The notes under the pieces: generated by a model | The model's database searches: none | What the model saw: only the letters and a program-made list of their open reading frames with translations | What the model was told of the DNA's origin: nothing | Assembly: GCA_023954195.1 (NCBI GenBank) | Contig: JAMLIK010000001.1 | Span: 1,538,628 to 1,602,627 of the forward strand | DNA: 64,000 nucleotides | Direction of reading: 5' to 3' | From: Xanthobacteraceae bacterium | GTDB taxonomy: Bacteria; Pseudomonadota; Alphaproteobacteria; Rhizobiales; Xanthobacteraceae | Position numbers and translations under genes: made by a program | Shown here: piece after piece, positions 1-64,000 of the stretch | How the letters are laid out: each line of letters begins with the position of its first letter | Numbering within the stretch: the first letter of the stretch is position 1

Positions 1-398
1 GGATGCACACCGGCGACGGCGGCTACATCGACAAGGACGGCTTCATTTACGTCGTCGACCGCGTCAAGGACATGATCATCTCCGGCGGCGAGAACGTCTA
101 TTCGGTCGAGGTCGAAAACGCCATCGCCAGGCATCCCGCCGTCGCGCAATGCGCGGTGATCGGCATCCCGAGCGCGCAGTGGGGCGAACAGGTTCACGCC
201 GTGGTGGTCACCAAGAGCGGCGCGACGCTGGCGGAGGACGAATTGATCGCATTCTGCAAGACGCTGATCGCCGGCTACAAATGTCCGCGCAGCGCCGACA
301 TCAGCGAAACGCCGCTGCCGCTCTCGGGCGCCGGGAAAATCCTCAAGCGCGAATTGCGTCGGCCATTCTGGGAGAAACAGAATCGTCAGGTCGGCTGA
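1..398 (+). CDS. Acyl-CoA ligase (AMP-binding), C-terminal part, cut by window start
   Basis: Only the last 131 residues are visible; the frame is open to the left edge, so the first ATG at position 3 is internal. The segment carries the late adenylation-enzyme motifs: HTGDGGYIDKDGF, the hinge stretch [14 protein letters not shown], and the C-terminal SGAGKILKREL whose Lys is the adenylation lysine of the family. This is the mobile C-terminal domain of an ANL-superfamily fatty/aromatic acyl-CoA synthetase, which activates a carboxylate with ATP and then CoA. It is followed on the same strand by two crotonase-fold genes and another ligase, so it probably belongs to a catabolic operon that starts outside the window. 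The substrate cannot be read from this part. Confidence 0.88.
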   Translation, partial: MHTGDGGYIDKDGFIYVVDRVKDMIISGGENVYSVEVENAIARHPAVAQCAVIGIPSAQWGEQVHAVVVTKSGATLAEDELIAFCKTLIAGYKCPRSADISETPLPLSGAGKILKRELRRPFWEKQNRQVG

Positions 399-500
399 CG
401 GACGCGGCCGCGACCGGCCGCCGCCTCGCTTGCGACCGCGCCGGGCGGTGAAATACAATTTGGCGCCAATCGCAAAACCAACGCGGATCAAAGAGGAAAC

Positions 501-1373
501 ATGCCCGAATTCAAATCGCTGATCTATGACGTTCCCGAACCCGGCGTCGCGCGGATCACGCTCAACAAACCGAACATGGCCAACGCGCAGGACACCGCGC
601 TGCTCTACGAGCTGAACGATGCGTTCGACCATGCCGCCCATGACGACGACATCCGCGTCATCATCCTCGCCGCGAACGGCAAGCACTTCTCCGCCGGCCA
701 CGACCTGTCGGAAACCGACGGGCACGGCGCGATGCGAACCCATCCGACGGTCGCGCCGGTCTGCGGCTTCGGCTGCGCGGGCGCGGAGGCGCAGATGGCG
801 CGCGAGGAGGAGATCTATCTCGGCTTCTCGGACCGCTGGCGCAACATTCCGAAGCCGACCATCGCCGCGGTGCAGGGCAAGTGCATCGCCGGCGGCCTGA
901 TGCTGGCGTGGCCGTGCGACATCATCATCGCCGCCGACGATGCCGCTTTCGCCGATCCGACCGTGAGCTTCGGGGTCTGCGGCCACGAATACTTCACCCA
1001 TGTCTGGGAAGTCGGCATCCGCAAGGCGAAGGAGATGCTGTTCACATCCGACGAGATCAAGGCCGATGACGCGCTGCGACTCGGCATGGTCAATCAGGTG
1101 GTGCCGCGCGCCGAACTGATGGACGCGACGCTTATAATGGCGCGCAAGATCGCCGCGAAATCGCGGTTCGCGCTGAAGCTGACCAAACTCGCGGTGAACG
1201 GCGTTCAGGACGCGCAGGGACGGCAGGTGGCGCTGCGCAACGCCTTCCATCTGCATCAACTCGCCCACACGCACAATCTGAAGGTGTTCGACATGCTGCT
1301 TGATCCGAGCGGCCTGCCCGAGGCCACCCGAAAGGCGATGGCGGCGCGCCTCGCCGCGGCCGGCAAGACATGA
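501..1373 (+). CDS. Crotonase-fold (enoyl-CoA hydratase/isomerase family) protein lacking both hydratase glutamates
   Basis: 290 residues with a clear GAGGAAAC ribosome site just before the ATG. The crotonase fold is recognisable: the oxyanion stretch NGKHFSAGHDLSE near residue 70 and AGGLMLAWPCDIIIAADDA near 130-150. In true hydratases the second stretch reads GGGxE and the following one PE; here they read AGGLM and DPT, so both catalytic Glu positions are changed. It therefore is unlikely to be an ordinary enoyl-CoA hydratase and may act as an isomerase, hydrolase or lyase of the same superfamily. It is longer than usual by about 30 residues because of an insertion around residues 75-105 containing VCGFGCAGAEAQ. 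The next gene starts at or just after its stop, pointing to co-transcription. Confidence 0.85.
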   Translation: MPEFKSLIYDVPEPGVARITLNKPNMANAQDTALLYELNDAFDHAAHDDDIRVIILAANGKHFSAGHDLSETDGHGAMRTHPTVAPVCGFGCAGAEAQMAREEEIYLGFSDRWRNIPKPTIAAVQGKCIAGGLMLAWPCDIIIAADDAAFADPTVSFGVCGHEYFTHVWEVGIRKAKEMLFTSDEIKADDALRLGMVNQVVPRAELMDATLIMARKIAAKSRFALKLTKLAVNGVQDAQGRQVALRNAFHLHQLAHTHNLKVFDMLLDPSGLPEATRKAMAARLAAAGKT

Positions 1374-1393
1374 CGCGAGCGAGGGAGAGCGAC

Positions 1394-2167
1394 GTGGCGA
1401 AAGTGACGCGAAGCAGGGACGGCGCGGTCGGAATCCTCACGCTGAACGAACCCGAAAGCCTGAACGCCATGACGCCGGACCTGCTCGGCGCGCTGGCGGA
1501 GGCCATCGGCGAGATGACCGCCGACCCGGCGATCCGCGCGCTGATCCTGACCGGCGCCGGCCGCGGCTTCTGCTCGGGCCAGAACCTGAAGGCCGCGGAA
1601 GTGCTCGGTCCGGATCTGGTCGGCGGCGTGATGAAATTCTACTGGCCGGCCTTCGAGGCGCTGCGCGCGTGCCGTATGCCGGTGGTGGTCGCCGTCAACG
1701 GCGTCGCGGCCGGCGGCGGCTTCAGCTTGGCGATGGCGGGCGACATGGTCGTCGCCGCGCGCTCGGCGAGTTTCATTCAGGTCTTCAGCCGCATCGGTCT
1801 GGTGCCGGATCTCGGTTCGACATGGCTGCTGCCGCGCCTGATCGGCCGCCAGCGCGCCCTCGAACTGATGCTGTTCAACGAACCGCTCTCGGCCGAACGC
1901 GCCAAGGCCTGGGGCCTGGTGCGCGAGGTGGTCGACGACGCCGACTTGATGCCCGAGGCCATCAAGCTGGCGCAACGCCTGGCGCGCGGTCCGACCCGCG
2001 CGCTGGTCGCGACCCGCATGCTGCTCGAAGACAGCGAACACGCGACCTTCGCGGATCAATTCCGCCGCGAGATCGAAGTTCAATCCGACATCCGCCAGAG
2101 CGCGGACGCCCTGGAAGGGCGCGCCGCGTTCCTTGAAAAGCGCAAGGCGAATTTCAGCGGCCGGTGA
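1394..2167 (+). CDS. PaaG-like enoyl-CoA isomerase/hydratase
   Basis: Crotonase-family protein of 257 residues from a GTG at 1394. I prefer that start to the in-frame ATG at 1370, which overlaps the previous stop, because GAGGGAG lies six bases before the GTG and nothing comparable precedes the ATG. The sequence matches the PaaG type (1,2-epoxyphenylacetyl-CoA isomerase) in the middle: GGGFSLAMAGDMVVAARSA, then FIQVFSRIGLVPDLGSTW, where the Asp of GLVPD is the PaaG catalytic acid and the hydratase Glu residues are absent. The C-terminus LEGRAAFLEKRKANF is typical. No other paa gene is visible nearby, so the assignment is to the family rather than to phenylacetate degradation. It could equally be a delta3-delta2 enoyl-CoA isomerase serving the flanking ligases. 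Confidence 0.85.
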   Translation: MAKVTRSRDGAVGILTLNEPESLNAMTPDLLGALAEAIGEMTADPAIRALILTGAGRGFCSGQNLKAAEVLGPDLVGGVMKFYWPAFEALRACRMPVVVAVNGVAAGGGFSLAMAGDMVVAARSASFIQVFSRIGLVPDLGSTWLLPRLIGRQRALELMLFNEPLSAERAKAWGLVREVVDDADLMPEAIKLAQRLARGPTRALVATRMLLEDSEHATFADQFRREIEVQSDIRQSADALEGRAAFLEKRKANFSGR

Positions 2168-2193
2168 TCTGAGGCCCCCATCAGGAGAAAGTC

Positions 2194-3753
2194 ATGACCG
2201 CACCCCGGATGAACGTGGAGAATCGCGCGCTTGGCAAGATGGTCGTCGGCGGCATTCTCTCGACGGCCGCGCGCCGCTTTCGCGATCGCGAGGCGATCTA
2301 TTGCGTCGCCACCGGCCGCCGCCTCAGCTTCCGGCAGATCAACCGGCGCTGCAATCGCCTGGCGCACGGCCTGTCCGGCCTCGGCTTCGCCAGGCCGGAT
2401 GTCGTCGCGTTCCTGAGCAGCAACCGCGCCGAACTGGCCGAAATCTATTTCGCGCTCGCCAAGCTGGGGCTGGTCGGGATCCCCCTCAACTACCGGCTGG
2501 CGCCGAGCGAAATCGCCGCGCTGATGCAAGCCATGGGCGCCACCGGCATGATCTTCGACACGCGGTTCGTGGGCGCCGCCGAACAGGCGCGCGCGGCCTT
2601 GCCACAGATCAGGCATTTCGTGGCGATCGGCGACGGCGGCCCGGACTGGGCGACCGCCTACGAGGATCTACTCGCCGGATCGACGGACACCGAGCCCGAC
2701 GTGAGCGTGGAGGAACACGACCCGTTCTATTTCAACCTGACCTCCGGCACCACCGGGCTGCCTAAATCCTACGTGCTGACGCATCTCAACAATGCCGCGG
2801 TCGGCCAGATGTTCGAAGCCTTCGACCTCACCCAGCGCGACGTGCTCATGACGGTGTTCCCCGCCTTCGGCCGTGTCGGCTACGCCTGGATCGTCGCCGG
2901 GATTCTGTTCGGCGCGCGCAACGTGCTGATGGATTTTCATCCCGGAGAATTCCTGCGCCTTGTCGAGCAGGAGCGCGTCACCATCGTCAATCTCGTCGCC
3001 ACCATGGCGGCGATGGCGATGGCCGAGCCGGACCTGAAGACGCGCGATTTATCGTCGCTGCGCGGCATCGTCTATGCCGGCTCGATGTTGCCCGCGCCGC
3101 TGCGCGAGAAGGCGCAGGCGCAACTTTGCCCGAACACTTATGAATATTACGGCATGCAGGAGACCGGCGTGCTGACCATCTCGACGCCGGAGGACCGCAA
3201 GTTTCGCCCGGAGTCGATCGGCACGGCAATGGCCTTCGCCGACGTGCGAATCGAGCGGCCGGACGGCAGCCTCGCCGCGCCCGGCGAAATCGGCGAGATC
3301 GTCGGGCGCTCGCCGGCCACGGTGACGCAATATTTCGACAATCCGGCCAAATCGGCCGAGACCTTCCGCGGCGGCTATGTTCATACCGGCGACCTCGGCA
3401 TGATGGACGAGGAAGGGTTTGTCTTCATCAGGGGACGCCTCAAGGACATGATCGTCACCGGCGGCCAGAACGTGCACGCGGCGGAGGTCGAGGAGATCCT
3501 GCTGGCGCTTCCCGGCGTCGCCGATTGCGCCGTCTTCGCCCTGCCGGACGACATGTGGGGCGAACGGGTGTCGGTGCTGATCGTGCGCGATCCGGCGCAT
3601 GGCGATGTCACGGCGGAGGCGGTCGAGGCGCATTGCCGCGAGCGGCTCGCCGGCTTCAAGATTCCGCGCACCATCCTGTTCGATGAAAACCCCCTGCCGC
3701 GCACGCCGACCGGCAAGGTGCAGAAATTCCTGCTGGTCGAGCGGTTCGGCTGA
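2194..3753 (+). CDS. Acyl-CoA synthetase (class I adenylate-forming)
   Basis: 519 residues, complete. AGGAGAAA five bases upstream supports the start. Adenylation motifs in order: YFNLTSGTTGLPKSYVLTH (P-loop-like A3, about residue 180), YEYYGMQETG (A5, about 320), HTGDLGMMDEEGFVFIRGR (A7-A8, about 395), TGGQNVHAAEVE (about 425) and PTGKVQK near the end with the catalytic Lys. It converts a carboxylic acid to its CoA thioester. This is the second ligase of the 1-3753 block and is separated by only 26 bases from the PaaG-like gene, so it is probably in the same transcript. The terminator shared with the converging flagellin gene follows. Substrate not determinable; medium-chain or aromatic acids are both possible. 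Confidence 0.9.
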   Translation: MTAPRMNVENRALGKMVVGGILSTAARRFRDREAIYCVATGRRLSFRQINRRCNRLAHGLSGLGFARPDVVAFLSSNRAELAEIYFALAKLGLVGIPLNYRLAPSEIAALMQAMGATGMIFDTRFVGAAEQARAALPQIRHFVAIGDGGPDWATAYEDLLAGSTDTEPDVSVEEHDPFYFNLTSGTTGLPKSYVLTHLNNAAVGQMFEAFDLTQRDVLMTVFPAFGRVGYAWIVAGILFGARNVLMDFHPGEFLRLVEQERVTIVNLVATMAAMAMAEPDLKTRDLSSLRGIVYAGSMLPAPLREKAQAQLCPNTYEYYGMQETGVLTISTPEDRKFRPESIGTAMAFADVRIERPDGSLAAPGEIGEIVGRSPATVTQYFDNPAKSAETFRGGYVHTGDLGMMDEEGFVFIRGRLKDMIVTGGQNVHAAEVEEILLALPGVADCAVFALPDDMWGERVSVLIVRDPAHGDVTAEAVEAHCRERLAGFKIPRTILFDENPLPRTPTGKVQKFLLVERFG

Positions 3754-3764
3754 CAGTCCAAATG

Positions 3765-3790
3765 AAAAACGGCGGGGTTTCCCCCGCCGT
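3765..3790 (-). terminator. Rho-independent terminator of the flagellin gene
   Basis: A nine-base-pair stem, ACGGCGGGG at 3769-3777 and CCCCGCCGT at 3782-3790, with a four-base loop. Read on the minus strand it is followed by TTTTT, the classical terminator form, 27 bases past the flagellin stop. On the plus strand the tail is CTTGGTTTTG, so it may also act weakly on the converging ligase transcript. Confidence 0.88.
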
Positions 3791-3816
3791 CTTGGTTTTG
3801 AGCAGTCCGGCTTCGC

Positions 3817-4980
3817 TTAGCGGAGCAGTTGCAGCACGCTCTGCTGCGACTGGTTGGCCAAGGCCAGCGCGGACACCGCGATCGACTGGCGGGTCGACAG
3901 CGCCTGGCTGTTCGCCGCTTCCTCGTTGGTGTCGGCCAGCGTCAGGTTCGACGCGCCGGTCTGCAACACGTTAATCAGGTTCTTGTTGAAGTCCTGGCGG
4001 ATCTGCACCACCGACAGGTTCGAGCCGAAGGCCGATGCCTGTGCGCGCAGCGCGGTCGAGGCATTGCCCAGCGTGTCGAGAACCTTGTTGGTGCCGGCGT
4101 TGTCGAGGAAGTCGGTGCCGGCCGTCAGCGACGACAGTCCGAGACCATCCGGGTCGAAGTTCACGCCCTGAACGGTCAGGGTGGACTTGCCGGTTTCGTT
4201 GAAAACCAGCTTGAGCTGATCGCCGGCCAACAGGTTGATGCCGTTGTACGAGGAGTCCTGCGCGGTGGTCTTGATCTGGTCGATGACCTGATTGTACTGG
4301 GTAATCAGATTCTTGCGCACCGATTGCGAATCAGCGTCAGCGGTCGGCGCGACGGGAGCCGCGAAGGCCAGCGTTCCCGTGCCCGCGAAAGTCACGGCCC
4401 CGATGGTGGAGGACGCCGCGTCATTGTTCGTGCTGGTAATGACCAGCTTGTTGTCGCTGTTGATCGATGCCTTGAGGCTGCTCGCCGACAGGGCCGCGTT
4501 CAGGTCGTCGAGGCTGGTCGTGGCGGTGAAGGTGAAGGTCACCGCGGGGTTGGCATCCGAGGCGGCGATGGAGAGCGTGTCGCCCGTGGCGATCTGCGTG
4601 CCGTCGACCAGATTGGCGGCGGTGCCGGCGAGCGCGGCCGACGAGGTCGCCGACGACTTCGCCGAATAGCCCGTCGAAGCCTGCAACGCCTGATTGGCGA
4701 TGGATTTCGCGGTGTCGACAAGCTTCTGGATCGAGGTGATGCCCTGGTTGGCGGCCTGGATCACCTGCACGCCGTTGCCGATCGAATCCAGCAGGTTGTT
4801 GATGTCGCTGGAACGGTTGTTCAGGCCCTGGGCGGTGAAGAAGTTGGTCGGGTTGTCGAGCGCCGAGTTCACCTTGTTTCCGGTCGCGAGGCGGCTCTGC
4901 GTGGTCGAAAGCAGATCGGCGGTGGACTGGAGCGAGAGCAGGTTCTGGCGAACCGAGGAGGAGAGAACGATACCTGACAT
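3817..4980 (-). CDS. fliC: Flagellin
   Basis: 387 residues from the ATG at 4980, which is preceded by AGAAGGAT. A longer frame to 5040 exists but lacks a ribosome site and adds 20 non-conserved residues. The N-terminus MSGIVLSSSVRQNLLSLQST and the C-terminus ending SVLQLLR are the conserved coiled-coil D0/D1 halves that polymerise into the filament. The middle (residues about 130-260), rich in Ala, Thr and Ser, is the short variable surface domain. The protein resembles the short flagellins of Bradyrhizobium and Rhodopseudomonas, exported through the flagellar type III channel. It stands alone here, with its own terminator and a structured 5' leader, and no other flagellar gene is in the window, so it is probably a monocistronic late flagellar gene. 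Confidence 0.95.
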   Translation of the reverse strand: MSGIVLSSSVRQNLLSLQSTADLLSTTQSRLATGNKVNSALDNPTNFFTAQGLNNRSSDINNLLDSIGNGVQVIQAANQGITSIQKLVDTAKSIANQALQASTGYSAKSSATSSAALAGTAANLVDGTQIATGDTLSIAASDANPAVTFTFTATTSLDDLNAALSASSLKASINSDNKLVITSTNNDAASSTIGAVTFAGTGTLAFAAPVAPTADADSQSVRKNLITQYNQVIDQIKTTAQDSSYNGINLLAGDQLKLVFNETGKSTLTVQGVNFDPDGLGLSSLTAGTDFLDNAGTNKVLDTLGNASTALRAQASAFGSNLSVVQIRQDFNKNLINVLQTGASNLTLADTNEEAANSQALSTRQSIAVSALALANQSQQSVLQLLR

Positions 4981-5015
4981 GATGAAATCCTTCTGATTGT
5001 CATGCGTGTGCGCAC

Positions 5016-5031
5016 GGTCAGCTTTCTGACC
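5016..5031 (-). promoter_or_regulatory. Inverted repeat in the flagellin 5' leader
   Basis: GGTCAG and CTGACC separated by four bases, forming a perfect six-base-pair hairpin about 36 bases upstream of the flagellin start codon. In Caulobacter the flagellin leader is bound by FlbT and controls mRNA stability; a similar role here is only an inference. Confidence 0.4.
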
Positions 5032-5078
5032 TGGATGCACCGTATGCGCGCAACCCTGAAAAATTCCTCAACGGAACA

Positions 5079-5117
5079 CGTTAACGCGGCATTACAGATC
5101 GCGTTAACGTGGCATTA
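5079..5117. promoter_or_regulatory. Direct repeat upstream of the flagellin gene
   Basis: Two copies of a 16-base sequence, CGTTAACG(C/T)GGCATTA, at 5079-5094 and 5102-5117, differing at one base and 23 bases (about two helical turns) apart. They lie about 100-135 bases before the flagellin start, a plausible activator position. The binding protein is unknown. Confidence 0.4.
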
Positions 5118-5310
5118 ATCAATCGCATCGCACCCGGATTCGAACCTCGCGCGGGCAATTCTACTGGCGTTCCGGCGTCGCCCTCGCCCGGCGCGGACGA
5201 CGGCAACAAGGGGCTTGCCGCCAAAATCTTTTCAGCGCACAACCGGCCGCTCAACTCCCTCATCCGGACGGCGGCGGCTCCGGTTCGAGGACGCAGCGGA
5301 GGATCGTGCG

Positions 5311-6312
5311 ATGACCATTCCGGCTTTGATGCGTCAGGTCTGCTTCAATGGCGCGGGGGGCCCCGACGTGATCGGTGTCGAAACCGCGCCGGTGCCGCGC
5401 CCCGGCGCCGGGCAGGTGCTGGTCGAGGTGGCGGCGGCCGGCGTCAACCGTCCCGACTGCCTGCAACGCGCCGGCAACTATCCGCCGCCGCCCGGCGCTA
5501 CCGCGATTCCGGGGCTTGAAATTTCCGGCCGCATCGTCGCGGTCGGCGACGGCGTGCCGCAAAGCGCGATCGACACCGAGATTTGCGCGCTGGTATCGAG
5601 CGGCGGCTACGCTGAATACGCCCTCGCCGATTACCCGCTGTGCCTGCCCGTGCCCAAGCCGCTGTCGCTGTTAGAGGCCGCGGGCGTCCCTGAGAATTAC
5701 TACACCGTCTACGACAACATGGTTACGCGCGGACGCCTCGCGCGCGGCGAGAGCGTGCTGATTCACGGCGGCTCGTCGGGCATCGGCTCGACCGCGATCC
5801 AGTTGGCCAGGCTGTTCGGCGCGACGGTCTACGCCACCGCCGGCTCGGAAGACAAATGCGATTTCTGCCGCGCGCTCGGCGCCGACGCCGCCATCAACTA
5901 CCGCACGCATGACTTCGTGCAGGAAGTGGCGCGCCTCACCGATGGCCGCGGCGTCAACGTCATCCTCGACATGGTCGGCGGCGACTACATGCAGAAGAAC
6001 CTGGCCTCATTGGCGATGGAAGGACGGCTGGTGCAGATCGCCTTCCTGCAAGGTTCTCGCGCCAATCTCGACATGACCCCGCTGATGGTGCGGCGGCTGA
6101 CCTTCACCGGCTCGACGCTGCGCGCCCGCTCCGTCGCGCAAAAGCGCCTCGTCGCCGACGCCCTGCGCGAAAACGTCTGGCCGCTGCTGGAAAGCGGCGC
6201 GGTGAAGCCGGTCATCCACAAGGTGTTTCCTCTGGATCAGGCCGGCGCGGCGCATGCCTTGATGGAATCGAGCGCCCATGTCGGCAAGATCATGCTCGCG
6301 GTGCGGCCGTGA
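5311..6312 (+). CDS. NAD(P)H:quinone oxidoreductase, zinc-independent MDR family
   Basis: 333 residues from the ATG at 5311, chosen because GCGGAGGA lies eight bases before it; the open frame extends further upstream but without conserved sequence. N-terminal GroES-like domain (VEVAAAGVNRPDCLQRAGNY at about 40-60) and a Rossmann domain with VLIHGGSSGIGSTAIQLAR near 150, the NADPH-binding segment. No structural or catalytic zinc cysteines are seen, as expected for the quinone oxidoreductase branch. It reduces quinones or enones using NADPH in the cytoplasm. It is a single gene between flagellin and a palindromic repeat, with no evident operon partner. The TIGR02824-type quinone oxidoreductase is the closest match I can recall. 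Confidence 0.88.
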   Translation: MTIPALMRQVCFNGAGGPDVIGVETAPVPRPGAGQVLVEVAAAGVNRPDCLQRAGNYPPPPGATAIPGLEISGRIVAVGDGVPQSAIDTEICALVSSGGYAEYALADYPLCLPVPKPLSLLEAAGVPENYYTVYDNMVTRGRLARGESVLIHGGSSGIGSTAIQLARLFGATVYATAGSEDKCDFCRALGADAAINYRTHDFVQEVARLTDGRGVNVILDMVGGDYMQKNLASLAMEGRLVQIAFLQGSRANLDMTPLMVRRLTFTGSTLRARSVAQKRLVADALRENVWPLLESGAVKPVIHKVFPLDQAGAAHALMESSAHVGKIMLAVRP

Positions 6313-6330
6313 GGACAAACACCGCGAAAC

Positions 6331-6404
6331 GTCATTGCCGGACTTGATCCGGCAATCCATCATTTTTCAAGAAGATGGATGCGCGGATCAAGTCCGCGCA
6401 TGAC
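6331..6404. repeat. Paired-hairpin palindromic repeat (BIME-like)
   Basis: Outer arms starting GTCAT and ending ATGAC enclose two small hairpins: TGCCGGA-CTTGA-TCCGGCA and TGCGCGGA-CTTGA-TCCGCGCA. Both share the loop CTTGA but have different, internally compensated stems. This is the common Bradyrhizobium/Rhodopseudomonas type of intergenic repeat. It lies between converging genes and could end both transcripts. Confidence 0.7.
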
Positions 6405-6434
6405 GACAGTGTTTCCGTAAAGAGCGGAACATCC

Positions 6435-7496
6435 CTATTTCGCGGGCGCGCGCAGCCGGCCGACGATGCCGGTGGGGAAGAAATAGACGCTGGCGATGAA
6501 CAACAGGCCGAGCCAGAGCAGCCAGCGGTCGGGATGCAAAAGGCCCGGCAGCAGCGGCAGGCCGATCTCGCCGGCGGCGCGCGACGCCGCGCCCATCAGG
6601 GCTTGCAGATAGTTCTGGGCCAGAATGAAGATGGTGGCGCCAAGGATCGCGCCGTAGATCGTGCCCATGCCGCCGATCACCACCATCAGCAGAATGTCGA
6701 TCATGATCGAAAAGCTCAGCGACGTATCCGGCCCGGCATAGCGTAGCCACAGCGCGTTGAGCACGCCAGCGCAGGCCGCCACCAGCGCCGAGATGCAGTT
6801 CGCATAGGTCAGGTGGAACACAGTGCGGTAGCCGAGCGCCTCGGCCCGGAACGGATTCTCGCGGATCGCCTGCAACACCCGGCCGAACGGCGAGTTGACG
6901 ATCCGCAATAGCGCCAGAATCATCGCCCCCGATGCCGCGAACACAATGTAATAGGTCAGCGTGCGGCCGTTGATCTCGAAGCCGAGCGTATCCTTCGACA
7001 GCAACACGGTGCCGGGCCGCAGCAGTTCCGGCAGCCGGAAGCTGCGGCCGTCCTCGCCGCCGGTCAGCCACGACAATTGCGAGGCCAGCACGAGAAAGGC
7101 GGAGGCCACCGCGAGCGTAATCATCGCGAAGAAGATCGCCTGCACCCGCAGCGAGAACAGGCCGATGCCGAGCGCCAGCATGGCGGCGACCGGCAGGCCG
7201 ACCACAAGGCCGACCGCCACCGCGCTCCAGGTCGGCCCCATCCCGTACAGCGCGATCGCCAGCGCGTAACTGCCGATGCCGTAGAACATCGTGTGGGCGA
7301 ACGACACCGTCCCGGTATAGCCGAGCAGGAGATCGTAGGAGGCGACCAGCGCCGCGAAGATGCAGATTTTGGCGGCGACGTTCATCGCCTTCGCGCCGGG
7401 AAACAGGAACGGCGTCAGCGCCAGCGCCAGCACGATGACGATCAGGAGGGCGCTGAGGACGCGGCCGCGCGGCGGGTCGCCGGAAAGAAGCATCAT
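6435..7496 (-). CDS. livM: Liv-type ABC transporter permease (LivM family)
   Basis: 353 residues, very hydrophobic, with about nine to ten membrane segments and the LivM signature region around LLGYTGTVSFAHTMFYGIGSY (about residues 58-78). The C-terminal MIDILLMVVIGGMGTIYGAILG is the conserved permease motif contacting the ATPase. It pairs with the LivH-like permease 10 bases upstream to form the channel of a high-affinity importer for branched-chain amino acids or carboxylates. It is the last gene of the 10003-6435 transporter set, so transcription comes from the right. The start could be either of two adjacent Met codons. Substrate is not shown by the sequence; the surrounding beta-oxidation genes favour an organic acid. 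Confidence 0.9.
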   Translation of the reverse strand: MMLLSGDPPRGRVLSALLIVIVLALALTPFLFPGAKAMNVAAKICIFAALVASYDLLLGYTGTVSFAHTMFYGIGSYALAIALYGMGPTWSAVAVGLVVGLPVAAMLALGIGLFSLRVQAIFFAMITLAVASAFLVLASQLSWLTGGEDGRSFRLPELLRPGTVLLSKDTLGFEINGRTLTYYIVFAASGAMILALLRIVNSPFGRVLQAIRENPFRAEALGYRTVFHLTYANCISALVAACAGVLNALWLRYAGPDTSLSFSIMIDILLMVVIGGMGTIYGAILGATIFILAQNYLQALMGAASRAAGEIGLPLLPGLLHPDRWLLWLGLLFIASVYFFPTGIVGRLRAPAK

Positions 7497-7506
7497 CGCG
7501 AGGATC

Positions 7507-8520
7507 TCACCTGTTCGTCACCGCGTAAAGGCCGCGCGGCCGCCACATCAGGATCGCGACCATCAGCAGAATATCCGAGATCAGCGCCAGTTTCGGCAGC
7601 AGGAAGCCGCCGTAATTGGCCACCATCGCCACCAGCACCGCGCCGATGAAGCAGCCGGTGACCGACCCCAGCCCGCCGATGATGACGACAATGAACACCA
7701 GGATCATCAGTTCGTTGCCGATCGAGGCGTGGACCTGCTCGCGATACAGCGACCACATCACGCCGCCGAGCCCGGCCAGCGCGGAACCCGCCATGAACAC
7801 GCCGAGGAACAGCCGGCGGATGCGATAGCCCAGCGCCTCGACCATCTCGCGGTTTTCCACGCCGGCGCGGATCAGGAGGCCGAGCCTGGTGCGGTTCAGC
7901 ACCAGCATGGTGACGACGAATACGGTCAGCCCCACCAGCATCGCCAGCAGGCGATACTTGGCGATGGCGATGTCGCCGAAGATGAAGGAGCCGCGCAGCG
8001 CTGCCGGCAGCGGCAGCGGAATGATCTGCGGCCCCCACAGCGCATAGAGCCCCTGCTCGGCGACGATCAGTCCGCCCATGGTGATGAGGATCTGCTTGAG
8101 GTGCTGGCCGTAGACAGGACGGATCAAAACCCGCTCGAAAACCAGGCCGAGCGCGCCGGTCACCGCCATCGCCAGTAGCACCGCCGGCGTCACCGCCGCC
8201 AGATTCTGCCACAGCGAATCGGCCTGCACCCAGGCCGCCATCGGCAGCAGGATCAGCGTCGCGACGTAAGCGCCCACCGCGATGAACGCGCCGTGGCCGA
8301 AATTAAGCACGTCCATCAGGCCGAACACCAGCGTCAGGCCCGAGGCCATGATGAAGATCATCATGCCCATCGCCAGGCTGGCGACGGTCAGCGTCACCCA
8401 GGTCGAGGCGGAGCCGATCAGCGGGATCATCGCCAGCGCCAGGATCACCGGCAGCAGCAGCGGGACGATATCGAGCGGCGGCTTCGGCAGCGCCTCGCCG
8501 CCGGCGGTTGCGTCGGTCAT
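7507..8520 (-). CDS. livH: Liv-type ABC transporter permease (LivH family)
   Basis: 337 residues from the ATG at 8520, which overlaps the stop of the upstream ATPase gene by four bases (ATGA), the usual sign of translational coupling. The open frame continues upstream but that part is low-complexity Arg-rich read-through. Typical LivH features: SGLTLVFGLMDVLNFGHGAFIAVGAYV (about residues 65-90) and the late IVVIIGGLGSVTGCFIGA motif. Compared with standard LivH (about 290-300 residues) it has an extended N-terminus and an extra loop near residues 100-125. Inner-membrane partner of the 6435-7496 permease. Confidence 0.9.
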   Translation of the reverse strand: MTDATAGGEALPKPPLDIVPLLLPVILALAMIPLIGSASTWVTLTVASLAMGMMIFIMASGLTLVFGLMDVLNFGHGAFIAVGAYVATLILLPMAAWVQADSLWQNLAAVTPAVLLAMAVTGALGLVFERVLIRPVYGQHLKQILITMGGLIVAEQGLYALWGPQIIPLPLPAALRGSFIFGDIAIAKYRLLAMLVGLTVFVVTMLVLNRTRLGLLIRAGVENREMVEALGYRIRRLFLGVFMAGSALAGLGGVMWSLYREQVHASIGNELMILVFIVVIIGGLGSVTGCFIGAVLVAMVANYGGFLLPKLALISDILLMVAILMWRPRGLYAVTNR

Positions 8521-9239
8521 TGATGCGCCTCCAGGCTCAGCCCCAACAGCCTCTCCTGCAACGCGCCGTCGCCGGACAGCGCGGCCATCGCGCCGCGATG
8601 CACGATGGCGCCGTTGTCCATCACCGCAACGGTGTCGCCGATCGCCTCCGCGACGCGAAAATTCTGCTCGACCAGCAGAATGGTCGCGCCCGACCGCTTG
8701 ATTTCGGCGAGGCATTCGATCAGCGCCATCACGATGGCCGGCGCCAGCCCCTTGGTCGGCTCGTCGATCAGGAGCAGCCGGCGCGGCTCGACGATGGCGC
8801 GGGCGATCGACAGCATCTGCTTCTGGCCGCCGGACAGGGAGCCGGCCCGCGACAGCCAGAATTTTTTCAGCGGCGGGAAGAAGCCGAAAATCCATTCCAG
8901 CCGCGTCGGGTCGAACGGGCCGCTACGGGCGGCGAGAACCAGGTTTTCCTTGACGGTGAGGTCGGAAAACACCGCCATCGTCTCCGGCACGTAGCCGACG
9001 CCGCGCATCGCGATGTCCGGCGTCGCCCAGCCGCCGATCGATGCGCCGGCGAAATCGATCTCGCCGGCGGACGGCGGCGACAGCCCCATGATGGTGCGCA
9101 GCGTCGTGGTCTTGCCGGCGCCGTTGCGGCCGAGCAGCATGGTGGTCTGGCCCTCCGGCACGGTGAAATCAACGCCGTGGAGGATGTGATAGCGCCCGAT
9201 ATGGGTGTGGACGCCGCGCAGCGTCAGCATGTCGCTCAT
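8517..9239 (-). CDS. livF: Liv-type ABC transporter ATPase (LivF family)
   Basis: 240 residues. Walker A GRNGAGKTTTLRTI at about 38-51, ABC signature LSGGQKQMLSIARAI at about 135-149 and Walker B RRLLLIDEPTKGLAP directly after. The short C-terminus and LIDEPTKGLAP are typical of LivF. It hydrolyses ATP on the cytoplasmic face together with the LivG-type ATPase, whose stop it overlaps by four bases. Part of a five-gene importer set with the binding protein at 10177-11367. Confidence 0.93.
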   Translation of the reverse strand: MSDMLTLRGVHTHIGRYHILHGVDFTVPEGQTTMLLGRNGAGKTTTLRTIMGLSPPSAGEIDFAGASIGGWATPDIAMRGVGYVPETMAVFSDLTVKENLVLAARSGPFDPTRLEWIFGFFPPLKKFWLSRAGSLSGGQKQMLSIARAIVEPRRLLLIDEPTKGLAPAIVMALIECLAEIKRSGATILLVEQNFRVAEAIGDTVAVMDNGAIVHRGAMAALSGDGALQERLLGLSLEAHQ

Positions 9240-10003
9240 GCGGCGGTCTTTCCGGGCGCGATGCCGAGATAGGCTTCCTGCACGATCGGCGAGGCGATCA
9301 CCGCCGCCGGCTCGCCGTCGGCGACGAGCTGGCCGTTATGCAAAACGATGATGCGGTCGGCCAGCGAGCGCACCACGTCCATCTTGTGCTCGACCAGGAG
9401 GATGATCTTGCTGGTGTCGCGCTTGAGCCGCGCGATCAGGTCGAGCACCACGGGGACCTCGTCGACGCTCATGCCGGCGGTCGGCTCGTCGAACATGAAG
9501 ACCTTCGGCTCCAGCGCCATCATCAGCGCCACTTCGAGCTTGCGCTGGTCGCCGTGCGACAAGGCGGTCGCGGCCACCGCGCGGCGGCTCGCCAGCGCGA
9601 CCTCCTCAAGAATGGCGTCGGCGCGCGCGATCAGGTCGGCCCGCTTCATCCACGGCCGCAACATGTCGTAATGCACGCCGGCCGCGGCCTGCACCGCGAG
9701 GCGGACGTTTTCCTCGACGCTGAGGTTCGGAAACAGGTTGGTCAGCTGGAAGGCGCGGCCGAGGCCGGCGCGGGTGCGCAGCGGCGCCGACAGGCGGGTG
9801 ATGTCGTCCCCCGCCAAGAGCACCTGCCCGACGGTGGGCCGCAACTGCCCCGAGATCAGGTTGAAATAGGTGGTCTTGCCGGCGCCGTTCGGGCCGACGA
9901 TCGCGGTCAGTTCGCCCGGACGAAAGACGCAGCTCACCCGGTTGACGGCGACATGGCCGCCGAACCGGATGGTCAGATCGCGGGTTTCAAGCGTGACAGA
10001 CAT
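9236..10003 (-). CDS. livG: Liv-type ABC transporter ATPase (LivG family)
   Basis: 255 residues. Walker A GPNGAGKTTYFNLI at about 37-50; signature-like LSHGDQRKLEVALMMA at about 155-170, the LivG variant in which the usual GGQ is replaced by HGDQ; Walker B VFMFDEPTAGM; and the LivG C-terminal PIVQEAYLG. Translationally coupled to LivF. The 173-base gap to the binding-protein gene on its right is filled by a cloverleaf repeat, so the two may be expressed at different levels from one transcript. Confidence 0.93.
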   Translation of the reverse strand: MSVTLETRDLTIRFGGHVAVNRVSCVFRPGELTAIVGPNGAGKTTYFNLISGQLRPTVGQVLLAGDDITRLSAPLRTRAGLGRAFQLTNLFPNLSVEENVRLAVQAAAGVHYDMLRPWMKRADLIARADAILEEVALASRRAVAATALSHGDQRKLEVALMMALEPKVFMFDEPTAGMSVDEVPVVLDLIARLKRDTSKIILLVEHKMDVVRSLADRIIVLHNGQLVADGEPAAVIASPIVQEAYLGIAPGKTAA

Positions 10004-10030
10004 CGGACATTCACCGGGATGCTCATACCG

Positions 10031-10155
10031 CGTACCGGGCGCGATGCAACACGCAAGCGTTGCTTCGCGGAACCGGGATCGTCACGAATACCGTGGGGGG
10101 AACGGCCCCGGCTCTGCGACGCGGCATGAAGAATGCCGCTTCGCGTCCGGGGCAC
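10031..10155 (+). repeat. Cloverleaf intergenic repeat, copy A
   Basis: About 125 bases shared, with changes, with 28523-28645 and (inverted) 35051-35173. Common order: CCGGGCGCGATGCA, a small hairpin, GAACCGGGA-C-GT, a variable stretch, ACGGCCCCGG-TCTGCG, a second small hairpin, CG-GTCCGGGGCAC. The outer ends and the inner GAACCGGG/CCCCGG arms pair, giving a folded cruciform. Here it separates a binding-protein gene from its ATPase genes. Confidence 0.8.
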
Positions 10156-10176
10156 GCCCGCCGTGATGGATCGGCC

Positions 10177-11367
10177 TTACCGCTTGTTGCGGATCGGGAT
10201 GTCCATGTCCTCGATCTTGATTTCGCGGACCGGCTCGTTGATCGCCCAGGCGACATTGGGATCGACCTTGACGCGGAAGTGATACATGCTTTGCAGCGCC
10301 TGATGGTCCTCCTTACGGAAGATCATCTTGCCCTTCGGGGTATCGAACTCCATCCCCTCCATCGCCGCGATCAGCTTCTCGGTATCGGTCGATTTCGCCG
10401 TCTCCACGGCCTTCACCGCCGCCATCGCCGCGGCGAAACCGCCCGCGGTGAAGAAGTCCGGCGGCGAGTTGTAGCGCTTCTTATGCTCGGCCACGAGCCA
10501 GTCGTTCACCGGGTTCTTCGGGATGTCATAGTAGTAATAGGTCGATCCTTCCATGCCCGGCAGCCGCTTGTAGGCGGCCAGCGCCGGCAGGATGTTGCCG
10601 CCGGTGGACAGTTCGATACCGTAGCGCTTCAGGTCCATGTCCTGGAGCTTGGTCAGCGGATCGCCGGCGCCGGCCCAGATCACCCAGATGATTTTCTTGC
10701 CGGGCTTGTCCTTGAGCGCATCGATCAGGCGCTGGCCGACGGCGGTGAAATCGGTGGTGTTGGTGGGCACGTATTCTTCCGCGGCCAGCGTCGCGCCGGT
10801 CTTGGCCAGCGCCTCTTTGAAGGCGGCGACGCCGTCGCGGCCGAAGGCGTAATCCTGGCCCAGCGTCGCGACCGTGACGCCCGGCTTGCCGATGGCGACG
10901 GCATTGGAAATCGCGTCCTGCGACGAGTTGCGCGCGGTGCGGAAGATGTAGCGGTTCCACTTGTCGCCGGTGATCTGATCCGCCACCGCCGGCTCGACGA
11001 TCAGGATCTTCTTGTTTTCCTCGGCGATCGGCAGATCGGCCAGCGCCGCCGCCGACGAGGTGGTGCCGATGGCGATATCGACCTTGTCGTCCTGATAGGC
11101 TTCGGCGAGCGCCGCCTTCGACAGGTCCGGCTTGCCCTGGTCGTCCTTGGTGATAATGACGATCTTGCGACCGTTCACCATCATGGTCCCCTTCGTGGCA
11201 TATTCCAAGCCGAGCCGCAGCCCCGTCTCGGTCTGCTTGGCATAGGCTTCGAGCGGCCCGGTCTTGCCGTAGATCAGGCCGATCTTCAGGTCCTCGGCAT
11301 GGGCCGGCATGGCGGCGCCCGCCAGACACACGGCGGCCAGTGCGAGAAGGGAGTGTGTGCGCATCAT
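10177..11367 (-). CDS. Periplasmic binding protein of Liv-type ABC importer
   Basis: 396 residues with a Sec signal peptide (MMRTHSLLALAAVCLAGAAMPAHA, cleavage after AHA near residue 24). The mature part begins EDLKIGLIYGKTGPLEAYAK, the usual start of the peripla_BP_6 (LivK/amide-binding) fold, and continues through IGTTSSAAALADLPIAEEN and YVPTNTTDFTAVGQRL. It captures the solute in the periplasm for the permeases encoded to the left. The AMD/amidase-regulator-like fold also binds aromatic and aliphatic acids, and the operon context with acyl-CoA enzymes favours such a ligand, but this is inference. An ACAD gene lies 106 bases to its right on the same strand. Confidence 0.9.
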   Translation of the reverse strand: MMRTHSLLALAAVCLAGAAMPAHAEDLKIGLIYGKTGPLEAYAKQTETGLRLGLEYATKGTMMVNGRKIVIITKDDQGKPDLSKAALAEAYQDDKVDIAIGTTSSAAALADLPIAEENKKILIVEPAVADQITGDKWNRYIFRTARNSSQDAISNAVAIGKPGVTVATLGQDYAFGRDGVAAFKEALAKTGATLAAEEYVPTNTTDFTAVGQRLIDALKDKPGKKIIWVIWAGAGDPLTKLQDMDLKRYGIELSTGGNILPALAAYKRLPGMEGSTYYYYDIPKNPVNDWLVAEHKKRYNSPPDFFTAGGFAAAMAAVKAVETAKSTDTEKLIAAMEGMEFDTPKGKMIFRKEDHQALQSMYHFRVKVDPNVAWAINEPVREIKIEDMDIPIRNKR

Positions 11368-11472
11368 TTGTGCTCTCTTTGCGGTCGTGGAGCCGCACCA
11401 TACCGATCCCGCCGCCCCGGAGCAATCGGGCGACGCGGCTGCTCACAGCCCGTCGATACACTCCCGCACCGT

Positions 11473-12645
11473 TCAGTAGGAACGCGGCATCCCGAGATCG
11501 TGCTGGGCCACGTAGTTCAGCACCATTTCCTCGGAAACCGGCGCGAACTTGAACAGCCGCGCGTCGCGCCACAGCCGCTCGATATGGTATTCCTTGGAAA
11601 AGCCCATCCCGCCGTGGGTCTGCATGGCGCGGTCGGTCGCCAGCGCGGCGGCCTGACCGGCCAGCCACTTCGCCATATTGGCCTCGCTGCCGTAGGGCTT
11701 GCCGAGGTCGTGCAGCGTCGCGGCCTTGTAGTTCATCACGCGGGCGCATTCCGCCTTGATATGAGCCTCGGCGAGCGGAAACTGGATCGCCTGATAGGAA
11801 CCGATCGGCGCGTTGGCGAATACCTTGCGCTCCCTCGCGTAGTTCACCGCCAGCCGGATCGCCAGTTCGGCGGTGCCGACCAGCCCGGCGGTGGTCACGA
11901 TCCGCTCGGTGTTGAGCGTATCGAGAAGCTGGTGGAAACCACGGTCGAGTTCGCCGACCAGTTCCTCGGCTTCGACCCGGACATCGTCGAAGAACACCAG
12001 GCTCGACGGCAGCGTGTTGGTGCCGGCCTTCTCGATCGCGGTATGCGTCAGCCCGGCGCGATCGACGTCGATCATGAACAGGCTGATGCCATCGGTCTTG
12101 CGCTTGACGTCTTCAAGCTTGCGGGTGCGGGCGACGACCAGCAGCTTGGTGGCCTGCGGCACGCAAGTAATCCATATTTTCTGCCCGTTGAGGCGCCAGC
12201 CGTTGCCTTCGGCGCGCGCGAAGGTCTTGAGCGCCAGCGAATTGCTGCCGGCGTCCGGCTCGGTCAGCGCCATGGCGAACCGCGCCTTACCGGACACCAG
12301 TTGCGGCAACAGCGCGCGCTTGACTTCGGGCGAGCCGTATTTCGCCAGCGTGATGCCGCCGAAGATCGGGTTGCACATGAATATCTGGCTCAACGTCGAG
12401 CCCGCGCCGGTGGCGCACAGCGCCTCGATCGCCATCGCCAGTTCGGCCATGCCAAGGCCCGAGCCGCCGTATTCCTCGGGGATCGCGATGCCGCACAGCC
12501 CGGCGTCGCAGATATCCTGCCAGATCGCGGCGGGAAATTCCTTTTTGGCGTCCAGTTCCCGCCAATAGTCCAGCCCGTATTTCCCGCCGACCTGCCGCGC
12601 CGTCTGGATCAGCATGGTCTGCTCGTCGCTGTAGTTGAAATCCAT
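11473..12645 (-). CDS. Acyl-CoA dehydrogenase
   Basis: 390 residues from ATG 12645 (MDFNYSDEQTMLIQTARQ is the standard start of the family; the frame reaches 12711 without support). FAD-binding motifs: FAMALTEPDAGSNSLALKT (about 123-141) and WLNGQKIWIT-like RLNGQKIWITC (about 156-166). The C-terminal MQTHGGMGFSKEYHIERLWRDARLF is the QTLGG-type flavin region. It introduces the alpha-beta double bond in an acyl-CoA and passes electrons to ETF. It lies 17 bases from the E2 gene, in the same long minus-strand block. The chain length or branched nature of the substrate is not evident. Confidence 0.92.
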   Translation of the reverse strand: MDFNYSDEQTMLIQTARQVGGKYGLDYWRELDAKKEFPAAIWQDICDAGLCGIAIPEEYGGSGLGMAELAMAIEALCATGAGSTLSQIFMCNPIFGGITLAKYGSPEVKRALLPQLVSGKARFAMALTEPDAGSNSLALKTFARAEGNGWRLNGQKIWITCVPQATKLLVVARTRKLEDVKRKTDGISLFMIDVDRAGLTHTAIEKAGTNTLPSSLVFFDDVRVEAEELVGELDRGFHQLLDTLNTERIVTTAGLVGTAELAIRLAVNYARERKVFANAPIGSYQAIQFPLAEAHIKAECARVMNYKAATLHDLGKPYGSEANMAKWLAGQAAALATDRAMQTHGGMGFSKEYHIERLWRDARLFKFAPVSEEMVLNYVAQHDLGMPRSY

Positions 12646-12662
12646 CGTCTCGCCTTTTCGAT

Positions 12663-13832
12663 TCAGCCCCGCAACAGGCTGAGGGGATGTTGCAGAATGC
12701 CCGTCACGCAATCGAGGAACCGCGCCGCCGCGACGCCGTTGTGGACGCGATGATCGCAGGCGAGCACCAGCCCGATCTCACGGCACAATGTCGGCTGCGC
12801 ATTGGCATCGGGCCGGAACACCGGCTTGATCGCGGCGACGCCGAGAATCGCCGACTGGCCGGGATTGATGATCGGCACCAGATGCGACGCGCCATGCATC
12901 CCGACATTGGAGACGGCGATGGCGCCCCCCGCCAGATCGTCGCCCGACAATTGTCCCGTCCTCGCCCGCGCGACCAGCGCGTCGACATCGCGCGCCAGCG
13001 CGTCGAGCGACCGGCCGCCGGCATCGCGCACCACCGGGGCGAACAGGCCGCGTCCGCTGTCGACCGCCATGCCGACATCGCTGCCGGCCAGTTGCACCAC
13101 CGCGTCCTCGTCCCAGACGACGTTGATCTCCGGCATCCGGACGATGGCGCGGCCGACCGCCGCCATCACCAGATGATTGATGCTGATCCGGGTCAAACCC
13201 TCCATCGCGTTCAGGTCGTCGCGAAGCTTGAGAAGCTCGGTGACGTCAGCCTCAGCCAATACGTAGAAATGCGGGATCGTCTGCTTGGCCTGCGCCATGC
13301 GGCGGGCGACGGTCTTCTCCATCCCCGTCGCGGCGCGGCGGTCGCCGGCCGCCGGCGCGTCGGAGGTCGCCGGCGCGGCGGCGCGGGCCGCGATGGCGGC
13401 TTCGACATCGCGCGCCCGGATGCGGCCGCGCGGCCCGCCGCCGACAAGCGTCGCGAGCGGAACGCCGGCGTCCCGCGCCAGCCTGCGGGCAAGCGGCGTC
13501 GCGACGATCCGCTCGCCGCCGCTTGATCGCGGTTGCGACGCGACCGGCGCGGCTTCAGGCGTCGCCTCCGGGACCGCGGCCGCCGCTCCACCGCCGCTCC
13601 AGGTCGCGACCACGGCCCCGACAGGAACGGTGGCGCCGGCCGCGACCTCGATGGTCTCGATCCGCCCGTCGCCCTGCGCCTCGATCTCGGTGGCGATTTT
13701 CTCGGTCTCGACCACGAACAGAACGTCGCCATTGCGAACCCGGTCGCCCGGCGCGACCCGCCACGACGCCAGCAGGCCCTCCGTCATGGTCAGGCCGAGC
13801 TTCGGCATGACGATCGCCGATGCCGCCATCAT
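12663..13832 (-). CDS. Dihydrolipoamide acyltransferase (E2) of a 2-oxoacid/acetoin-type dehydrogenase
   Basis: 389 residues in the standard E2 order: lipoyl domain (residues 1-80; Lys45 in VETEKIATEI is the lipoylation site), Ala/Pro linker, peripheral subunit-binding domain (VATPLARRLARDAGVPLATL, about 110-145), linker, and acyltransferase domain. The active-site motif, usually DHRxxDG, reads DHRVHNG with His361 and Asn365: the catalytic His is kept but the Asp is Asn, which I checked on the DNA. It transfers the acyl group from the E1 enzymes encoded upstream to CoA. No E3 gene is nearby, so the complex must borrow a dihydrolipoamide dehydrogenase. Either of two initial Met codons may be used. 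Confidence 0.9.
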   Translation of the reverse strand: MMAASAIVMPKLGLTMTEGLLASWRVAPGDRVRNGDVLFVVETEKIATEIEAQGDGRIETIEVAAGATVPVGAVVATWSGGGAAAAVPEATPEAAPVASQPRSSGGERIVATPLARRLARDAGVPLATLVGGGPRGRIRARDVEAAIAARAAAPATSDAPAAGDRRAATGMEKTVARRMAQAKQTIPHFYVLAEADVTELLKLRDDLNAMEGLTRISINHLVMAAVGRAIVRMPEINVVWDEDAVVQLAGSDVGMAVDSGRGLFAPVVRDAGGRSLDALARDVDALVARARTGQLSGDDLAGGAIAVSNVGMHGASHLVPIINPGQSAILGVAAIKPVFRPDANAQPTLCREIGLVLACDHRVHNGVAAARFLDCVTGILQHPLSLLRG

Positions 13833-13868
13833 TCCCGCTCCCGCGCCATCGCCTCGATCCGGCCCATC

Positions 13869-14651
13869 TCACTGACCCTTGAACTGCGCCTTGCGCTTTT
13901 CCACGAAGGCCGAGCAGCCCTCGTGGGCATCGGCGGAGTCGAGGACAAGACCGATCATCGCCTGCTCGTGGCGCAGCGCCGCCCGCAGCGGCATCTCGTC
14001 GCCGTCGAGCAGCGTGCGCTTCAACAGCTTGAGCACGAGCGGCGATTTGGCGGCGATCCGTTCGGCGAGCGCCATCACCGTCGCGGTCAATTCGCCCGAC
14101 GGCACAACCTGATTAATCAGGCCGAGGCGTTCGGCGGCGGCGGCGTCGATGCGATCTCCCGTGAACATCAGTTCCTTGGCCTTGCACAGCGGCAACTGCC
14201 GGATCATGCGCTGGGTGCCGCCGGCGCCCGGAAACAGGCCGAGCGTGATTTCCGGGAGACCGAACTTCGCGCTATCGGCGGCGATGCGGATATCGGTGCA
14301 TAGCAGCAGTTCGGTGCCGCCGCCCAGCGCCCAGCCGTTGATCGCGGAAATGGTCGGCTTGTCGAGCATCTCGATATGCCGGAACACGACATGCAATCGC
14401 TCGCCGAGTTCGAGATAGTGCGGCAGGCCCTGCCGCGAATTGAGATCGGCGATATCGCCGCCGGCGACGAAGGCGCGATCGCCGGCGCCGGTGAAAACGA
14501 TGACGCGCACCTCCGGATCCCGCTCGGCGCGGGTCACCGCGACGTCGAGATCGGCGAGCGTATCCATGTCGAGCGCGTTCAGCGTCGCGGGACGGTTGAT
14601 GGTGATAAGCCCGACGGCGTCGCGGCGTTCATAGATGATCCGGTCAGACAT
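13869..14651 (-). CDS. Enoyl-CoA hydratase
   Basis: 260 residues with both hydratase glutamates in place: GGGTELLLCTDIRIAADSA (about 105-123) and FGLPEITLGLFPGAGGTQRM (about 126-145). It hydrates trans-2-enoyl-CoA to 3-hydroxyacyl-CoA, the step after the ACAD encoded in the same block. The gene is placed between the E1-beta and E2 genes, which is unusual for a 2-oxoacid dehydrogenase operon and ties that complex to a beta-oxidation route. The C-terminus (SAFVEKRKAQFKGQ) is typical. Confidence 0.93.
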   Translation of the reverse strand: MSDRIIYERRDAVGLITINRPATLNALDMDTLADLDVAVTRAERDPEVRVIVFTGAGDRAFVAGGDIADLNSRQGLPHYLELGERLHVVFRHIEMLDKPTISAINGWALGGGTELLLCTDIRIAADSAKFGLPEITLGLFPGAGGTQRMIRQLPLCKAKELMFTGDRIDAAAAERLGLINQVVPSGELTATVMALAERIAAKSPLVLKLLKRTLLDGDEMPLRAALRHEQAMIGLVLDSADAHEGCSAFVEKRKAQFKGQ

Positions 14652-14666
14652 GTTGTTCTCCCTGAA

Positions 14667-15641
14667 CTATTCGAGGGTCCGGCGAACCGCCGCGACGACC
14701 CGCTCGACGGACGGCTGGTAGGCGCTCTCCAGCGCGCGCGAAAACGGCACCGGCATGAACGGCGCGCCGACCCGGACGATCGGTCCGTCGAGTTCGTCGA
14801 AGCCGATATCCGCCATCCGCGCCGCGATCTCGCCGCCGACGCCGAACGCCTCCACCGCCTCGTGGACGATCACCAGCCGGTGGGTTCCGGACAATGACGC
14901 CAGCACCGCGGCCTCGTCCCACGGCTGCAAGCTGCGCAGATCGATCACTTCCGCCTCGACGCCGTCTGACGCGAGCCGCTCGGCCGCGTCGCGCGCGGTC
15001 TTCACCGCCGCGCCATAGGCGACGATGGAAACGTCGCGCCCCGGCCGCACGATCGACGCCTTGCCGATCGGAATCGCCTCCAGCCGCTCGGGCGCTTCCA
15101 CCTTCATGGCGTAGAGCGCCTTGTTCTCGACCACGATCACCGGATCGGGATCGTCGATCGCCGCGCGCAACAGCCCGTAGGCGCTGACCGGATCGGCCGG
15201 GCACACCACTTTCAGGCCGGGTACATGGGCGAACCACGCCTCAAGACATTGCGAATGCTGCGGGCCGGCGCCCAATCCGCCGCCATGCGGGGTGCGCAGC
15301 ACCATGGGAACGGAGCCCTGCCCGCCAAACATGAAATGCGCCTTGGCGGCCTGGTTGACCATCGCGTCCATGACCAGCGTGGTGAAATCCATGAACATGA
15401 TTTCGATCACCGGCTTCAGGCCGCTCAGCGCCGCGCCCACGGCCGCGCCCGCGATGGTCGCCTCCGAGATTGGGGTATCGCGCACCCGGCCCGGCCCGTA
15501 GCGGTCGCGCAAGCCGCGCGTCACGCCGAACGAGCCGCCGGCCTCGCCGACATCCTCGCCGAACAGCACGACGGACGGATCGGCCGCCATCGCGTCATCC
15601 AGCGCCTGATTGACCGCGCGCAGATAGCGTAGCTCAGCCAT
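14667..15641 (-). CDS. 2-oxoacid/acetoin dehydrogenase E1 component, beta subunit
   Basis: 324 residues from ATG 15641, overlapping the E1-alpha stop by eight bases. Transketolase-like pyrimidine domain: VVLFGEDVGEAGGSFGVTRG (about 28-47), and EIMFMDFTTLVMDAMVNQAAK (about 82-102). The C-terminal domain has VIVHEAVEAFGVGGEIAAR. It forms an alpha2-beta2 thiamin-diphosphate enzyme with the neighbouring alpha subunit, decarboxylating a 2-oxoacid or cleaving acetoin and passing the acyl group to lipoyl-E2. Similar to AcoB/PdhB/BkdB; the family alone does not separate these. Confidence 0.92.
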   Translation of the reverse strand: MAELRYLRAVNQALDDAMAADPSVVLFGEDVGEAGGSFGVTRGLRDRYGPGRVRDTPISEATIAGAAVGAALSGLKPVIEIMFMDFTTLVMDAMVNQAAKAHFMFGGQGSVPMVLRTPHGGGLGAGPQHSQCLEAWFAHVPGLKVVCPADPVSAYGLLRAAIDDPDPVIVVENKALYAMKVEAPERLEAIPIGKASIVRPGRDVSIVAYGAAVKTARDAAERLASDGVEAEVIDLRSLQPWDEAAVLASLSGTHRLVIVHEAVEAFGVGGEIAARMADIGFDELDGPIVRVGAPFMPVPFSRALESAYQPSVERVVAAVRRTLE

Positions 15642-16659
15642 GACCGCCCCCCGCGCGGGCATAAACGCCCGCCTTCGCCGCCTCGAAATCCGGATCGCGG
15701 CCGCCCCGCGCCGCCGCGACCGCCGCCTCGACGCGCCGCTCGACGGTTTCGGCGACCTCGGTCAGTTCGGCCTCGTCAATTCCCGTCTTCAGCAATTGCC
15801 GCGCCGCGATTCCGACCGGATCGCGCTCCGCGAGCCGGGCGATTTCATCCGGATTGCGATACTTCTGCGCATCGCCTTCGAAATGCCCGCGCATCCGGGC
15901 GGTCACGCACTCCAGCACGGCGGGGCCACCCGCGCGCACCTTGCCGACGACGTCGGCGGCGGCGGCCGCGACCGCGGCGACATCGTTGCCGTCCACCGCG
16001 ACGTGCGGCAACCCGAACGCGGCCGAGAGTTCACCGAGCTTGAAGGCGATCTGCTTCGAGCTGGGAAGAAACTCGCTCCACCCGTTATTCTCGCAGACGA
16101 ACAGCAACGGCAGGTTCCACAGCCGCGCGAGATTGAAACATTCGTGGACGACGCCTTCCGCCAGCGCGCCGTCGCCGAAAAACGCCACCGCCACCGCGTC
16201 GCGGCCAAGCTGCTGATGCGCCAGCGCCGATCCGAGCGCGATCGGCAATCCGGCGCCGACGATGCCGTTGGCGCCGAGCATGCCGACCGAGGTGTCGGCG
16301 ACGTGCATCGAGCCGCCGCGCCCCCGGCACAAGCCCTCGTCGCGCGCCAAAAGCTCCAGAAAAAATCCTTCGAGCGGCAGCCCCTTGGCGATGGCGTGGC
16401 CATGCCCGCGATGGGTGGAGGCGATGGTGTCGTCGCGGCGCAGCGCGCTCATCACACCGACCGAGACCGCTTCCTGGCCGATGCTGAGATGGATGAAGCC
16501 CGGCACCTCGCCGTCCGCGAACAGCGCGCCGAGGCGCTCCTCGCAACGCCGGATCAGGACCATCTGGCCGTAGAGATCGAGCAGGCCGGCCGCATCCGGC
16601 GCGCCGGACACGTTCAACTCGCCGCTTGGTCGGGTCGTCACGGTCGCCACTCCTTCCAT
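15634..16659 (-). CDS. 2-oxoacid/acetoin dehydrogenase E1 component, alpha subunit
   Basis: 341 residues. The thiamin-diphosphate motif GDGALAEGVVHECFNLARLW with the closing CENNGW is at about 158-187, and the pyruvate-dehydrogenase-like HRGHGHAIAKG and RGRGGSMHVAD motifs lie before it. It is closest in appearance to acetoin dehydrogenase AcoA and short PDH alpha subunits. First gene of the E1-alpha/E1-beta/ECH/E2/ACAD run; a 21-bp palindrome ends 27 bases before its start (16686-16706), so the run may have its own regulated promoter inside the larger block. An acetoin substrate is not supported by any acetoin-specific neighbour. Confidence 0.92.
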   Translation of the reverse strand: MEGVATVTTRPSGELNVSGAPDAAGLLDLYGQMVLIRRCEERLGALFADGEVPGFIHLSIGQEAVSVGVMSALRRDDTIASTHRGHGHAIAKGLPLEGFFLELLARDEGLCRGRGGSMHVADTSVGMLGANGIVGAGLPIALGSALAHQQLGRDAVAVAFFGDGALAEGVVHECFNLARLWNLPLLFVCENNGWSEFLPSSKQIAFKLGELSAAFGLPHVAVDGNDVAAVAAAAADVVGKVRAGGPAVLECVTARMRGHFEGDAQKYRNPDEIARLAERDPVGIAARQLLKTGIDEAELTEVAETVERRVEAAVAAARGGRDPDFEAAKAGVYARAGGGHG

Positions 16660-16685
16660 CGCTCGGGGTCCACAATAGACAATAA

Positions 16686-16706
16686 TGAATTACGAGTCAC
16701 TATTCA
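16686..16706. promoter_or_regulatory. Candidate TetR-type operator upstream of the E1-alpha operon
   Basis: AT-rich 21-bp dyad in a GC-rich region: TGAAT and ATTCA at the ends and GA-N-TC in the centre. The first 14 bases, TGAATTACGAGTCA, are identical to the site at 25453-25473. It lies 27 bases upstream of the E1-alpha ATG and overlaps the last codons of the DUF35 gene, a good position for repression. Confidence 0.6.
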
Positions 16707-17136
16707 TAATAATTTTAAGCGTCTCGGACGGATACATCTGGCGCGGCCTCGCTTGCGGCAACGGATACTCGCCTTCGGTCGGCTCGAAGAACAATTCGAC
16801 CGGCATGCCGATGGTCACGTCTTGCGGATCGACCTCGCGCAGATTCATCATCGCCCGGACGCCCTCCTCCAGCGCGACAATGGCGATCACATAGGGCACG
16901 TCGGCCTTGAACGACTCCAGCGGCGCGCGATGGACCGCCGTGAACGAGTAGACCGTGCCGCGACCGCTCGACGGCCGCCAGCCGAGATCCGCGCCGTGGC
17001 AGGCGGTGCAACTCAGGCGCGGTGGAAACTGATCGTGGCCGCAAGCCTCGCAGTGCTGAAATTCGAAGCGGCCTTCCTTGCAGATCGACCAGAAATGCCG
17101 GGTCACGACATCGGGTTGCGGAAGCGGTTTCGACAT
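16690..17136 (-). CDS. DUF35 / OB-fold protein with zinc ribbon (ChsH2-type)
   Basis: 148 residues. N-terminal rubredoxin-like zinc ribbon with two Cys pairs (CEACGHDQFPPRLSCTACHG, about 29-48), followed by an OB-fold (GTVYSFTAVHRAPLESF onward). DUF35 proteins act as partners of thiolase-fold enzymes and of acyl-CoA hydratases: for example the aldolase Ltp2 in steroid side-chain cleavage and archaeal HMG-CoA synthase/thiolase complexes. The partner here is surely the thiolase homologue starting three bases past this gene's start codon on the same strand. The last codons overlap a candidate operator, so the AT-rich C-terminus (KIIMNSDS) may reflect selection on that site. Confidence 0.9.
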   Translation of the reverse strand: MSKPLPQPDVVTRHFWSICKEGRFEFQHCEACGHDQFPPRLSCTACHGADLGWRPSSGRGTVYSFTAVHRAPLESFKADVPYVIAIVALEEGVRAMMNLREVDPQDVTIGMPVELFFEPTEGEYPLPQARPRQMYPSETLKIIMNSDS

Positions 17137-17139
17137 GGC

Positions 17140-18294
17140 TCAATTCCTTCCCAGCACCAGCGAGCAATGCGCCGACAGGATGCCGCCGTCGCCGTGCACG
17201 AACGCCAGCTTGGGCGAGGCGACCTGCCGGCCCTCGGCCTCGCCGCGCAACTGGCGCACCGCCTCGATCACATGGAACATGCCGCCGGCCGCGCCGGAAT
17301 GGGCATAGGACAACAGCCCGCCATGCGTATTGCAGGGCAGCGCGCCGTCGAGATCGAGCGCGCCGGCGAGAATTGCCGGCCCCGCCTCCCCCCGCGCGAA
17401 AAAGCCGATCGATTCCAGTTCGGCCAGCAGGGTGATGGTGAAGCTGTCGTAGATTTCGGCGACGTCGATATCGGCCGGCTTGACGCCGGCGCGGCCGAAC
17501 GCCTGGGCCGACGCCTGCTTGCAGCCGAAATCCGTCAGCGACGGCGAGGCGATGATGTGCTCATGGGTATTCATCTGCCCCGCGCCGAGAATCTCGATGC
17601 CGCGCTTGCGCGTATCGCGCGCGGCGTCGGCGGCGCTGATGACGACGGCGGCGCCGCCATCCGAGATCAGGCAGCAATCGAGCAGGCGCAACGGCGTCGC
17701 GATCGGCTTCGACCGCGCCACATCCTCCAGCGTGATCGGCTGGCGCATCTGGGCCTTCGGATTGCGCATCGCGTGCTTGCGGGTCGCGACGGCGATGCCG
17801 GCGAGATGCTCCGGCGTGACGCCGTAATCATGCATGTAGCGTTGCGCCACCAGCGCGTAAGCGGCGGGAATGCCGATGCCGTAAGGCCGTTCGAACTGGG
17901 CGTGGCCGACTTCCGACAACGCCGCCACCGCCTTGTCGCGCGACATTCCGGTCAGGCGATTGTCGCCGCACACCGCCAGAACATGCCGGCAAATTCCCGC
18001 CTCGATCAGCGCCGCCGCCTGCATCACCTGGGCGCAGGCGGTCGCGCCGCCCGCGGACACCGCGACCGAATAGGATGGCATGATGCCGAGAAATTCGCTC
18101 ACCACCGACGACAGCATCAGATGCGGTTCGGTGAAGGAATAGGCGCATAACACGCCGTCGATGTCGCCCAGCGACAAGCCGGCGTCAGCGACGGCGGCGG
18201 CCGCGGCCTCCGCCTGCAAGCCGAGCGAGGTCGAGCCCTCGACCTTGCCGACCGCGGTGTCGGCGACGCCGGTGATGACCGCCTTCGATGCCAT
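17140..18294 (-). CDS. Thiolase-fold protein lacking the nucleophilic cysteine (Ltp2/SCP2-thiolase type)
   Basis: 384 residues from ATG 18294 (MASKAVITGVADTAVGKVEG). The frame opens further upstream without conserved sequence. Overall SCP2-type thiolase fold: ISDGGAAVVISAAD around 235-250, EIYDSFTITLLAELE near 305-320, NTHGGLLSYAHSGAAGG near 340. At the position of the nucleophilic Cys of thiolases (C-x-S-G) it reads VSAGGATA (residues 79-86), so the thiolysis nucleophile is missing. This is the pattern of DUF35-associated thiolase homologues such as the steroid side-chain aldolase Ltp2. With the adjacent DUF35 gene I infer a carbon-carbon lyase (retro-aldol) or another non-thiolase acyl-CoA reaction. 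Confidence 0.85.
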   Translation of the reverse strand: MASKAVITGVADTAVGKVEGSTSLGLQAEAAAAAVADAGLSLGDIDGVLCAYSFTEPHLMLSSVVSEFLGIMPSYSVAVSAGGATACAQVMQAAALIEAGICRHVLAVCGDNRLTGMSRDKAVAALSEVGHAQFERPYGIGIPAAYALVAQRYMHDYGVTPEHLAGIAVATRKHAMRNPKAQMRQPITLEDVARSKPIATPLRLLDCCLISDGGAAVVISAADAARDTRKRGIEILGAGQMNTHEHIIASPSLTDFGCKQASAQAFGRAGVKPADIDVAEIYDSFTITLLAELESIGFFARGEAGPAILAGALDLDGALPCNTHGGLLSYAHSGAAGGMFHVIEAVRQLRGEAEGRQVASPKLAFVHGDGGILSAHCSLVLGRN

Positions 18295-18424
18295 GCTATT
18301 TGTCCCTGTGGTTGTGGCCGAACCGCGCCCGGACGAAGCCGACCGGCGGCTTTGCCAGAATGCCGGCGACCGCCTCGCGATGAAAGGGGATTCGCGCGCC
18401 ACCCCGCGGCTGGCGGCCGGCCGC

Positions 18425-19762
18425 TCACCGCGCCAGCGCGAACGCCCCGATGGCGTCGGCGACGTCGCCGCCCGGCAGACGATCGACGAACGCCTCGATG
18501 CGGTCGAAGGCCGCTGGCGCCACGCCCTGTTCGGCCCCGATCCGGCGCAGCATCGTCGAGACGCCGTCGCGGCTGAACGCATAGTCGGCCGGCGTCATGC
18601 GCTGCTCCTGCACCCGCACGCCCTCCGCCGTGTCCGCCTCGATCACGGCGCACAGCGTCGGCACCGACGAATCGGCGATCAGGGTCGTCCGCCCGACCAG
18701 TTCCGCGACGCTCGGGTCGTCATAAGTGGTCATCCGCTTCATGTCGGGCGCGCCATGAACCAGCGTCGTGGCGATGCAGAACGGAATGCTCATCAGCGTC
18801 CCGGAGATCGAGTTGAAGGGGCCCACGGCGTCCATGCCGGCGTAGCCCGTCTCGTACGGATTCATCCGCACACGAACGCCTTGCGGCAACGCGCCGCCGA
18901 GTGTCTCGCGCAGTTTCAGCGCCGCCGTCACCGGCGTCTGATTGAAGGCGCAGACCGGGTATGGCTTGAACGTCACCCGCAGCGTCGCCCATTCCGCGCC
19001 GAGCGAGGCCGCCAGATCGCGCGGCGCCTCGACGCCCGCGAAGCTGCGCGCGAACCCGACCTTGCCCTCCAGCGCATGCGGCGCGGAGACCGAGCCGGCT
19101 TGCGCCAGCGCGGCGGCGGCCATGCCGTTGCGCGCGACGATCCCCGGCTGATAGCGCCATTCGTCGGTGCCGTCGGCGAAGGATTGCAGCACGCCGCCGG
19201 TGAACGATACCGCGTTGGCGAGCGCGGCGGCGGTCACCTTCGCGTCGCACCCCGTGAGCCGCGCCGCCGCGGCCGCCGCCGCGATCACCCCGTAAGTCGC
19301 CGTCGAACGGAAGCCCGCCGGCGTCGTCCGGCCGGCGAAAGCGATTTCCAGCAATCCGCCGGCCTCATAGCCCGCGACCAACGCCGGGATCAGGCGGTCG
19401 AGCGGATAGCGCTTGACCTCAAGCATCGCCGCCAGCATCGGGATCATCACCGTGCCGAAATGGGCCGCGCCGCAGGAATCTTCCTGCGCTCGGCCGTGGA
19501 ACAGCGCGGAGTTGGCGAGGCAGGCCGCGCCGATCGTGGTCTTGCGGCCGTCGCCGAACAGCGTCGCGCCGTCCCGCACCTCGCCGTCGGTGGCGATCGC
19601 GGCCTCGCGCGCGACTGTCGCGTAAGGCGTATCGAGGCCGTTCAGCCCCATGCCGAAGGCGTTGAGGATGCAGCTTCGCGCCTTCTCGACCACCGGCGGC
19701 GGCAGAGTATGGAGGGTGAGGGCCGAAGTGAAATCGGCGATTTCCGCAACCAGTGTCGGCAT
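18425..19762 (-). CDS. MmgE/PrpD family protein
   Basis: 445 residues, full length for the family. The N-terminal all-alpha domain contains LNAFGMGLNGLDTPYATVAREAA and NSALFHGRAQEDSCGAAHFGTVMIPMLAAM (about 85-115), matching the substrate region of 2-methylcitrate dehydratase/cis-aconitate decarboxylase relatives. A second conserved stretch is FKPYPVCAFNQTPVTAALKL (about 268-287). Known members dehydrate 2-methylcitrate (PrpD) or act on aconitate; most are unassigned. No prp genes are nearby, so PrpD itself is unlikely. The position between a Liv importer and a thiolase-like/DUF35 pair suggests a hydro-lyase acting on a CoA-pathway intermediate or on the imported acid. About 130 bases to the thiolase-like gene hold nothing recognisable. 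Confidence 0.85.
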   Translation of the reverse strand: MPTLVAEIADFTSALTLHTLPPPVVEKARSCILNAFGMGLNGLDTPYATVAREAAIATDGEVRDGATLFGDGRKTTIGAACLANSALFHGRAQEDSCGAAHFGTVMIPMLAAMLEVKRYPLDRLIPALVAGYEAGGLLEIAFAGRTTPAGFRSTATYGVIAAAAAAARLTGCDAKVTAAALANAVSFTGGVLQSFADGTDEWRYQPGIVARNGMAAAALAQAGSVSAPHALEGKVGFARSFAGVEAPRDLAASLGAEWATLRVTFKPYPVCAFNQTPVTAALKLRETLGGALPQGVRVRMNPYETGYAGMDAVGPFNSISGTLMSIPFCIATTLVHGAPDMKRMTTYDDPSVAELVGRTTLIADSSVPTLCAVIEADTAEGVRVQEQRMTPADYAFSRDGVSTMLRRIGAEQGVAPAAFDRIEAFVDRLPGGDVADAIGAFALAR

Positions 19763-19791
19763 GGCATCCTCCCGAGCAGATCAGGCCCGCG

Positions 19792-20508
19792 TCACAGCGC
19801 GAGATAACGGTGGCGAATGGCTTCGTCGGCCTTCAGTTCCTCGATCGAGGCGCAGTAGACGATATGCCCCTTGTCGATCACGGTGGCGCGGCTGGCGAGC
19901 CCGAGGCAGAAGTGCATGTTCTGCTCGGCGATCAGGATGGTCGCGCCCCTGGCGCGCAATTGCCGCAGCAGCGCGCCGATGCGCTGCACGATGATCGGCG
20001 CCAGTCCCTCGCTGGGCTCGTCGAGCAGCAGCAGCGCCGGGTTGCCCATCAGCGTGCGCGCGATCGCGAGCATCTGCTGCTCGCCGCCGGACAGCCGGCC
20101 GGCGATGCGGTATCGCAGCGGCTCAAGCAGCGGAAACACCTCATAGATGGACTTCAGCGGCCACTCGTCCTGGCCCTCCGGCCCCTTCTTGGCGCCGATG
20201 GTGAGATTGTCCTCGACGGTATGATCCGGAAAGATCTGGCGGTCCTCCGGCACGAAGCCGATGCCCGCGCGGGCGATGCGATAAGGTTTTTGGCGCGTCA
20301 CCGCCTCGCCGCGAAACGTCACGCGTCCGCGCCGCGCCGGCACCAGCCCGGCGATCGCCTTCATCGTGGTCGACTTGCCGGCGCCGTTGCGGCCGAGCAG
20401 CGCCATGGTTTCGCCCGGCGCGACGCTGAGATCGACGCCGAACAGAATCTGGCTCGTGCCGTAATAGACGTCGAGATCCTTGACCTCGATGACAGCCTGT
20501 CCGCTCAC
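19792..20508 (-). CDS. livF: Liv-type ABC transporter ATPase (LivF family), second system
   Basis: 238 residues. Walker A GRNGAGKSTTMKAI (about 37-50), signature LSGGEQQMLAIARTL (about 135-149), Walker B ALLLLDEPSEGLAP. The EPSEGLAP stretch is typical of LivF. Overlaps the preceding LivG gene by four bases (ATGA). It belongs to the second importer of the block (LivF, LivG, SDR, LivM, LivH, binding protein from left to right). Confidence 0.93.
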   Translation of the reverse strand: MSGQAVIEVKDLDVYYGTSQILFGVDLSVAPGETMALLGRNGAGKSTTMKAIAGLVPARRGRVTFRGEAVTRQKPYRIARAGIGFVPEDRQIFPDHTVEDNLTIGAKKGPEGQDEWPLKSIYEVFPLLEPLRYRIAGRLSGGEQQMLAIARTLMGNPALLLLDEPSEGLAPIIVQRIGALLRQLRARGATILIAEQNMHFCLGLASRATVIDKGHIVYCASIEELKADEAIRHRYLAL

Positions 20509-21260
20509 GCCGCGCCCTCATGTTGCTCGGTGCCGAGATAGGCGTCGATCACCGCCGGATTGGCGCGAATCTGCTCTGGCGTCCCGGTCGCCAGCACGCG
20601 GCCGTAGCACAGCACCACGATCAGCGGCGCGATCTTGAACACGATATCCATGTCGTGCTCGATGAAGATCAAGGTCAGCTTCTCGCGCGTCCACAGCTCA
20701 TGAACCTTCTCGATCATGCGCCAGCGTTCCTCCGGTCCCATGCCGGCGGTCGGCTCGTCGAGCAGCAGCACCTTGGGATTGAGCACCAGCGCCAGCGCGA
20801 TGTCGAGCAGCTTCTGGTCGCCGTGGGACAGCGTCATCGCCCGGCGCTGGCGCTTGTCGGCGAGGCCGAGCATTTCCAGCGTATGCGCGGCGCGCTCGCG
20901 CGTCTCGGGAAGCGGAAAGCGCCGATGCAGCACCTCGGCGCGGCGCTGGTCGACGCCGACCGCCGCGAGCATGGTTTCCTCGACCGTCAGCGACGGAAAA
21001 ATGCTGGCGACCTGAAAGGCGCGGCCGATGCCGTGGCGCACGATTTCCGGCGGCGAGCGGCCGACCATGTCGACGCCGTCGAGCATGATGCGGCCCTGAT
21101 CCGGCCGGAAGGCGCCGGTGATGAGGTTGAAGAACGTGCTCTTGCCGGCGCCGTTCGGGCCGATCACCGCGGTCAGCGTGCCGTCTGCGAAATCGAGCGA
21201 CACGTCGTCTGTCGCCTTGACGCCGCCGAACGATTTCGAGATGCGCTGGATCTGGAGCAT
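20505..21260 (-). CDS. livG: Liv-type ABC transporter ATPase (LivG family), second system
   Basis: 251 residues with Walker A GPNGAGKSTFFNLI (about 33-46), LivG-type signature LSHGDQKLLDIALAL (about 145-159), Walker B VLLLDEPTAGMGPEE and the family C-terminus VIDAYLGTEQHE. Works with LivF on the cytoplasmic face of the importer. The SDR gene ends three bases before this start, so the six genes form one tight operon. Confidence 0.93.
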   Translation of the reverse strand: MLQIQRISKSFGGVKATDDVSLDFADGTLTAVIGPNGAGKSTFFNLITGAFRPDQGRIMLDGVDMVGRSPPEIVRHGIGRAFQVASIFPSLTVEETMLAAVGVDQRRAEVLHRRFPLPETRERAAHTLEMLGLADKRQRRAMTLSHGDQKLLDIALALVLNPKVLLLDEPTAGMGPEERWRMIEKVHELWTREKLTLIFIEHDMDIVFKIAPLIVVLCYGRVLATGTPEQIRANPAVIDAYLGTEQHEGAA

Positions 21261-21263
21261 CGC

Positions 21264-22049
21264 TCAGCCCTTTGCCTCCCGCAGCCCTCCGTAAGTGTGC
21301 CACGGCGTCGCCGCCAGCCATCCGCAATCGACCGGCACATTCACGCCGGTCATCGCCGAGGCGGCGTCGGACGCCAGAAACGCCACCACGCGGGCGACCT
21401 CCTCCGGCATCACCATCCGCCGCAACGCGGCGTTGGCCTCCAGCATCGACACGTCGCGCTCGTCGCGATCGATCGCCGCCTGCAACGCCGGCGTCAGCGT
21501 ATAGCCCGGCGACACCGCGTTGACGCGCACTCCCGCCCAGCCCCATTCGCCGGCCAGACAGGCGGTCATCGAGATCACCGCCGCCTTGGCCGGCGCGTAG
21601 GCGTGCAGCGGCAGCGAACGCATGCCGGCGATCGAGGCGATGTTGACGATGCTGCCGCGGCGGCGCGCCAGCATGGCGCGCGCGAACGCCACGCAGGCGA
21701 CATAGGTGCCGCGCTGGTCGATGCGGACCACGTCGTCCCAGCGCCCCATCGGCAGATCGTCGGGCCGGACCGGCACCTGAATGATCCCGGCGCTGTTGAC
21801 CAGCACGTTGACGGCGCCGTGCTCGCGCTCGATGCGCGCGGCGCAGGCTTCAACGTCCCGCTCGTCGCCGACATCGAGCCGGCAGGCATGGCCGCCGACC
21901 GCGGCGGCCACCGCTTCCGCTTGCGCGAGGTTGATATCGGCGACGACGACCCTGCGGCCGGCGGCGGCGAGTTCGCGGACACAGGCTTCGCCGATGCCGC
22001 TGGCACCTCCGGTCACGACGCAGACGCCCGCTTGCACGGTCTCGGTCAT
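21264..22049 (-). CDS. Short-chain dehydrogenase/reductase (SDR)
   Basis: 261 residues from ATG 22049, overlapping the LivM stop by four bases. Rossmann motif VVTGGASGIGEACV (TGxxxGIG) near residue 12, NSAGI (NNAG-like) near 85, catalytic Ser in VNIASIAGM and YxxxK in YAPAKAAVIS (about 155-165). It oxidises or reduces a hydroxyl/keto group with NAD(P). Its insertion between permease and ATPase genes of an ABC importer is unusual and suggests that it acts on the imported compound or an early CoA intermediate, for example as a 3-hydroxyacyl dehydrogenase. The protein at 27699-28472 is a related SDR with the same C-terminal WxTYGGLRE-like ending. Confidence 0.9.
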   Translation of the reverse strand: MTETVQAGVCVVTGGASGIGEACVRELAAAGRRVVVADINLAQAEAVAAAVGGHACRLDVGDERDVEACAARIEREHGAVNVLVNSAGIIQVPVRPDDLPMGRWDDVVRIDQRGTYVACVAFARAMLARRRGSIVNIASIAGMRSLPLHAYAPAKAAVISMTACLAGEWGWAGVRVNAVSPGYTLTPALQAAIDRDERDVSMLEANAALRRMVMPEEVARVVAFLASDAASAMTGVNVPVDCGWLAATPWHTYGGLREAKG

Positions 22050-23080
22050 GTCGATGTCTCCCTGGTCGATGCCTTGTCGCGGCGCTCCGCGTACCACTCC
22101 ACCACGAAATCCATCAGCCCCTTGCGCAGCCCCAGCGCGAAGAACAGGATCACGACGCCGAGGATGATGCCGTAGTGCTCGGTCAGACGGGTCGCGGTGT
22201 CGTTGAGGATCAGCAGCAGAACGGTGCCGACCATCGGGCCGATAAAGGTGGTGACGCCGCCGAGCATGTTGATGAAGATGCCCTCGCCCGAGATCGTCCA
22301 GTAGGCGAACTCGGGATAAGCGCCGGAGACGAACAGGCTCATGATGACGCCGCCGACGGAGGCGAACATGCCGGCCAGCACGAACACCGCGAGCTTGACC
22401 CGCCACACATTGATGCCGATGAAGCTGGCGCGCGTCGCGTTGTCGCGGACCATCCGCAACGTGTAGCCGAACGGCGATTGCGCGATCTGCCGCATCAAGA
22501 GCAGGCCGACCACCAGCAGCGCGCAGCTCGCGATGTAGAGGTGCAACTGGTTGCCGAGGTCGATGCCGAGGAACACCGGCCGCGGAATGCCGCCGCGCAA
22601 GCCCTGGTCGCCGCCGGTCAGCGGCTGCCACGACAGGATCACGCTGTGAATCAGCATCTGGAACGCCAGCGTCACGAAGGCGAAATAGATTTCCTTCAGC
22701 CGGACGCAGATGGCGCCGATCACCAGCCCGGCGACGGCGGAAATCAGCAAAGTGAGGACGAACGCCGCCGGAATCGACAACCCGGTCCGCTGCATCAGGA
22801 GCCCGAACGAATAGGCGCCGAGGCCGAAAAACATGCCGTGGCCGAACGAGATCAGCCCGGTATAACCGACCAGCAGGTTGAGCGAGGTCGCGAACAGGCC
22901 GTAGGCGGCGCAGCGGATCACGAAATCGACCAGCGCCTTGCTGGAAAACAGGAACGGCAGCGACACCAGCACGGCGAAGCCGATCGCCGCGATCAGGAGG
23001 TCGGCGCCGGCCGCGCTTCGCCGCTGCCCGGCGCCCGCGACAACACGTCCGGAAGAACGGTCGGCCTGCAATTCACTCAT
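22046..23080 (-). CDS. livM: Liv-type ABC transporter permease (LivM family), second system
   Basis: 344 residues, about nine to ten membrane segments after a charged N-terminus of some 25 residues. Family stretch LNLLVGYTGLISFGHGMFFGLGAYS (about 68-92) and the late SGEGIFINMLGGVTTFIGPMVGT. The C-terminal tail after the last membrane segment (VEWYAERRDKASTRETST) is cytoplasmic. Partner of the LivH-type permease whose stop it overlaps by four bases. Confidence 0.92.
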   Translation of the reverse strand: MSELQADRSSGRVVAGAGQRRSAAGADLLIAAIGFAVLVSLPFLFSSKALVDFVIRCAAYGLFATSLNLLVGYTGLISFGHGMFFGLGAYSFGLLMQRTGLSIPAAFVLTLLISAVAGLVIGAICVRLKEIYFAFVTLAFQMLIHSVILSWQPLTGGDQGLRGGIPRPVFLGIDLGNQLHLYIASCALLVVGLLLMRQIAQSPFGYTLRMVRDNATRASFIGINVWRVKLAVFVLAGMFASVGGVIMSLFVSGAYPEFAYWTISGEGIFINMLGGVTTFIGPMVGTVLLLILNDTATRLTEHYGIILGVVILFFALGLRKGLMDFVVEWYAERRDKASTRETST

Positions 23081-23979
23081 GCGAGATCCTTGCCGAACAG
23101 GCCGGTGGGCCGCGCCACCAGCACGATCACCATGAACAGATACATCAGCCCGTCGGTGAACAGGGGAAAGCCGATCGAGCCGAACGAACGGACCAGCCCG
23201 AGCAGCAGCGCCCCGATCAGCGCGCCGAGGATCGAGCCCATGCCGCCGATCACGGTGACGATGAACGACTCGATCAGCACCGAAAATCCCATGCCCGGCG
23301 TCAGCGAGCGCACCGGCGCGGCAAGCGCGCCGGCGAGCCCGGCCAACGCACAGCCGAGCGCGAACACCGCGCCGTAGATCAGGGCGGTGTTGACTCCGAG
23401 CGCCGACACCATCGCCGGATTGTGCGCGGCCGCCCGGATCACCTTGCCGAGGCGGGTGCGGGCCAGCCCGAGGCCGAGCAGCGCCGCCACCGCCAGCGCC
23501 ACGGCGACCAGCAACAGATAGAACGGCGGCACCACGCCGCCGGCGATGAACAAGGGCGGCACCTGGAACGCGGCCGGCATCCCCATCGACTTGAATTCAG
23601 GCCCCCAGATCAGTTTCACCGCATCGTCGAAGATCAGAACGAAGGCGTAGCAGACCAGAAGCTGCATCAGCACGTCGCGCCCATAGACGCGGCTGATGAA
23701 AAACCGTTCGAAGATCAAGCCGATCGCCGCCGCGCCGAGCGAGCCGCACAACAGCGCGACGATGAAGCTTCCGGTGAGCTGATAGCCCGACAGCGCGAAA
23801 TAGGCGCCGAACATATAGAACGCGCCGTGGCTGAAATTCACGATCTTCAGCACCCCGAAGATCAGGGTCAGCCCGACCGCGACCAGGAACAGCAGCATGC
23901 CGATGATGAGGCCGCTCGTGGTCTGCGTCACGATACACGCGGAACTGACCAGACAACCCGTGAGCGCGTCGAAATCCAA
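23077..23979 (-). CDS. livH: Liv-type ABC transporter permease (LivH family), second system
   Basis: 300 residues, standard for LivH. VGLTLIFGVLKIVNFSHGAFYMFGAYFA (about 35-62) and SFIVTVIGGMGSILGALIG (about 237-255) are the family motifs. It forms the inner-membrane channel with LivM. It is separated from its binding-protein gene by 87 bases that hold no obvious gene or terminator. Confidence 0.92.
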   Translation of the reverse strand: MDFDALTGCLVSSACIVTQTTSGLIIGMLLFLVAVGLTLIFGVLKIVNFSHGAFYMFGAYFALSGYQLTGSFIVALLCGSLGAAAIGLIFERFFISRVYGRDVLMQLLVCYAFVLIFDDAVKLIWGPEFKSMGMPAAFQVPPLFIAGGVVPPFYLLLVAVALAVAALLGLGLARTRLGKVIRAAAHNPAMVSALGVNTALIYGAVFALGCALAGLAGALAAPVRSLTPGMGFSVLIESFIVTVIGGMGSILGALIGALLLGLVRSFGSIGFPLFTDGLMYLFMVIVLVARPTGLFGKDLA

Positions 23980-24066
23980 GGAATTGATCCGTCAAGGTTG
24001 GCTGTCGGTTCGATACAAGCACCGTTCGCGCGGGGGGCCGGAGGTCCGGCGCCGCCGCGCGATGAA

Positions 24067-25341
24067 TCAGGCGTAGCCCTTGCTTTTCTTCCACTGGGCT
24101 TCGAGTTCGAAGATCTGCTTCCAGTCGCCGGCCTTGACCTCCGGCACGTAGGGCTCGGTCGGGATGGTGGTGCCCCAGCCGATGGCATAGCCGACAATCG
24201 TATGATCCTCGGCCCGCATGGTCACGGTGCCGTCCGCGCCGAACGGGCACTTGACCGTCAGTCCGGGCAAGACTTCGGCGAGTTTCTTGCCATCGGCCGA
24301 GCCGGCCTTCTTCGCCGCCTCGTTGAGCAGCATGATCGCGGTGGCGTTCTGCCACGACCAGTTGGTCGGATATTCCTTGTATTTCGCCTTGTAGGCATCG
24401 CCCCACGCCGCGTTCTCCGCCGTGGCGGGGAAGGTCTTGATGTAGCGGTTTCCGGAGTGGATGCCCTTGGGCAGGTTCTTGACCACCGTCAGCGCGGTGT
24501 AGTCGGCCATGTTGACCGCGAACACCTCCATCTGGGTGAACATCGCGTAGAGGTTGGCCTGATCGATGAAGGAGGTCAGGTCGCCGCCCCACAGCGCCGA
24601 GTAAAGCGCCTGCGGCTTGGCCTGGAGGATGCGGGTGATGACCTCGGTATAGTCAGGCTGGAACAGTTTCGGCCAGGTTTCGCTGATGATCTCCACGTCC
24701 GGCGCGAAATGCTTGAGGTAGGTGACGAACTCCGCCGTGGTGTCGCGGCCGTAGGCATAGTCCGGCGAACAGGTCGCCCACTTCTTCAGCCCCTTGGCCT
24801 TGGCGATCGCGGCTGCGTAGTTGCCGCCGGCGATCGAGTCGTGAATGCCCTGCCGGGCGCAACGGAAGGCGTTGGGAATCCGCTGCTTGGGATCCGCCGT
24901 CAGCGACGACGCCTCCGAGCAGGTGTGAACGCACAGCACGCCGAGATCGCGAGCCACCTCCTGCACGGCGAACGATCCCGACGACGCCTCGCCGTCGATA
25001 ATCATCTCACAGCCGTCGGTGTTGACGAGTTCGCGGGCGATGCGCGCGGCTTCCTGCGGCTGGCCCTTGGAATCGCGCACCACCATCTCGATCGGACGCC
25101 CGGCGAGGCCGCCGGCGGCGTTCAGCTTCTCGACCTCGATCATCACCCCGTTGCGCGACGACGTCCCGAGTTGCGCGACCCGACCCGACAGGATGGTCGG
25201 CATGCCGATCTTGATGGCTTTGGCCTGGGCGCGCGCCACCCACGGCGCGGCGACCGTCATCGCGCCGGCCCCCATCAAGGCCAGCGTCGCGCGCCGGTTG
25301 ATGCCCATTTTTGACTCGCCAGTTTTTGACTCGATTGTCAT
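24067..25341 (-). CDS. ABC importer substrate-binding protein, second system (Tat-like signal)
   Basis: 424 residues. GGGAGGA upstream favours the ATG at 25341; an in-frame ATG at 25308 (MGINRRATL) would give a shorter leader but has no ribosome site. The leader INRRATLALMGAGAMTVAAPWVARAQA has a twin-arginine followed by a hydrophobic stretch and an AQA cleavage site, suggesting Tat export. The mature part AKAIKIGMPTILSGRVAQLGTSSRNGVMIEVEKLNA is of the peripla_BP_6 type (LivK/amide-binding). It also carries several Cys residues (CEMIIDG, VCVHTCSE, FRCARQ), unusual for a soluble binder. First gene of the second importer; the operator at 25453-25473 lies upstream. Confidence 0.9.
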   Translation of the reverse strand: MTIESKTGESKMGINRRATLALMGAGAMTVAAPWVARAQAKAIKIGMPTILSGRVAQLGTSSRNGVMIEVEKLNAAGGLAGRPIEMVVRDSKGQPQEAARIARELVNTDGCEMIIDGEASSGSFAVQEVARDLGVLCVHTCSEASSLTADPKQRIPNAFRCARQGIHDSIAGGNYAAAIAKAKGLKKWATCSPDYAYGRDTTAEFVTYLKHFAPDVEIISETWPKLFQPDYTEVITRILQAKPQALYSALWGGDLTSFIDQANLYAMFTQMEVFAVNMADYTALTVVKNLPKGIHSGNRYIKTFPATAENAAWGDAYKAKYKEYPTNWSWQNATAIMLLNEAAKKAGSADGKKLAEVLPGLTVKCPFGADGTVTMRAEDHTIVGYAIGWGTTIPTEPYVPEVKAGDWKQIFELEAQWKKSKGYA

Positions 25342-25452
25342 TCTGTCCTCCCGCGCACGCCCGTCAGGTCGATCGGTTGCCGAAAACCCGCCGGAGATCG
25401 TTTCCCTGACAAAAAGAGTTTCAGAACAACGGGGGTGACGTCAAGAACAAAA

Positions 25453-25473
25453 TGAATTACGAGTCATAGTTCA
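25453..25473. promoter_or_regulatory. Candidate TetR-type operator between the divergent transcripts
   Basis: 21-bp dyad with consensus TGAA-N-TA-N-GA-N-TC-N-TA-N-TTCA, starting with the same 14 bases as the site at 16686-16706. It sits in the 188-base gap between the binding-protein gene (minus) and the ligase-TetR-SDR operon (plus). TATAAG at 25475-25480 next to it could be a -10 for the plus strand. The TetR gene two kilobases away is the likely regulator. Confidence 0.65.
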
Positions 25474-25529
25474 TATAAGCCGATGACCGTTGCCCCGCCC
25501 GCCAACCTCAACGCTTGCTCCGTGGTCAA

Positions 25530-27032
25530 ATGATCAATCTCTCCAGCTTCATCGCCTTTCACGCCAGCCGCGCGCCGGAGCGCTGCGCCCTCAAATATCG
25601 CGGCGAGGACATCAGCTACGGTGCGTTCTTCGGTCGCATCCAGACGGTCGCGGGATGGCTCGCCGCGCGCGGCGTCAAGGCCGACGACGTGGTCGCCGTG
25701 CTGATGAAGAACAGCGCGGCGTTTCTCGACATCGCCTTCGCCGTCAGCCACATCGGCGCGGTGTTCCTGCCGATCAATTTCCGCCTGTCCGCCGACGAGG
25801 TCGCCTATATCGTCGAGAATTCCGGCGCGCGCGTGCTGATCGCGGACGAGGAACTGGCCTCAAGCGCCGGCGGCCCGGCTCCGGTGGTCCTGCTCGACGA
25901 CGCGCGGCAGGCCAACGCCGCGCGGCTCGCCGAGGATGGGGCGGCGGCGCCGATGCACTATCGCAAGCCCGGCGACCTGATGCGGCTGATGTACACCTCG
26001 GGCACCACCGACCGTCCCAAGGGCGTGATGCTGACCTACGAGAATTTCTACTGGAAGTCGGCCGACCAGGCGATCGTCCTCGGCCTCGACGCTTCCACCC
26101 GCCTGCTGGTGACCGGCCCGCTCTATCACGTCGGCGCGCTCGATCTGCCGGGGATCGCCGTGCTCTGGAAGGGCGGCATGCTCAGCATCCAGCGCAATTT
26201 CGACGCCGCGGACACACTCGCGGCGATCGCCGCCGATCGGTTGACCGGCGCGTGGCTGGCGCCGGTGATGACCACGGCCGTGCTCGCCTGTCCCGACCGC
26301 GACCGTCATGACGTGTCCAGCCTGCGCTGGGTGATCGGAGGCGGCGAGAAAACCCCGGAGGCCCGCATCCGCGCCTTCTCGCAATACTTCACCAACGGCC
26401 GCTATATCGACGCTTACGGGCTGACCGAAACCTGCGGCGGCGACACCTTCATGGAAGCCGGGCGCGAGATCGAGAAGATCGGCTCGACCGGGCGCGCCAC
26501 CGCGCATGTCGCGATCGAAATCAGGGATGACGACGGCAACACCCTGCCGCCCGATACGCCGGGCGAAATCTGCCTGCGCGGCCCCAAGATCACGCACGGA
26601 TACTGGAAGGCCCCCGAGAAAACCGCCGCGGCGTTTTTCGGCGACTGGTTCCGCAGCGGCGACATCGGTTATCTCGATGCCGACGGTTTCCTGTATCTGA
26701 CCGACCGCAAGAAGGACATGATTATCTCCGGCGGCGAAAACATCGCCTCGTCGGAAGTCGAGCGGGTGATCTACGAACTGCCGCAGGTCCGCGAGGTCGC
26801 CGTGATCGGCCTCCCCGACGAACGCTGGGGTGAGCGGCCGGTGGCGGTGGTCGCGCTCGCCGACGGCGCGACGTTGGATCTGGCGACGCTCGCCGCCCAT
26901 TGCCGCACCCGCCTCGCCTCCTTCAAAGTGCCCAAACAACTTCTGATTCGCGAGAGCCTGCCGCGCAATCCGTCCGGCAAGGTACTGAAGCGGGTGCTGC
27001 GTGTCGAATGCGAGGGAATCGTGGATGGCTAG
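25530..27032 (+). CDS. Acyl-CoA synthetase (class I adenylate-forming)
   Basis: 500 residues from the ATG at 25530 (MINLSSFIAFHASRAPERCA). The ribosome site is poor. Motifs: LMYTSGTTDRPKGVMLTYEN (A3, about 157-176, with Asp in place of Gly after GTT), YIDAYGLTETCGGD (A5, near 300), RSGDIGYLDADGFLYLTDRKK (near 380), IISGGENIASSEVE and the terminal NPSGKVLKRVLR with the adenylation Lys. It activates the imported carboxylate. It overlaps the TetR gene by eight bases (ATGGCTAG) and diverges from the second Liv importer, an arrangement that couples uptake, activation and regulation. Confidence 0.92.
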   Translation: MINLSSFIAFHASRAPERCALKYRGEDISYGAFFGRIQTVAGWLAARGVKADDVVAVLMKNSAAFLDIAFAVSHIGAVFLPINFRLSADEVAYIVENSGARVLIADEELASSAGGPAPVVLLDDARQANAARLAEDGAAAPMHYRKPGDLMRLMYTSGTTDRPKGVMLTYENFYWKSADQAIVLGLDASTRLLVTGPLYHVGALDLPGIAVLWKGGMLSIQRNFDAADTLAAIAADRLTGAWLAPVMTTAVLACPDRDRHDVSSLRWVIGGGEKTPEARIRAFSQYFTNGRYIDAYGLTETCGGDTFMEAGREIEKIGSTGRATAHVAIEIRDDDGNTLPPDTPGEICLRGPKITHGYWKAPEKTAAAFFGDWFRSGDIGYLDADGFLYLTDRKKDMIISGGENIASSEVERVIYELPQVREVAVIGLPDERWGERPVAVVALADGATLDLATLAAHCRTRLASFKVPKQLLIRESLPRNPSGKVLKRVLRVECEGIVDG

Positions 27033-27699
27033 AGCCGGAACGGTGCGCGTCAGCCGCAAGGTCGAAAAGCTCAGCCGCGCCGAGCGCAACGAAGCCACCA
27101 AACGCCGGCTGTTCGACGCCGCGACCAAGGCGGTCGGCAAATACGGCTACGCGGAGGCGTCGGTGGCGCGCATCACCGAGCTTGCCGGCGTCGCGCAAGG
27201 CACGTTCTACAATTACTTCGAGAGCCGGCAGGAGTTGCTCGACCAGTTGCTGCCGACCATCGGTCTCGACATGCTGAAATTCATCCGCGCGCGGACGGCG
27301 GAAGTCACGCCGGCGGCGCGACGCGAGGTGACCGGCTTTCGCGCCTTCTTCGAATTCCTACTCGAAGTGCCGGAATTCCAGCGCATCCTCAACGAGGCCG
27401 AGTTCTTCGCGCCGGCGGGATACCAGCAGCACCTGGACAACATCGCCGTGCCGTTCGTGCGGCTGTTGAAGCAAGCCCGAAGCCGCCAGGAAATCGTCGA
27501 CTACAGCGATGAGGAATTCGAGGCGCTGGTGCATATGTTCATGGGCGCGCGCGGCTACCTGAGCCTGCGCTACGCCTACCCCGCCGGCGTCGCCTCGCCG
27601 GTGCCGCAGCATGTCATCACCGCCTATGAAAAGCTGGTCACGCGCGGATTGTTTGAACCGGGCGGCCGGCGCAAGACCGGCAAAGCGAGGACATCGTGA
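27025..27699 (+). CDS. TetR family transcriptional regulator
   Basis: 224 residues from ATG 27025, preceded by GAGGGA and overlapping the ligase stop. HTH domain at about residues 22-68: TKRRLFDAATKAVGKYGYAE then ITELAGVAQGTFYNYFESRQ, a textbook TetR recognition helix. The C-terminal ligand domain is FadR/AcrR-like with no special features. A longer N-terminal arm of about 22 basic residues precedes the HTH. By location it probably represses the ligase-TetR-SDR operon, the divergent importer and the E1-alpha operon through the two 21-bp palindromes, and is released by an acyl-CoA or the free acid; this is inference. Confidence 0.92.
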   Translation: MARAGTVRVSRKVEKLSRAERNEATKRRLFDAATKAVGKYGYAEASVARITELAGVAQGTFYNYFESRQELLDQLLPTIGLDMLKFIRARTAEVTPAARREVTGFRAFFEFLLEVPEFQRILNEAEFFAPAGYQQHLDNIAVPFVRLLKQARSRQEIVDYSDEEFEALVHMFMGARGYLSLRYAYPAGVASPVPQHVITAYEKLVTRGLFEPGGRRKTGKARTS

Positions 27700-28472
27700 T
27701 GGCGACAAACGACGGCATCACGCTCGTCACGGGCGGCAGCCGGGGCATCGGCGCCGCCACCGCGACCCTGCTGGCCGAACACGGCCGCCGGGTGGTGATC
27801 GTCGATATCGCGCCCGAGGCGATCGGCGATCCTGTCATCCTGTGGTCCGATCCGTTCGATGTCGCGGACGCGCAAAGCGTGGCGGTGGGCGTCGCGGCGA
27901 TCGAGACCGCTCACGGCCCGATCACCGGTCTCGTCAACGCCGCCGGCGTGTTCGGCAAGATGAACCGGATCGAGCGGGTGCGCATGGAAAGCTGGAATCG
28001 CGAGGTCGATATCGACCTGCGCGGCACCTTTGTCGTCGCGCAGGCTGTTGGCGTGCGGATGGCCGCGCGGCGGCATGGCGCCGTCGTCAACGTCGCTTCC
28101 GTCGCCGGCATGACCTCCGGGCCGATCCATGCCTATACCGCCGCCAAGGCCGGCGTCATCCAGATCACGCAGACGCTGGCGGCCGAATGGGGCGGCGTCG
28201 GCGTGCGCGTCAACGCCGTGTCGCCCGGCTTCACCCGCACCGCGGCGCTGCAAGCCGCCATCGCGTCCGGCGCGCTCGACGAGGACCGGCTGAGCCGCAA
28301 CGCGGCGATGGGCCGGCTCGTCGAGCCCATCGAGGTGGCGCAGGCGATCGCCTGGCTGTTGTCGCCGCTGGCGAGCGGCATCACCGGCATCAACCTCCCG
28401 GTCGACGCCGGCTTCATCGCCGGCTCGACATGGGACGCCTATGGCGGCCTGCGCGAACGGCAGACGTCCTGA
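27699..28472 (+). CDS. Short-chain dehydrogenase/reductase (SDR)
   Basis: 257 residues; the ATG shares one base with the TetR stop (TGATG). Motifs: LVTGGSRGIGAATATLL (about 7-23), NAAGV near 80, SVAGMTSGPIHAYTAAKAGVIQ with the Ser and YxxxK catalytic residues (about 132-155), PGFTRT and the C-terminal GSTWDAYGGLRE. Closely resembles the SDR of the second importer operon (21264-22049), which also ends in a W-TYGGLRE-type tail, so the two may be paralogues working on related hydroxyacyl substrates in the same pathway. Last gene of the plus-strand operon; a cloverleaf repeat follows. Confidence 0.9.
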   Translation: MATNDGITLVTGGSRGIGAATATLLAEHGRRVVIVDIAPEAIGDPVILWSDPFDVADAQSVAVGVAAIETAHGPITGLVNAAGVFGKMNRIERVRMESWNREVDIDLRGTFVVAQAVGVRMAARRHGAVVNVASVAGMTSGPIHAYTAAKAGVIQITQTLAAEWGGVGVRVNAVSPGFTRTAALQAAIASGALDEDRLSRNAAMGRLVEPIEVAQAIAWLLSPLASGITGINLPVDAGFIAGSTWDAYGGLRERQTS

Positions 28473-28522
28473 CGCTGGCGCGGACTGTTCAAAAACAGCC
28501 CGGTTTGACTTTCAGTTCCGCC

Positions 28523-28645
28523 GTGTCCCGGGCGCGATGCAGCGTGAAACGCTGCGTCGCAGAACCGGGACCGTCGCGAACACCGGGCGTGGGACGGCCC
28601 CGGTTCTGCGCAGCGTCACTTCGTGCCGCAGCGCGCCCGGGGTAC
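28523..28645 (+). repeat. Cloverleaf intergenic repeat, copy B
   Basis: Starts GTGTCCCGGGCGCGATGCAG and ends GCGCCCGGGGTAC. The hairpin GCAGCGT-GAA-ACGCTGC follows the left outer arm; AGAACCGGGACCGT pairs with ACGGCCCCGGTTCT. It lies between the converging SDR and acyl-CoA dehydrogenase genes and may end both transcripts. Confidence 0.82.
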
Positions 28646-28667
28646 GAAGCTATTCTCAACACCCCGC

Positions 28668-29975
<1,308 letters not shown>

Positions 29976-30128
29976 GTCGATGCTCCGATATCGGCGGGCC
30001 GCCGAATTGCCGCCACAGCTCCATCGCTATAACCGAGGCGCCCTCCATGGCAAGATCGATTCATGTCGCGGCTGACGACCTCGCGTCGGCCGCGGCGCGC
30101 CCGCTTCCGCCGAACCCACGGAATCCCG

Positions 30129-30914
30129 ATGTCCCTCGACGCCATCGCCCCTTCCCTCCTCGAAGCCGATGAGCCCGCGCCGGTGATCGCGCGCAACGCG
30201 GACGGCGTATCGCCGTTCTTTCTTGCCTGCGATCACTACGGCCGGGCGATTCCCCGCGCGCTGGGCGATCTCGGCCTCGACGACAACGAGCGGCGGCGCC
30301 ACATCGCTTACGACCTCGGCATCGCCGGCGTCGCCGAGGCGGTGTCCGACGCGCTTGGCGCGCATCTCGTCGCGCAGCGCTATTCGCGCCTGGTGATCGA
30401 CTGCAACCGCCCGCCCGCCGCCGCAAGCTCGATTCCGCCGGTGAGCGAGGCGACCGCCATTCCCGGCAATCAGGGGCTGACGCCGCGGGCGGCGCAACAG
30501 CGTCGGGCGCACGTCTTCGCACCCTATCACCACGCAATAGCCGAGGCGCTCGACCGCCGCGCGCAACTGAGGCGGCCGACCCTGCTGGTGTCGCTGCACA
30601 GCTTCACGCCGGTCTATCTCGGCGTGGCGCGGCCCTGGCACGTCGGCACGCTGTACAATCGCGATTCCCGCCTGCCGAGGCTGATGCTGCGCGAACTGCG
30701 CGCCGACGCTACGCTGACGGTCGGCGACAACCAGCCCTATGCGGTGAGCGACCTGACCGACTACACTATTCCGGTGCACGGCGAGGCGCGCGGACTCATC
30801 AACACCGGCATCGAAATCCGTCAGGACCTGATCGCGGAAGAAGCCGGCCAGCGCCGATGGGCGGAGCGGCTGGTTCGCGTGTTGCGGAAGCTGGAAGCTG
30901 AATTGCTCGCCTGA
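30129..30914 (+). CDS. N-formylglutamate amidohydrolase family protein
   Basis: 261 residues from ATG 30129 (MSLDAIAPSLLEADEPAPV). The frame opens earlier but only with an Arg-rich stretch. PF05013-type motifs: FFLACDHYGRAIPRAL near 35-50 (metal-binding Asp-His), RYSRLVIDCNRPP near 90-102, and LLVSLHSFTPVYLGVARPWHVG (about 156-177). The E/H pattern of a zinc carboxypeptidase-like deformylase/amidase is present. Bona fide HutG-type enzymes hydrolyse N-formyl-glutamate to formate and glutamate, but many members of this short group lack hut neighbours, as here. Substrate therefore open. It converges with the LysE gene two bases beyond its stop. Confidence 0.88.
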   Translation: MSLDAIAPSLLEADEPAPVIARNADGVSPFFLACDHYGRAIPRALGDLGLDDNERRRHIAYDLGIAGVAEAVSDALGAHLVAQRYSRLVIDCNRPPAAASSIPPVSEATAIPGNQGLTPRAAQQRRAHVFAPYHHAIAEALDRRAQLRRPTLLVSLHSFTPVYLGVARPWHVGTLYNRDSRLPRLMLRELRADATLTVGDNQPYAVSDLTDYTIPVHGEARGLINTGIEIRQDLIAEEAGQRRWAERLVRVLRKLEAELLA

Positions 30915-30916
30915 CC

Positions 30917-31540
30917 CTATCGCGCCCGCGTCAGCGCCAGCCAGACGCCGCCGCCGATCATGCACAGGCCGGACAGCCGCGACACCAGCCGCGTCCGGCG
31001 CGCCGAGATCAGCCGGCGCGCGCGGCCCGCCAGCAGCGCATAGACCGCGTCGGTGGCGCCGGCGACCGCCATGAAGGTGACGCCGAGCAGCAGCACCTGC
31101 GGCAGATGCGGCTTCTCCAGATCGACGAATTGCGGAATGAACGCGCCGAAGAAGATCAGCATCTTCGGATTGCTCAGCAGCACCAGCAGCCCTTGCAGGA
31201 AGAAACCGCCTTTCGGCGGCGGCGGGGCGGCGCCTTCGCTGATGTCGAAGCCCGGCGCCCGCAGCATCTTGAAGCCGATCCACACCAGATAGGCGGCTCC
31301 GGCGAAACGCACCCAGTCGAACCAGTAACCCATCGTCGCCATCATCGAGGTCAATCCCACCGCGACGATGCCGATCGAGATCGCGAGTCCGACCTGCGCG
31401 CCGGCGATGTTGGTGAGCGCCGCGCGCGTGCCGTGGCGCAGGCCGTTGGCGACCAGCAGCGTCACGATCGGCCCCGGCACCACGGCAAGCACCAGGCAGG
31501 CGGCGACAAAGGCGAGATAGAGTTGCAGGGACATCGTCAT
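30917..31540 (-). CDS. LysE/RhtB family amino-acid exporter
   Basis: 207 residues, about six membrane segments. The start at 31540 (MTMSLQLYLAF) has GAAAGAG upstream; 31534 is an alternative. Family motifs: VVPGPIVTLLVANGLRHGTRAAL (about 20-42), LVWIGFKMLRAP and LLSNPKMLIFFGAFIPQFVD (about 118-137), the NPK motif being diagnostic. Members export amino acids such as lysine, homoserine or threonine across the inner membrane. Located between FGase and the ArsR pair with no shared operon. Confidence 0.92.
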   Translation of the reverse strand: MTMSLQLYLAFVAACLVLAVVPGPIVTLLVANGLRHGTRAALTNIAGAQVGLAISIGIVAVGLTSMMATMGYWFDWVRFAGAAYLVWIGFKMLRAPGFDISEGAAPPPPKGGFFLQGLLVLLSNPKMLIFFGAFIPQFVDLEKPHLPQVLLLGVTFMAVAGATDAVYALLAGRARRLISARRTRLVSRLSGLCMIGGGVWLALTRAR

Positions 31541-31620
31541 CGCTCTTTCAGGTCCGTTGTTCCGAGAGCCTGCCTTCGACTTGCCCCGAGGGCAAGCTCC
31601 GGCGTGACGAAGATCGACTC

Positions 31621-31650
31621 TTGACACGCAACCATATGGTTGCCTATTAT
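31621..31650 (+). promoter_or_regulatory. Promoter with embedded operator of the ArsR-SRPBCC operon
   Basis: -35 TTGACA (31621-31626), 18-base spacer, -10 TATTAT (31645-31650). The spacer is filled by the perfect 16-bp palindrome GCAACCATATGGTTGC (31628-31643), where a bound ArsR-type dimer would block RNA polymerase. The start codon is only eight bases after the -10, so the message is probably leaderless. Confidence 0.75.
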
Positions 31651-31657
31651 CCTCGTC

Positions 31658-31972
31658 ATGGATGAGGTCTTCAAAGCACTGGCGGACGCCTCGCGACGCG
31701 CCCTGCTCGACAGGCTTCACGCCAGGAACGGCCAGACCCTCGGCGAATTGTGCGAGGGCCTCGACATGAGCCGTCAGGCCGTGACCAAACACCTTGCGAT
31801 CCTCGAAGCGGCCAATCTTGTCGCCACGATCCGGCATGGCCGCGAGAAGCTGCACTACCTCAACCCGGCGCCGATCCATCAGATCGGCGAGCGGTGGATC
31901 AGGAAGTTCGAGCGCGGCCGGCTCGATGCGCTCGGCGACCTCAAGCGACGATTGGAGAAACGTGATGCGTAA
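31658..31972 (+). CDS. ArsR family winged-helix regulator
   Basis: 104 residues from ATG 31658 (MDEVFKALADASRRALLDRL). Winged HTH: LGELCEGLDMSRQAVTKHLAILEAANLV (about 30-57). It lacks the metal-binding CVC of true arsenic sensors, so it belongs to the SRPBCC-linked subgroup. It overlaps the following gene by eight bases. Likely an autorepressor acting at the palindrome between -35 and -10. The effector is unknown; in other ArsR-AHSA1 pairs the partner protein is thought to bind a small hydrophobic ligand. Confidence 0.93.
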   Translation: MDEVFKALADASRRALLDRLHARNGQTLGELCEGLDMSRQAVTKHLAILEAANLVATIRHGREKLHYLNPAPIHQIGERWIRKFERGRLDALGDLKRRLEKRDA

Positions 31973-32444
31973 ACCCGAATTCCTCTATGTGATCTACATC
32001 GAAACCACGCCGGACACGCTGTGGCGCGCGTTGACCGATCCCGCGTTCACCCGGCGATACTGGATGAATTGCGAACTGATATCGGACTGGAAGGTCGGCT
32101 CGCCGATGACGATGACGCGTGACGGCGAGGTCAAGAACGAATGCGTGATCCGGGAATCCGATCCGCCGCGCCGGCTCGCCTACGACTGGGTGTCGGTTCA
32201 CGATCCCGAGATGAAACGCGAGAAACCCTCGCGCGTCACCTACACGCTGGAACCGCAAGGCAAGCTGGTGCGGCTCACCGTGACGCATGAGAACTTCACC
32301 GACGGCAGCAAGACCTTGCCGAGCGTCAGCTTCGGCTGGCCGATGGTGCTGTCCAGCCTCAAGAGCGTTCTGGAGACCGGAAAGCCGCTCGACCTCACCC
32401 CGCCGTTGATCGCGGAGACCGAGGCCGAGCACGGCCGCGCCTGA
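31965..32444 (+). CDS. SRPBCC (AHSA1/START-like) protein
   Basis: 159 residues from ATG 31965, preceded by GGAGAAA inside the ArsR gene. The Activator of Hsp90 ATPase homologue 1-like fold is seen in YVIYIETTPDTLWRALTDPAFTRRYWMN (about 8-35) and the late SFGWPMVLSSLKSVLETG. These proteins have a deep hydrophobic pocket. The translationally coupled ArsR-SRPBCC arrangement is widespread in proteobacteria and suggests that the pair senses or modifies a hydrophobic ligand. Function otherwise unassigned. Confidence 0.9.
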   Translation: MRKPEFLYVIYIETTPDTLWRALTDPAFTRRYWMNCELISDWKVGSPMTMTRDGEVKNECVIRESDPPRRLAYDWVSVHDPEMKREKPSRVTYTLEPQGKLVRLTVTHENFTDGSKTLPSVSFGWPMVLSSLKSVLETGKPLDLTPPLIAETEAEHGRA

Positions 32445-32484
32445 TCTAGCGCGCCTGCGTGGGGACGGCGAGGATGGTTTGCCT

Positions 32485-32940
32485 TTAACCCGTCAGCGCC
32501 GCCTTCACCACGCCGCTGGCCTTGGCGAAATCCATCTTGCCGGCGTACTTCGCCTTCAGCGCGCCGATCACCTTGCCCATGTCCTTGATGCCGGCGGCGC
32601 CGGTTTCGGCGATGGTCGCGGCCACGGCGGCCTTCACCTCGTCGTCGGACATCTGCTTGGGCAGATAGGCGGAGATGACGGCGATCTCCTCGCGCTCCTG
32701 CGCGGCGAGTTCCGCGCGGCCGCCCTTGTCGTAAAGCTCCACCGATTCCTGCCGCTGCTTTATCATCTTCTGCAACAGGCCGAGCAGATCGGCGTCCGAC
32801 AGCGGCGGCTTGCCCTGCCCGCGCGCCTCGATGTCGGCGTTCTTGATGGCCGAATTGACCATCCGCAGCGTCGACAATGCCCGCTCGTTCCTGGCCTTCA
32901 TGGCCTCCTTGACGGCCGTGTTGATGGCGTCGCGCAGCAT
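32485..32940 (-). CDS. GatB/YqeY domain protein
   Basis: 151 residues, the normal length. MLRDAINTAVKEAMKARNERALSTLRMVNSAIKNADIEAR and the late QMSDDEVKAAVAATIAETGAAGIKDMGKVIGALK match YqeY throughout. The domain is related to the tRNA-binding tail of GatB amidotransferase; a role in tRNA metabolism is suspected but not proven for the stand-alone protein. It is divergent from carA, as often seen in Rhizobiales. Confidence 0.93.
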   Translation of the reverse strand: MLRDAINTAVKEAMKARNERALSTLRMVNSAIKNADIEARGQGKPPLSDADLLGLLQKMIKQRQESVELYDKGGRAELAAQEREEIAVISAYLPKQMSDDEVKAAVAATIAETGAAGIKDMGKVIGALKAKYAGKMDFAKASGVVKAALTG

Positions 32941-33081
32941 GTGATCTCCTCTCGCGGCCTCGTCTCGCGGCTTTGGGCCGCCTGTCCTATCGGGCCTGAT
33001 GTAAGCCGGCCGGACCCGCGAGACAACTCAATGAATCGGCCAAATTCGCCCGACCGGGGTGTGAATCCGTCGTTTGCGGCT

Positions 33082-33110
33082 TTGACGCGGCCGGGCGGTG
33101 GGACTATGTA
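33082..33110 (+). promoter_or_regulatory. Probable sigma-70 promoter of carA
   Basis: TTGACG (33082-33087), 17-base spacer, TATGTA (33105-33110). The carA ATG at 33119 is eight bases past the -10, implying a leaderless or nearly leaderless message; no ribosome site is seen before the ATG. Confidence 0.6.
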
Positions 33111-33118
33111 GTGCGCTC

Positions 33119-34309
33119 ATGACCATATCAGAAAATGTTCCCGCCTGGCCGGACCTCAAACCGACCGCGCTGCTGGTTCTTGCCGACGGCACGGTGTTCG
33201 AGGGTTTCGGGATCGGCGCGGAAGGCCACGCCGTGGGCGAGGTCTGCTTCAACACCGCGATGACCGGCTATGAGGAGATCCTCACCGATCCGTCCTATGC
33301 CGGGCAGCTCATCACCTTCACCTTCCCGCATATCGGCAATGTCGGCGCCAACGACGAGGACATCGAGACGGTGAACATGGCGGCGACGCTGGGCGCGCGC
33401 GGCGTCATCCTGCGCGCCCCGATCACCGATCCATCGAACTACCGCGCCTCGCGCCATCTCGACCAGTGGCTGACGGCGCGCGGCATCGTCGGCCTCTCCG
33501 GCATCGACACCCGCGCGCTGACGGCGCTGATCCGCGGCAAGGGCATGCCCAATGCGGTGATCGCCCACGCCCGCGACGGCCGGTTCGACCTCGACGCCCT
33601 GAAGAAGGAAGCGCGCGAGTGGCCCGGCCTTGAGGGCATGGACCTGGTGCCGATGGTGACATCCGGCCAGCGCTTCACCTGGGACGAGACGCCGTGGGTG
33701 TGGGACAAAGGCTTCGGGCATCAGGACAAGCCGGAGTTCAACGTCGTCGCGGTCGATTACGGCATCAAGCGCAACATCCTGCGGCTCTTGGCCGGCGAAG
33801 GCTGCAAGGTGACGGTGGTGCCCGCCACCACCCCGGCGGAGGATATTTTCGCGCTTCAGCCCGACGGCATCTTCCTCTCCAACGGTCCGGGCGATCCGGC
33901 GGAAACCGGCAAATACGCCGTGCCGGTGATCCAGAAGATCGTCGAATCGGGAATCCCCACCTTCGGCATCTGCCTCGGCCACCAGATGCTCGGCCTCGCC
34001 GTGGGCGGCAAGACCGTGAAGATGCACCAGGGCCATCACGGCGCCAACCATCCGGTCAAGGACATCACCACCGGCAAGGTGGAAATCACCTCGATGAACC
34101 ACGGCTTCGCGGTGGACAAGACCACGCTGCCGGACAATGTCGAGCAGACCCATGTCTCGCTGTTCGACGATTCCAATTGCGGCATCGCGCTCAAGGAAAA
34201 ACCGGTGTTCTCGGTGCAGTATCACCCGGAAGCCTCCCCCGGCCCGCGCGATTCGCATTACCTGTTCAAGCGCTTCGCCGACCTGATGCGGGAGAAGAAG
34301 CGGGTTTAG
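33119..34309 (+). CDS. carA: Carbamoyl-phosphate synthase small subunit
   Basis: 396 residues from ATG 33119 ([20 protein letters not shown]). The N-terminal domain starts [27 protein letters not shown]; the C-terminal class I glutaminase has the nucleophile in [15 protein letters not shown] (Cys near 280) and the His/Glu pair in [14 protein letters not shown] near the end. It hydrolyses glutamine and channels ammonia to CarB for arginine and pyrimidine synthesis. In this genome carB lies 2.8 kb downstream, with a thioesterase, Dps, methyltransferase and tRNA-like element between. Confidence 0.97.
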
Positions 34310-34364
34310 TTGAAAGGACCTGCCCGGAAATTCGTTTTGTGGGCGGACTGTCAGCACGACGATC

Positions 34365-34482
34365 GTCGTCCCCGCGCAGGCGGGGACCCAGACGCCGCAG
34401 CGCTTCGGCTCTATCATCGGGGCGAAGTCATTCTATCATAACCGCGTCAGGGGTTATGGGTCCCCGCCTGCGCGGGGACGAC
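34365..34482 (+). repeat. GTCGTCCCCGCG-type inverted repeat, copy 1
   Basis: 118 bases bounded by perfect arms GTCGTCCCCGCGCAGGCGGG and its complement, with the inner tag CGCCGCAGCG-TTCGGCTC on the left side. Same family as 41749-41868 and (inverted) 51696-51812. It lies between carA and the thioesterase gene, eight bases from an in-frame ATG of the latter. Confidence 0.85.
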
Positions 34483-34531
34483 GCTGAGAATGTTCAGACA
34501 TTTGGACGACCAACGGCCGCCGGAAACGCTG

Positions 34532-35029
34532 ATGGATGACAAAGCCACCCCGCCGATCTCCTTCGGCCTGACGCCGCCGGAGGTGCTGGCCGCGATGAGC
34601 GGCCTCGATTTCCTGCGCAAGATGTTCGCCGGAGAACTGCCGCACGCCACCATGATGGCGCAGGTCGGCCTCACCGGCGGCAGCGCCGAGCAGGGCTTGG
34701 TCACCTTCCGCGCCGTGCCTGGCCCGCAGCACTATAACCCGATCGGCACGGTGCATGGCGGCTTCGCGGCGACGCTGTTGGATTCCGCGATGGGCTGCGC
34801 GGTGCAGTCGATGCTGCCCGCCGGCACCGTCTACACCTCGCTGGAATTCAAGATCTCGCTGATCCGCGCCATCACCCGCGAGACCGGCGAGGTGCGCGCC
34901 GAGGGCCGCGCCCTCAACGTCGGCCGCCGGGTCGGCACCGCCGAGGGCCGGCTGCTCGACGGCAAAGGCCGGCTGCTGGCGCACGGCTCGACCACGTGCC
35001 TGGTGTTCGAGGCGCCGAAGCTTGCTTAA
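34532..35029 (+). CDS. PaaI-type hotdog thioesterase
   Basis: 165 residues from ATG 34532 (MDDKATPPISFGLTPPEVLAAM). The frame also contains an ATG at 34490, but that start lies right at the edge of the inverted repeat and adds non-conserved residues. Hotdog-fold motif HYNPIGTVHGGFAATLLDSAMGCAV (about 70-94), where HGG and the following D are the catalytic elements of PaaI/ComA-type acyl-CoA thioesterases. It would release CoA from stalled acyl-CoA, possibly aryl-CoA. Confidence 0.9.
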   Translation: MDDKATPPISFGLTPPEVLAAMSGLDFLRKMFAGELPHATMMAQVGLTGGSAEQGLVTFRAVPGPQHYNPIGTVHGGFAATLLDSAMGCAVQSMLPAGTVYTSLEFKISLIRAITRETGEVRAEGRALNVGRRVGTAEGRLLDGKGRLLAHGSTTCLVFEAPKLA

Positions 35030-35050
35030 CAAGCTGTTGAAGATCGCTCC

Positions 35051-35173
35051 GTGCCCCGGACGCGGCGCGGCATGAAATGCCGCCCCGCAGAGCCGGGGCC
35101 GTTCCAGCCACAGCATTTGAGACGGTCCCGGTTCTGCGACGCAGCGTTGCACGCTGCATCGCGCCCGGGACAT
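35051..35173 (-). repeat. Cloverleaf intergenic repeat, copy C (inverted)
   Basis: Read on the minus strand it matches copy B closely: TCCCGGGCGCGATGCAGCGT at one end and CGTCCGGGGCAC at the other, with AGAACCGGGACCGT and ACGGCCCCGGCTCTGCG between. It lies between the converging thioesterase and Dps genes. Confidence 0.82.
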
Positions 35174-35208
35174 AGTGAAGATGCACGCCAAAGCCTGCTG
35201 TGCCCAAG

Positions 35209-35742
35209 CTACTGCTCGTTGCCGCCCTCCTGACGGCTGGCCTCGAACAGGAACCAGGTCCGCCGCTCGGCCTCGTCGATGAAATTTTCGAGGATGCTGG
35301 CGGTCGCCACGTCCTCGTATTTGTCGGCGATCTCGTGGGCCTTGCGCATCGCCGCCGCCACCTTCTTGTTATCGTTCATCAGTTCGCGCAGCATCTCGCG
35401 CGGCGGCACGTAATTCTCGTCGTTGTCGGCGAGCGTTTGCAGCTTGGCGATCTGGCCGATCGAGCGCAACGTGGTGCCGCCGATCTTGCGCACCCGCTCG
35501 GCGATATCGTCGGTGGAGGCGAAAATCTGCGCCGACTGTTCGTCGAGCAGCAGGTGGTAATCGCGGAAATGCCGGCCTGAAACGTGCCAGTGGAAATTCT
35601 TGGTTTTCAGGTAGAGCGCGAAGGTGTCGGCGAGCAGGCCGTTCATGGCCGCCGAGATCTTGTCGACGCCTTCCTGCGGCAGGTCGGTCGGCGTGTCGAG
35701 GTCGGAGGCGACTTTGCCGGGTGTGGTCTTGGTCTTCGTCAC
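35209..35742 (-). CDS. dps: Dps-family ferritin-like DNA-protection protein
   Basis: 177 residues. The Dps signature LKTKNFHWHVSGRHFRDYHL followed by LLDEQ is at about 46-69, supplying the intersubunit ferroxidase ligands (His in HWHV, Asp and Glu after it). A second family stretch is NFIDEAERRTWFLFEA near the C-terminus. The N-terminal Lys/Thr-rich tail MTKTKTTPGK may bind DNA. It forms dodecamers that oxidise iron with peroxide and coat DNA in stress. The 230 bases upstream (35743-35975) hold no other gene that I can support. Confidence 0.94.
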   Translation of the reverse strand: MTKTKTTPGKVASDLDTPTDLPQEGVDKISAAMNGLLADTFALYLKTKNFHWHVSGRHFRDYHLLLDEQSAQIFASTDDIAERVRKIGGTTLRSIGQIAKLQTLADNDENYVPPREMLRELMNDNKKVAAAMRKAHEIADKYEDVATASILENFIDEAERRTWFLFEASRQEGGNEQ

Positions 35743-35975
35743 GACGGTATCCTTTTCATGCTGACAGCGTACAAAACAACCGCCGAACCGCCCGCAACGG
35801 CGCTATAATCGATCACTACTCCGATCGAATCGTGCTTCGACGGTCACCCTTTACCTTGGGGTGGAAGTCCTGATTGAGATGGAAGTCCTGGACAAAACCG
35901 GGACCCCGCTCTAACGCCAACGCAACAATCCGGTTCCATCGACGGAACGCGATTCACTCAAAACGGCCGAGTCCC

Positions 35976-36668
35976 ATGGACGACTGGATCGACTATTACG
36001 ATTCGACCCATACGATTTACGTCAGCAAGCGGCACCGCGATGTGCATTTCGAAACCATCGCCGCCGACATCATCGGCTATATCCCCTCCCCCGACGCCGT
36101 GGTGCTGGATTATGCCTGCGGCGAGGCGCTGTCGGCCCCCAAGGTCGCCGATGCCTGCGGCAAACTGATCCTCGCCGAGCCCGCCCCCGGCGTGCGCGGC
36201 CGGCTGATCGCCCGCTTCGCGCCCGACACGAGGATCCGGGTTCGCTCCCTCGACGAGTTGCGCGGCATGGAGGAAGCCTCCGTCGACCTCGCGATCCTGA
36301 ATTCGGCGGCCCAGTACATGACGCCCGCCGAACTCGACTGGGCGTTCGACACCCTGCATCGGCTGCTCAAGCCGGCCGGCCGCCTCGTGGTCGGCGACAT
36401 CCTGCACCCCGAGGTCGGCATGGCCCGCGATGTCGCCGCGCTGCTGCGGTTCGGGGCGCGGCACGGTTTTCTCAAGGACGCCCTGGTCGGGCTGGTCCGC
36501 ACCGCGCTGTCGGATTACCGCGAACTGCGGACCAAGATCGGCTTGCAGCGCTACACCGAGGACGAAATGATCGAAAAGCTGGCGGAGGCGGGGTTTTCCG
36601 CCACCCGCGCGCCGGACAACATCGGCCACAACCCGGCGCGAATGACGTTCGTGGCGCGGCGGCTTTGA
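35976..36668 (+). CDS. SAM-dependent methyltransferase, class I
   Basis: 230 residues from ATG 35976 (MDDWIDYYDSTHTIYVSKRH). The motif I region is VVLDYACGEALSAPKVAD (about 44-61) with GxG altered to CGE, then ILAEPAPGVRGRL (motif II), SVDLAILNSAAQYMTPAELD (motif IV) and LLKPAGRLVVGDIL (motif VI). Closest to Methyltransf_11/SAM-dependent families of unknown substrate. No neighbour gives its target. It ends 93 bases before the tRNA-like element. Confidence 0.85.
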   Translation: MDDWIDYYDSTHTIYVSKRHRDVHFETIAADIIGYIPSPDAVVLDYACGEALSAPKVADACGKLILAEPAPGVRGRLIARFAPDTRIRVRSLDELRGMEEASVDLAILNSAAQYMTPAELDWAFDTLHRLLKPAGRLVVGDILHPEVGMARDVAALLRFGARHGFLKDALVGLVRTALSDYRELRTKIGLQRYTEDEMIEKLAEAGFSATRAPDNIGHNPARMTFVARRL

Positions 36669-36761
36669 GAGGCCGCCCCGGCCGGCCGCCGCCATTATCC
36701 TCATTAAGAATGAATCGGAGTTCCCGTCGCGCATGGCCGCAAGATCGTTCACAATGGCGGC

Positions 36762-36837
36762 GGCCCGGTGGCGGAAGTGTACACGCGGGAGTGATGCATC
36801 GCTCCTCATCCTGGTTCAAGTCCAGGCTGGGCCTCCA
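36762..36837 (+). tRNA. tRNA-like gene with abnormal D and anticodon arms
   Basis: 76 bases, ending in an encoded CCA. The acceptor strands GGCCCGG and CTGGGCC pair over seven positions (one G-U). The T arm is perfect: CCTGG-TTCAAGT-CCAGG with the canonical TTCAA loop. The middle is atypical: the D arm (GCGGAAGTGTACACGC) forms only three pairs and lacks the GG pair that normally contacts the T loop. The anticodon region (GGAGTGATGCATCGCTCC) folds as a five-pair stem closed by U-G with an eight-base loop, or as a longer hairpin, with no U before a clear anticodon. TGC (Ala) or GCA (Cys) could be read from the loop. Probably a tRNA-derived RNA or pseudo-tRNA. The rest of 36669-37080 holds no gene. 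Confidence 0.5.
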
Positions 36838-37027
36838 ACCGCCGGTTGACGACGCCGTTAAAATCCTTTCCCGCCAAGGCGATCTGGTCTAAACACACTT
36901 CGCGCGGGCGTCGTCCCGCGCGCAATCAGCACCCATGGAATGCGGTCTTGCGTCCTGTCGCACTCTGGATTGCTGAGTGATCGCATGACGTTGCTCGCAT
37001 CGGGCGGATTGCGGTCGCATGGTCCGA

Positions 37028-37052
37028 GGACGCGCGCCGCGCGTCCTTTTTT
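37028..37052 (+). terminator. Rho-independent terminator just upstream of carB
   Basis: GGACGCGCG and CGCGCGTCC (37028-37036 and 37038-37046) form a very stable stem with a minimal loop, followed by six T residues. It ends 28 bases before the carB ATG. It could end a transcript coming from the methyltransferase or tRNA-like gene, or act as an attenuator of carB. Confidence 0.8.
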
Positions 37053-37080
37053 ATGCCTGGTTTCGAGCCCGTGAGCCGCA

Positions 37081-40545
<3,465 letters not shown>

Positions 40546-40740
40546 TCTTCGGCCGCATCCCGCGACTGCGGGTCGGTCCGCCGCAACGGAACCCGCCGCT
40601 TTCAGGCGAGTTGCGTTTCGCGGCGCGCCTGACTTCGAGGTGTATTTGCCGATGGCCGCGAGTTGAGTGAGCAATCCGTTTCGCAACTGATTTCCTGAAC
40701 CGCCGCGGCGGTCGACGCGGAAATCCAACGACGAGGGTAA

Positions 40741-41217
40741 ATGGTGGACAAGGTTCCGATGACCCCCGGTGGTCATGCAGCGCTTGAGGTCGAGCTGAAG
40801 CAGCGCCAGTCGGTCGACCGGCCGCGCATCATCGAACTGATTGCGGAAGCCCGCTCGCACGGCGACCTGTCGGAGAATGCCGAGTACCATGCCGCCAAGG
40901 AAGAACAGTCCCATAACGAGGGCCGCATCGCCGAGCTTGAGGACAAGCTGGCGCGCGCCGAGGTGATCGACGTCACGAAACTGTCCGGCGACACCATCAA
41001 GTTCGGCGCCACCGTGACGCTGATCGACGAGGACACCGAGAAGAAGGCGGTCTGGCAAATCGTCGGCGAAACCGAGGCCGACGCCAAGAAGGGCCGCATT
41101 TCGATCACCTCGCCCTTGGCGCGGGCGCTGATCGGCAAGACCGAGGGATCCTCGGTCGAGGTCATGGCGCCGGGCGGCGCCAAGGCTTACGAGATCGCCA
41201 AGGTGGAGTGGCGCTGA
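40741..41217 (+). CDS. greA: Transcription elongation factor GreA
   Basis: 158 residues. The N-terminal coiled coil ([17 protein letters not shown] to [10 protein letters not shown]) carries the acidic tip [20 protein letters not shown] (about 37-56), which enters the RNA polymerase secondary channel and stimulates transcript cleavage. The C-terminal FKBP-like domain follows ([22 protein letters not shown]). Length and motifs are standard. It follows carB by 195 bases with no gene between and has its own terminator. Confidence 0.98.
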
Positions 41218-41259
41218 CGCCTTTACACCGGAGCCGGTTCTCAGGAACAGATTTCAAAG

Positions 41260-41281
41260 GCCGCGCATGGCGCGGCTTTTT
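41260..41281 (+). terminator. Rho-independent terminator of greA
   Basis: GCCGCGC at 41260-41266 and GCGCGGC at 41270-41276 around an ATG loop, then TTTTT. It lies 43 bases past the greA stop. Confidence 0.88.
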
Positions 41282-41333
41282 CTCGTCGTGAATCGCACCT
41301 TAAGCTTCATCAGCCAACATCGGAGAAATCGAT

Positions 41334-41729
41334 ATGAACGGAATGCTCGAAAAATTGCGGCCCTTGGTGCTCAGTCTGCTCCGCGTCATGAGCGGCCTGC
41401 TGTTTCTTCAACACGGCACCGCCAAGCTGCTCGGCGTGCCGACGCTGGCCAATTTCGCCAACCTGCAAATCACCTCGATGCCGGGAATCGCCGGGATCAT
41501 CGAACTGATCGGCGGCGCGCTGCTGGTGATCGGCCTGTTCACCCGCGCCACGGCCTTCATCGCCTCGGGCATGACGGCGGTGGCCTATTTCATGGTCCAC
41601 GCACCGAAGGGCTTTTTCCCGATCGCCAACGGCGGCGAGCTGGCGGTGCTGTATTGCTTCGTGTTTTTCTACCTGGTGTTCGCCGGCGGCGGACCGATCA
41701 GCGTCGACGCGATCATGCGCCGGAAATAA
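41334..41729 (+). CDS. DoxX family membrane protein
   Basis: 131 residues, four predicted membrane helices. GGAGAAA precedes the ATG. The family stretch LRVMSGLLFLQHGTAKLLGVP (about 16-36) and IIELIGGALLVIGLFTRATAFIASG (about 55-79) are clear. DoxX-type proteins are linked to quinone/thiosulfate redox in some archaea and to oxidative stress complexes in others; the specific role here is unknown. It stands alone between the greA terminator and an inverted repeat. Confidence 0.9.
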   Translation: MNGMLEKLRPLVLSLLRVMSGLLFLQHGTAKLLGVPTLANFANLQITSMPGIAGIIELIGGALLVIGLFTRATAFIASGMTAVAYFMVHAPKGFFPIANGGELAVLYCFVFFYLVFAGGGPISVDAIMRRK

Positions 41730-41748
41730 CGGCCGCAAGCTTCACGTT

Positions 41749-41868
41749 GTCGTCCCCGCGCAGGCGGGGACCCATACGCCGCAGCGATTCGGCTCCATCA
41801 ACCAAGATAAGTTTCTTTTTTAACGACCGGCGCGAGGGATTATGGGTCCCCGCCTGCGCGGGGACGAC
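41749..41868 (+). repeat. GTCGTCCCCGCG-type inverted repeat, copy 2
   Basis: 120 bases with perfect arms GTCGTCCCCGCGCAGGCGGG and complement; the inner part CGCCGCAGCGATTCGGCTC matches copy 1, while the middle contains an AT-rich stretch with TTTCTTTTTT. It lies between the converging DoxX and TSUP genes. Confidence 0.87.
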
Positions 41869-41919
41869 GCCGAGATTGTTTGATCCGTCCCGGCCATTAT
41901 TTCAGGCGGATGCGCAAGC

Positions 41920-42684
41920 TCACCCCTTGACGAAAAAGATCACCGTGAGCACCGCGCCGACCAGCACGACGGCGGCGCGGATCACCTTGACCGGCACGTT
42001 GCGCGCGACGCTGACGCCCCAATAGCCGCCGATCACCGAGGCGACGATCGTCACCATCGCCTGCGGCCAGTGAACCAGGCCGCCGGCGATCAGGATCGCC
42101 GCCGACACGATCTGGATCAGGAACGCGACGACGTTCTTGACCGCATTGTCCTCATGATAATCGCCGCTGCCGATCACGGCGAGCGCGGCCAGCATCATGA
42201 TGCCCATGCCGGCGCCGAAGAAGCCGCCATAGATCGTCGCCAGCGCCATCACCGCGAAGGCGACGACACGGGTCGCCCCGCCGCCGCCGCCCTGTTGCGC
42301 CATCGGCTTGGTGAGCCGGCGAATCTGGTCGCTGAAAGCGAACATCAGCGTCGCGGACAACAACAGCCACGGCACCAGCGGGCGAAAGCCCTGATCGCCG
42401 AGCCAGATCAGCAGCAGCGAGCCGATCGCGCCGCCGGCGAGGCCGGTCAGCGCGAACGGCACCATGCTGCGAAAGTGGGTACGGATCTCGGACCGGTAGG
42501 CCACCACGCTGGCAAGGTTGGCCGGCGTCAGCGCCACCGCGCTGGTGGCGTTAGCGTCGAGCGTCGGCAAACCGCAGGCGACCAGCGCGGCGAAGGTCGC
42601 GAAGGTGCCGCCCCCGGCAATGGCGTTGACGGTGCCGGCGGCGAACCCAGCGGCCGCGAGCAGAACGATTTGAAAGAATGTCAC
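41920..42684 (-). CDS. TSUP family permease (TauE/SafE type)
   Basis: 254 residues from a GTG at 42684 (reads V/M-TFFQIVLLAAAGFAAG), with AAAGGGG about five bases before it; a longer frame to 42753 is read-through. Seven to eight membrane segments; both family repeats are visible: NAIAGGGTFATFAALVACGLP (about 20-40) and IYGGFFGAGMGIMMLAAL (about 147-164). These proteins carry sulfonates, sulfite or related organic anions across the inner membrane. No sulfur-metabolism neighbours are present to fix the substrate. Confidence 0.9.
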   Translation of the reverse strand: MTFFQIVLLAAAGFAAGTVNAIAGGGTFATFAALVACGLPTLDANATSAVALTPANLASVVAYRSEIRTHFRSMVPFALTGLAGGAIGSLLLIWLGDQGFRPLVPWLLLSATLMFAFSDQIRRLTKPMAQQGGGGGATRVVAFAVMALATIYGGFFGAGMGIMMLAALAVIGSGDYHEDNAVKNVVAFLIQIVSAAILIAGGLVHWPQAMVTIVASVIGGYWGVSVARNVPVKVIRAAVVLVGAVLTVIFFVKG

Positions 42685-42837
42685 CCCAGCCCCTTTATCC
42701 GGTCGCGGCAACGGGACCGATCGACAACTCCGAAGTCGCCCCCAAGACATCAAACCCGCGATTGCGCATAACCCCGTTCGAGGGAAAATGCCATAAGCCG
42801 AACGTAGCCATGCCGAAATGCCACGGCTGCGCGCCCG

Positions 42838-43320
42838 TCAATCACGCGGCGGCTTCAGTTCGAGCGGCACCGAGGCGGCATATTTGGGGTTTTGCAACAC
42901 CAGCGAGGTGCGCACGTTGCGGACATGCGGCGCGGCGGTCAGTTGCGTGACGAAGGACTGGAACGTCGCCATGTCGGGGGCCACGCATTTGAGGATGAAA
43001 TCCACCTCGCCCGACAGCATCCAGCATTCGCGCACCAGCGGCGCGCGGCGGACGAAATCCTCGAAGGCGCGCAGATCCGCGTCCGCCTGGCTCGACAGGT
43101 GCACCGAGGCGAAAACGGTGACGTCATAACCGAGCTTGCGCGGGTCCAGCAGCGCGCGATAGCCCTGGATATAGCCCTCCTCCTCCAGCGCACGGACACG
43201 ACGCAGGCACGGCGGCGGCGAAATTCCGACGCGCTTGGCCAGCTCGACGTTGGTGATCCGGCCGTCGGCTTGAAGCTCACCCAGAATTTTCAGATCGATC
43301 TCGTCAAGGCGCTTGGACAC
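42838..43320 (-). CDS. Lrp/AsnC family regulator
   Basis: 160 residues. HTH at about 4-60: LDEIDLKILGELQADGRITNVELAKRVGISPPPCLRRVRALEEEG, followed by the RAM ligand domain (YRALLDPRKLGYDVTVFASVHL to VAPDMATFQSFVTQLTAAPHV). Lrp-type proteins bind amino acids and control amino-acid and transport genes. Divergent from trxB with a 303-base gap (43321-43623) that holds no gene; a weak promoter-like pair TTGCAT / TACACT at 43492-43519 might serve trxB. Confidence 0.94.
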   Translation of the reverse strand: MSKRLDEIDLKILGELQADGRITNVELAKRVGISPPPCLRRVRALEEEGYIQGYRALLDPRKLGYDVTVFASVHLSSQADADLRAFEDFVRRAPLVRECWMLSGEVDFILKCVAPDMATFQSFVTQLTAAPHVRNVRTSLVLQNPKYAASVPLELKPPRD

Positions 43321-43623
43321 GCGGCTCAGATCCCCGATGACCGACGCGAAGCGGCGTCGGCGACGGCGACAGCTTTACCGCACCGGCCGGGCGCCACGCA
43401 ATTTTATTTCGTTAGAGTGCCTTCAGGGGAAGGCCAAGGACCGCCAGGATGGGAGAGCGTGGGGAAAATCGCCGGCGATGTATTGCAATTCTTGCATAGC
43501 TGCCCAGATAGCCTACACTGGCTGCCATATCGAGATTCCTAATCAGGTTGCCTGAGCCCCGCGCTGCCGTCGGATGTTTTGTTTTCTGGCGGCTTTTTCT
43601 TGAGAAAAGGGGAAAATCCCCCC

Positions 43624-44589
43624 ATGTCGACGCCCATCCACGCCAAGGTTGTGATTATCGGTTCGGGACCGGCCGGCTATACCGCCGCCATCTATGCCGC
43701 CCGCGCGATGCTGGAGCCGGTATTGCTCCAGGGCATCCAGCCCGGCGGCCAGCTCACCATCACCACCGACGTCGAGAATTATCCCGGCTTCGCCGACGTG
43801 GTCCAGGGACCGTGGCTGATGGAGCAGATGGAGCGGCAGGCCGCCCATGTCGGCACCCGGATCGTCACCGACCTGGTGACCGGGCTCGATCTCGGGCAGC
43901 GGCCGTTCCGGCTTACCTGCGACAGCGGCGACATCTATCTCGCGGAAACCGTGATCCTCGCCACGGGCGCGCAGGCGCGCTGGCTCGGGCTGCCGTCCGA
44001 GGACGCCTTCAAGGGCTTTGGCGTGTCGGCCTGCGCCACCTGCGACGGCTTCTTTTATCGCGGCAAGGATGTGATTGTGGTCGGCGGCGGCAACACCGCC
44101 GTCGAGGAAGCGCTGTTCCTGACCAACTTCGCCGCCAAGGTCACCGTCGTGCATCGCCGCGACCATTTCCGCGCCGAGCGCATCCTGCAAGACCGCCTGT
44201 TCAGGAATCCCAAGATCGAGGTGGTATGGGACAGCGCGATCGACGAAATCCTGGGCGACAAGGAACCCGTCAAGGTCTCCGGCGTCCGGCTGAAGAACGT
44301 CAAGACCGGGGCGCTCACCCAACTCCCCGCCGACGGCGTCTTCATCGCCATCGGCCATGCGCCGGCGACCGAGCTGGTCGCGGGCCAGCTCAAGCTCAAA
44401 CCCTCCGGCTATGTCGAGGTGGCGCCGCATTCGACCGCGACCTCGGTGCCCGGCGTATTCGCCGCCGGCGACGTCGCCGACGAGACCTATCGGCAGGCGG
44501 TCACGGCCGCCGGCATGGGCTGCATGGCCGCCCTCGAAGCCGAACGCTTTCTTGCCCACAGCGCCACCGAACGGGCCGCAGCGGAGTAG
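43624..44589 (+). CDS. trxB: Thioredoxin reductase
   Basis: 321 residues from ATG 43624 (MSTPIHAKVVIIGSGPAGYT). Earlier in-frame codons lack support; AAGGGG lies upstream. FAD site GSGPAGYTAAIYAARA (about 14-29), redox-active CATC (Cys137 and Cys140), NADPH site GGGNTAVEEALFL (about 151-163) and C-terminal GVFAAGDVADETYRQAVTAAG. It reduces thioredoxin with NADPH in the cytoplasm. The LysR gene starts two bases past its stop, so the two are probably co-transcribed, as in other Rhizobiales. Confidence 0.97.
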   Translation: MSTPIHAKVVIIGSGPAGYTAAIYAARAMLEPVLLQGIQPGGQLTITTDVENYPGFADVVQGPWLMEQMERQAAHVGTRIVTDLVTGLDLGQRPFRLTCDSGDIYLAETVILATGAQARWLGLPSEDAFKGFGVSACATCDGFFYRGKDVIVVGGGNTAVEEALFLTNFAAKVTVVHRRDHFRAERILQDRLFRNPKIEVVWDSAIDEILGDKEPVKVSGVRLKNVKTGALTQLPADGVFIAIGHAPATELVAGQLKLKPSGYVEVAPHSTATSVPGVFAAGDVADETYRQAVTAAGMGCMAALEAERFLAHSATERAAAE

Positions 44590-44591
44590 AC

Positions 44592-45515
44592 ATGCCTCGA
44601 TCTCGCGACAGTTTATCGGACATGGACTGGGATAAGTTGAAGGTGTTTCACGCCGCCGCCGAAGCCGGCAGCTTCACCCACGCCGGCGAGCAACTGGGGC
44701 TGTCGCAATCGGCGGTCTCGCGCCAGGTCAGCGCGCTGGAACAGGAACTGTCGGTCTCGCTGTTCCACCGCCATGCCCGCGGCCTGATCCTGACCGAACA
44801 GGGCGACCTGCTGTTTCGCACCGCGCATGACGTCTTCATGCAGTTGCAGGCGGCGCGGGCCAAATTGACCGACAGCCGCGAGCGCCCCAGCGGCGATCTC
44901 AAGATCACCACGACGCCGGGGGTCGGCATTCACTGGCTGATCCCGCGCCTTGGCGAGTTCACCACGCTGTATCCCGAAATTCGCATTTCGCTCATCGTCA
45001 CCGACGAGGATCTCGATCTGTCGATGCGCGAGGCCGACGTCGCGATCCGCACCCGCAAGCCGACCCAGCCCGACCTGATCCAGCGCAAGCTGTTCGCGAT
45101 GGGCTTCCACGCCTATTGCTCGCCGGAATACATCAAGCATTTCGGCACGCCGCGCACGCTGGAGGATCTCGACGGCCATCGCATCATCCTGCTCAGCGAC
45201 ATGCAGGTGCCGCAACATCTGCAAAACCGCAACTGGCTGGTCGAAGCCGGCCGCAACGGCTCCGGCCCGCGCGAGGCGTTCTTCAAGGTCAACAACATCC
45301 TCGGCCTGGTGCGCGCCTGCCAGCAGGGACTCGGCATCGCCGCGCTGCCCGACTATCTGGTCGAGGAGAACAATCGGCTGGTTCAACTGTTCAGCGAATC
45401 GGATTCGATTCAACTCGATACGTATTTTGTCTATCCCGAGGAGTTGAAGTCAGTGGCGCGGGTGCAGGCGTTCCGCGATTTCGTCGTCAGCAAGGCGCAG
45501 CGCTGGCCGTCCTGA
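44592..45515 (+). CDS. LysR family regulator, LsrB/VtlR-like
   Basis: 307 residues from ATG 44592; an ATG at 44622 (MDWDKLKVFHAAAEAGSF) would give 297 residues and is the more conserved-looking start. HTH FHAAAEAGSFTHAGEQLGLSQSAVSRQVSALEQEL (about 19-53) and a periplasmic-binding-like effector domain (TTTPGVGIHWLIPRLGEF onward). Gene order trxB-LysR-small RNA is that of LsrB in Sinorhizobium and VtlR in Brucella, regulators that activate the neighbouring abcR RNA and affect cell-envelope and stress genes. The orthology is inferred from this synteny, not from sequence search. Confidence 0.88.
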   Translation: MPRSRDSLSDMDWDKLKVFHAAAEAGSFTHAGEQLGLSQSAVSRQVSALEQELSVSLFHRHARGLILTEQGDLLFRTAHDVFMQLQAARAKLTDSRERPSGDLKITTTPGVGIHWLIPRLGEFTTLYPEIRISLIVTDEDLDLSMREADVAIRTRKPTQPDLIQRKLFAMGFHAYCSPEYIKHFGTPRTLEDLDGHRIILLSDMQVPQHLQNRNWLVEAGRNGSGPREAFFKVNNILGLVRACQQGLGIAALPDYLVEENNRLVQLFSESDSIQLDTYFVYPEELKSVARVQAFRDFVVSKAQRWPS

Positions 45516-45541
45516 ACACCGGCCCGCACACCTTCGGTCGC

Positions 45542-45558
45542 CGCATGACTGACATGCG
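45542..45558 (+). promoter_or_regulatory. LysR-type dyad upstream of the small RNA
   Basis: CGCATG-ACTGA-CATGCG, a perfect six-base-pair inverted repeat with five-base spacer, centred about 55 bases upstream of the predicted transcript start, the usual activation position for LysR regulators. The LysR gene ends 27 bases before it. Confidence 0.6.
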
Positions 45559-45568
45559 ACTTGTGTTG

Positions 45569-45598
45569 TTGCCGCGACGCGCTGACGAGGCCCATAAT
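45569..45598 (+). promoter_or_regulatory. Promoter of the AbcR-like small RNA
   Basis: TTGCCG (45569-45574), 18-base spacer, CATAAT (45593-45598). Predicted start near 45605. The imperfect -35 fits with activation by a LysR protein at the adjacent dyad. Confidence 0.6.
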
Positions 45599-45604
45599 CA
45601 CACC

Positions 45605-45740
45605 GTACTGAGTGACCGCATCGTGCATCTGTCCCCCTCCTCTAGCGGTGCGGGCGCTCAGTTATCCCTCTTGGAAGGTGATTGTGTCGGCCTCACATGG
45701 CCAATGCCTCAAGCCGGGCTCCCTGGAGCCCGGCTTTTTT
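45605..45740 (+). ncRNA. AbcR/alpha-r15-like trans-acting small RNA
   Basis: About 135 bases between a promoter and a strong terminator in a gene-free gap (45516-45960). The first stem-loop pairs ACTGAG (45607-45612) with CTCAGT (45657-45662) and CCGCA with TGCGG; its loop exposes CCCCCTCCTCT (45633-45643), an anti-Shine-Dalgarno sequence. A second C/U-rich stretch, ATCCCTCTT, follows, then the terminator hairpin. This layout and the position next to a trxB-linked LysR gene are those of the alpha-r15 (AbcR) RNAs, Hfq-dependent repressors of ABC transporter mRNAs including Liv-type binding proteins. The three Liv systems in this window are natural target candidates. Confidence 0.7.
45712..45740 (+). 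terminator. Rho-independent terminator of the small RNA
   Basis: AGCCGGGCTCC (45712-45722) and GGAGCCCGGCT (45725-45735), an 11-bp stem with a tiny loop, followed by six T residues (45735-45740). It lies 200 bases past the LysR stop, so it belongs to the RNA gene rather than to LysR. Confidence 0.92.
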
Positions 45741-45846
45741 CTGTGAAGTCCCGTTTTTCCGTCGAATGGCTGCTTTTGCCCGCGTCGTCCGCTTCGGCCT
45801 GGATGCGTCGGATCACCGATCACCGACTAGTCCTAACGCAAAAGAA

Positions 45847-45907
45847 AGCAAGCCTTGGCGCAAAAACAGCAAGTCCTGGCGCGAAAAAGCAAGTCTTGGC
45901 GCGAAAG
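45847..45907. repeat. Three tandem copies of a 20-21 base unit
   Basis: Units at 45847-45867, 45868-45887 and 45888-45907, consensus AGCAAG(T/C)C(C/T)TGGCGC(A/G)AAAA. They lie between the small RNA terminator and the ParA terminator, are purine-rich on the plus strand and not coding in any convincing frame. Confidence 0.75.
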
Positions 45908-45933
45908 AGAAAACGCACGTCGCGCGTGCGTTT
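45908..45933 (-). terminator. Probable terminator of the ParA-like gene
   Basis: On the minus strand AAACGCACG-CGCGA-CGTGCGTTT, a nine-base-pair stem ending in T residues followed by CTCTTTC. It lies 28 bases past the ParA stop. Confidence 0.65.
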
Positions 45934-45960
45934 GAAATCGCGGTGGGGCGCGGCGAAAGG

Positions 45961-46641
45961 TTACGCCGCCTGCTTGTGCATGGCCCCGCTTGCGGAAGCG
46001 CTGCCCCGGATGGCCTTGACCGAGCGATCGATCGCCGACCACAGCCGGCTGATTTCCGACGTCGCGCGCCCGTCCGAATCGTATTCCTGCGCGCCTTCGC
46101 CATGCGCCAGCGCCAGCAACAGGTCGGCGCGGTTGGTGATCTGACCGCTCCACACCGGCGCGCGGAATTTGGCGAGTTGCTCGCGCGCGACGGTCACGAT
46201 CGGACTTTCGGAGCCTTCGCGCAGCGCCGGCGCACCGTTCATCACCACGGCGTAGGGCTTGCGCGCCGAACGGCAGATCCGGATGGTTTCCTGCACGGCG
46301 TTGACGTCGAACACGCCGGGCCGGGCCGGAACGATCACCATGGTGGCGTTGCGCACCGCGTCCTCGACCACGGCCGAGATATTCGGCGGCGTATCGATGA
46401 ACACCCACTCATAACCCTCGCGCTTGGCGGCCGCGACGATCTCGCTCACCGAACGGCCGGCGATTTTCAGCGGCGGCTCGTTGGTGCCGCGCAGCTTATG
46501 CCACAGCGTCAGCGACCCCTGCGGATCGGCATCGACCAGAAGACATGGACGCGACGGCTTGTGGACCTGAGCCGCAAGATGCGCCGTCAAGGTGCTTTTC
46601 CCCGAGCCTCCCTTGCGGGATGCAAAAACAATGACGTTCAT
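45961..46641 (-). CDS. ParA/MinD-type ATPase (orphan)
   Basis: 226 residues. Deviant Walker A FASRKGGSGKSTLTAHLAAQ (about 6-25), switch I LLVDADPQGSLTLW (about 34-47) and switch II VFIDTPPNISAVV (about 80-92). No ParB gene and no parS-like site is nearby, so it is not the chromosomal partition ATPase; short orphan ParAs position chemotaxis, storage-granule or other cellular cargo in alphaproteobacteria. The protein is a little shorter than typical ParA (about 250). It converges with the LysR-small RNA unit. Confidence 0.9.
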   Translation of the reverse strand: MNVIVFASRKGGSGKSTLTAHLAAQVHKPSRPCLLVDADPQGSLTLWHKLRGTNEPPLKIAGRSVSEIVAAAKREGYEWVFIDTPPNISAVVEDAVRNATMVIVPARPGVFDVNAVQETIRICRSARKPYAVVMNGAPALREGSESPIVTVAREQLAKFRAPVWSGQITNRADLLLALAHGEGAQEYDSDGRATSEISRLWSAIDRSVKAIRGSASASGAMHKQAA

Positions 46642-46789
46642 ACCTTCGTCTCCAGATTGACCTCAGGGGACGAAAGTGAATCAGCTTGCTGATTCGTGAA
46701 AGGGAAATTTGGCTCATCCCGCGCCGGGGGCGCCGAATTTGCCGGGTGAGTGAATCTTTCCGGCCACACCTCACGCGACAACCGCGACT

Positions 46790-47155
46790 TCACTCTGGCC
46801 TGCGGCCCCTCGCACGCTGGTATTCCACCCATTTGCGTTCCATCCAGTTCAGCAGACGGATCATCGGCGGTTGCAGCAACGGAATATCCTGCGCGATCAG
46901 CATCAGGCCGAGCGGCAGCATCCAGATTCCCAGCACCGGCAAGAAGCTGAAAATACCGCCGAGGATCAGCAGGAGCCCCAACGGCACGCGGATTAGCCAC
47001 AATGATGGCTGGCGCACCCATCCGGAGAAACGCGCGAGTTTCGGGGGGAGCTTGCTTTCAAGCCGGGCGAAATGGCGATCCAGTTCGACTTGATGGCTAT
47101 GCACCCGCAACCTCGCTCTCCATTCATGTGGAGAGCAACGGCCGAGGCCGGGCAC
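46790..47155 (-). CDS. Small membrane protein, unknown function
   Basis: 121 residues from ATG 47155, or 104 from a GTG at 47104 which has AGCGAGG upstream. The central part IRVPLGLLLILGGIFSFLPVLG and WMLPLGLMLIAQDIPLL (about 56-94) forms two membrane segments, followed by a basic cytoplasmic tail (ERKWVEYQRARGRRPE). I recall similar proteins in Bradyrhizobium being labelled as a tryptophan synthase beta subunit by transitive error; nothing in the sequence supports that. Not linked to an operon. Confidence 0.7.
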   Translation of the reverse strand: MPGLGRCSPHEWRARLRVHSHQVELDRHFARLESKLPPKLARFSGWVRQPSLWLIRVPLGLLLILGGIFSFLPVLGIWMLPLGLMLIAQDIPLLQPPMIRLLNWMERKWVEYQRARGRRPE

Positions 47156-47208
47156 GGTTCCTAAGTAACAAGTGCGGGGAGAGCGTTTTGCGATTGGAGC
47201 GGATCACC

Positions 47209-47275
47209 GTGATTGCGAGCACCCGGATCAACGCTTCGTGCGTTCTCCGAGCACAAGCTCCGTGAAGCAATCCAG
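47209..47275. repeat. Degenerate copy of the GTCATTGCGAG...GAAGCAATCC repeat
   Basis: GTGATTGCGAGC at 47209-47220 and GTGAAGCAATCCAG at 47262-47275 match the ends of one arm of the repeat at 50344-50422, with a GC-rich insertion between. It lies in the otherwise empty gap 47156-47436, in which I see no gene. Confidence 0.4.
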
Positions 47276-47436
47276 ATCTTTTTCTTCACGATAACTCCAG
47301 TCAGATCGGATTCCGCCCTGGCGCTACGGCGATGCGGCCGGAACCGGATGCACGATTTCTCACAGCCGTGTGAGCGGTGGAACGCCGCGCACCGCCGTTT
47401 GTTATCGAGGCGCCCCGATACGGAAGGAGATTCAGA

Positions 47437-48051
47437 ATGAAGACCATGTTCCTCGCCGCCGCGGCCGCAACGGCGATGTTGGTCGCCGCGCCCGCGCTCG
47501 CGGCACCGGCCGCAAATAACAAGACCGCGCAGAGCACCGTCACGCACCCGAATGCGTCGCCGTCGGCAGCCGTCAAGCCGATGAAGAAATCGATGCGGCA
47601 TACGTCGGCCAATCCGGCGAAACACCCCCGGCACAAGCACGTCAGTCGCATGGAGCGGTCGCGTTATGATCGCGCCGGACATGCGCGCTACGATCGTAGC
47701 GCGACGTATCGCGACGAATGGAATCGGCCGATGCACACCGGCTTCGCGCCCCTCGATTTCGCCGGCAACGTGGCGACCGGCGCCATCGGCACCGCGGGCG
47801 CGATCGCGGGGGCCGCGGTCGGCACCGCCGGCGCCGTCGCCGCCGCGCCATTCGGCGTCGGCCCCTACGGCTACCGGAACGCGTATGCCTTTGAGCCCGA
47901 ATACGCCTACAACGACACGTTCGGCGTGCCTTACAGCTATGACGGCACCGCGATCCAGTCTTCGCCGAGCTACGCCGCCCGCAACGGCTTCGTCTGCCAT
48001 CCGGGCACCTGGTACACGAACTCGTTCGGCCAGCGGCAGCTCTGTCAGTAA
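47437..48051 (+). CDS. Exported Ala/His/Tyr-rich protein of unknown function
   Basis: 204 residues from ATG 47437, preceded by GGAAGGAGA. Signal peptide MKTMFLAAAAATAMLVAAPALA with cleavage after ALA (residue 22). The mature protein has a basic His/Arg/Lys-rich section (SMRHTSANPAKHPRHKHVSR), a glycine-alanine stretch (GNVATGAIGTAGAIAGAAVG, about 110-129) that could be a membrane-inserting helix, and a Tyr-rich C-terminus with two Cys (FVCHPGTWYTN...RQLCQ). No family is recognised. Probably periplasmic or surface-associated. A long antisense frame (47161-48072) is an artefact of GC bias. Confidence 0.8.
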   Translation: MKTMFLAAAAATAMLVAAPALAAPAANNKTAQSTVTHPNASPSAAVKPMKKSMRHTSANPAKHPRHKHVSRMERSRYDRAGHARYDRSATYRDEWNRPMHTGFAPLDFAGNVATGAIGTAGAIAGAAVGTAGAVAAAPFGVGPYGYRNAYAFEPEYAYNDTFGVPYSYDGTAIQSSPSYAARNGFVCHPGTWYTNSFGQRQLCQ

Positions 48052-48164
48052 ACCGGCGTGATATCGCGACATGATCGTGTCTGTCGCAAATCAACGGCGC
48101 GCGCGGGACGTTGTGCGGCGCGCGCCGTATCTTGCGCGAATCAGGGCGCGATCAGTTCAGCCGA

Positions 48165-48878
48165 TCAGCTCAGCCAGGTCACCTTGCCGGTCGCGATATC
48201 GTGCATCGCGCCGACGATTTTCAGATCGCCCGCCGCGACCAGCTTCCGCATCGCCGGGCTTCGCTCATTCAACGCGGCGACCGTCATCCGGACATTTTTC
48301 TCCGCCACCGCTTCAACGAAGGCCGTGTTCTTCGAGTTGCGTTCGCCGCTGGTCTTGGTCGCCTTGACCGCCGGGCGGATATTGGCCAGCGTCGCCGTCA
48401 GGTTGCCGAGCTTGGCGTTGTCGATCGCGCCCTTGATCGCACCGCAACTGCTGTGGCCGAGCACGACGATGGCCCGCGCGCCGGACAGCACGGTCGCGAA
48501 CTCAAGACTGCCGATGATGTCGGTGTTGACGAAATTGCCCGCGACGCGCGCGCAGAAGATATCGCCGATCTTCTGGTCGAACACCAGTTCGGGCGGTACG
48601 CGGGAATCGATGCAGCCGACGATCGCCGCGAGCGGCGCCTGACCGGACGCAGTCCCCTTCACCTGCTGCATCAGATCGCATTGAACGATGTTGCCGGTGA
48701 CGAGACGCTCGTTGCCGGCCTTTAACCGGGCCAGCACGTCCGCCGGCGTCTTGGCGTGTTGACTTTCCCTTGTCGGCACCGCGCAAGCGGCCGACTCCGC
48801 CGCCTCGGCCCGCGTCGCCACCAAACCCGACCACACAGCGGCTGACGCGCAGCCACAAAACATCCGACGGCTCAACAT
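48165..48878 (-). CDS. Beta-class carbonic anhydrase with export signal
   Basis: 237 residues. Zinc ligands and active site in CIDSR (Cys89, Asp91, Arg93) and HSSCG (His142, Cys145), the complete beta-class set. The leader MLSRRMFCGCASAAVWSGLVATRAEA has twin Arg and an AEA cleavage site, so the protein is likely periplasmic (Tat or Sec), unlike the usual cytoplasmic beta-CA. It interconverts CO2 and bicarbonate. No carboxysome, photosynthesis or bicarbonate-transport gene is next to it. The 290 bases to its right (48879-49168) show only an imperfect hairpin. Confidence 0.92.
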   Translation of the reverse strand: MLSRRMFCGCASAAVWSGLVATRAEAAESAACAVPTRESQHAKTPADVLARLKAGNERLVTGNIVQCDLMQQVKGTASGQAPLAAIVGCIDSRVPPELVFDQKIGDIFCARVAGNFVNTDIIGSLEFATVLSGARAIVVLGHSSCGAIKGAIDNAKLGNLTATLANIRPAVKATKTSGERNSKNTAFVEAVAEKNVRMTVAALNERSPAMRKLVAAGDLKIVGAMHDIATGKVTWLS

Positions 48879-49168
48879 CCCATCTTTCCTCCCTTTGCAT
48901 TGCCCGGCGACAATCCACGTCAGCGCACGCGCGGAACGATGCGATGCAGCCGGTTCCGGATCATACAGAGAGGGTGCGAAAGCTCAAATTAAAGCTTGGC
49001 CCGAAAAGCATGACGGGCCCGATCCGAGGATCGAGCCCGCGTTGTGTTTCGCAGCCCACGCGGAGACCGCGGCGGTTGGCATGTCTTGCGGACAGCGCCG
49101 TCGGGCGTCGAAGACGGCCTCGTGACGCGGATCCGTAGCCCGCGATGCACGGGCGAGACGGCGATCCG

Positions 49169-50311
49169 TCAGATGATCCCGCCCGCCTCGCTGACACGCC
49201 GCTGGTGATACTCGGTATCGCCCAAGGTGTTTTCGATAATCGACAGCCGCTTGAAATAGTGGCCGATCGCGGCCTCCATGGTCACGCCGATGCCGCCATG
49301 CAACTGCACCGACTGCTGGCCGACGAATTTCGACGACTTGCCGATCTGCACCTTGGCGGCGGCCACCGAGGCGGCGCGCTCGCGCGCGTCGTCGAAATCG
49401 CTCGCCATGGTCGCCAGCAGCGCCATGCTGCGGGCCTGTTCGGTGAACACGAACATGTCGGCGGCGCGATGCTGCAACGCCTGGAAGCTGCCGATCGGCA
49501 CGCCGAACTGCTTGCGGGTCTTGATGTACTCGACGGTGATCTTGAGCGCCTCGTCCATCAATCCCACCGCCTCGGCGCACAGCGCCGTGCGCGCCTCGTC
49601 CACCACGCGCTCGATCAGCGGCAGGCCGTTCGCCGGATCGCCGATCGCCGCGTCAGCGCCGACCTCGACGCCGGTGAAGGTGATGTCGGCGGCGCGCATG
49701 CCGTCCTGGGTCGGATAGCCCTTCACGGTCACGCCCTGGGCCTCGCGCGGCACCAGGAACACGCCGATGCCGTCGCGATCCGTCTGGCCGCCCTTGGTTC
49801 GCGCGGTGACCACCAGCGTATCGGCGGCCTCGCCGTTCAGCACCACGAATTTCTCGCCGTCGATCACCCAGCCGTCGCCCTTCTTCTTGGCGGTGGTGGA
49901 GACATCGTTGAGGTCGTAGCGCGAGTTCTTTTCGAGCTGCGCGAACGCGAACGTCTTGCTGCCGTCGATGATGCCGGGAATGTGCGCGGCCTTCTGCGCG
50001 TCGGAGCCGCCGTGGCGGAGGAAACCGCCGGCGATCACCACGGTGGGCAGATAGGGCTCAAGCACCAGCGCCCGGCCGAACGCCTGCATCACCAGCATGG
50101 TCTCGACCGCGCCGGCGCCGAAGCCGCCGTCGGCCTCCGCGAACGGCAGGCCGAGCAAGCCTTGCTCCGCCAGCTTGTCCCAGACCGCCTTGCTCCAGCC
50201 GCCCTTCTCGGCGCTGTATTTCTTGCGCTGCTCGAAATCGTAGGACGTCTTCAAGAGTCCGTCGATGCTTTCCTTGAGCAGCCGCTGCTCCTCGGACAGA
50301 TCAAAATCCAT
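49169..50311 (-). CDS. pimD: Acyl-CoA dehydrogenase, small subunit (PimD-like)
   Basis: 380 residues from ATG 50311 (MDFDLSEEQRLLKESIDGLL), with AGGAACA upstream. It has the ACAD fold but a reduced set of motifs: LEKNSRYDLNDVSTTAKK at the FAD position and IENTLGDTEYHQRRVSEAGGII at the end lack the standard Glu-containing terminal motif, as in the small partners of heteromeric ACADs. In Rhodopseudomonas PimC and PimD form the pimeloyl-CoA dehydrogenase; this gene follows the PimC-like gene after a 155-base gap holding a repeat. Assignment rests on operon order and protein type. Confidence 0.8.
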   Translation of the reverse strand: MDFDLSEEQRLLKESIDGLLKTSYDFEQRKKYSAEKGGWSKAVWDKLAEQGLLGLPFAEADGGFGAGAVETMLVMQAFGRALVLEPYLPTVVIAGGFLRHGGSDAQKAAHIPGIIDGSKTFAFAQLEKNSRYDLNDVSTTAKKKGDGWVIDGEKFVVLNGEAADTLVVTARTKGGQTDRDGIGVFLVPREAQGVTVKGYPTQDGMRAADITFTGVEVGADAAIGDPANGLPLIERVVDEARTALCAEAVGLMDEALKITVEYIKTRKQFGVPIGSFQALQHRAADMFVFTEQARSMALLATMASDFDDARERAASVAAAKVQIGKSSKFVGQQSVQLHGGIGVTMEAAIGHYFKRLSIIENTLGDTEYHQRRVSEAGGII

Positions 50312-50343
50312 GTTTCGTGTTCCTCGACTGGTCAAAACTGATC

Positions 50344-50422
50344 GTCATTGCGAGGAGCGAAGCGACGAAGCAATCCAGGCCCCCTTCAAAAGACTGGATT
50401 GCTTCGCTTCGCTCGCAATGAC
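50344..50422. repeat. GTCATTGCGAG...CTCGCAATGAC palindromic repeat
   Basis: 79 bases. Left arm GTCATTGCGAGGAGCGAAGC with CGAAGCAATCCAG, right arm CTGGATTGCTTCG with CTCGCAATGAC, around an AT-richer centre. It lies between pimC and pimD within the transcript, where it could stabilise the upstream message or cut expression of pimD. Confidence 0.85.
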
Positions 50423-50466
50423 GCGGCCGAAGGGATGCACGGCCGGAGCGATCCGGCCGCCGGGCC

Positions 50467-51657
<1,191 letters not shown>

Positions 51658-51695
51658 GGGACCCTCCGTGTTTGTTTTGCCGCTATCTTGATCTC

Positions 51696-51812
51696 GTCGT
51701 CCCCGCGAAGGCGGGGACCCATAACCACCGGCGCTCCGTTGATTCCGGGCGTTGGCTTCATCACCCATCCGCAGCGCTGCGGCGTATCGGTCCCCGCCTT
51801 CGCGGGGACGAC
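51696..51812 (-). repeat. GTCGTCCCCGCG-type inverted repeat, copy 3 (inverted)
   Basis: 117 bases, arms GTCGTCCCCGCGAAGGCGGG and complement. Read on the minus strand it shows the family tag ATACGCCGCAGCGCTGCGG on the left and GGTTATGGGTCCCCG on the right. Compared with copies 1 and 2 the arm has GAAGG for GCAGG, with the matching change in the other arm. It lies between pimB and pimC. Confidence 0.85.
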
Positions 51813-51842
51813 GCCGTGCGCGCGGAAAGCGTGTGCTTCACG

Positions 51843-53030
51843 TCACTGCACGATCTCGAACAGGCCGGCCGAACCCATGCCGCCGCCGACGCACATGGTG
51901 ACGACCGCGTATTTCGCCTTGCGGCGGCGGCCTTCGATCAGCGCGTGGCCGGCGAGCCGCGCGCCCGACATGCCATAGGGATGGCCGACCGAGATCGCGC
52001 CGCCGTTGACGTTGAGCTTCTCGGGATCGATGCCGAGCTTGTCGCGGCAATACAGTACCTGCACCGCGAACGCCTCGTTCAATTCCCACAGATCGATGTC
52101 ATCGACGGTGAGGCCGTGGCGCTTCAACAGGCGCGGCACCGCGAACACCGGGCCGATGCCCATCTCGTCCGGTTCGCAGCCGGCGGAGACGAAGCCGCGG
52201 AAGATGCCGAGCGGCTTGAGGCCCTTCTGCGCCGCGAGCTTGTCGCTCATGATGACGGTGGCGCTGGCGCCGTCCGACAACTGGCTGGCGTTGCCGGCGG
52301 TGATGGTGAAGCCGTCGCCGCGCACGGCCTTCAGGCTGGCGAGGCCCTCGGCGGTGGTTTCCGGACGCGGTCCTTCGTCCTGCGACAGGGTGACGTCCTT
52401 GAACGAGACTTCCTTGGTCTCCTTGTTCACCACCGCCATCTTGGTGGTGATCGGCGCCAGTTCGTCGTTGAACTTGCCGCCCTGCTGGGCCGCGGCGGTG
52501 CGGCGCTGGCTTTCCAGCGAATACTCGTCCTGGCGCTCGCGCGAGATGCCGTAGCGCTTCGCCACCGTCTCGGCGGTGTCGAGCATCGGCATATAGATGT
52601 CCTTGTGCATCTTCACCAGTTCGGCGTCGACCGCGTGGAAGGTGTTGGCGTGCTCGTTCTGCACCAGGCTGATCGATTCGCCGCCGCCGCCGACCGCGAT
52701 CTCGACGCCGTCGAACAGCACCGAGCGCGCGGCCAGCGCGATCGCCTGCAAGCCCGAGGCGCATTGACGGTCGATGGTGGTGCCGCCGACCGTCACCGGC
52801 AGGCCGGCGCGCAACGCGGCCTTGCGGGCGATGTTGCCGCCGGTCGCGCCCTGCTGCATGGCGGCGCCCATCACCACGTCCTCGATTTCCTTCGGATCGA
52901 CGCCCGCGCGCTTCACCGCGTGCGCGATGGCGTGGCCGAGCAGGGTCGCGCCCTCGGTGTTGTTGAGCGCGCCGCGATAGGCCTTGCCGATCGGCGTGCG
53001 GGCGGTGGAGACGATAACGGCATCGGTCAT
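51843..53030 (-). CDS. pimB: Acetyl-CoA acyltransferase (PimB-like thiolase)
   Basis: 395 residues. Complete thiolase site: nucleophile Cys90 in [23 protein letters not shown] near 320, [14 protein letters not shown] near 350 and [13 protein letters not shown] at the end with the second Cys. It cleaves 3-oxoacyl-CoA to acetyl-CoA and a shortened acyl-CoA. Its stop is 30 bases from an inverted repeat and its start overlaps the ligase stop by four bases, consistent with the pimA-pimB order. Confidence 0.88.
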
Positions 53031-54715
53031 GAACGACCTCCTGTTGCGAGTTTGGATAAGCGTTGGACGGTAGGTGAAGGTTGCTGACTGCGCAATTCGT
53101 AACGGGACAATTTGCCCACGGCGGTGCGCGGCAGTTCGTCGACGAATTCCAGCGCCGCCGGCAGTTCGTGCTTGCCGAGCTTGCCGGTGAGAAAGGCGCG
53201 CAGTTCATCAAGAGTGAATGCGGCGACACCCGGCTTGCGCTTGACGAAGGCCTTGGCGGCCTCGCCGCGATATTCGTCGGCAATACCGATCACCAGCACC
53301 TCGTGAACGCCGGGATGGGTATAGATCGCCTGCTCGATCATCTGCGGATAGACATTGAAGCCGCCGGAGATAATCATGTCCTTCTTGCGATCGACCAGAT
53401 AGAAGTAGCCATCGCCATCCATGTAACCGATGTCACCGGTGAGGAAGCGGTCGCCGATGAAAGCGTCGGCGGTTTCCTGCGGCCGGTTCCAGTAGCCGCG
53501 CGTGACGTTCGGCCCCCTGATGCGGATCTCGCCGACCTCGTTCGGCGCCAGCACGCGCGCGGGATCGTCGAGGGCCACCACGTCGAGGTCGATGCCGGGC
53601 AGCATCAGTCCGATCGAGCCCGGCTTGTCCGGTCCGGCCGGCGGATGACCGGTGCCCGGCGAACAGGTTTCGGTCATGCCCCAGCCGCTCTTGAGCGTCA
53701 GCCCGGTCTTGCGTTCGAACACTTTGGCGACTTCGACGGGCAGCGGCGCGCCGCCGGAGCCCGCCATCACAAGCGACGACAGGTCGCGGCTTTCCAGCGA
53801 CGGATCATTGGCGAGCGCGATCCACATCGTCGGCACGCCGGGAAACACCGTGGCGCGCTTGGTCTCAATATCACGCAGCACCGCGCCGACATCGAAGCGC
53901 TGATGCAACGAAATCAGGTTGCCGTAGCGGATCGAGCCGAGCAGGATCACCGTCAGCGCATAGATATGGAACAGCGGCAGCACGCAGATCACGCGCTCGA
54001 CCATATTGCGCTCGGCGCGCGCGCCGGCGCCCCAGACATCGTAGATCGATACCGCCGAGGTGAGATTGCGGTGACTGAGCATCGCGCCCTTCGGCAGGCC
54101 GGTGGTGCCGCCGGTATATTGCAGCAGCGCCACGTCCTCCACGTCGATCGACGGCCACACGGCGGGCGGTATGGCATCGGCTACGAATTGGCTGAAGGTG
54201 ATGGCGCGGGAATCGTCCGGCAGCGCCGTCTGCGGCGTGCCGATCGCACCCCAGTCGTCGTCCTCGCAGACGATCAGTCTGTCGAGCAGCCCGTTGGCGA
54301 GAAAGCGCAGCGCCATCGGCAACAGCGCCGACAGGTTGCTGGTGACCAGCACGCGCGCGCCACTGTCCGACAATTTGTGCGACAGCGCGATCTCGCCGTC
54401 GAGCGGCGACAGATGCACCAGCCGCGCGCCGGCCTTCAGCGCGCCGAAGAAATTGATCGGATGATCCGGCGAATTGCCGAGGAACAGCGCGACCGAATGG
54501 CCCTTGCCGGTGCCGTCGCGCAGAAACGCCGCAGCGACCCGATCGACCCGCGCCTGCAAGTCAATGAAGCTGATCGGGCGATCACGAAATTCGAGCGCCG
54601 GCCGCGCGCCGTAGTCCACGACCGCCGTGGCGAGCAGATCCGGCAGGGTGCCGCATGCGATCAGGGCATTCCACCGCACGCCTTCCGGATAAAACTGCTC
54701 GCCGGGATGAGTCAT
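53027..54715 (-). CDS. pimA: Dicarboxylate/fatty acid CoA ligase (PimA-like)
   Basis: 562 residues, FadD-like. [19 protein letters not shown] (about 194-212, A3), [20 protein letters not shown] (about 340-359, A5), [20 protein letters not shown] (about 425-444), [20 protein letters not shown] and the terminal [12 protein letters not shown] with the adenylation Lys. In Rhodopseudomonas PimA activates pimelate and other C7-C14 dicarboxylates and fatty acids; the same position in the same gene order is the basis for the name here. It starts 110 bases past the pimF stop; those bases contain a simple hairpin. Confidence 0.85.
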
Positions 54716-54825
54716 GTCACATTAGTCATTTCGGTTGAGCCCAATTTCACGACGCCAGCGCGGCGCCTGCTCCCTCTCCTTGCGGGGAGGGAGCAGAGTA
54801 GCAGGCAGGGCGATCCGTCCCTAGC

Positions 54826-56922
<2,097 letters not shown>

Positions 56923-56983
56923 ATCCATCTCCTTACTGTGCCGATCAGGGCTTCACCCGGCGACCCGATCAACGCTTCCATCA

Positions 56984-57011
56984 ATTCCGCAGTGCGAAAT
57001 CCAATTCCGCA
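56984..57011. promoter_or_regulatory. Candidate IclR-type operator upstream of pimF
   Basis: 17-bp dyad ATTCCGCA-G-TGCGAAAT (56984-57000) with one mismatch, followed by a further half-site ATTCCGCA at 57004-57011. TTCCGCA-type half-sites recur in operators of IclR proteins as far as I recall. It lies between the pimF promoter and its start codon; the IclR gene is 370 bases away and divergent. Confidence 0.6.
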
Positions 57012-57023
57012 TCTTGACAAAGA

Positions 57024-57052
57024 GGGTTATTTTGAAGAGCGTCCGTTGTCAA
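57024..57052 (-). promoter_or_regulatory. Probable promoter of the pim operon
   Basis: On the minus strand TTGACA (57047-57052) is followed after 17 bases by TAACCC (57024-57029), a consensus -35 with a weak -10. The candidate IclR operator lies 13-40 bases downstream, suited to repression. Confidence 0.5.
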
Positions 57053-57380
57053 CGAGGTGAAATTAGACCACATCATCACCTTCAAACACATTCGGGGGAT
57101 ACGCCGCAACGGTCGATGATCGACGGCCCGTGATCGAAAGATCCGCGGCCGCAGGATCGGATATTACAGGGATCGAACAGATGGCGACAGGCCATATTGA
57201 CGATCCGATGGAATGCGATCGCGCTCATTCGACCCGGTCACGTGACCAGGTTCAGCCTCGTGAATTCGGACTTAACGGGTCGAAGCCCGCATCGGGTGAC
57301 GATTCACGGTCGGGATTTGCGGCTTGAATCGCTCGGGCTCGCGCCCGGCGGCGCTTGAGAGAGGGTTCGCGTAGCAGGCC

Positions 57381-58250
57381 ATGAAGCGTCCAGCCAAGAA
57401 AGCGGCGGCGGATCGCAATTTTGTCGTCGCTCTTGCCCGCGGCCTTGAGGTGTTGCGCGCGTTCCAGCCCAGGGACGGGCTGCTCGGCAATCAGGAAATC
57501 GCCGCCCGTACCAAATTGCCGAAGCCGACGGTGTCGCGGCTGACCTACACGCTCACCAAACTCGGCTACCTGACGCAAGTACCGCGCTTCGAAAAGTATC
57601 AACTGACGCCGGCGGCGATGTCGCTCGGCTACGCCGCGCTGGCCAATCTCGGGGTGCAGCATTTGTCGGAATCGTTTCGCGAGGACGTGATGCGCGCGAC
57701 CGGCGGCGCGGTCGCGGTCGGCGCGCGCGACCGGCTCAACATGATCTATTTCGGCCAGAGCCGCAGCGGCCTCGAACTCGGCGTGCAACTCGACGTCGGA
57801 TCAAAAGTTCCGATCGCGACCACGGCGATGGGCCGCGCCTACGTCTGGGCCCTGCCCGATGACGAACGCGCGCAATTGCTGCGCGAATTGCGCGAGCACT
57901 ACGGCAGCCGCTGGCCGCGCATCCGCGAAGGCATTGAACGCGCTGGCGAACTGGTGGCCCGTCGGGGCTTCGCCATCTCCGCCGGCGAATGGCACGCCGA
58001 CATTCACGCCGCCGGCGTCGCGATCACGCTCAACGACGGTACAGGCCCGTATGCGTTCAATTGCGGCGCGCCCGCATTCCGTTTCACGGAAGATCGCCTG
58101 CTGAACGATATTGGACCGCGTCTGGTGACGATGGTAAGAGACATCGAAGCGGCGCTGGGCGGCCGATCGCCGCCGCACACAAAAAAGACCGACATCAAGA
58201 AGCCAAGAGGAGGGGGGAAAGTTGCGCGCATGGTTGCGGGGACTCGATAA
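57381..58250 (+). CDS. IclR family transcriptional regulator
   Basis: 289 residues. Winged HTH at about 12-75: VVALARGLEVLRAFQPRDGLLGNQEIAARTKLPKPTVSRLTYTL, the recognition helix containing KPTVSRL. The ligand-binding domain follows (VGSKVPIATTAMGRAYVWAL, GEWHADIHAAGVAITLNDG), and a basic tail of about 30 residues (PPHTKKTDIKKPRGGG) is unusual. Divergent from pimF and pointing to the third Liv importer, it probably regulates one or both, sensing a pathway acid or CoA ester. 452 bases (56929-57380) separate it from pimF and contain the promoter and operator described. Confidence 0.93.
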   Translation: MKRPAKKAAADRNFVVALARGLEVLRAFQPRDGLLGNQEIAARTKLPKPTVSRLTYTLTKLGYLTQVPRFEKYQLTPAAMSLGYAALANLGVQHLSESFREDVMRATGGAVAVGARDRLNMIYFGQSRSGLELGVQLDVGSKVPIATTAMGRAYVWALPDDERAQLLRELREHYGSRWPRIREGIERAGELVARRGFAISAGEWHADIHAAGVAITLNDGTGPYAFNCGAPAFRFTEDRLLNDIGPRLVTMVRDIEAALGGRSPPHTKKTDIKKPRGGGKVARMVAGTR

Positions 58251-58298
58251 TCGTCACGGTCATGGCGTCCGGCGCTCGTCGCCGGTCGCGATGGCGGG

Positions 58299-59126
58299 AT
58301 GGGACTGCGGTCGATGACGCAGGCTCAGCTCGCGCGGGGAGAGGCTGCTTCTTCGGCCGATCCCCTGCTCGCGGTTCGCGACGTCAGCGTCGTGTTCGGC
58401 GGCATCGTCGCCCTGAATGGCGTGTCATTCGACATGAAGCGGGGACAAATTCTCGGCCTGATCGGGCCGAACGGCGCCGGCAAGACGACGCTGTTCAATT
58501 GCCTGAGCCGGCTTTATCAGCCGAGCAAGGGCGATATCCTGATGGAGGGCGTCAGCATCCTGACGCGCCCGCCGCACAAGATCGCCGAGGTCGGCATCGG
58601 CCGCACCTTCCAGAACGTCGCGCTGTTTCCGAACATGAGCGTGCTCGACAATGTCCGCGTCGGCATGCACGCGCACACCACCAGCGACATCATCAGCGAC
58701 TCGCTGAAGCTGCCGTGGGTGCGGCGGAGCGAGGCCGCGATCAATCGCAACGTCGACGAGATTCTCGCCTATCTCGACCTCACCAGCGTCGGCCACGCCA
58801 TCGTCTCCGGCCTGCCGTTCGGCACGCAGAAGCGGGTCGAACTGGCGCGTGCGCTCGCCGCCGAGCCGAAGATCCTACTGCTGGACGAGCCGGCGGGCGG
58901 CCTCAACCACGAGGAAGTCTACGTCCTCGGCGACCTGATCCGCCGCATTCGCGACGAGCGCGGCATCACCGTGCTGCTGGTCGAGCATCACATGGGGCTG
59001 GTGATGTCGATCGCCGATCACGTCGTGGCCTTGAATTTCGGCCGCAAACTCGCGGAGGGGACGCCGTCGCAGGTGCAGTCGGACCCGGAGGTCATCAAGG
59101 CTTATCTGGGGAGCAAGGATCAATGA
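58299..59126 (+). CDS. livG: Liv-type ABC transporter ATPase (LivG family), third system
   Basis: 275 residues, or 270 from an ATG at 58314 (MTQAQLARGEAASS). Walker A GPNGAGKTTLFNCL (about 54-67), signature LPFGTQKRVELARAL (about 169-183), Walker B ILLLDEPAGGLNHEE and the LivG tail EVIKAYLG. The Arg/Ala N-terminal extension of about 20 residues precedes the ATPase core. First gene of the plus-strand importer, starting 49 bases past the IclR stop. Confidence 0.92.
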   Translation: MGLRSMTQAQLARGEAASSADPLLAVRDVSVVFGGIVALNGVSFDMKRGQILGLIGPNGAGKTTLFNCLSRLYQPSKGDILMEGVSILTRPPHKIAEVGIGRTFQNVALFPNMSVLDNVRVGMHAHTTSDIISDSLKLPWVRRSEAAINRNVDEILAYLDLTSVGHAIVSGLPFGTQKRVELARALAAEPKILLLDEPAGGLNHEEVYVLGDLIRRIRDERGITVLLVEHHMGLVMSIADHVVALNFGRKLAEGTPSQVQSDPEVIKAYLGSKDQ

Positions 59127-59836
59127 GCGTGTTGCTGAGTGTTCACGACCTGCGCGCCTATTACGGCCAGGTGCAGGCGCTTCACGGCCTGTCGTTCGAT
59201 CTCAACGAAGGCAGCATGACCACGCTGCTCGGCGCCAACGGCGCCGGCAAGACCACGACGTTGCGGGCGATCTGCAACATGGTGCGCTCGACCGGCGCGA
59301 TCCAGTTCGAGGGCAAGCCGCTCAACGGCAAGTCGACCGAGAACATCGTCCGCCTCGGCATCGCCCATGTGCCGCAGGGGCGCGGCACCTTCACCACGCT
59401 GACGGTGGAGGAGAACCTCCAGCTCGGCGCCATCAGCCGCAAGGACATCAAGGCGATATCGGGCGACATCGAGCGGATGTACGCGCACTTCCCGGTGCTG
59501 AAGCAGCGGCACACCCAGCAGGCCGGCACGCTGTCCGGCGGCGAGCAACAGATGCTGGCGGTGGCGCGGGCCCTGATGCTGCGGCCGCGGCTGATGCTGC
59601 TCGACGAGCCGTCGTTCGGGCTGGCGCCGCTGATCGTGCGCGATCTGTTCAACATCCTCGGCAAGATCAACCGCGAGGACAAGGTCTCGATCCTGGTGGT
59701 GGAGCAGAACGCCCAGCTCGCGCTTGAGATCGCCGACAAGGCTTACGTCATCGAAACCGGCCGCATCGTCATGTCGGGCAACGCGAAAGAAATCGCGAAC
59801 GACGAGTCGGTGCGCAAATCCTATCTCGGATACTAA
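59123..59836 (+). CDS. livF: Liv-type ABC transporter ATPase (LivF family), third system
   Basis: 237 residues from ATG 59123, overlapping the LivG stop by four bases. Walker A GANGAGKTTTLRAI (about 36-49), signature LSGGEQQMLAVARAL (about 138-152), Walker B LMLLDEPSFGLAP and the C-terminal ESVRKSYLGY. Partner of LivG. A much longer open frame through it is a read-through of antisense-like sequence and was not used. Confidence 0.93.
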   Translation: MSVLLSVHDLRAYYGQVQALHGLSFDLNEGSMTTLLGANGAGKTTTLRAICNMVRSTGAIQFEGKPLNGKSTENIVRLGIAHVPQGRGTFTTLTVEENLQLGAISRKDIKAISGDIERMYAHFPVLKQRHTQQAGTLSGGEQQMLAVARALMLRPRLMLLDEPSFGLAPLIVRDLFNILGKINREDKVSILVVEQNAQLALEIADKAYVIETGRIVMSGNAKEIANDESVRKSYLGY

Positions 59837-59847
59837 GGGGACCGGTC

Positions 59848-60726
59848 ATGGAGCTATTTATCAATCAAGTCCTGGCCGGCATCTCGACAGGCGCGATCTA
59901 CGCCTGCATGGCGCTGGCCATCGTCATGATCTTCCAGGCGATCGACCATCTGAACTTCGCCCAGGGCGAAATGGCGATGTTCGCCACTTTCATCGCCTGG
60001 CAACTGATGCAGTGGGGCGTGCCTTACTGGTGGGCCTTCCTGCTGACGCTGGCGATCTCGTTCGCGGGCGGCGTCATCATCGAGCGGCTGTTGTTCAAGC
60101 CGCTGGCGAAAGCGCCGATCCTGACCAACGTCGCCGGCTTCATCGCGCTGTTCGCCATCATCAACAGCGTCGCCGGGCTGATCTGGGACTTCACCATCAA
60201 GCAGTTCCCGACGCCGTTCGGCTCATCGCCGTTCCTCGGCAGCCAGCTCATCTCGACCCACCAGGCCGGGATGATCGGCGTCACGCTGGCGCTGCTGATC
60301 GCGCTGTTCCTGTTCTTCCGCTTCACCCGGATCGGGCTTGCGATGCGGGCGGCGGCGGCGATGCCCGAATCGGCGCGGCTGGTCGGCATCAACACCGGCT
60401 GGATGGTGGCGCTCGGTTGGGGCATGGCGTCCGCCATCGGCGCCATCGCCGGCATCCTGATCGCGCCGGTGGTGTTCCTCGAGCCGAACATGATGGGCGG
60501 CGTGCTGATTTACGGCTTCGCCGCGGCGGTGCTCGGCGGCTTGACCAGCCCGCTCGGCTCCGTGATCGGCGGCTTCCTGGTCGGCATCTTCGAAAACCTG
60601 GTCGGCACCTACATTCCGGGCGTCGGCAATGAATTGAAGCTGCCGATCGCGCTGGCGCTGATCGTCATCGTCCTGGTTGTCAAACCGACCGGCCTGATGG
60701 GCCACACCGTCGTGAAGCGAGTTTGA
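59848..60726 (+). CDS. livH: Liv-type ABC transporter permease (LivH family), third system
   Basis: 292 residues, eight or so membrane segments. ALAIVMIFQAIDHLNFAQGEMAMFATFIAW (about 22-51) and GGVLIYGFAAAVLGGLTSPLGS (about 217-238) are the family motifs. Inner-membrane channel together with the LivM-type permease that follows after two bases. Confidence 0.93.
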   Translation: MELFINQVLAGISTGAIYACMALAIVMIFQAIDHLNFAQGEMAMFATFIAWQLMQWGVPYWWAFLLTLAISFAGGVIIERLLFKPLAKAPILTNVAGFIALFAIINSVAGLIWDFTIKQFPTPFGSSPFLGSQLISTHQAGMIGVTLALLIALFLFFRFTRIGLAMRAAAAMPESARLVGINTGWMVALGWGMASAIGAIAGILIAPVVFLEPNMMGGVLIYGFAAAVLGGLTSPLGSVIGGFLVGIFENLVGTYIPGVGNELKLPIALALIVIVLVVKPTGLMGHTVVKRV

Positions 60727-60728
60727 TC

Positions 60729-61751
60729 ATGAGCACCATTCAAGAAACCGCCGCCGAGGCTCATCCCGCCAACATCGACGTCCCGTCCAAGAAGAACATG
60801 GGACTCGGACGCACCGCGTCATGGGCGATGCTGATCGTCCTGGCGCTGCTGCCGCTGTTCGTGCGGAACTTCGTCATCTTCCAGATGACGATGCTGCTGA
60901 TCTACGCCATCGCCGTGCTGGCGCTGAACATCCTCACCGGCGGCAGCGGCCAGTTCTCGCTCGGCCAGAGCGCGTTTTACGCCATCGGCGCCTACACCGC
61001 CGCGATCCTGATCGAGCACGGCGGCGTCAACTACGTGCTGACGCTGCCGGCGGCCGGCATCATCTGCTTCGCGGTCGGCTTCCTGTTCGGCTTCCCGGCG
61101 CTGCGGCTGTCCGGCATCTACCTGGCGCTGGCGACCTTCGCCCTCGCCGTGGCGATGCCGCAGCTTCTGAAGCTCGGCGTGATCGAGCACTGGACCGGCG
61201 GCGTGCAGGGCCTGGTGGTGACCAAGCCCGACGCGCCGTTCGGCCTGCCGATGTCGCAGGACATGTGGCTGTACTACTTCACGCTGGTGGTCTCGCTGGC
61301 GATCTACATCGCCTCGGTCAACCTGCTGCGGTCGCGTTCGGGCCGCGCGATGATGGCGATCCGCGACAACGAAATCGCGGCGGCCGCCATGGGCGTCGAT
61401 CTGTCGATCTACAAGACGCTGGCGTTCGGCGTCTCGGCCGGCATCACCGGCGTCGCCGGCGCGCTCGGCGCCATCGCGGTGCAGTTCGTCGCCCCCGACA
61501 GCTACACCTTCCAGCTCGCCATCGCGCTGTTCCTCGGCATGGTGGTCGGCGGCGTCGGCTGGCTACCGGGCTCGCTCGCGGGCGCGGCGTTCATCGTGTT
61601 CGTCCCCAACATCGCCGAAGGCATCTCGAAGGGGCTCTCCGGCGCCTTCTTCGGCGTGCTGCTGTTCGTCGTCATCTACCTGGTGCCGCACGGCGCCAGA
61701 CAGGGGGCGATCTACGCCGAAACCTTGTTCAACAAACTAAAAAGGAGCTGA
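60729..61751 (+). CDS. livM: Liv-type ABC transporter permease (LivM family), third system
   Basis: 340 residues from ATG 60729 (a TTG two codons earlier overlaps the LivH stop). About ten membrane segments after a hydrophilic N-terminus of some 30 residues; LALNILTGGSGQFSLGQSAFYAIGAYTAA (about 63-91) and GGVGWLPGSLAGAAFIVFVPN (about 274-294) are diagnostic. Followed after six bases by the binding-protein gene. Confidence 0.93.
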   Translation: MSTIQETAAEAHPANIDVPSKKNMGLGRTASWAMLIVLALLPLFVRNFVIFQMTMLLIYAIAVLALNILTGGSGQFSLGQSAFYAIGAYTAAILIEHGGVNYVLTLPAAGIICFAVGFLFGFPALRLSGIYLALATFALAVAMPQLLKLGVIEHWTGGVQGLVVTKPDAPFGLPMSQDMWLYYFTLVVSLAIYIASVNLLRSRSGRAMMAIRDNEIAAAAMGVDLSIYKTLAFGVSAGITGVAGALGAIAVQFVAPDSYTFQLAIALFLGMVVGGVGWLPGSLAGAAFIVFVPNIAEGISKGLSGAFFGVLLFVVIYLVPHGARQGAIYAETLFNKLKRS

Positions 61752-61757
61752 GAGGAA

Positions 61758-62990
61758 ATGCTTGCAGGACAAAAACTGAGAATCGTCGCGATGTCGACGG
61801 TGGTCGCGGCCTTTGCCGTGACCAGCGGCAGTGCCCTTGCCCAGAAAAAATACGATCCCGGCGCGAGCGACACCGAAATCAAGATCGGCAACATCATGCC
61901 GTATAGCGGGCCGGCGTCGGCCTACGGCATCATCGGCAAGGCCCAGGCCGCCTATTTCCAGATGATCAACGAAAAGGGCGGCATCAACGGGCGCAAGGTG
62001 AACTTCATCTCCTATGACGACGCCTACAGCCCGCCAAAGGCCGTGGAGCATGCCCGCAAGCTGGTCGAGAGCGACGAGGTGCTGCTGATCTTCAGCCCGC
62101 TGGGAACGCCGTCCAATACGGCGATCCAGAAGTACATGAACGCCAAGAAGGTGCCGCAACTGTTCGTCGCCACCGGCGCGGCCAAGTGGAACGATCCGAA
62201 GCACTTCCCCTGGACCATGGGCTGGCAGCCCAACTATCAGGACGAAGCCCGCATCTACGCCAAATATGTTCTGGCGAACAAACCCGGCGCCAAGATCGCG
62301 GTGCTGTACCAGAACGACGACTTCGGCAAGGACTACGTCAAGGGCTTCAAGGAGGGACTCGGCGACAAGGCGAAGTCGATGATCATCGTCGAGGAGAGCT
62401 ACGAGCTGTCCGAGCCGACCATCGACTCCCATATCGTCAAGCTGAAGGCCAGCGGCGCCGACACCCTGCTGAACTTCACCACGCCGAAGTTCGCGGCGCA
62501 GACCATCAAGAAGATGGGCGAGCTGGAATGGAAGCCGCTGCACATCATCACCAACGTCAGCGTCTCGGTCGGCGCGGTGATGAAGCCGGCCGGCTTCGAA
62601 TACGGTCAGGGCATCCTGTCGGCGGCCTACCTGAAGGACGGCGCCGACCCGCAGTGGAACGACGATCCGGACATGAAGAAGTGGATCGCCTTCATCGACA
62701 AGTACATGCCGGGCGCCAACAAGGCCGACAGCGGCCTGGTGTTCGGCTACGGCTCGGCGCAGACCCTGCACAAGGTGCTGGAGATGGCCGGCGACAACCT
62801 GACCCGCGCCAACGTCATGAAGCAGGCCGCCAGCCTGAAGGACTTCAAGACCGACGTCGCCCTGCCCGGCATCCTCATCAACACCAGCGCGACCGACTTC
62901 GCGCCGATCCAGCAGGTGAAGATGATGCGCTTCAAGGGCGAGAAGTGGGAACTGTTCGGCGACGTGATTAGCAGCGACGCCAAACACTGA
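61758..62990 (+). CDS. Periplasmic binding protein of the third Liv-type importer
   Basis: 410 residues with a Sec signal peptide (to about residue 29, ending GSALAQ). The mature protein starts KKYDPGASDTEIKIGNIMPYSGPASAYGI, the peripla_BP_6 pattern, and continues with GKAQAAYFQMINEKGGINGRK and SPLGTPSNTAIQKYMNAKKVPQLFV. In Rhodopseudomonas such binders next to pim genes take up dicarboxylates and fatty acids, as I recall, which would suit this operon. AAAAAGGAG lies upstream; a strong terminator follows. Confidence 0.92.
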   Translation: MLAGQKLRIVAMSTVVAAFAVTSGSALAQKKYDPGASDTEIKIGNIMPYSGPASAYGIIGKAQAAYFQMINEKGGINGRKVNFISYDDAYSPPKAVEHARKLVESDEVLLIFSPLGTPSNTAIQKYMNAKKVPQLFVATGAAKWNDPKHFPWTMGWQPNYQDEARIYAKYVLANKPGAKIAVLYQNDDFGKDYVKGFKEGLGDKAKSMIIVEESYELSEPTIDSHIVKLKASGADTLLNFTTPKFAAQTIKKMGELEWKPLHIITNVSVSVGAVMKPAGFEYGQGILSAAYLKDGADPQWNDDPDMKKWIAFIDKYMPGANKADSGLVFGYGSAQTLHKVLEMAGDNLTRANVMKQAASLKDFKTDVALPGILINTSATDFAPIQQVKMMRFKGEKWELFGDVISSDAKH

Positions 62991-63021
62991 CCGGCTGACC
63001 GATCGCATCCGCGACACGGCG

Positions 63022-63054
63022 ACGGCCCCGTCCATGGCGGGGCCGTTCGCTTTT
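63022..63054 (+). terminator. Rho-independent terminator after the third importer operon
   Basis: ACGGCCCCG (63022-63030) pairs with CGGGGCCGT (63038-63046), then TTCGCTTTT. It ends the operon 31 bases past the binding-protein stop. Confidence 0.8.
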
Positions 63055-63154
63055 GCGCCCGACCTCCTGCCGCCCCGCCGGAAACGGCTCCAGGGTTTTC
63101 TTTTGCCGCGATCGGATGGATAACCGGTGATCCGTTCCGCGAGCCCGCAGCGCC

Positions 63155-64000
63155 ATGACCGACCGACGCGCCCTTCTTCGCTCCATTTTCGATGCCGCCG
63201 TCGCCGCCGCGCATCCGGACCAGATCCTGCCGCGACATCTGCCGCCGCCGCCGGCGGGGCGCGTGATCGTGCTGGCCGCCGGCAAGGGCGCCGCCGCGAT
63301 GGCCGCCGCCGCTGAGCGGCACTATCTCGACGCGCTCGGCCTCGCGCCGGAACGCCTCGAAGGCATCGCCACGACGCGCCATGGCCACGGCGTTCCGACC
63401 CGACGCGTCAGGGTGATCCAGGCCGGCCATCCGGTGCCGGACGAGGCCGGCCTTCGGGCCGCCAGCGACACGCTGCGGCTCGCCGCCACCGCCGCCGACG
63501 ACGACCTGCTGCTGGTGCTGATCTCCGGCGGCGGCTCCGCCAACTGGATCGCGCCGGTGGAGGGCGTCAGCTTCACGCAGAAGCAGCAGGTCAACCGCGC
63601 CTTGCTGCGCTCCGGCGCGCCGATCGGCGACGTCAACACCGTCCGCAAGCATCTGTCGCGGATCAAGGGCGGGCGGCTCGCCGCCGCCGGCAAGGCCGCG
63701 CGGATCGTGACGCTGGCGATCTCCGACGTGCCGCGTGACGACCCCGCCGCCATTGCCTCCGGCCCCACCGTGCCGGATCCGACCACGCTGGCCGACGCCC
63801 GCGCCATCGTCGCCCGCTACGGTCTCGAACTCGACGACGCGGTGCGCCGCGCGCTCGACGATCCCCGCAACGAAAGCCTCAAGCCGGGCGACGACGCTTT
63901 CGCCCGCGCGCGGTTCGAACTGATCGGCCGGCCGCGGGATTCGCTCGACGCCGCGATCGAGGTGGCGCACGATGCCGGTTACGAAGTGGTCGATCTCGGC
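63155..64000 (+). CDS. Glycerate 2-kinase (GckA/TtuD, MOFRL family), cut by window end
   Basis: 282 codons are visible from ATG 63155 (MTDRRALLRSIFDAAVAAAH) and the frame stays open to the right edge, so the C-terminal third is missing. Family motifs: VIVLAAGKGAAAMAAAAERH (about 38-57), IATTRHGHG (about 71-79), IQAGHPVPDEAGLRAA (about 88-103), LLLVLISGGGSANWIAP (about 118-134) and VNTVRKHLSRIKGGRLAAA (about 158-176), then the conserved SDVPRDDPAAIASGPTVPDPTT. These kinases phosphorylate glycerate to 2-phosphoglycerate; older annotation calls them hydroxypyruvate reductases. No photorespiratory or tartrate gene is visible before it. Confidence 0.93.
   Translation, partial: MTDRRALLRSIFDAAVAAAHPDQILPRHLPPPPAGRVIVLAAGKGAAAMAAAAERHYLDALGLAPERLEGIATTRHGHGVPTRRVRVIQAGHPVPDEAGLRAASDTLRLAATAADDDLLLVLISGGGSANWIAPVEGVSFTQKQQVNRALLRSGAPIGDVNTVRKHLSRIKGGRLAAAGKAARIVTLAISDVPRDDPAAIASGPTVPDPTTLADARAIVARYGLELDDAVRRALDDPRNESLKPGDDAFARARFELIGRPRDSLDAAIEVAHDAGYEVVDLG

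Follow-up and report, generated by a model that had tools for sequence, protein, structure and literature searches.

A probable single-copy, sequence-divergent AbcR1 orthologue encoded next to an LsrB/VtlR regulator in a Xanthobacteraceae bacterium

Background

AbcR small RNAs turn down nutrient importers in relatives of the bacterium studied here; in S. meliloti, LivK is a proven target of AbcR1 (PMC3712013). The same paper reports the family alpha-r15, to which AbcR1 belongs (RF02345), from Rhizobiaceae and Brucellaceae, always as multiple copies. The AbcR motifs of S. meliloti are CUCCUCCC and UUCCCCUC (PMC8844928), those of Brucella M1 CUCCCA and M2 GUUCCC (PMC5461406). For the regulator VtlR, the box GCAT-N3-TG-N3-T was described in Brucella and Agrobacterium (PMC7486931), and in the S. 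meliloti promoter PabcR1 the box occupies positions -61 to -49 (PMC8844928).

According to PMC7143759, a few chromosomal small RNAs reach the Bradyrhizobiaceae. In the open literature searched, AbcR was not found to be described for Bradyrhizobium, Rhodopseudomonas or Afipia, and the term AbcR is absent from the main texts of two B. japonicum papers. Here, we describe a locus from a stretch of 64,000 nucleotides of a Xanthobacteraceae bacterium (genome G000); this whole stretch is called the window below.

Arrangement of the locus

The features of the locus are listed with their positions in the window; A2 is an alignment of 33 Bradyrhizobiaceae-type RNAs.

43624-44589, + strand: trxB, thioredoxin reductase, upstream of lsrB (TIGR01292, 408 bits, cutoff 343)
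44592-45515, + strand: LysR regulator of 307 aa, by sequence an LsrB/VtlR orthologue (PF03466 and PF00126; PDB 9hh1_A)
45543-45557, + strand: putative LsrB/VtlR box GCATGACTGACATGC, a dyad with its centre at about -54; the published consensus part is 45543-45555
45569-45598, + strand: sigma-70-type promoter TTGCCG-18-CATAAT (1 found versus a mean of 0.1 in shuffles)
45604-45740, + strand: predicted small RNA gene, the start being deduced from the -10 box and the distance to the LsrB box
45607-45662, + strand: stem-loop 1 with a 20-nt C/U-rich loop (double-sided changes in 11 of 17 pairs, 33 sequences)
45632-45643, + strand: anti-Shine-Dalgarno motif 1, UCCCCCUCCUCU, in the loop of stem-loop 1 (10 of 12 columns invariant in A2)
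45664-45672, + strand: second C/U stretch AUCCCUCUU at the site of AbcR aSD2 (near-invariant, exact in 30 of 33)
45689-45702, + strand: stem-loop 2, GGCC-GGCC (97.7% of cells paired, no double changes)
45711-45736, + strand: intrinsic terminator hairpin of 11 pairs (100% of cells paired, double changes in 3 of 8 pairs)
45961-46641, strand opposite to the RNA: ParA-like gene, the next likely gene

A preliminary description of the window had named the order trxB-LysR-RNA, a LysR dyad at about -55, a promoter, a stem-loop exposing CCCCCUCCUC, a second C/U-rich stretch and a strong terminator. All of these elements were recovered at the positions given above, and CCCCCUCCUC is indeed displayed in the loop of the 5' hairpin. 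The gap that separates the RNA terminator from the end of the ParA-like gene contains three copies of AGCAAGYCYTGGCGC, which start at 45847, 45868 and 45888 (45847-45902).

With a probability of roughly 0.85, we take the segment to encode a small RNA that acts in trans, namely an LsrB-activated, single-copy, sequence-divergent orthologue of AbcR1 which lowers the translation of importers. The neighbouring LsrB/VtlR would bind the box at -61 to -49 and activate the sigma-70 promoter; the resulting RNA of about 137 nt would fold into a 5' hairpin with the CCCCCUCCUC loop, the second C/U stretch, a small hairpin and the terminator; and the C/U stretches would pair with Shine-Dalgarno regions, whereby the translation of importer mRNAs, those of Liv-type binding proteins included, would be lowered. 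The effect on importers, Liv-type ones among them, is proposed by analogy with AbcR1, and only tentatively.

The neighbouring regulator

In 79 of 80 named loci trxB lies upstream on the same strand; the remaining locus (L221) starts 62 nt before the LysR gene. A comparison of the window LysR protein with solved structures gave 9hh1_A as best match (E = 1.1e-107, residues 11-305) versus 1.6e-38 for the next LysR structure. The entry is labelled as LysR family only; because its cysteines at positions 144, 236, 244 and 273 agree with the numbering published for A. tumefaciens LsrB (PMC11975290), we infer that 9hh1_A is this protein. The proposal of an LsrB/VtlR-like LysR was thus well founded, and judged by its sequence the window protein is an LsrB/VtlR orthologue. 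Such an orthologue is present in 144 of 149 genomes of the family (E ≤ 1e-90); of 81 genomes sampled from the order, 74 have one (E ≤ 1e-60).

The redox pair C144/C273 is not found in the window LsrB, which has V150 and V280 at those places and A251 at the place of C244; C243 corresponds to C236, and there is a further cysteine, C176. C176 and C243 are cysteines in all 110 Bradyrhizobiaceae-type LsrB sequences, and C243 is a cysteine in 60 of 80 further family loci, for which the C-terminus alone was visible. As far as these sequences tell, the Bradyrhizobiaceae-type clade lacks the LsrB redox pair. We dropped the interpretation that the redox cysteines were lost in this clade, since none of the five LsrB cysteine places carries a cysteine in the 27 other loci of the order either; therefore, the C144/C273 pair does not define the wider LsrB family. 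The LsrB of locus L127 (genome G059) has cysteines at places 150, 251 and 280.

A gene for an Lrp/AsnC-type regulator (PF01037) is located at 42838-43320, divergent to trxB. Leucine sensing is common among Lrp-type proteins, and such a gene is of interest beside a possible Liv regulator.

Conservation of the RNA

A DNA search of 61 genomes matched 16, including all 8 of the own genus; two of the matches are weak (E of about 3e-4 and 6e-4), and one of these two spans the terminator alone. The RNA core, defined by one pattern, occurs downstream of the LysR orthologue in 84 of 110 family loci, and in 80 of these 84 the core is preceded, at a distance of 88-126 nt, by a box (relaxed patterns). The covariance model R1 was built from 33 Bradyrhizobiaceae-type RNAs only. 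It matches 79 of 80 named loci (E = 1.5e-38 to 2.9e-20), which stem from Bradyrhizobium, Rhodopseudomonas, Afipia, Tardiphaga and MAGs, each time after the LysR gene and on its strand; the sole locus without a match, L179, ends at a contig edge. In the own genome, R1 matches the RNA with 146.6 bits at G000:C1:1584231-1584367 (E = 8.4e-35), and the next match elsewhere has E = 1.09, which indicates a single copy. The alignment A2 omits the near-duplicates L031, L032, L036 and L043 as well as the divergent RNAs L026, L041, L047 and L051, which the core pattern missed; R1 still finds these four at 87-94 bits. Some of the loci behind the wider model R2 had initially been retrieved by means of Rfam; within the family R2 matches 125 of 148 genomes, and within the order 46 of 121.

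Two further groups of loci were noticed. In 11 family loci (L109-L111, L113-L117, L120, L122, L124) the distance from box to core is 92-97 nt and not about 120 nt. These short-form loci keep TTCCCCTC, and in those that were folded (L109, L114, L120) stem-loop 1 is short and the anti-Shine-Dalgarno loop is missing. In the Rhizobiales loci L160, L165, L168 and L177 another C/U-rich stretch, CTCCCTCCCC, is found downstream of the LysR orthologue; three of the four contain CCCTCAC, and three have a GCAT-N7-ATGC box upstream.

Relation to alpha-r15 and AbcR

The preliminary description had assigned the RNA to the AbcR/alpha-r15 type and had suggested a search with the Rfam model. This search did not bear the assignment out: RF02345 (cutoff 40 bits) gave no match in the window at the gathering threshold, none at E ≤ 10 in 45200-46100, and none in the own genome; the low score goes together with the very strong conservation described above. 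Elsewhere in the family the best scores were likewise sub-threshold, with 26.4 bits for L090 and 23.6 bits for L094 (two of 20 loci scanned) and 29.3 bits for G029 (four family genomes scanned). When 121 genomes of the order were scanned with RF02345, 17 of them yielded a total of 23 places, 8 of which score above the cutoff. Because alpha-r15 passes its cutoff in just 4 of the 121 genomes, we did not use Rfam as the sole judge.

In contrast to the Rfam score, gene order and architecture resemble AbcR. The adjacency of trxB and lsrB/vtlR, a box at -61 to -49 of the deduced start, a 5' hairpin with a C/U loop and a terminator are all present; the second motif is paired in the consensus fold. 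Moreover, R1 matches 19 of the 23 RF02345 loci of the order at the same place, with E-values between 1.4e-9 and 1.1e-3, and recovers 5 of the 8 alpha-r15 places above the Rfam cutoff. The four loci missed are L142 and all three of G059, the strongest ones. R2 matches 16 of the 23 places, 8 of which had been used to build it, and it too misses the loci that R1 misses; therefore, the link to the G059-type form runs via intermediates. In G059, which is probably Rhizobiaceae-like, alpha-r15 copies with 127 and 119 bits lie directly downstream of the LysR orthologue and have boxes upstream.

In other genera of the family, 26 RNAs were aligned; UCCUCCC occurs in 20 of these and UUCCCCUC in 22, and neither occurs in any of the 33 Bradyrhizobiaceae-type RNAs. 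In the set A1, CUCCUCCC is found in none of 59 RNAs and UUCCCCUC in none of the 33 Bradyrhizobiaceae-type ones. The window RNA does not contain the AbcR letters CUCCUCCC and UUCCCCUC; it has UCCCCCUCCUCU and AUCCCUCUU instead. Nor does it share the presence of multiple copies per genome, as the own genome has a single copy. Since R1 matches 19 of 23 alpha-r15 loci despite the missing Rfam match, we regard the window RNA as very probably a single-copy, divergent AbcR1 orthologue outside alpha-r15 as Rfam defines it. Of the initial assignment, the AbcR type is thus retained, whereas membership in the Rfam family is not.

It is improbable, though less so than the other alternatives considered below, that the locus encodes an LsrB-driven small RNA which is not homologous to AbcR1, is likewise placed and has acquired its anti-Shine-Dalgarno loop by convergence. 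The absence of an alpha-r15 match, the differing loop and second motif, and the occurrence of anti-Shine-Dalgarno loops in several unrelated RNAs (PMC3927594) would be explained in this way; two coincidences would have to be accepted in turn, i.e. the agreement of R1 with most alpha-r15 loci and the graded series of RNAs within one family, which have gene order, box, spacing, core and terminator in common.

Other known RNAs were considered as well. The BjrC RNAs of B. japonicum gave no match at the position of the RNA, neither in the window nor in five named loci; a weak match of BjrC68 (RF02353) lies elsewhere in L193. SorX (RF02784, cutoff 46.6) gave weak scores over the RNA, namely 14.1 bits in the window, 37.5 in L064 and 23.4 in L207. 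An identity with SorX was rejected, the sub-threshold matches being taken as a presumed likeness of terminators. The match in L064 (positions 736-803, E = 7e-6) covers the 3' half of the AbcR-like RNA.

Promoter and regulator box

The published consensus GCAT-N3-TG-N3-T occurs exactly at 45543-45555, i.e. at -61 to -49 of the deduced start at 45604, which is 6 nt past the -10 box. By itself the motif is common (4 matches in the 64-kb window versus 7.4 expected), and for this reason weight is placed on its conserved position: in 76 of 79 named relatives the first base of the published box falls between -62 and -59 relative to the RNA start, as against an expectation of 0.0016 per locus computed from the rest of the same loci. 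In the model the RNA start was placed by means of the box distance; therefore, the independent part of this observation is the constant spacing of box, -10 box and RNA core. Among 79 relatives, TTG at -35 to -33 is conserved to 92-98% and CATA-T at -11 to -6 to 93-98%, except for position -7. The genome-wide uniqueness of the exact palindromic box was discarded as evidence, because about 0.25-0.5 sites are expected from simple composition. With one mismatch allowed, 40 palindromic sites were found in the genome versus 3 for a backward control.

As the RNA is encoded on the same strand and starts 89 nt past the LysR stop codon, it might instead be the 3' UTR and terminator of a trxB-lsrB mRNA, perhaps processed, and no independent gene. 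This is very improbable, given that a conserved -35/-10 pair and the LsrB box lie between the stop codon and the RNA, and that in S. meliloti separate starts have been mapped for AbcR1 and AbcR2 (PMC7143759).

RNA structure

Folding of 45600-45743 gave a z-score of -4.56, and none of 200 shuffles was as good. The paired fraction of cells in A2 is 95.7%, whereas shuffles reach 90.9% and slid versions no more than 48.7%; the consensus structure was derived from A2, which is also the alignment tested, so that the comparison with slid versions favours the structure. Double changes occur in 14 of 35 pairs of A2 versus 6.2 in shuffles, none of 500 shuffles being as high. Little or no variation is seen in the loop UCCCCCUCCUC and in the stretch CCUCUUGGAAGGUGA. 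In the consensus fold the second C/U stretch is paired with the following GGAAGGUGAU, and covariation is absent from this helix 2; the stretch may thus fold into a small hairpin with GGAAGGUGAU. In summary, the 5' hairpin and the terminator are supported by covariation and the remaining elements by sequence. A leader, an attenuator or a small coding gene can be practically dismissed: a 342-codon open frame does run across the region (45116-46144), but one-base and two-base gaps interrupt the transcript in A2, and the ParA-like gene, which is next, lies on the other strand.

Predicted pairing with Liv-type importers

The three Liv-type binding proteins noted in the window were confirmed by PF13458. 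Across the 4.2-Mb genome the Liv binding-protein family is matched 40 times, which corresponds to about 0.6 per 64 kb; three of the matches fall in the window. For a genome of this size, 40 matches are a large set.

Duplex energies were computed at the ribosome sites of 178 genes, which were taken from our own approximate gene calls and comprised 44 binding-protein genes (30 of 40 Liv, 5 of 5 SBP_bac_5, 9 of 9 NMT1) and 134 controls. The preliminary description had raised the idea that the RNA pairs with the three Liv importers of the window and unites them in one post-transcriptional circuit. Pairing is predicted at their ribosome sites, but the ranks among the 178 genes are ordinary: 18 for 24067-25341, 45 for 10177-11367 and 61 for 61758-62990 with the loop, and 44, 99 and 58, respectively, with the second stretch. 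We hold such a circuit to be possible and go no further, because the predicted pairing of its three genes is ordinary.

For the 30 Liv genes as a group, the second stretch gave a median of -13.45 versus -10.5 kcal/mol in the 134 others (p = 1.6e-5), a comparison to which we give little weight, since start calls are poorer in the controls than in the binding proteins and bias it. None of 200 shuffled stretches was as good, and the effect persists when 16S pairing and GC are allowed for (t = -3.5) as well as among genes with a strong Shine-Dalgarno sequence (p = 0.006). The effect of the loop is weak (-15.0 versus -13.3, p = 0.045; 12 of 200 shuffled loops were as good) and is gone after correction for 16S pairing and GC (t = -1.2) and among strong Shine-Dalgarno genes (p = 0.46). 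Liv genes have strong Shine-Dalgarno sequences in general, their 16S pairing being -10.0 versus -6.55.

RNA loss and number of Liv importers

Some relatives which are poor in Liv importers have lost the RNA. In 30 chosen genomes, the 7 without an R2 match have 2-7 Liv matches and the 23 with one have 14 to at least 48; these genomes are not a random sample but were picked partly for a missing RNA, and the losses are confined to two genera. G028, G068, G022 and G099, which have no R2 match, are among the genomes left out of the Liv count. The genus g20 contains several stages: in G161 the RNA (L038) is intact and the Liv matches number 48 or more; G112 (L057) keeps box, promoter and loop, has lost the core (R1 29.6 bits, no R2 match) and has 5 Liv matches; G026, G091, G130 and G146 are without the RNA and have 2-3. 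In the loci L060-L063 of this genus the RNA is gone and lsrB is retained, and in L057 the RNA is half eroded. In the genus g68, G103 and G124 are without the RNA and have 7 Liv matches each. G034, with 35 Liv matches, has an R2 match away from lsrB.

A possible, though rather doubtful, history would be the following. The LsrB-AbcR circuit may be ancestral in Rhizobiales, its first task having been the throttling of Liv-type importers, and the cysteine pair and the doubled RNA may be later additions of Rhizobiaceae and Brucellaceae. The Bradyrhizobiaceae-type single RNA, with both pairing motifs rewritten, would then be discarded when the Liv importers disappear; most of the g20 genomes examined, in which the regulator outlives the RNA, would be instances of this.

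Comparison with known systems

If the preferred reading of the locus as that of an AbcR1 orthologue is correct, a well-studied post-transcriptional control of nutrient uptake extends to a large soil clade comprising Bradyrhizobium, Rhodopseudomonas, Afipia and Tardiphaga. In this clade the Rfam model found no such RNA in the genomes tested, and none is described in the open literature searched. A seed alignment, a covariance model and a prediction of the regulator box are supplied, and the loss of the RNA in Liv-poor genomes offers a natural test of its purpose.

Three described systems are closest. The model suhB/mmgR (RF00519), which belongs to the Rfam clan of ar15, has no match in the window; it matches the short-form RNAs L113, L114 and L120 downstream of the LysR orthologue with sub-threshold scores of 25.8-34.4 bits (cutoff 41). 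AbcR2 of Brucella abortus is activated by the orthologous LysR regulator VtlR (PMC7486931) and likewise has two C/U motifs, whereas the motif sequences and the single copy in the window genome are different. From AbcR1 of S. meliloti and A. tumefaciens, the window RNA differs in its loop (CCCCCUCCUC instead of CUCCUCCC), its second motif (AUCCCUCUU instead of UUCCCCUC), its length (about 137 nt versus 121 nt), the missing Rfam match and its occurrence as a single RNA without a tandem AbcR2. In common with AbcR1, however, it has the adjacent lsrB/vtlR gene, the box at -61 to -49, the sigma-70 promoter, the 5' hairpin with an anti-Shine-Dalgarno loop, the second C/U motif and the terminator hairpin; with A. 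tumefaciens it also shares trxB upstream, in the order published in PMC7486931.
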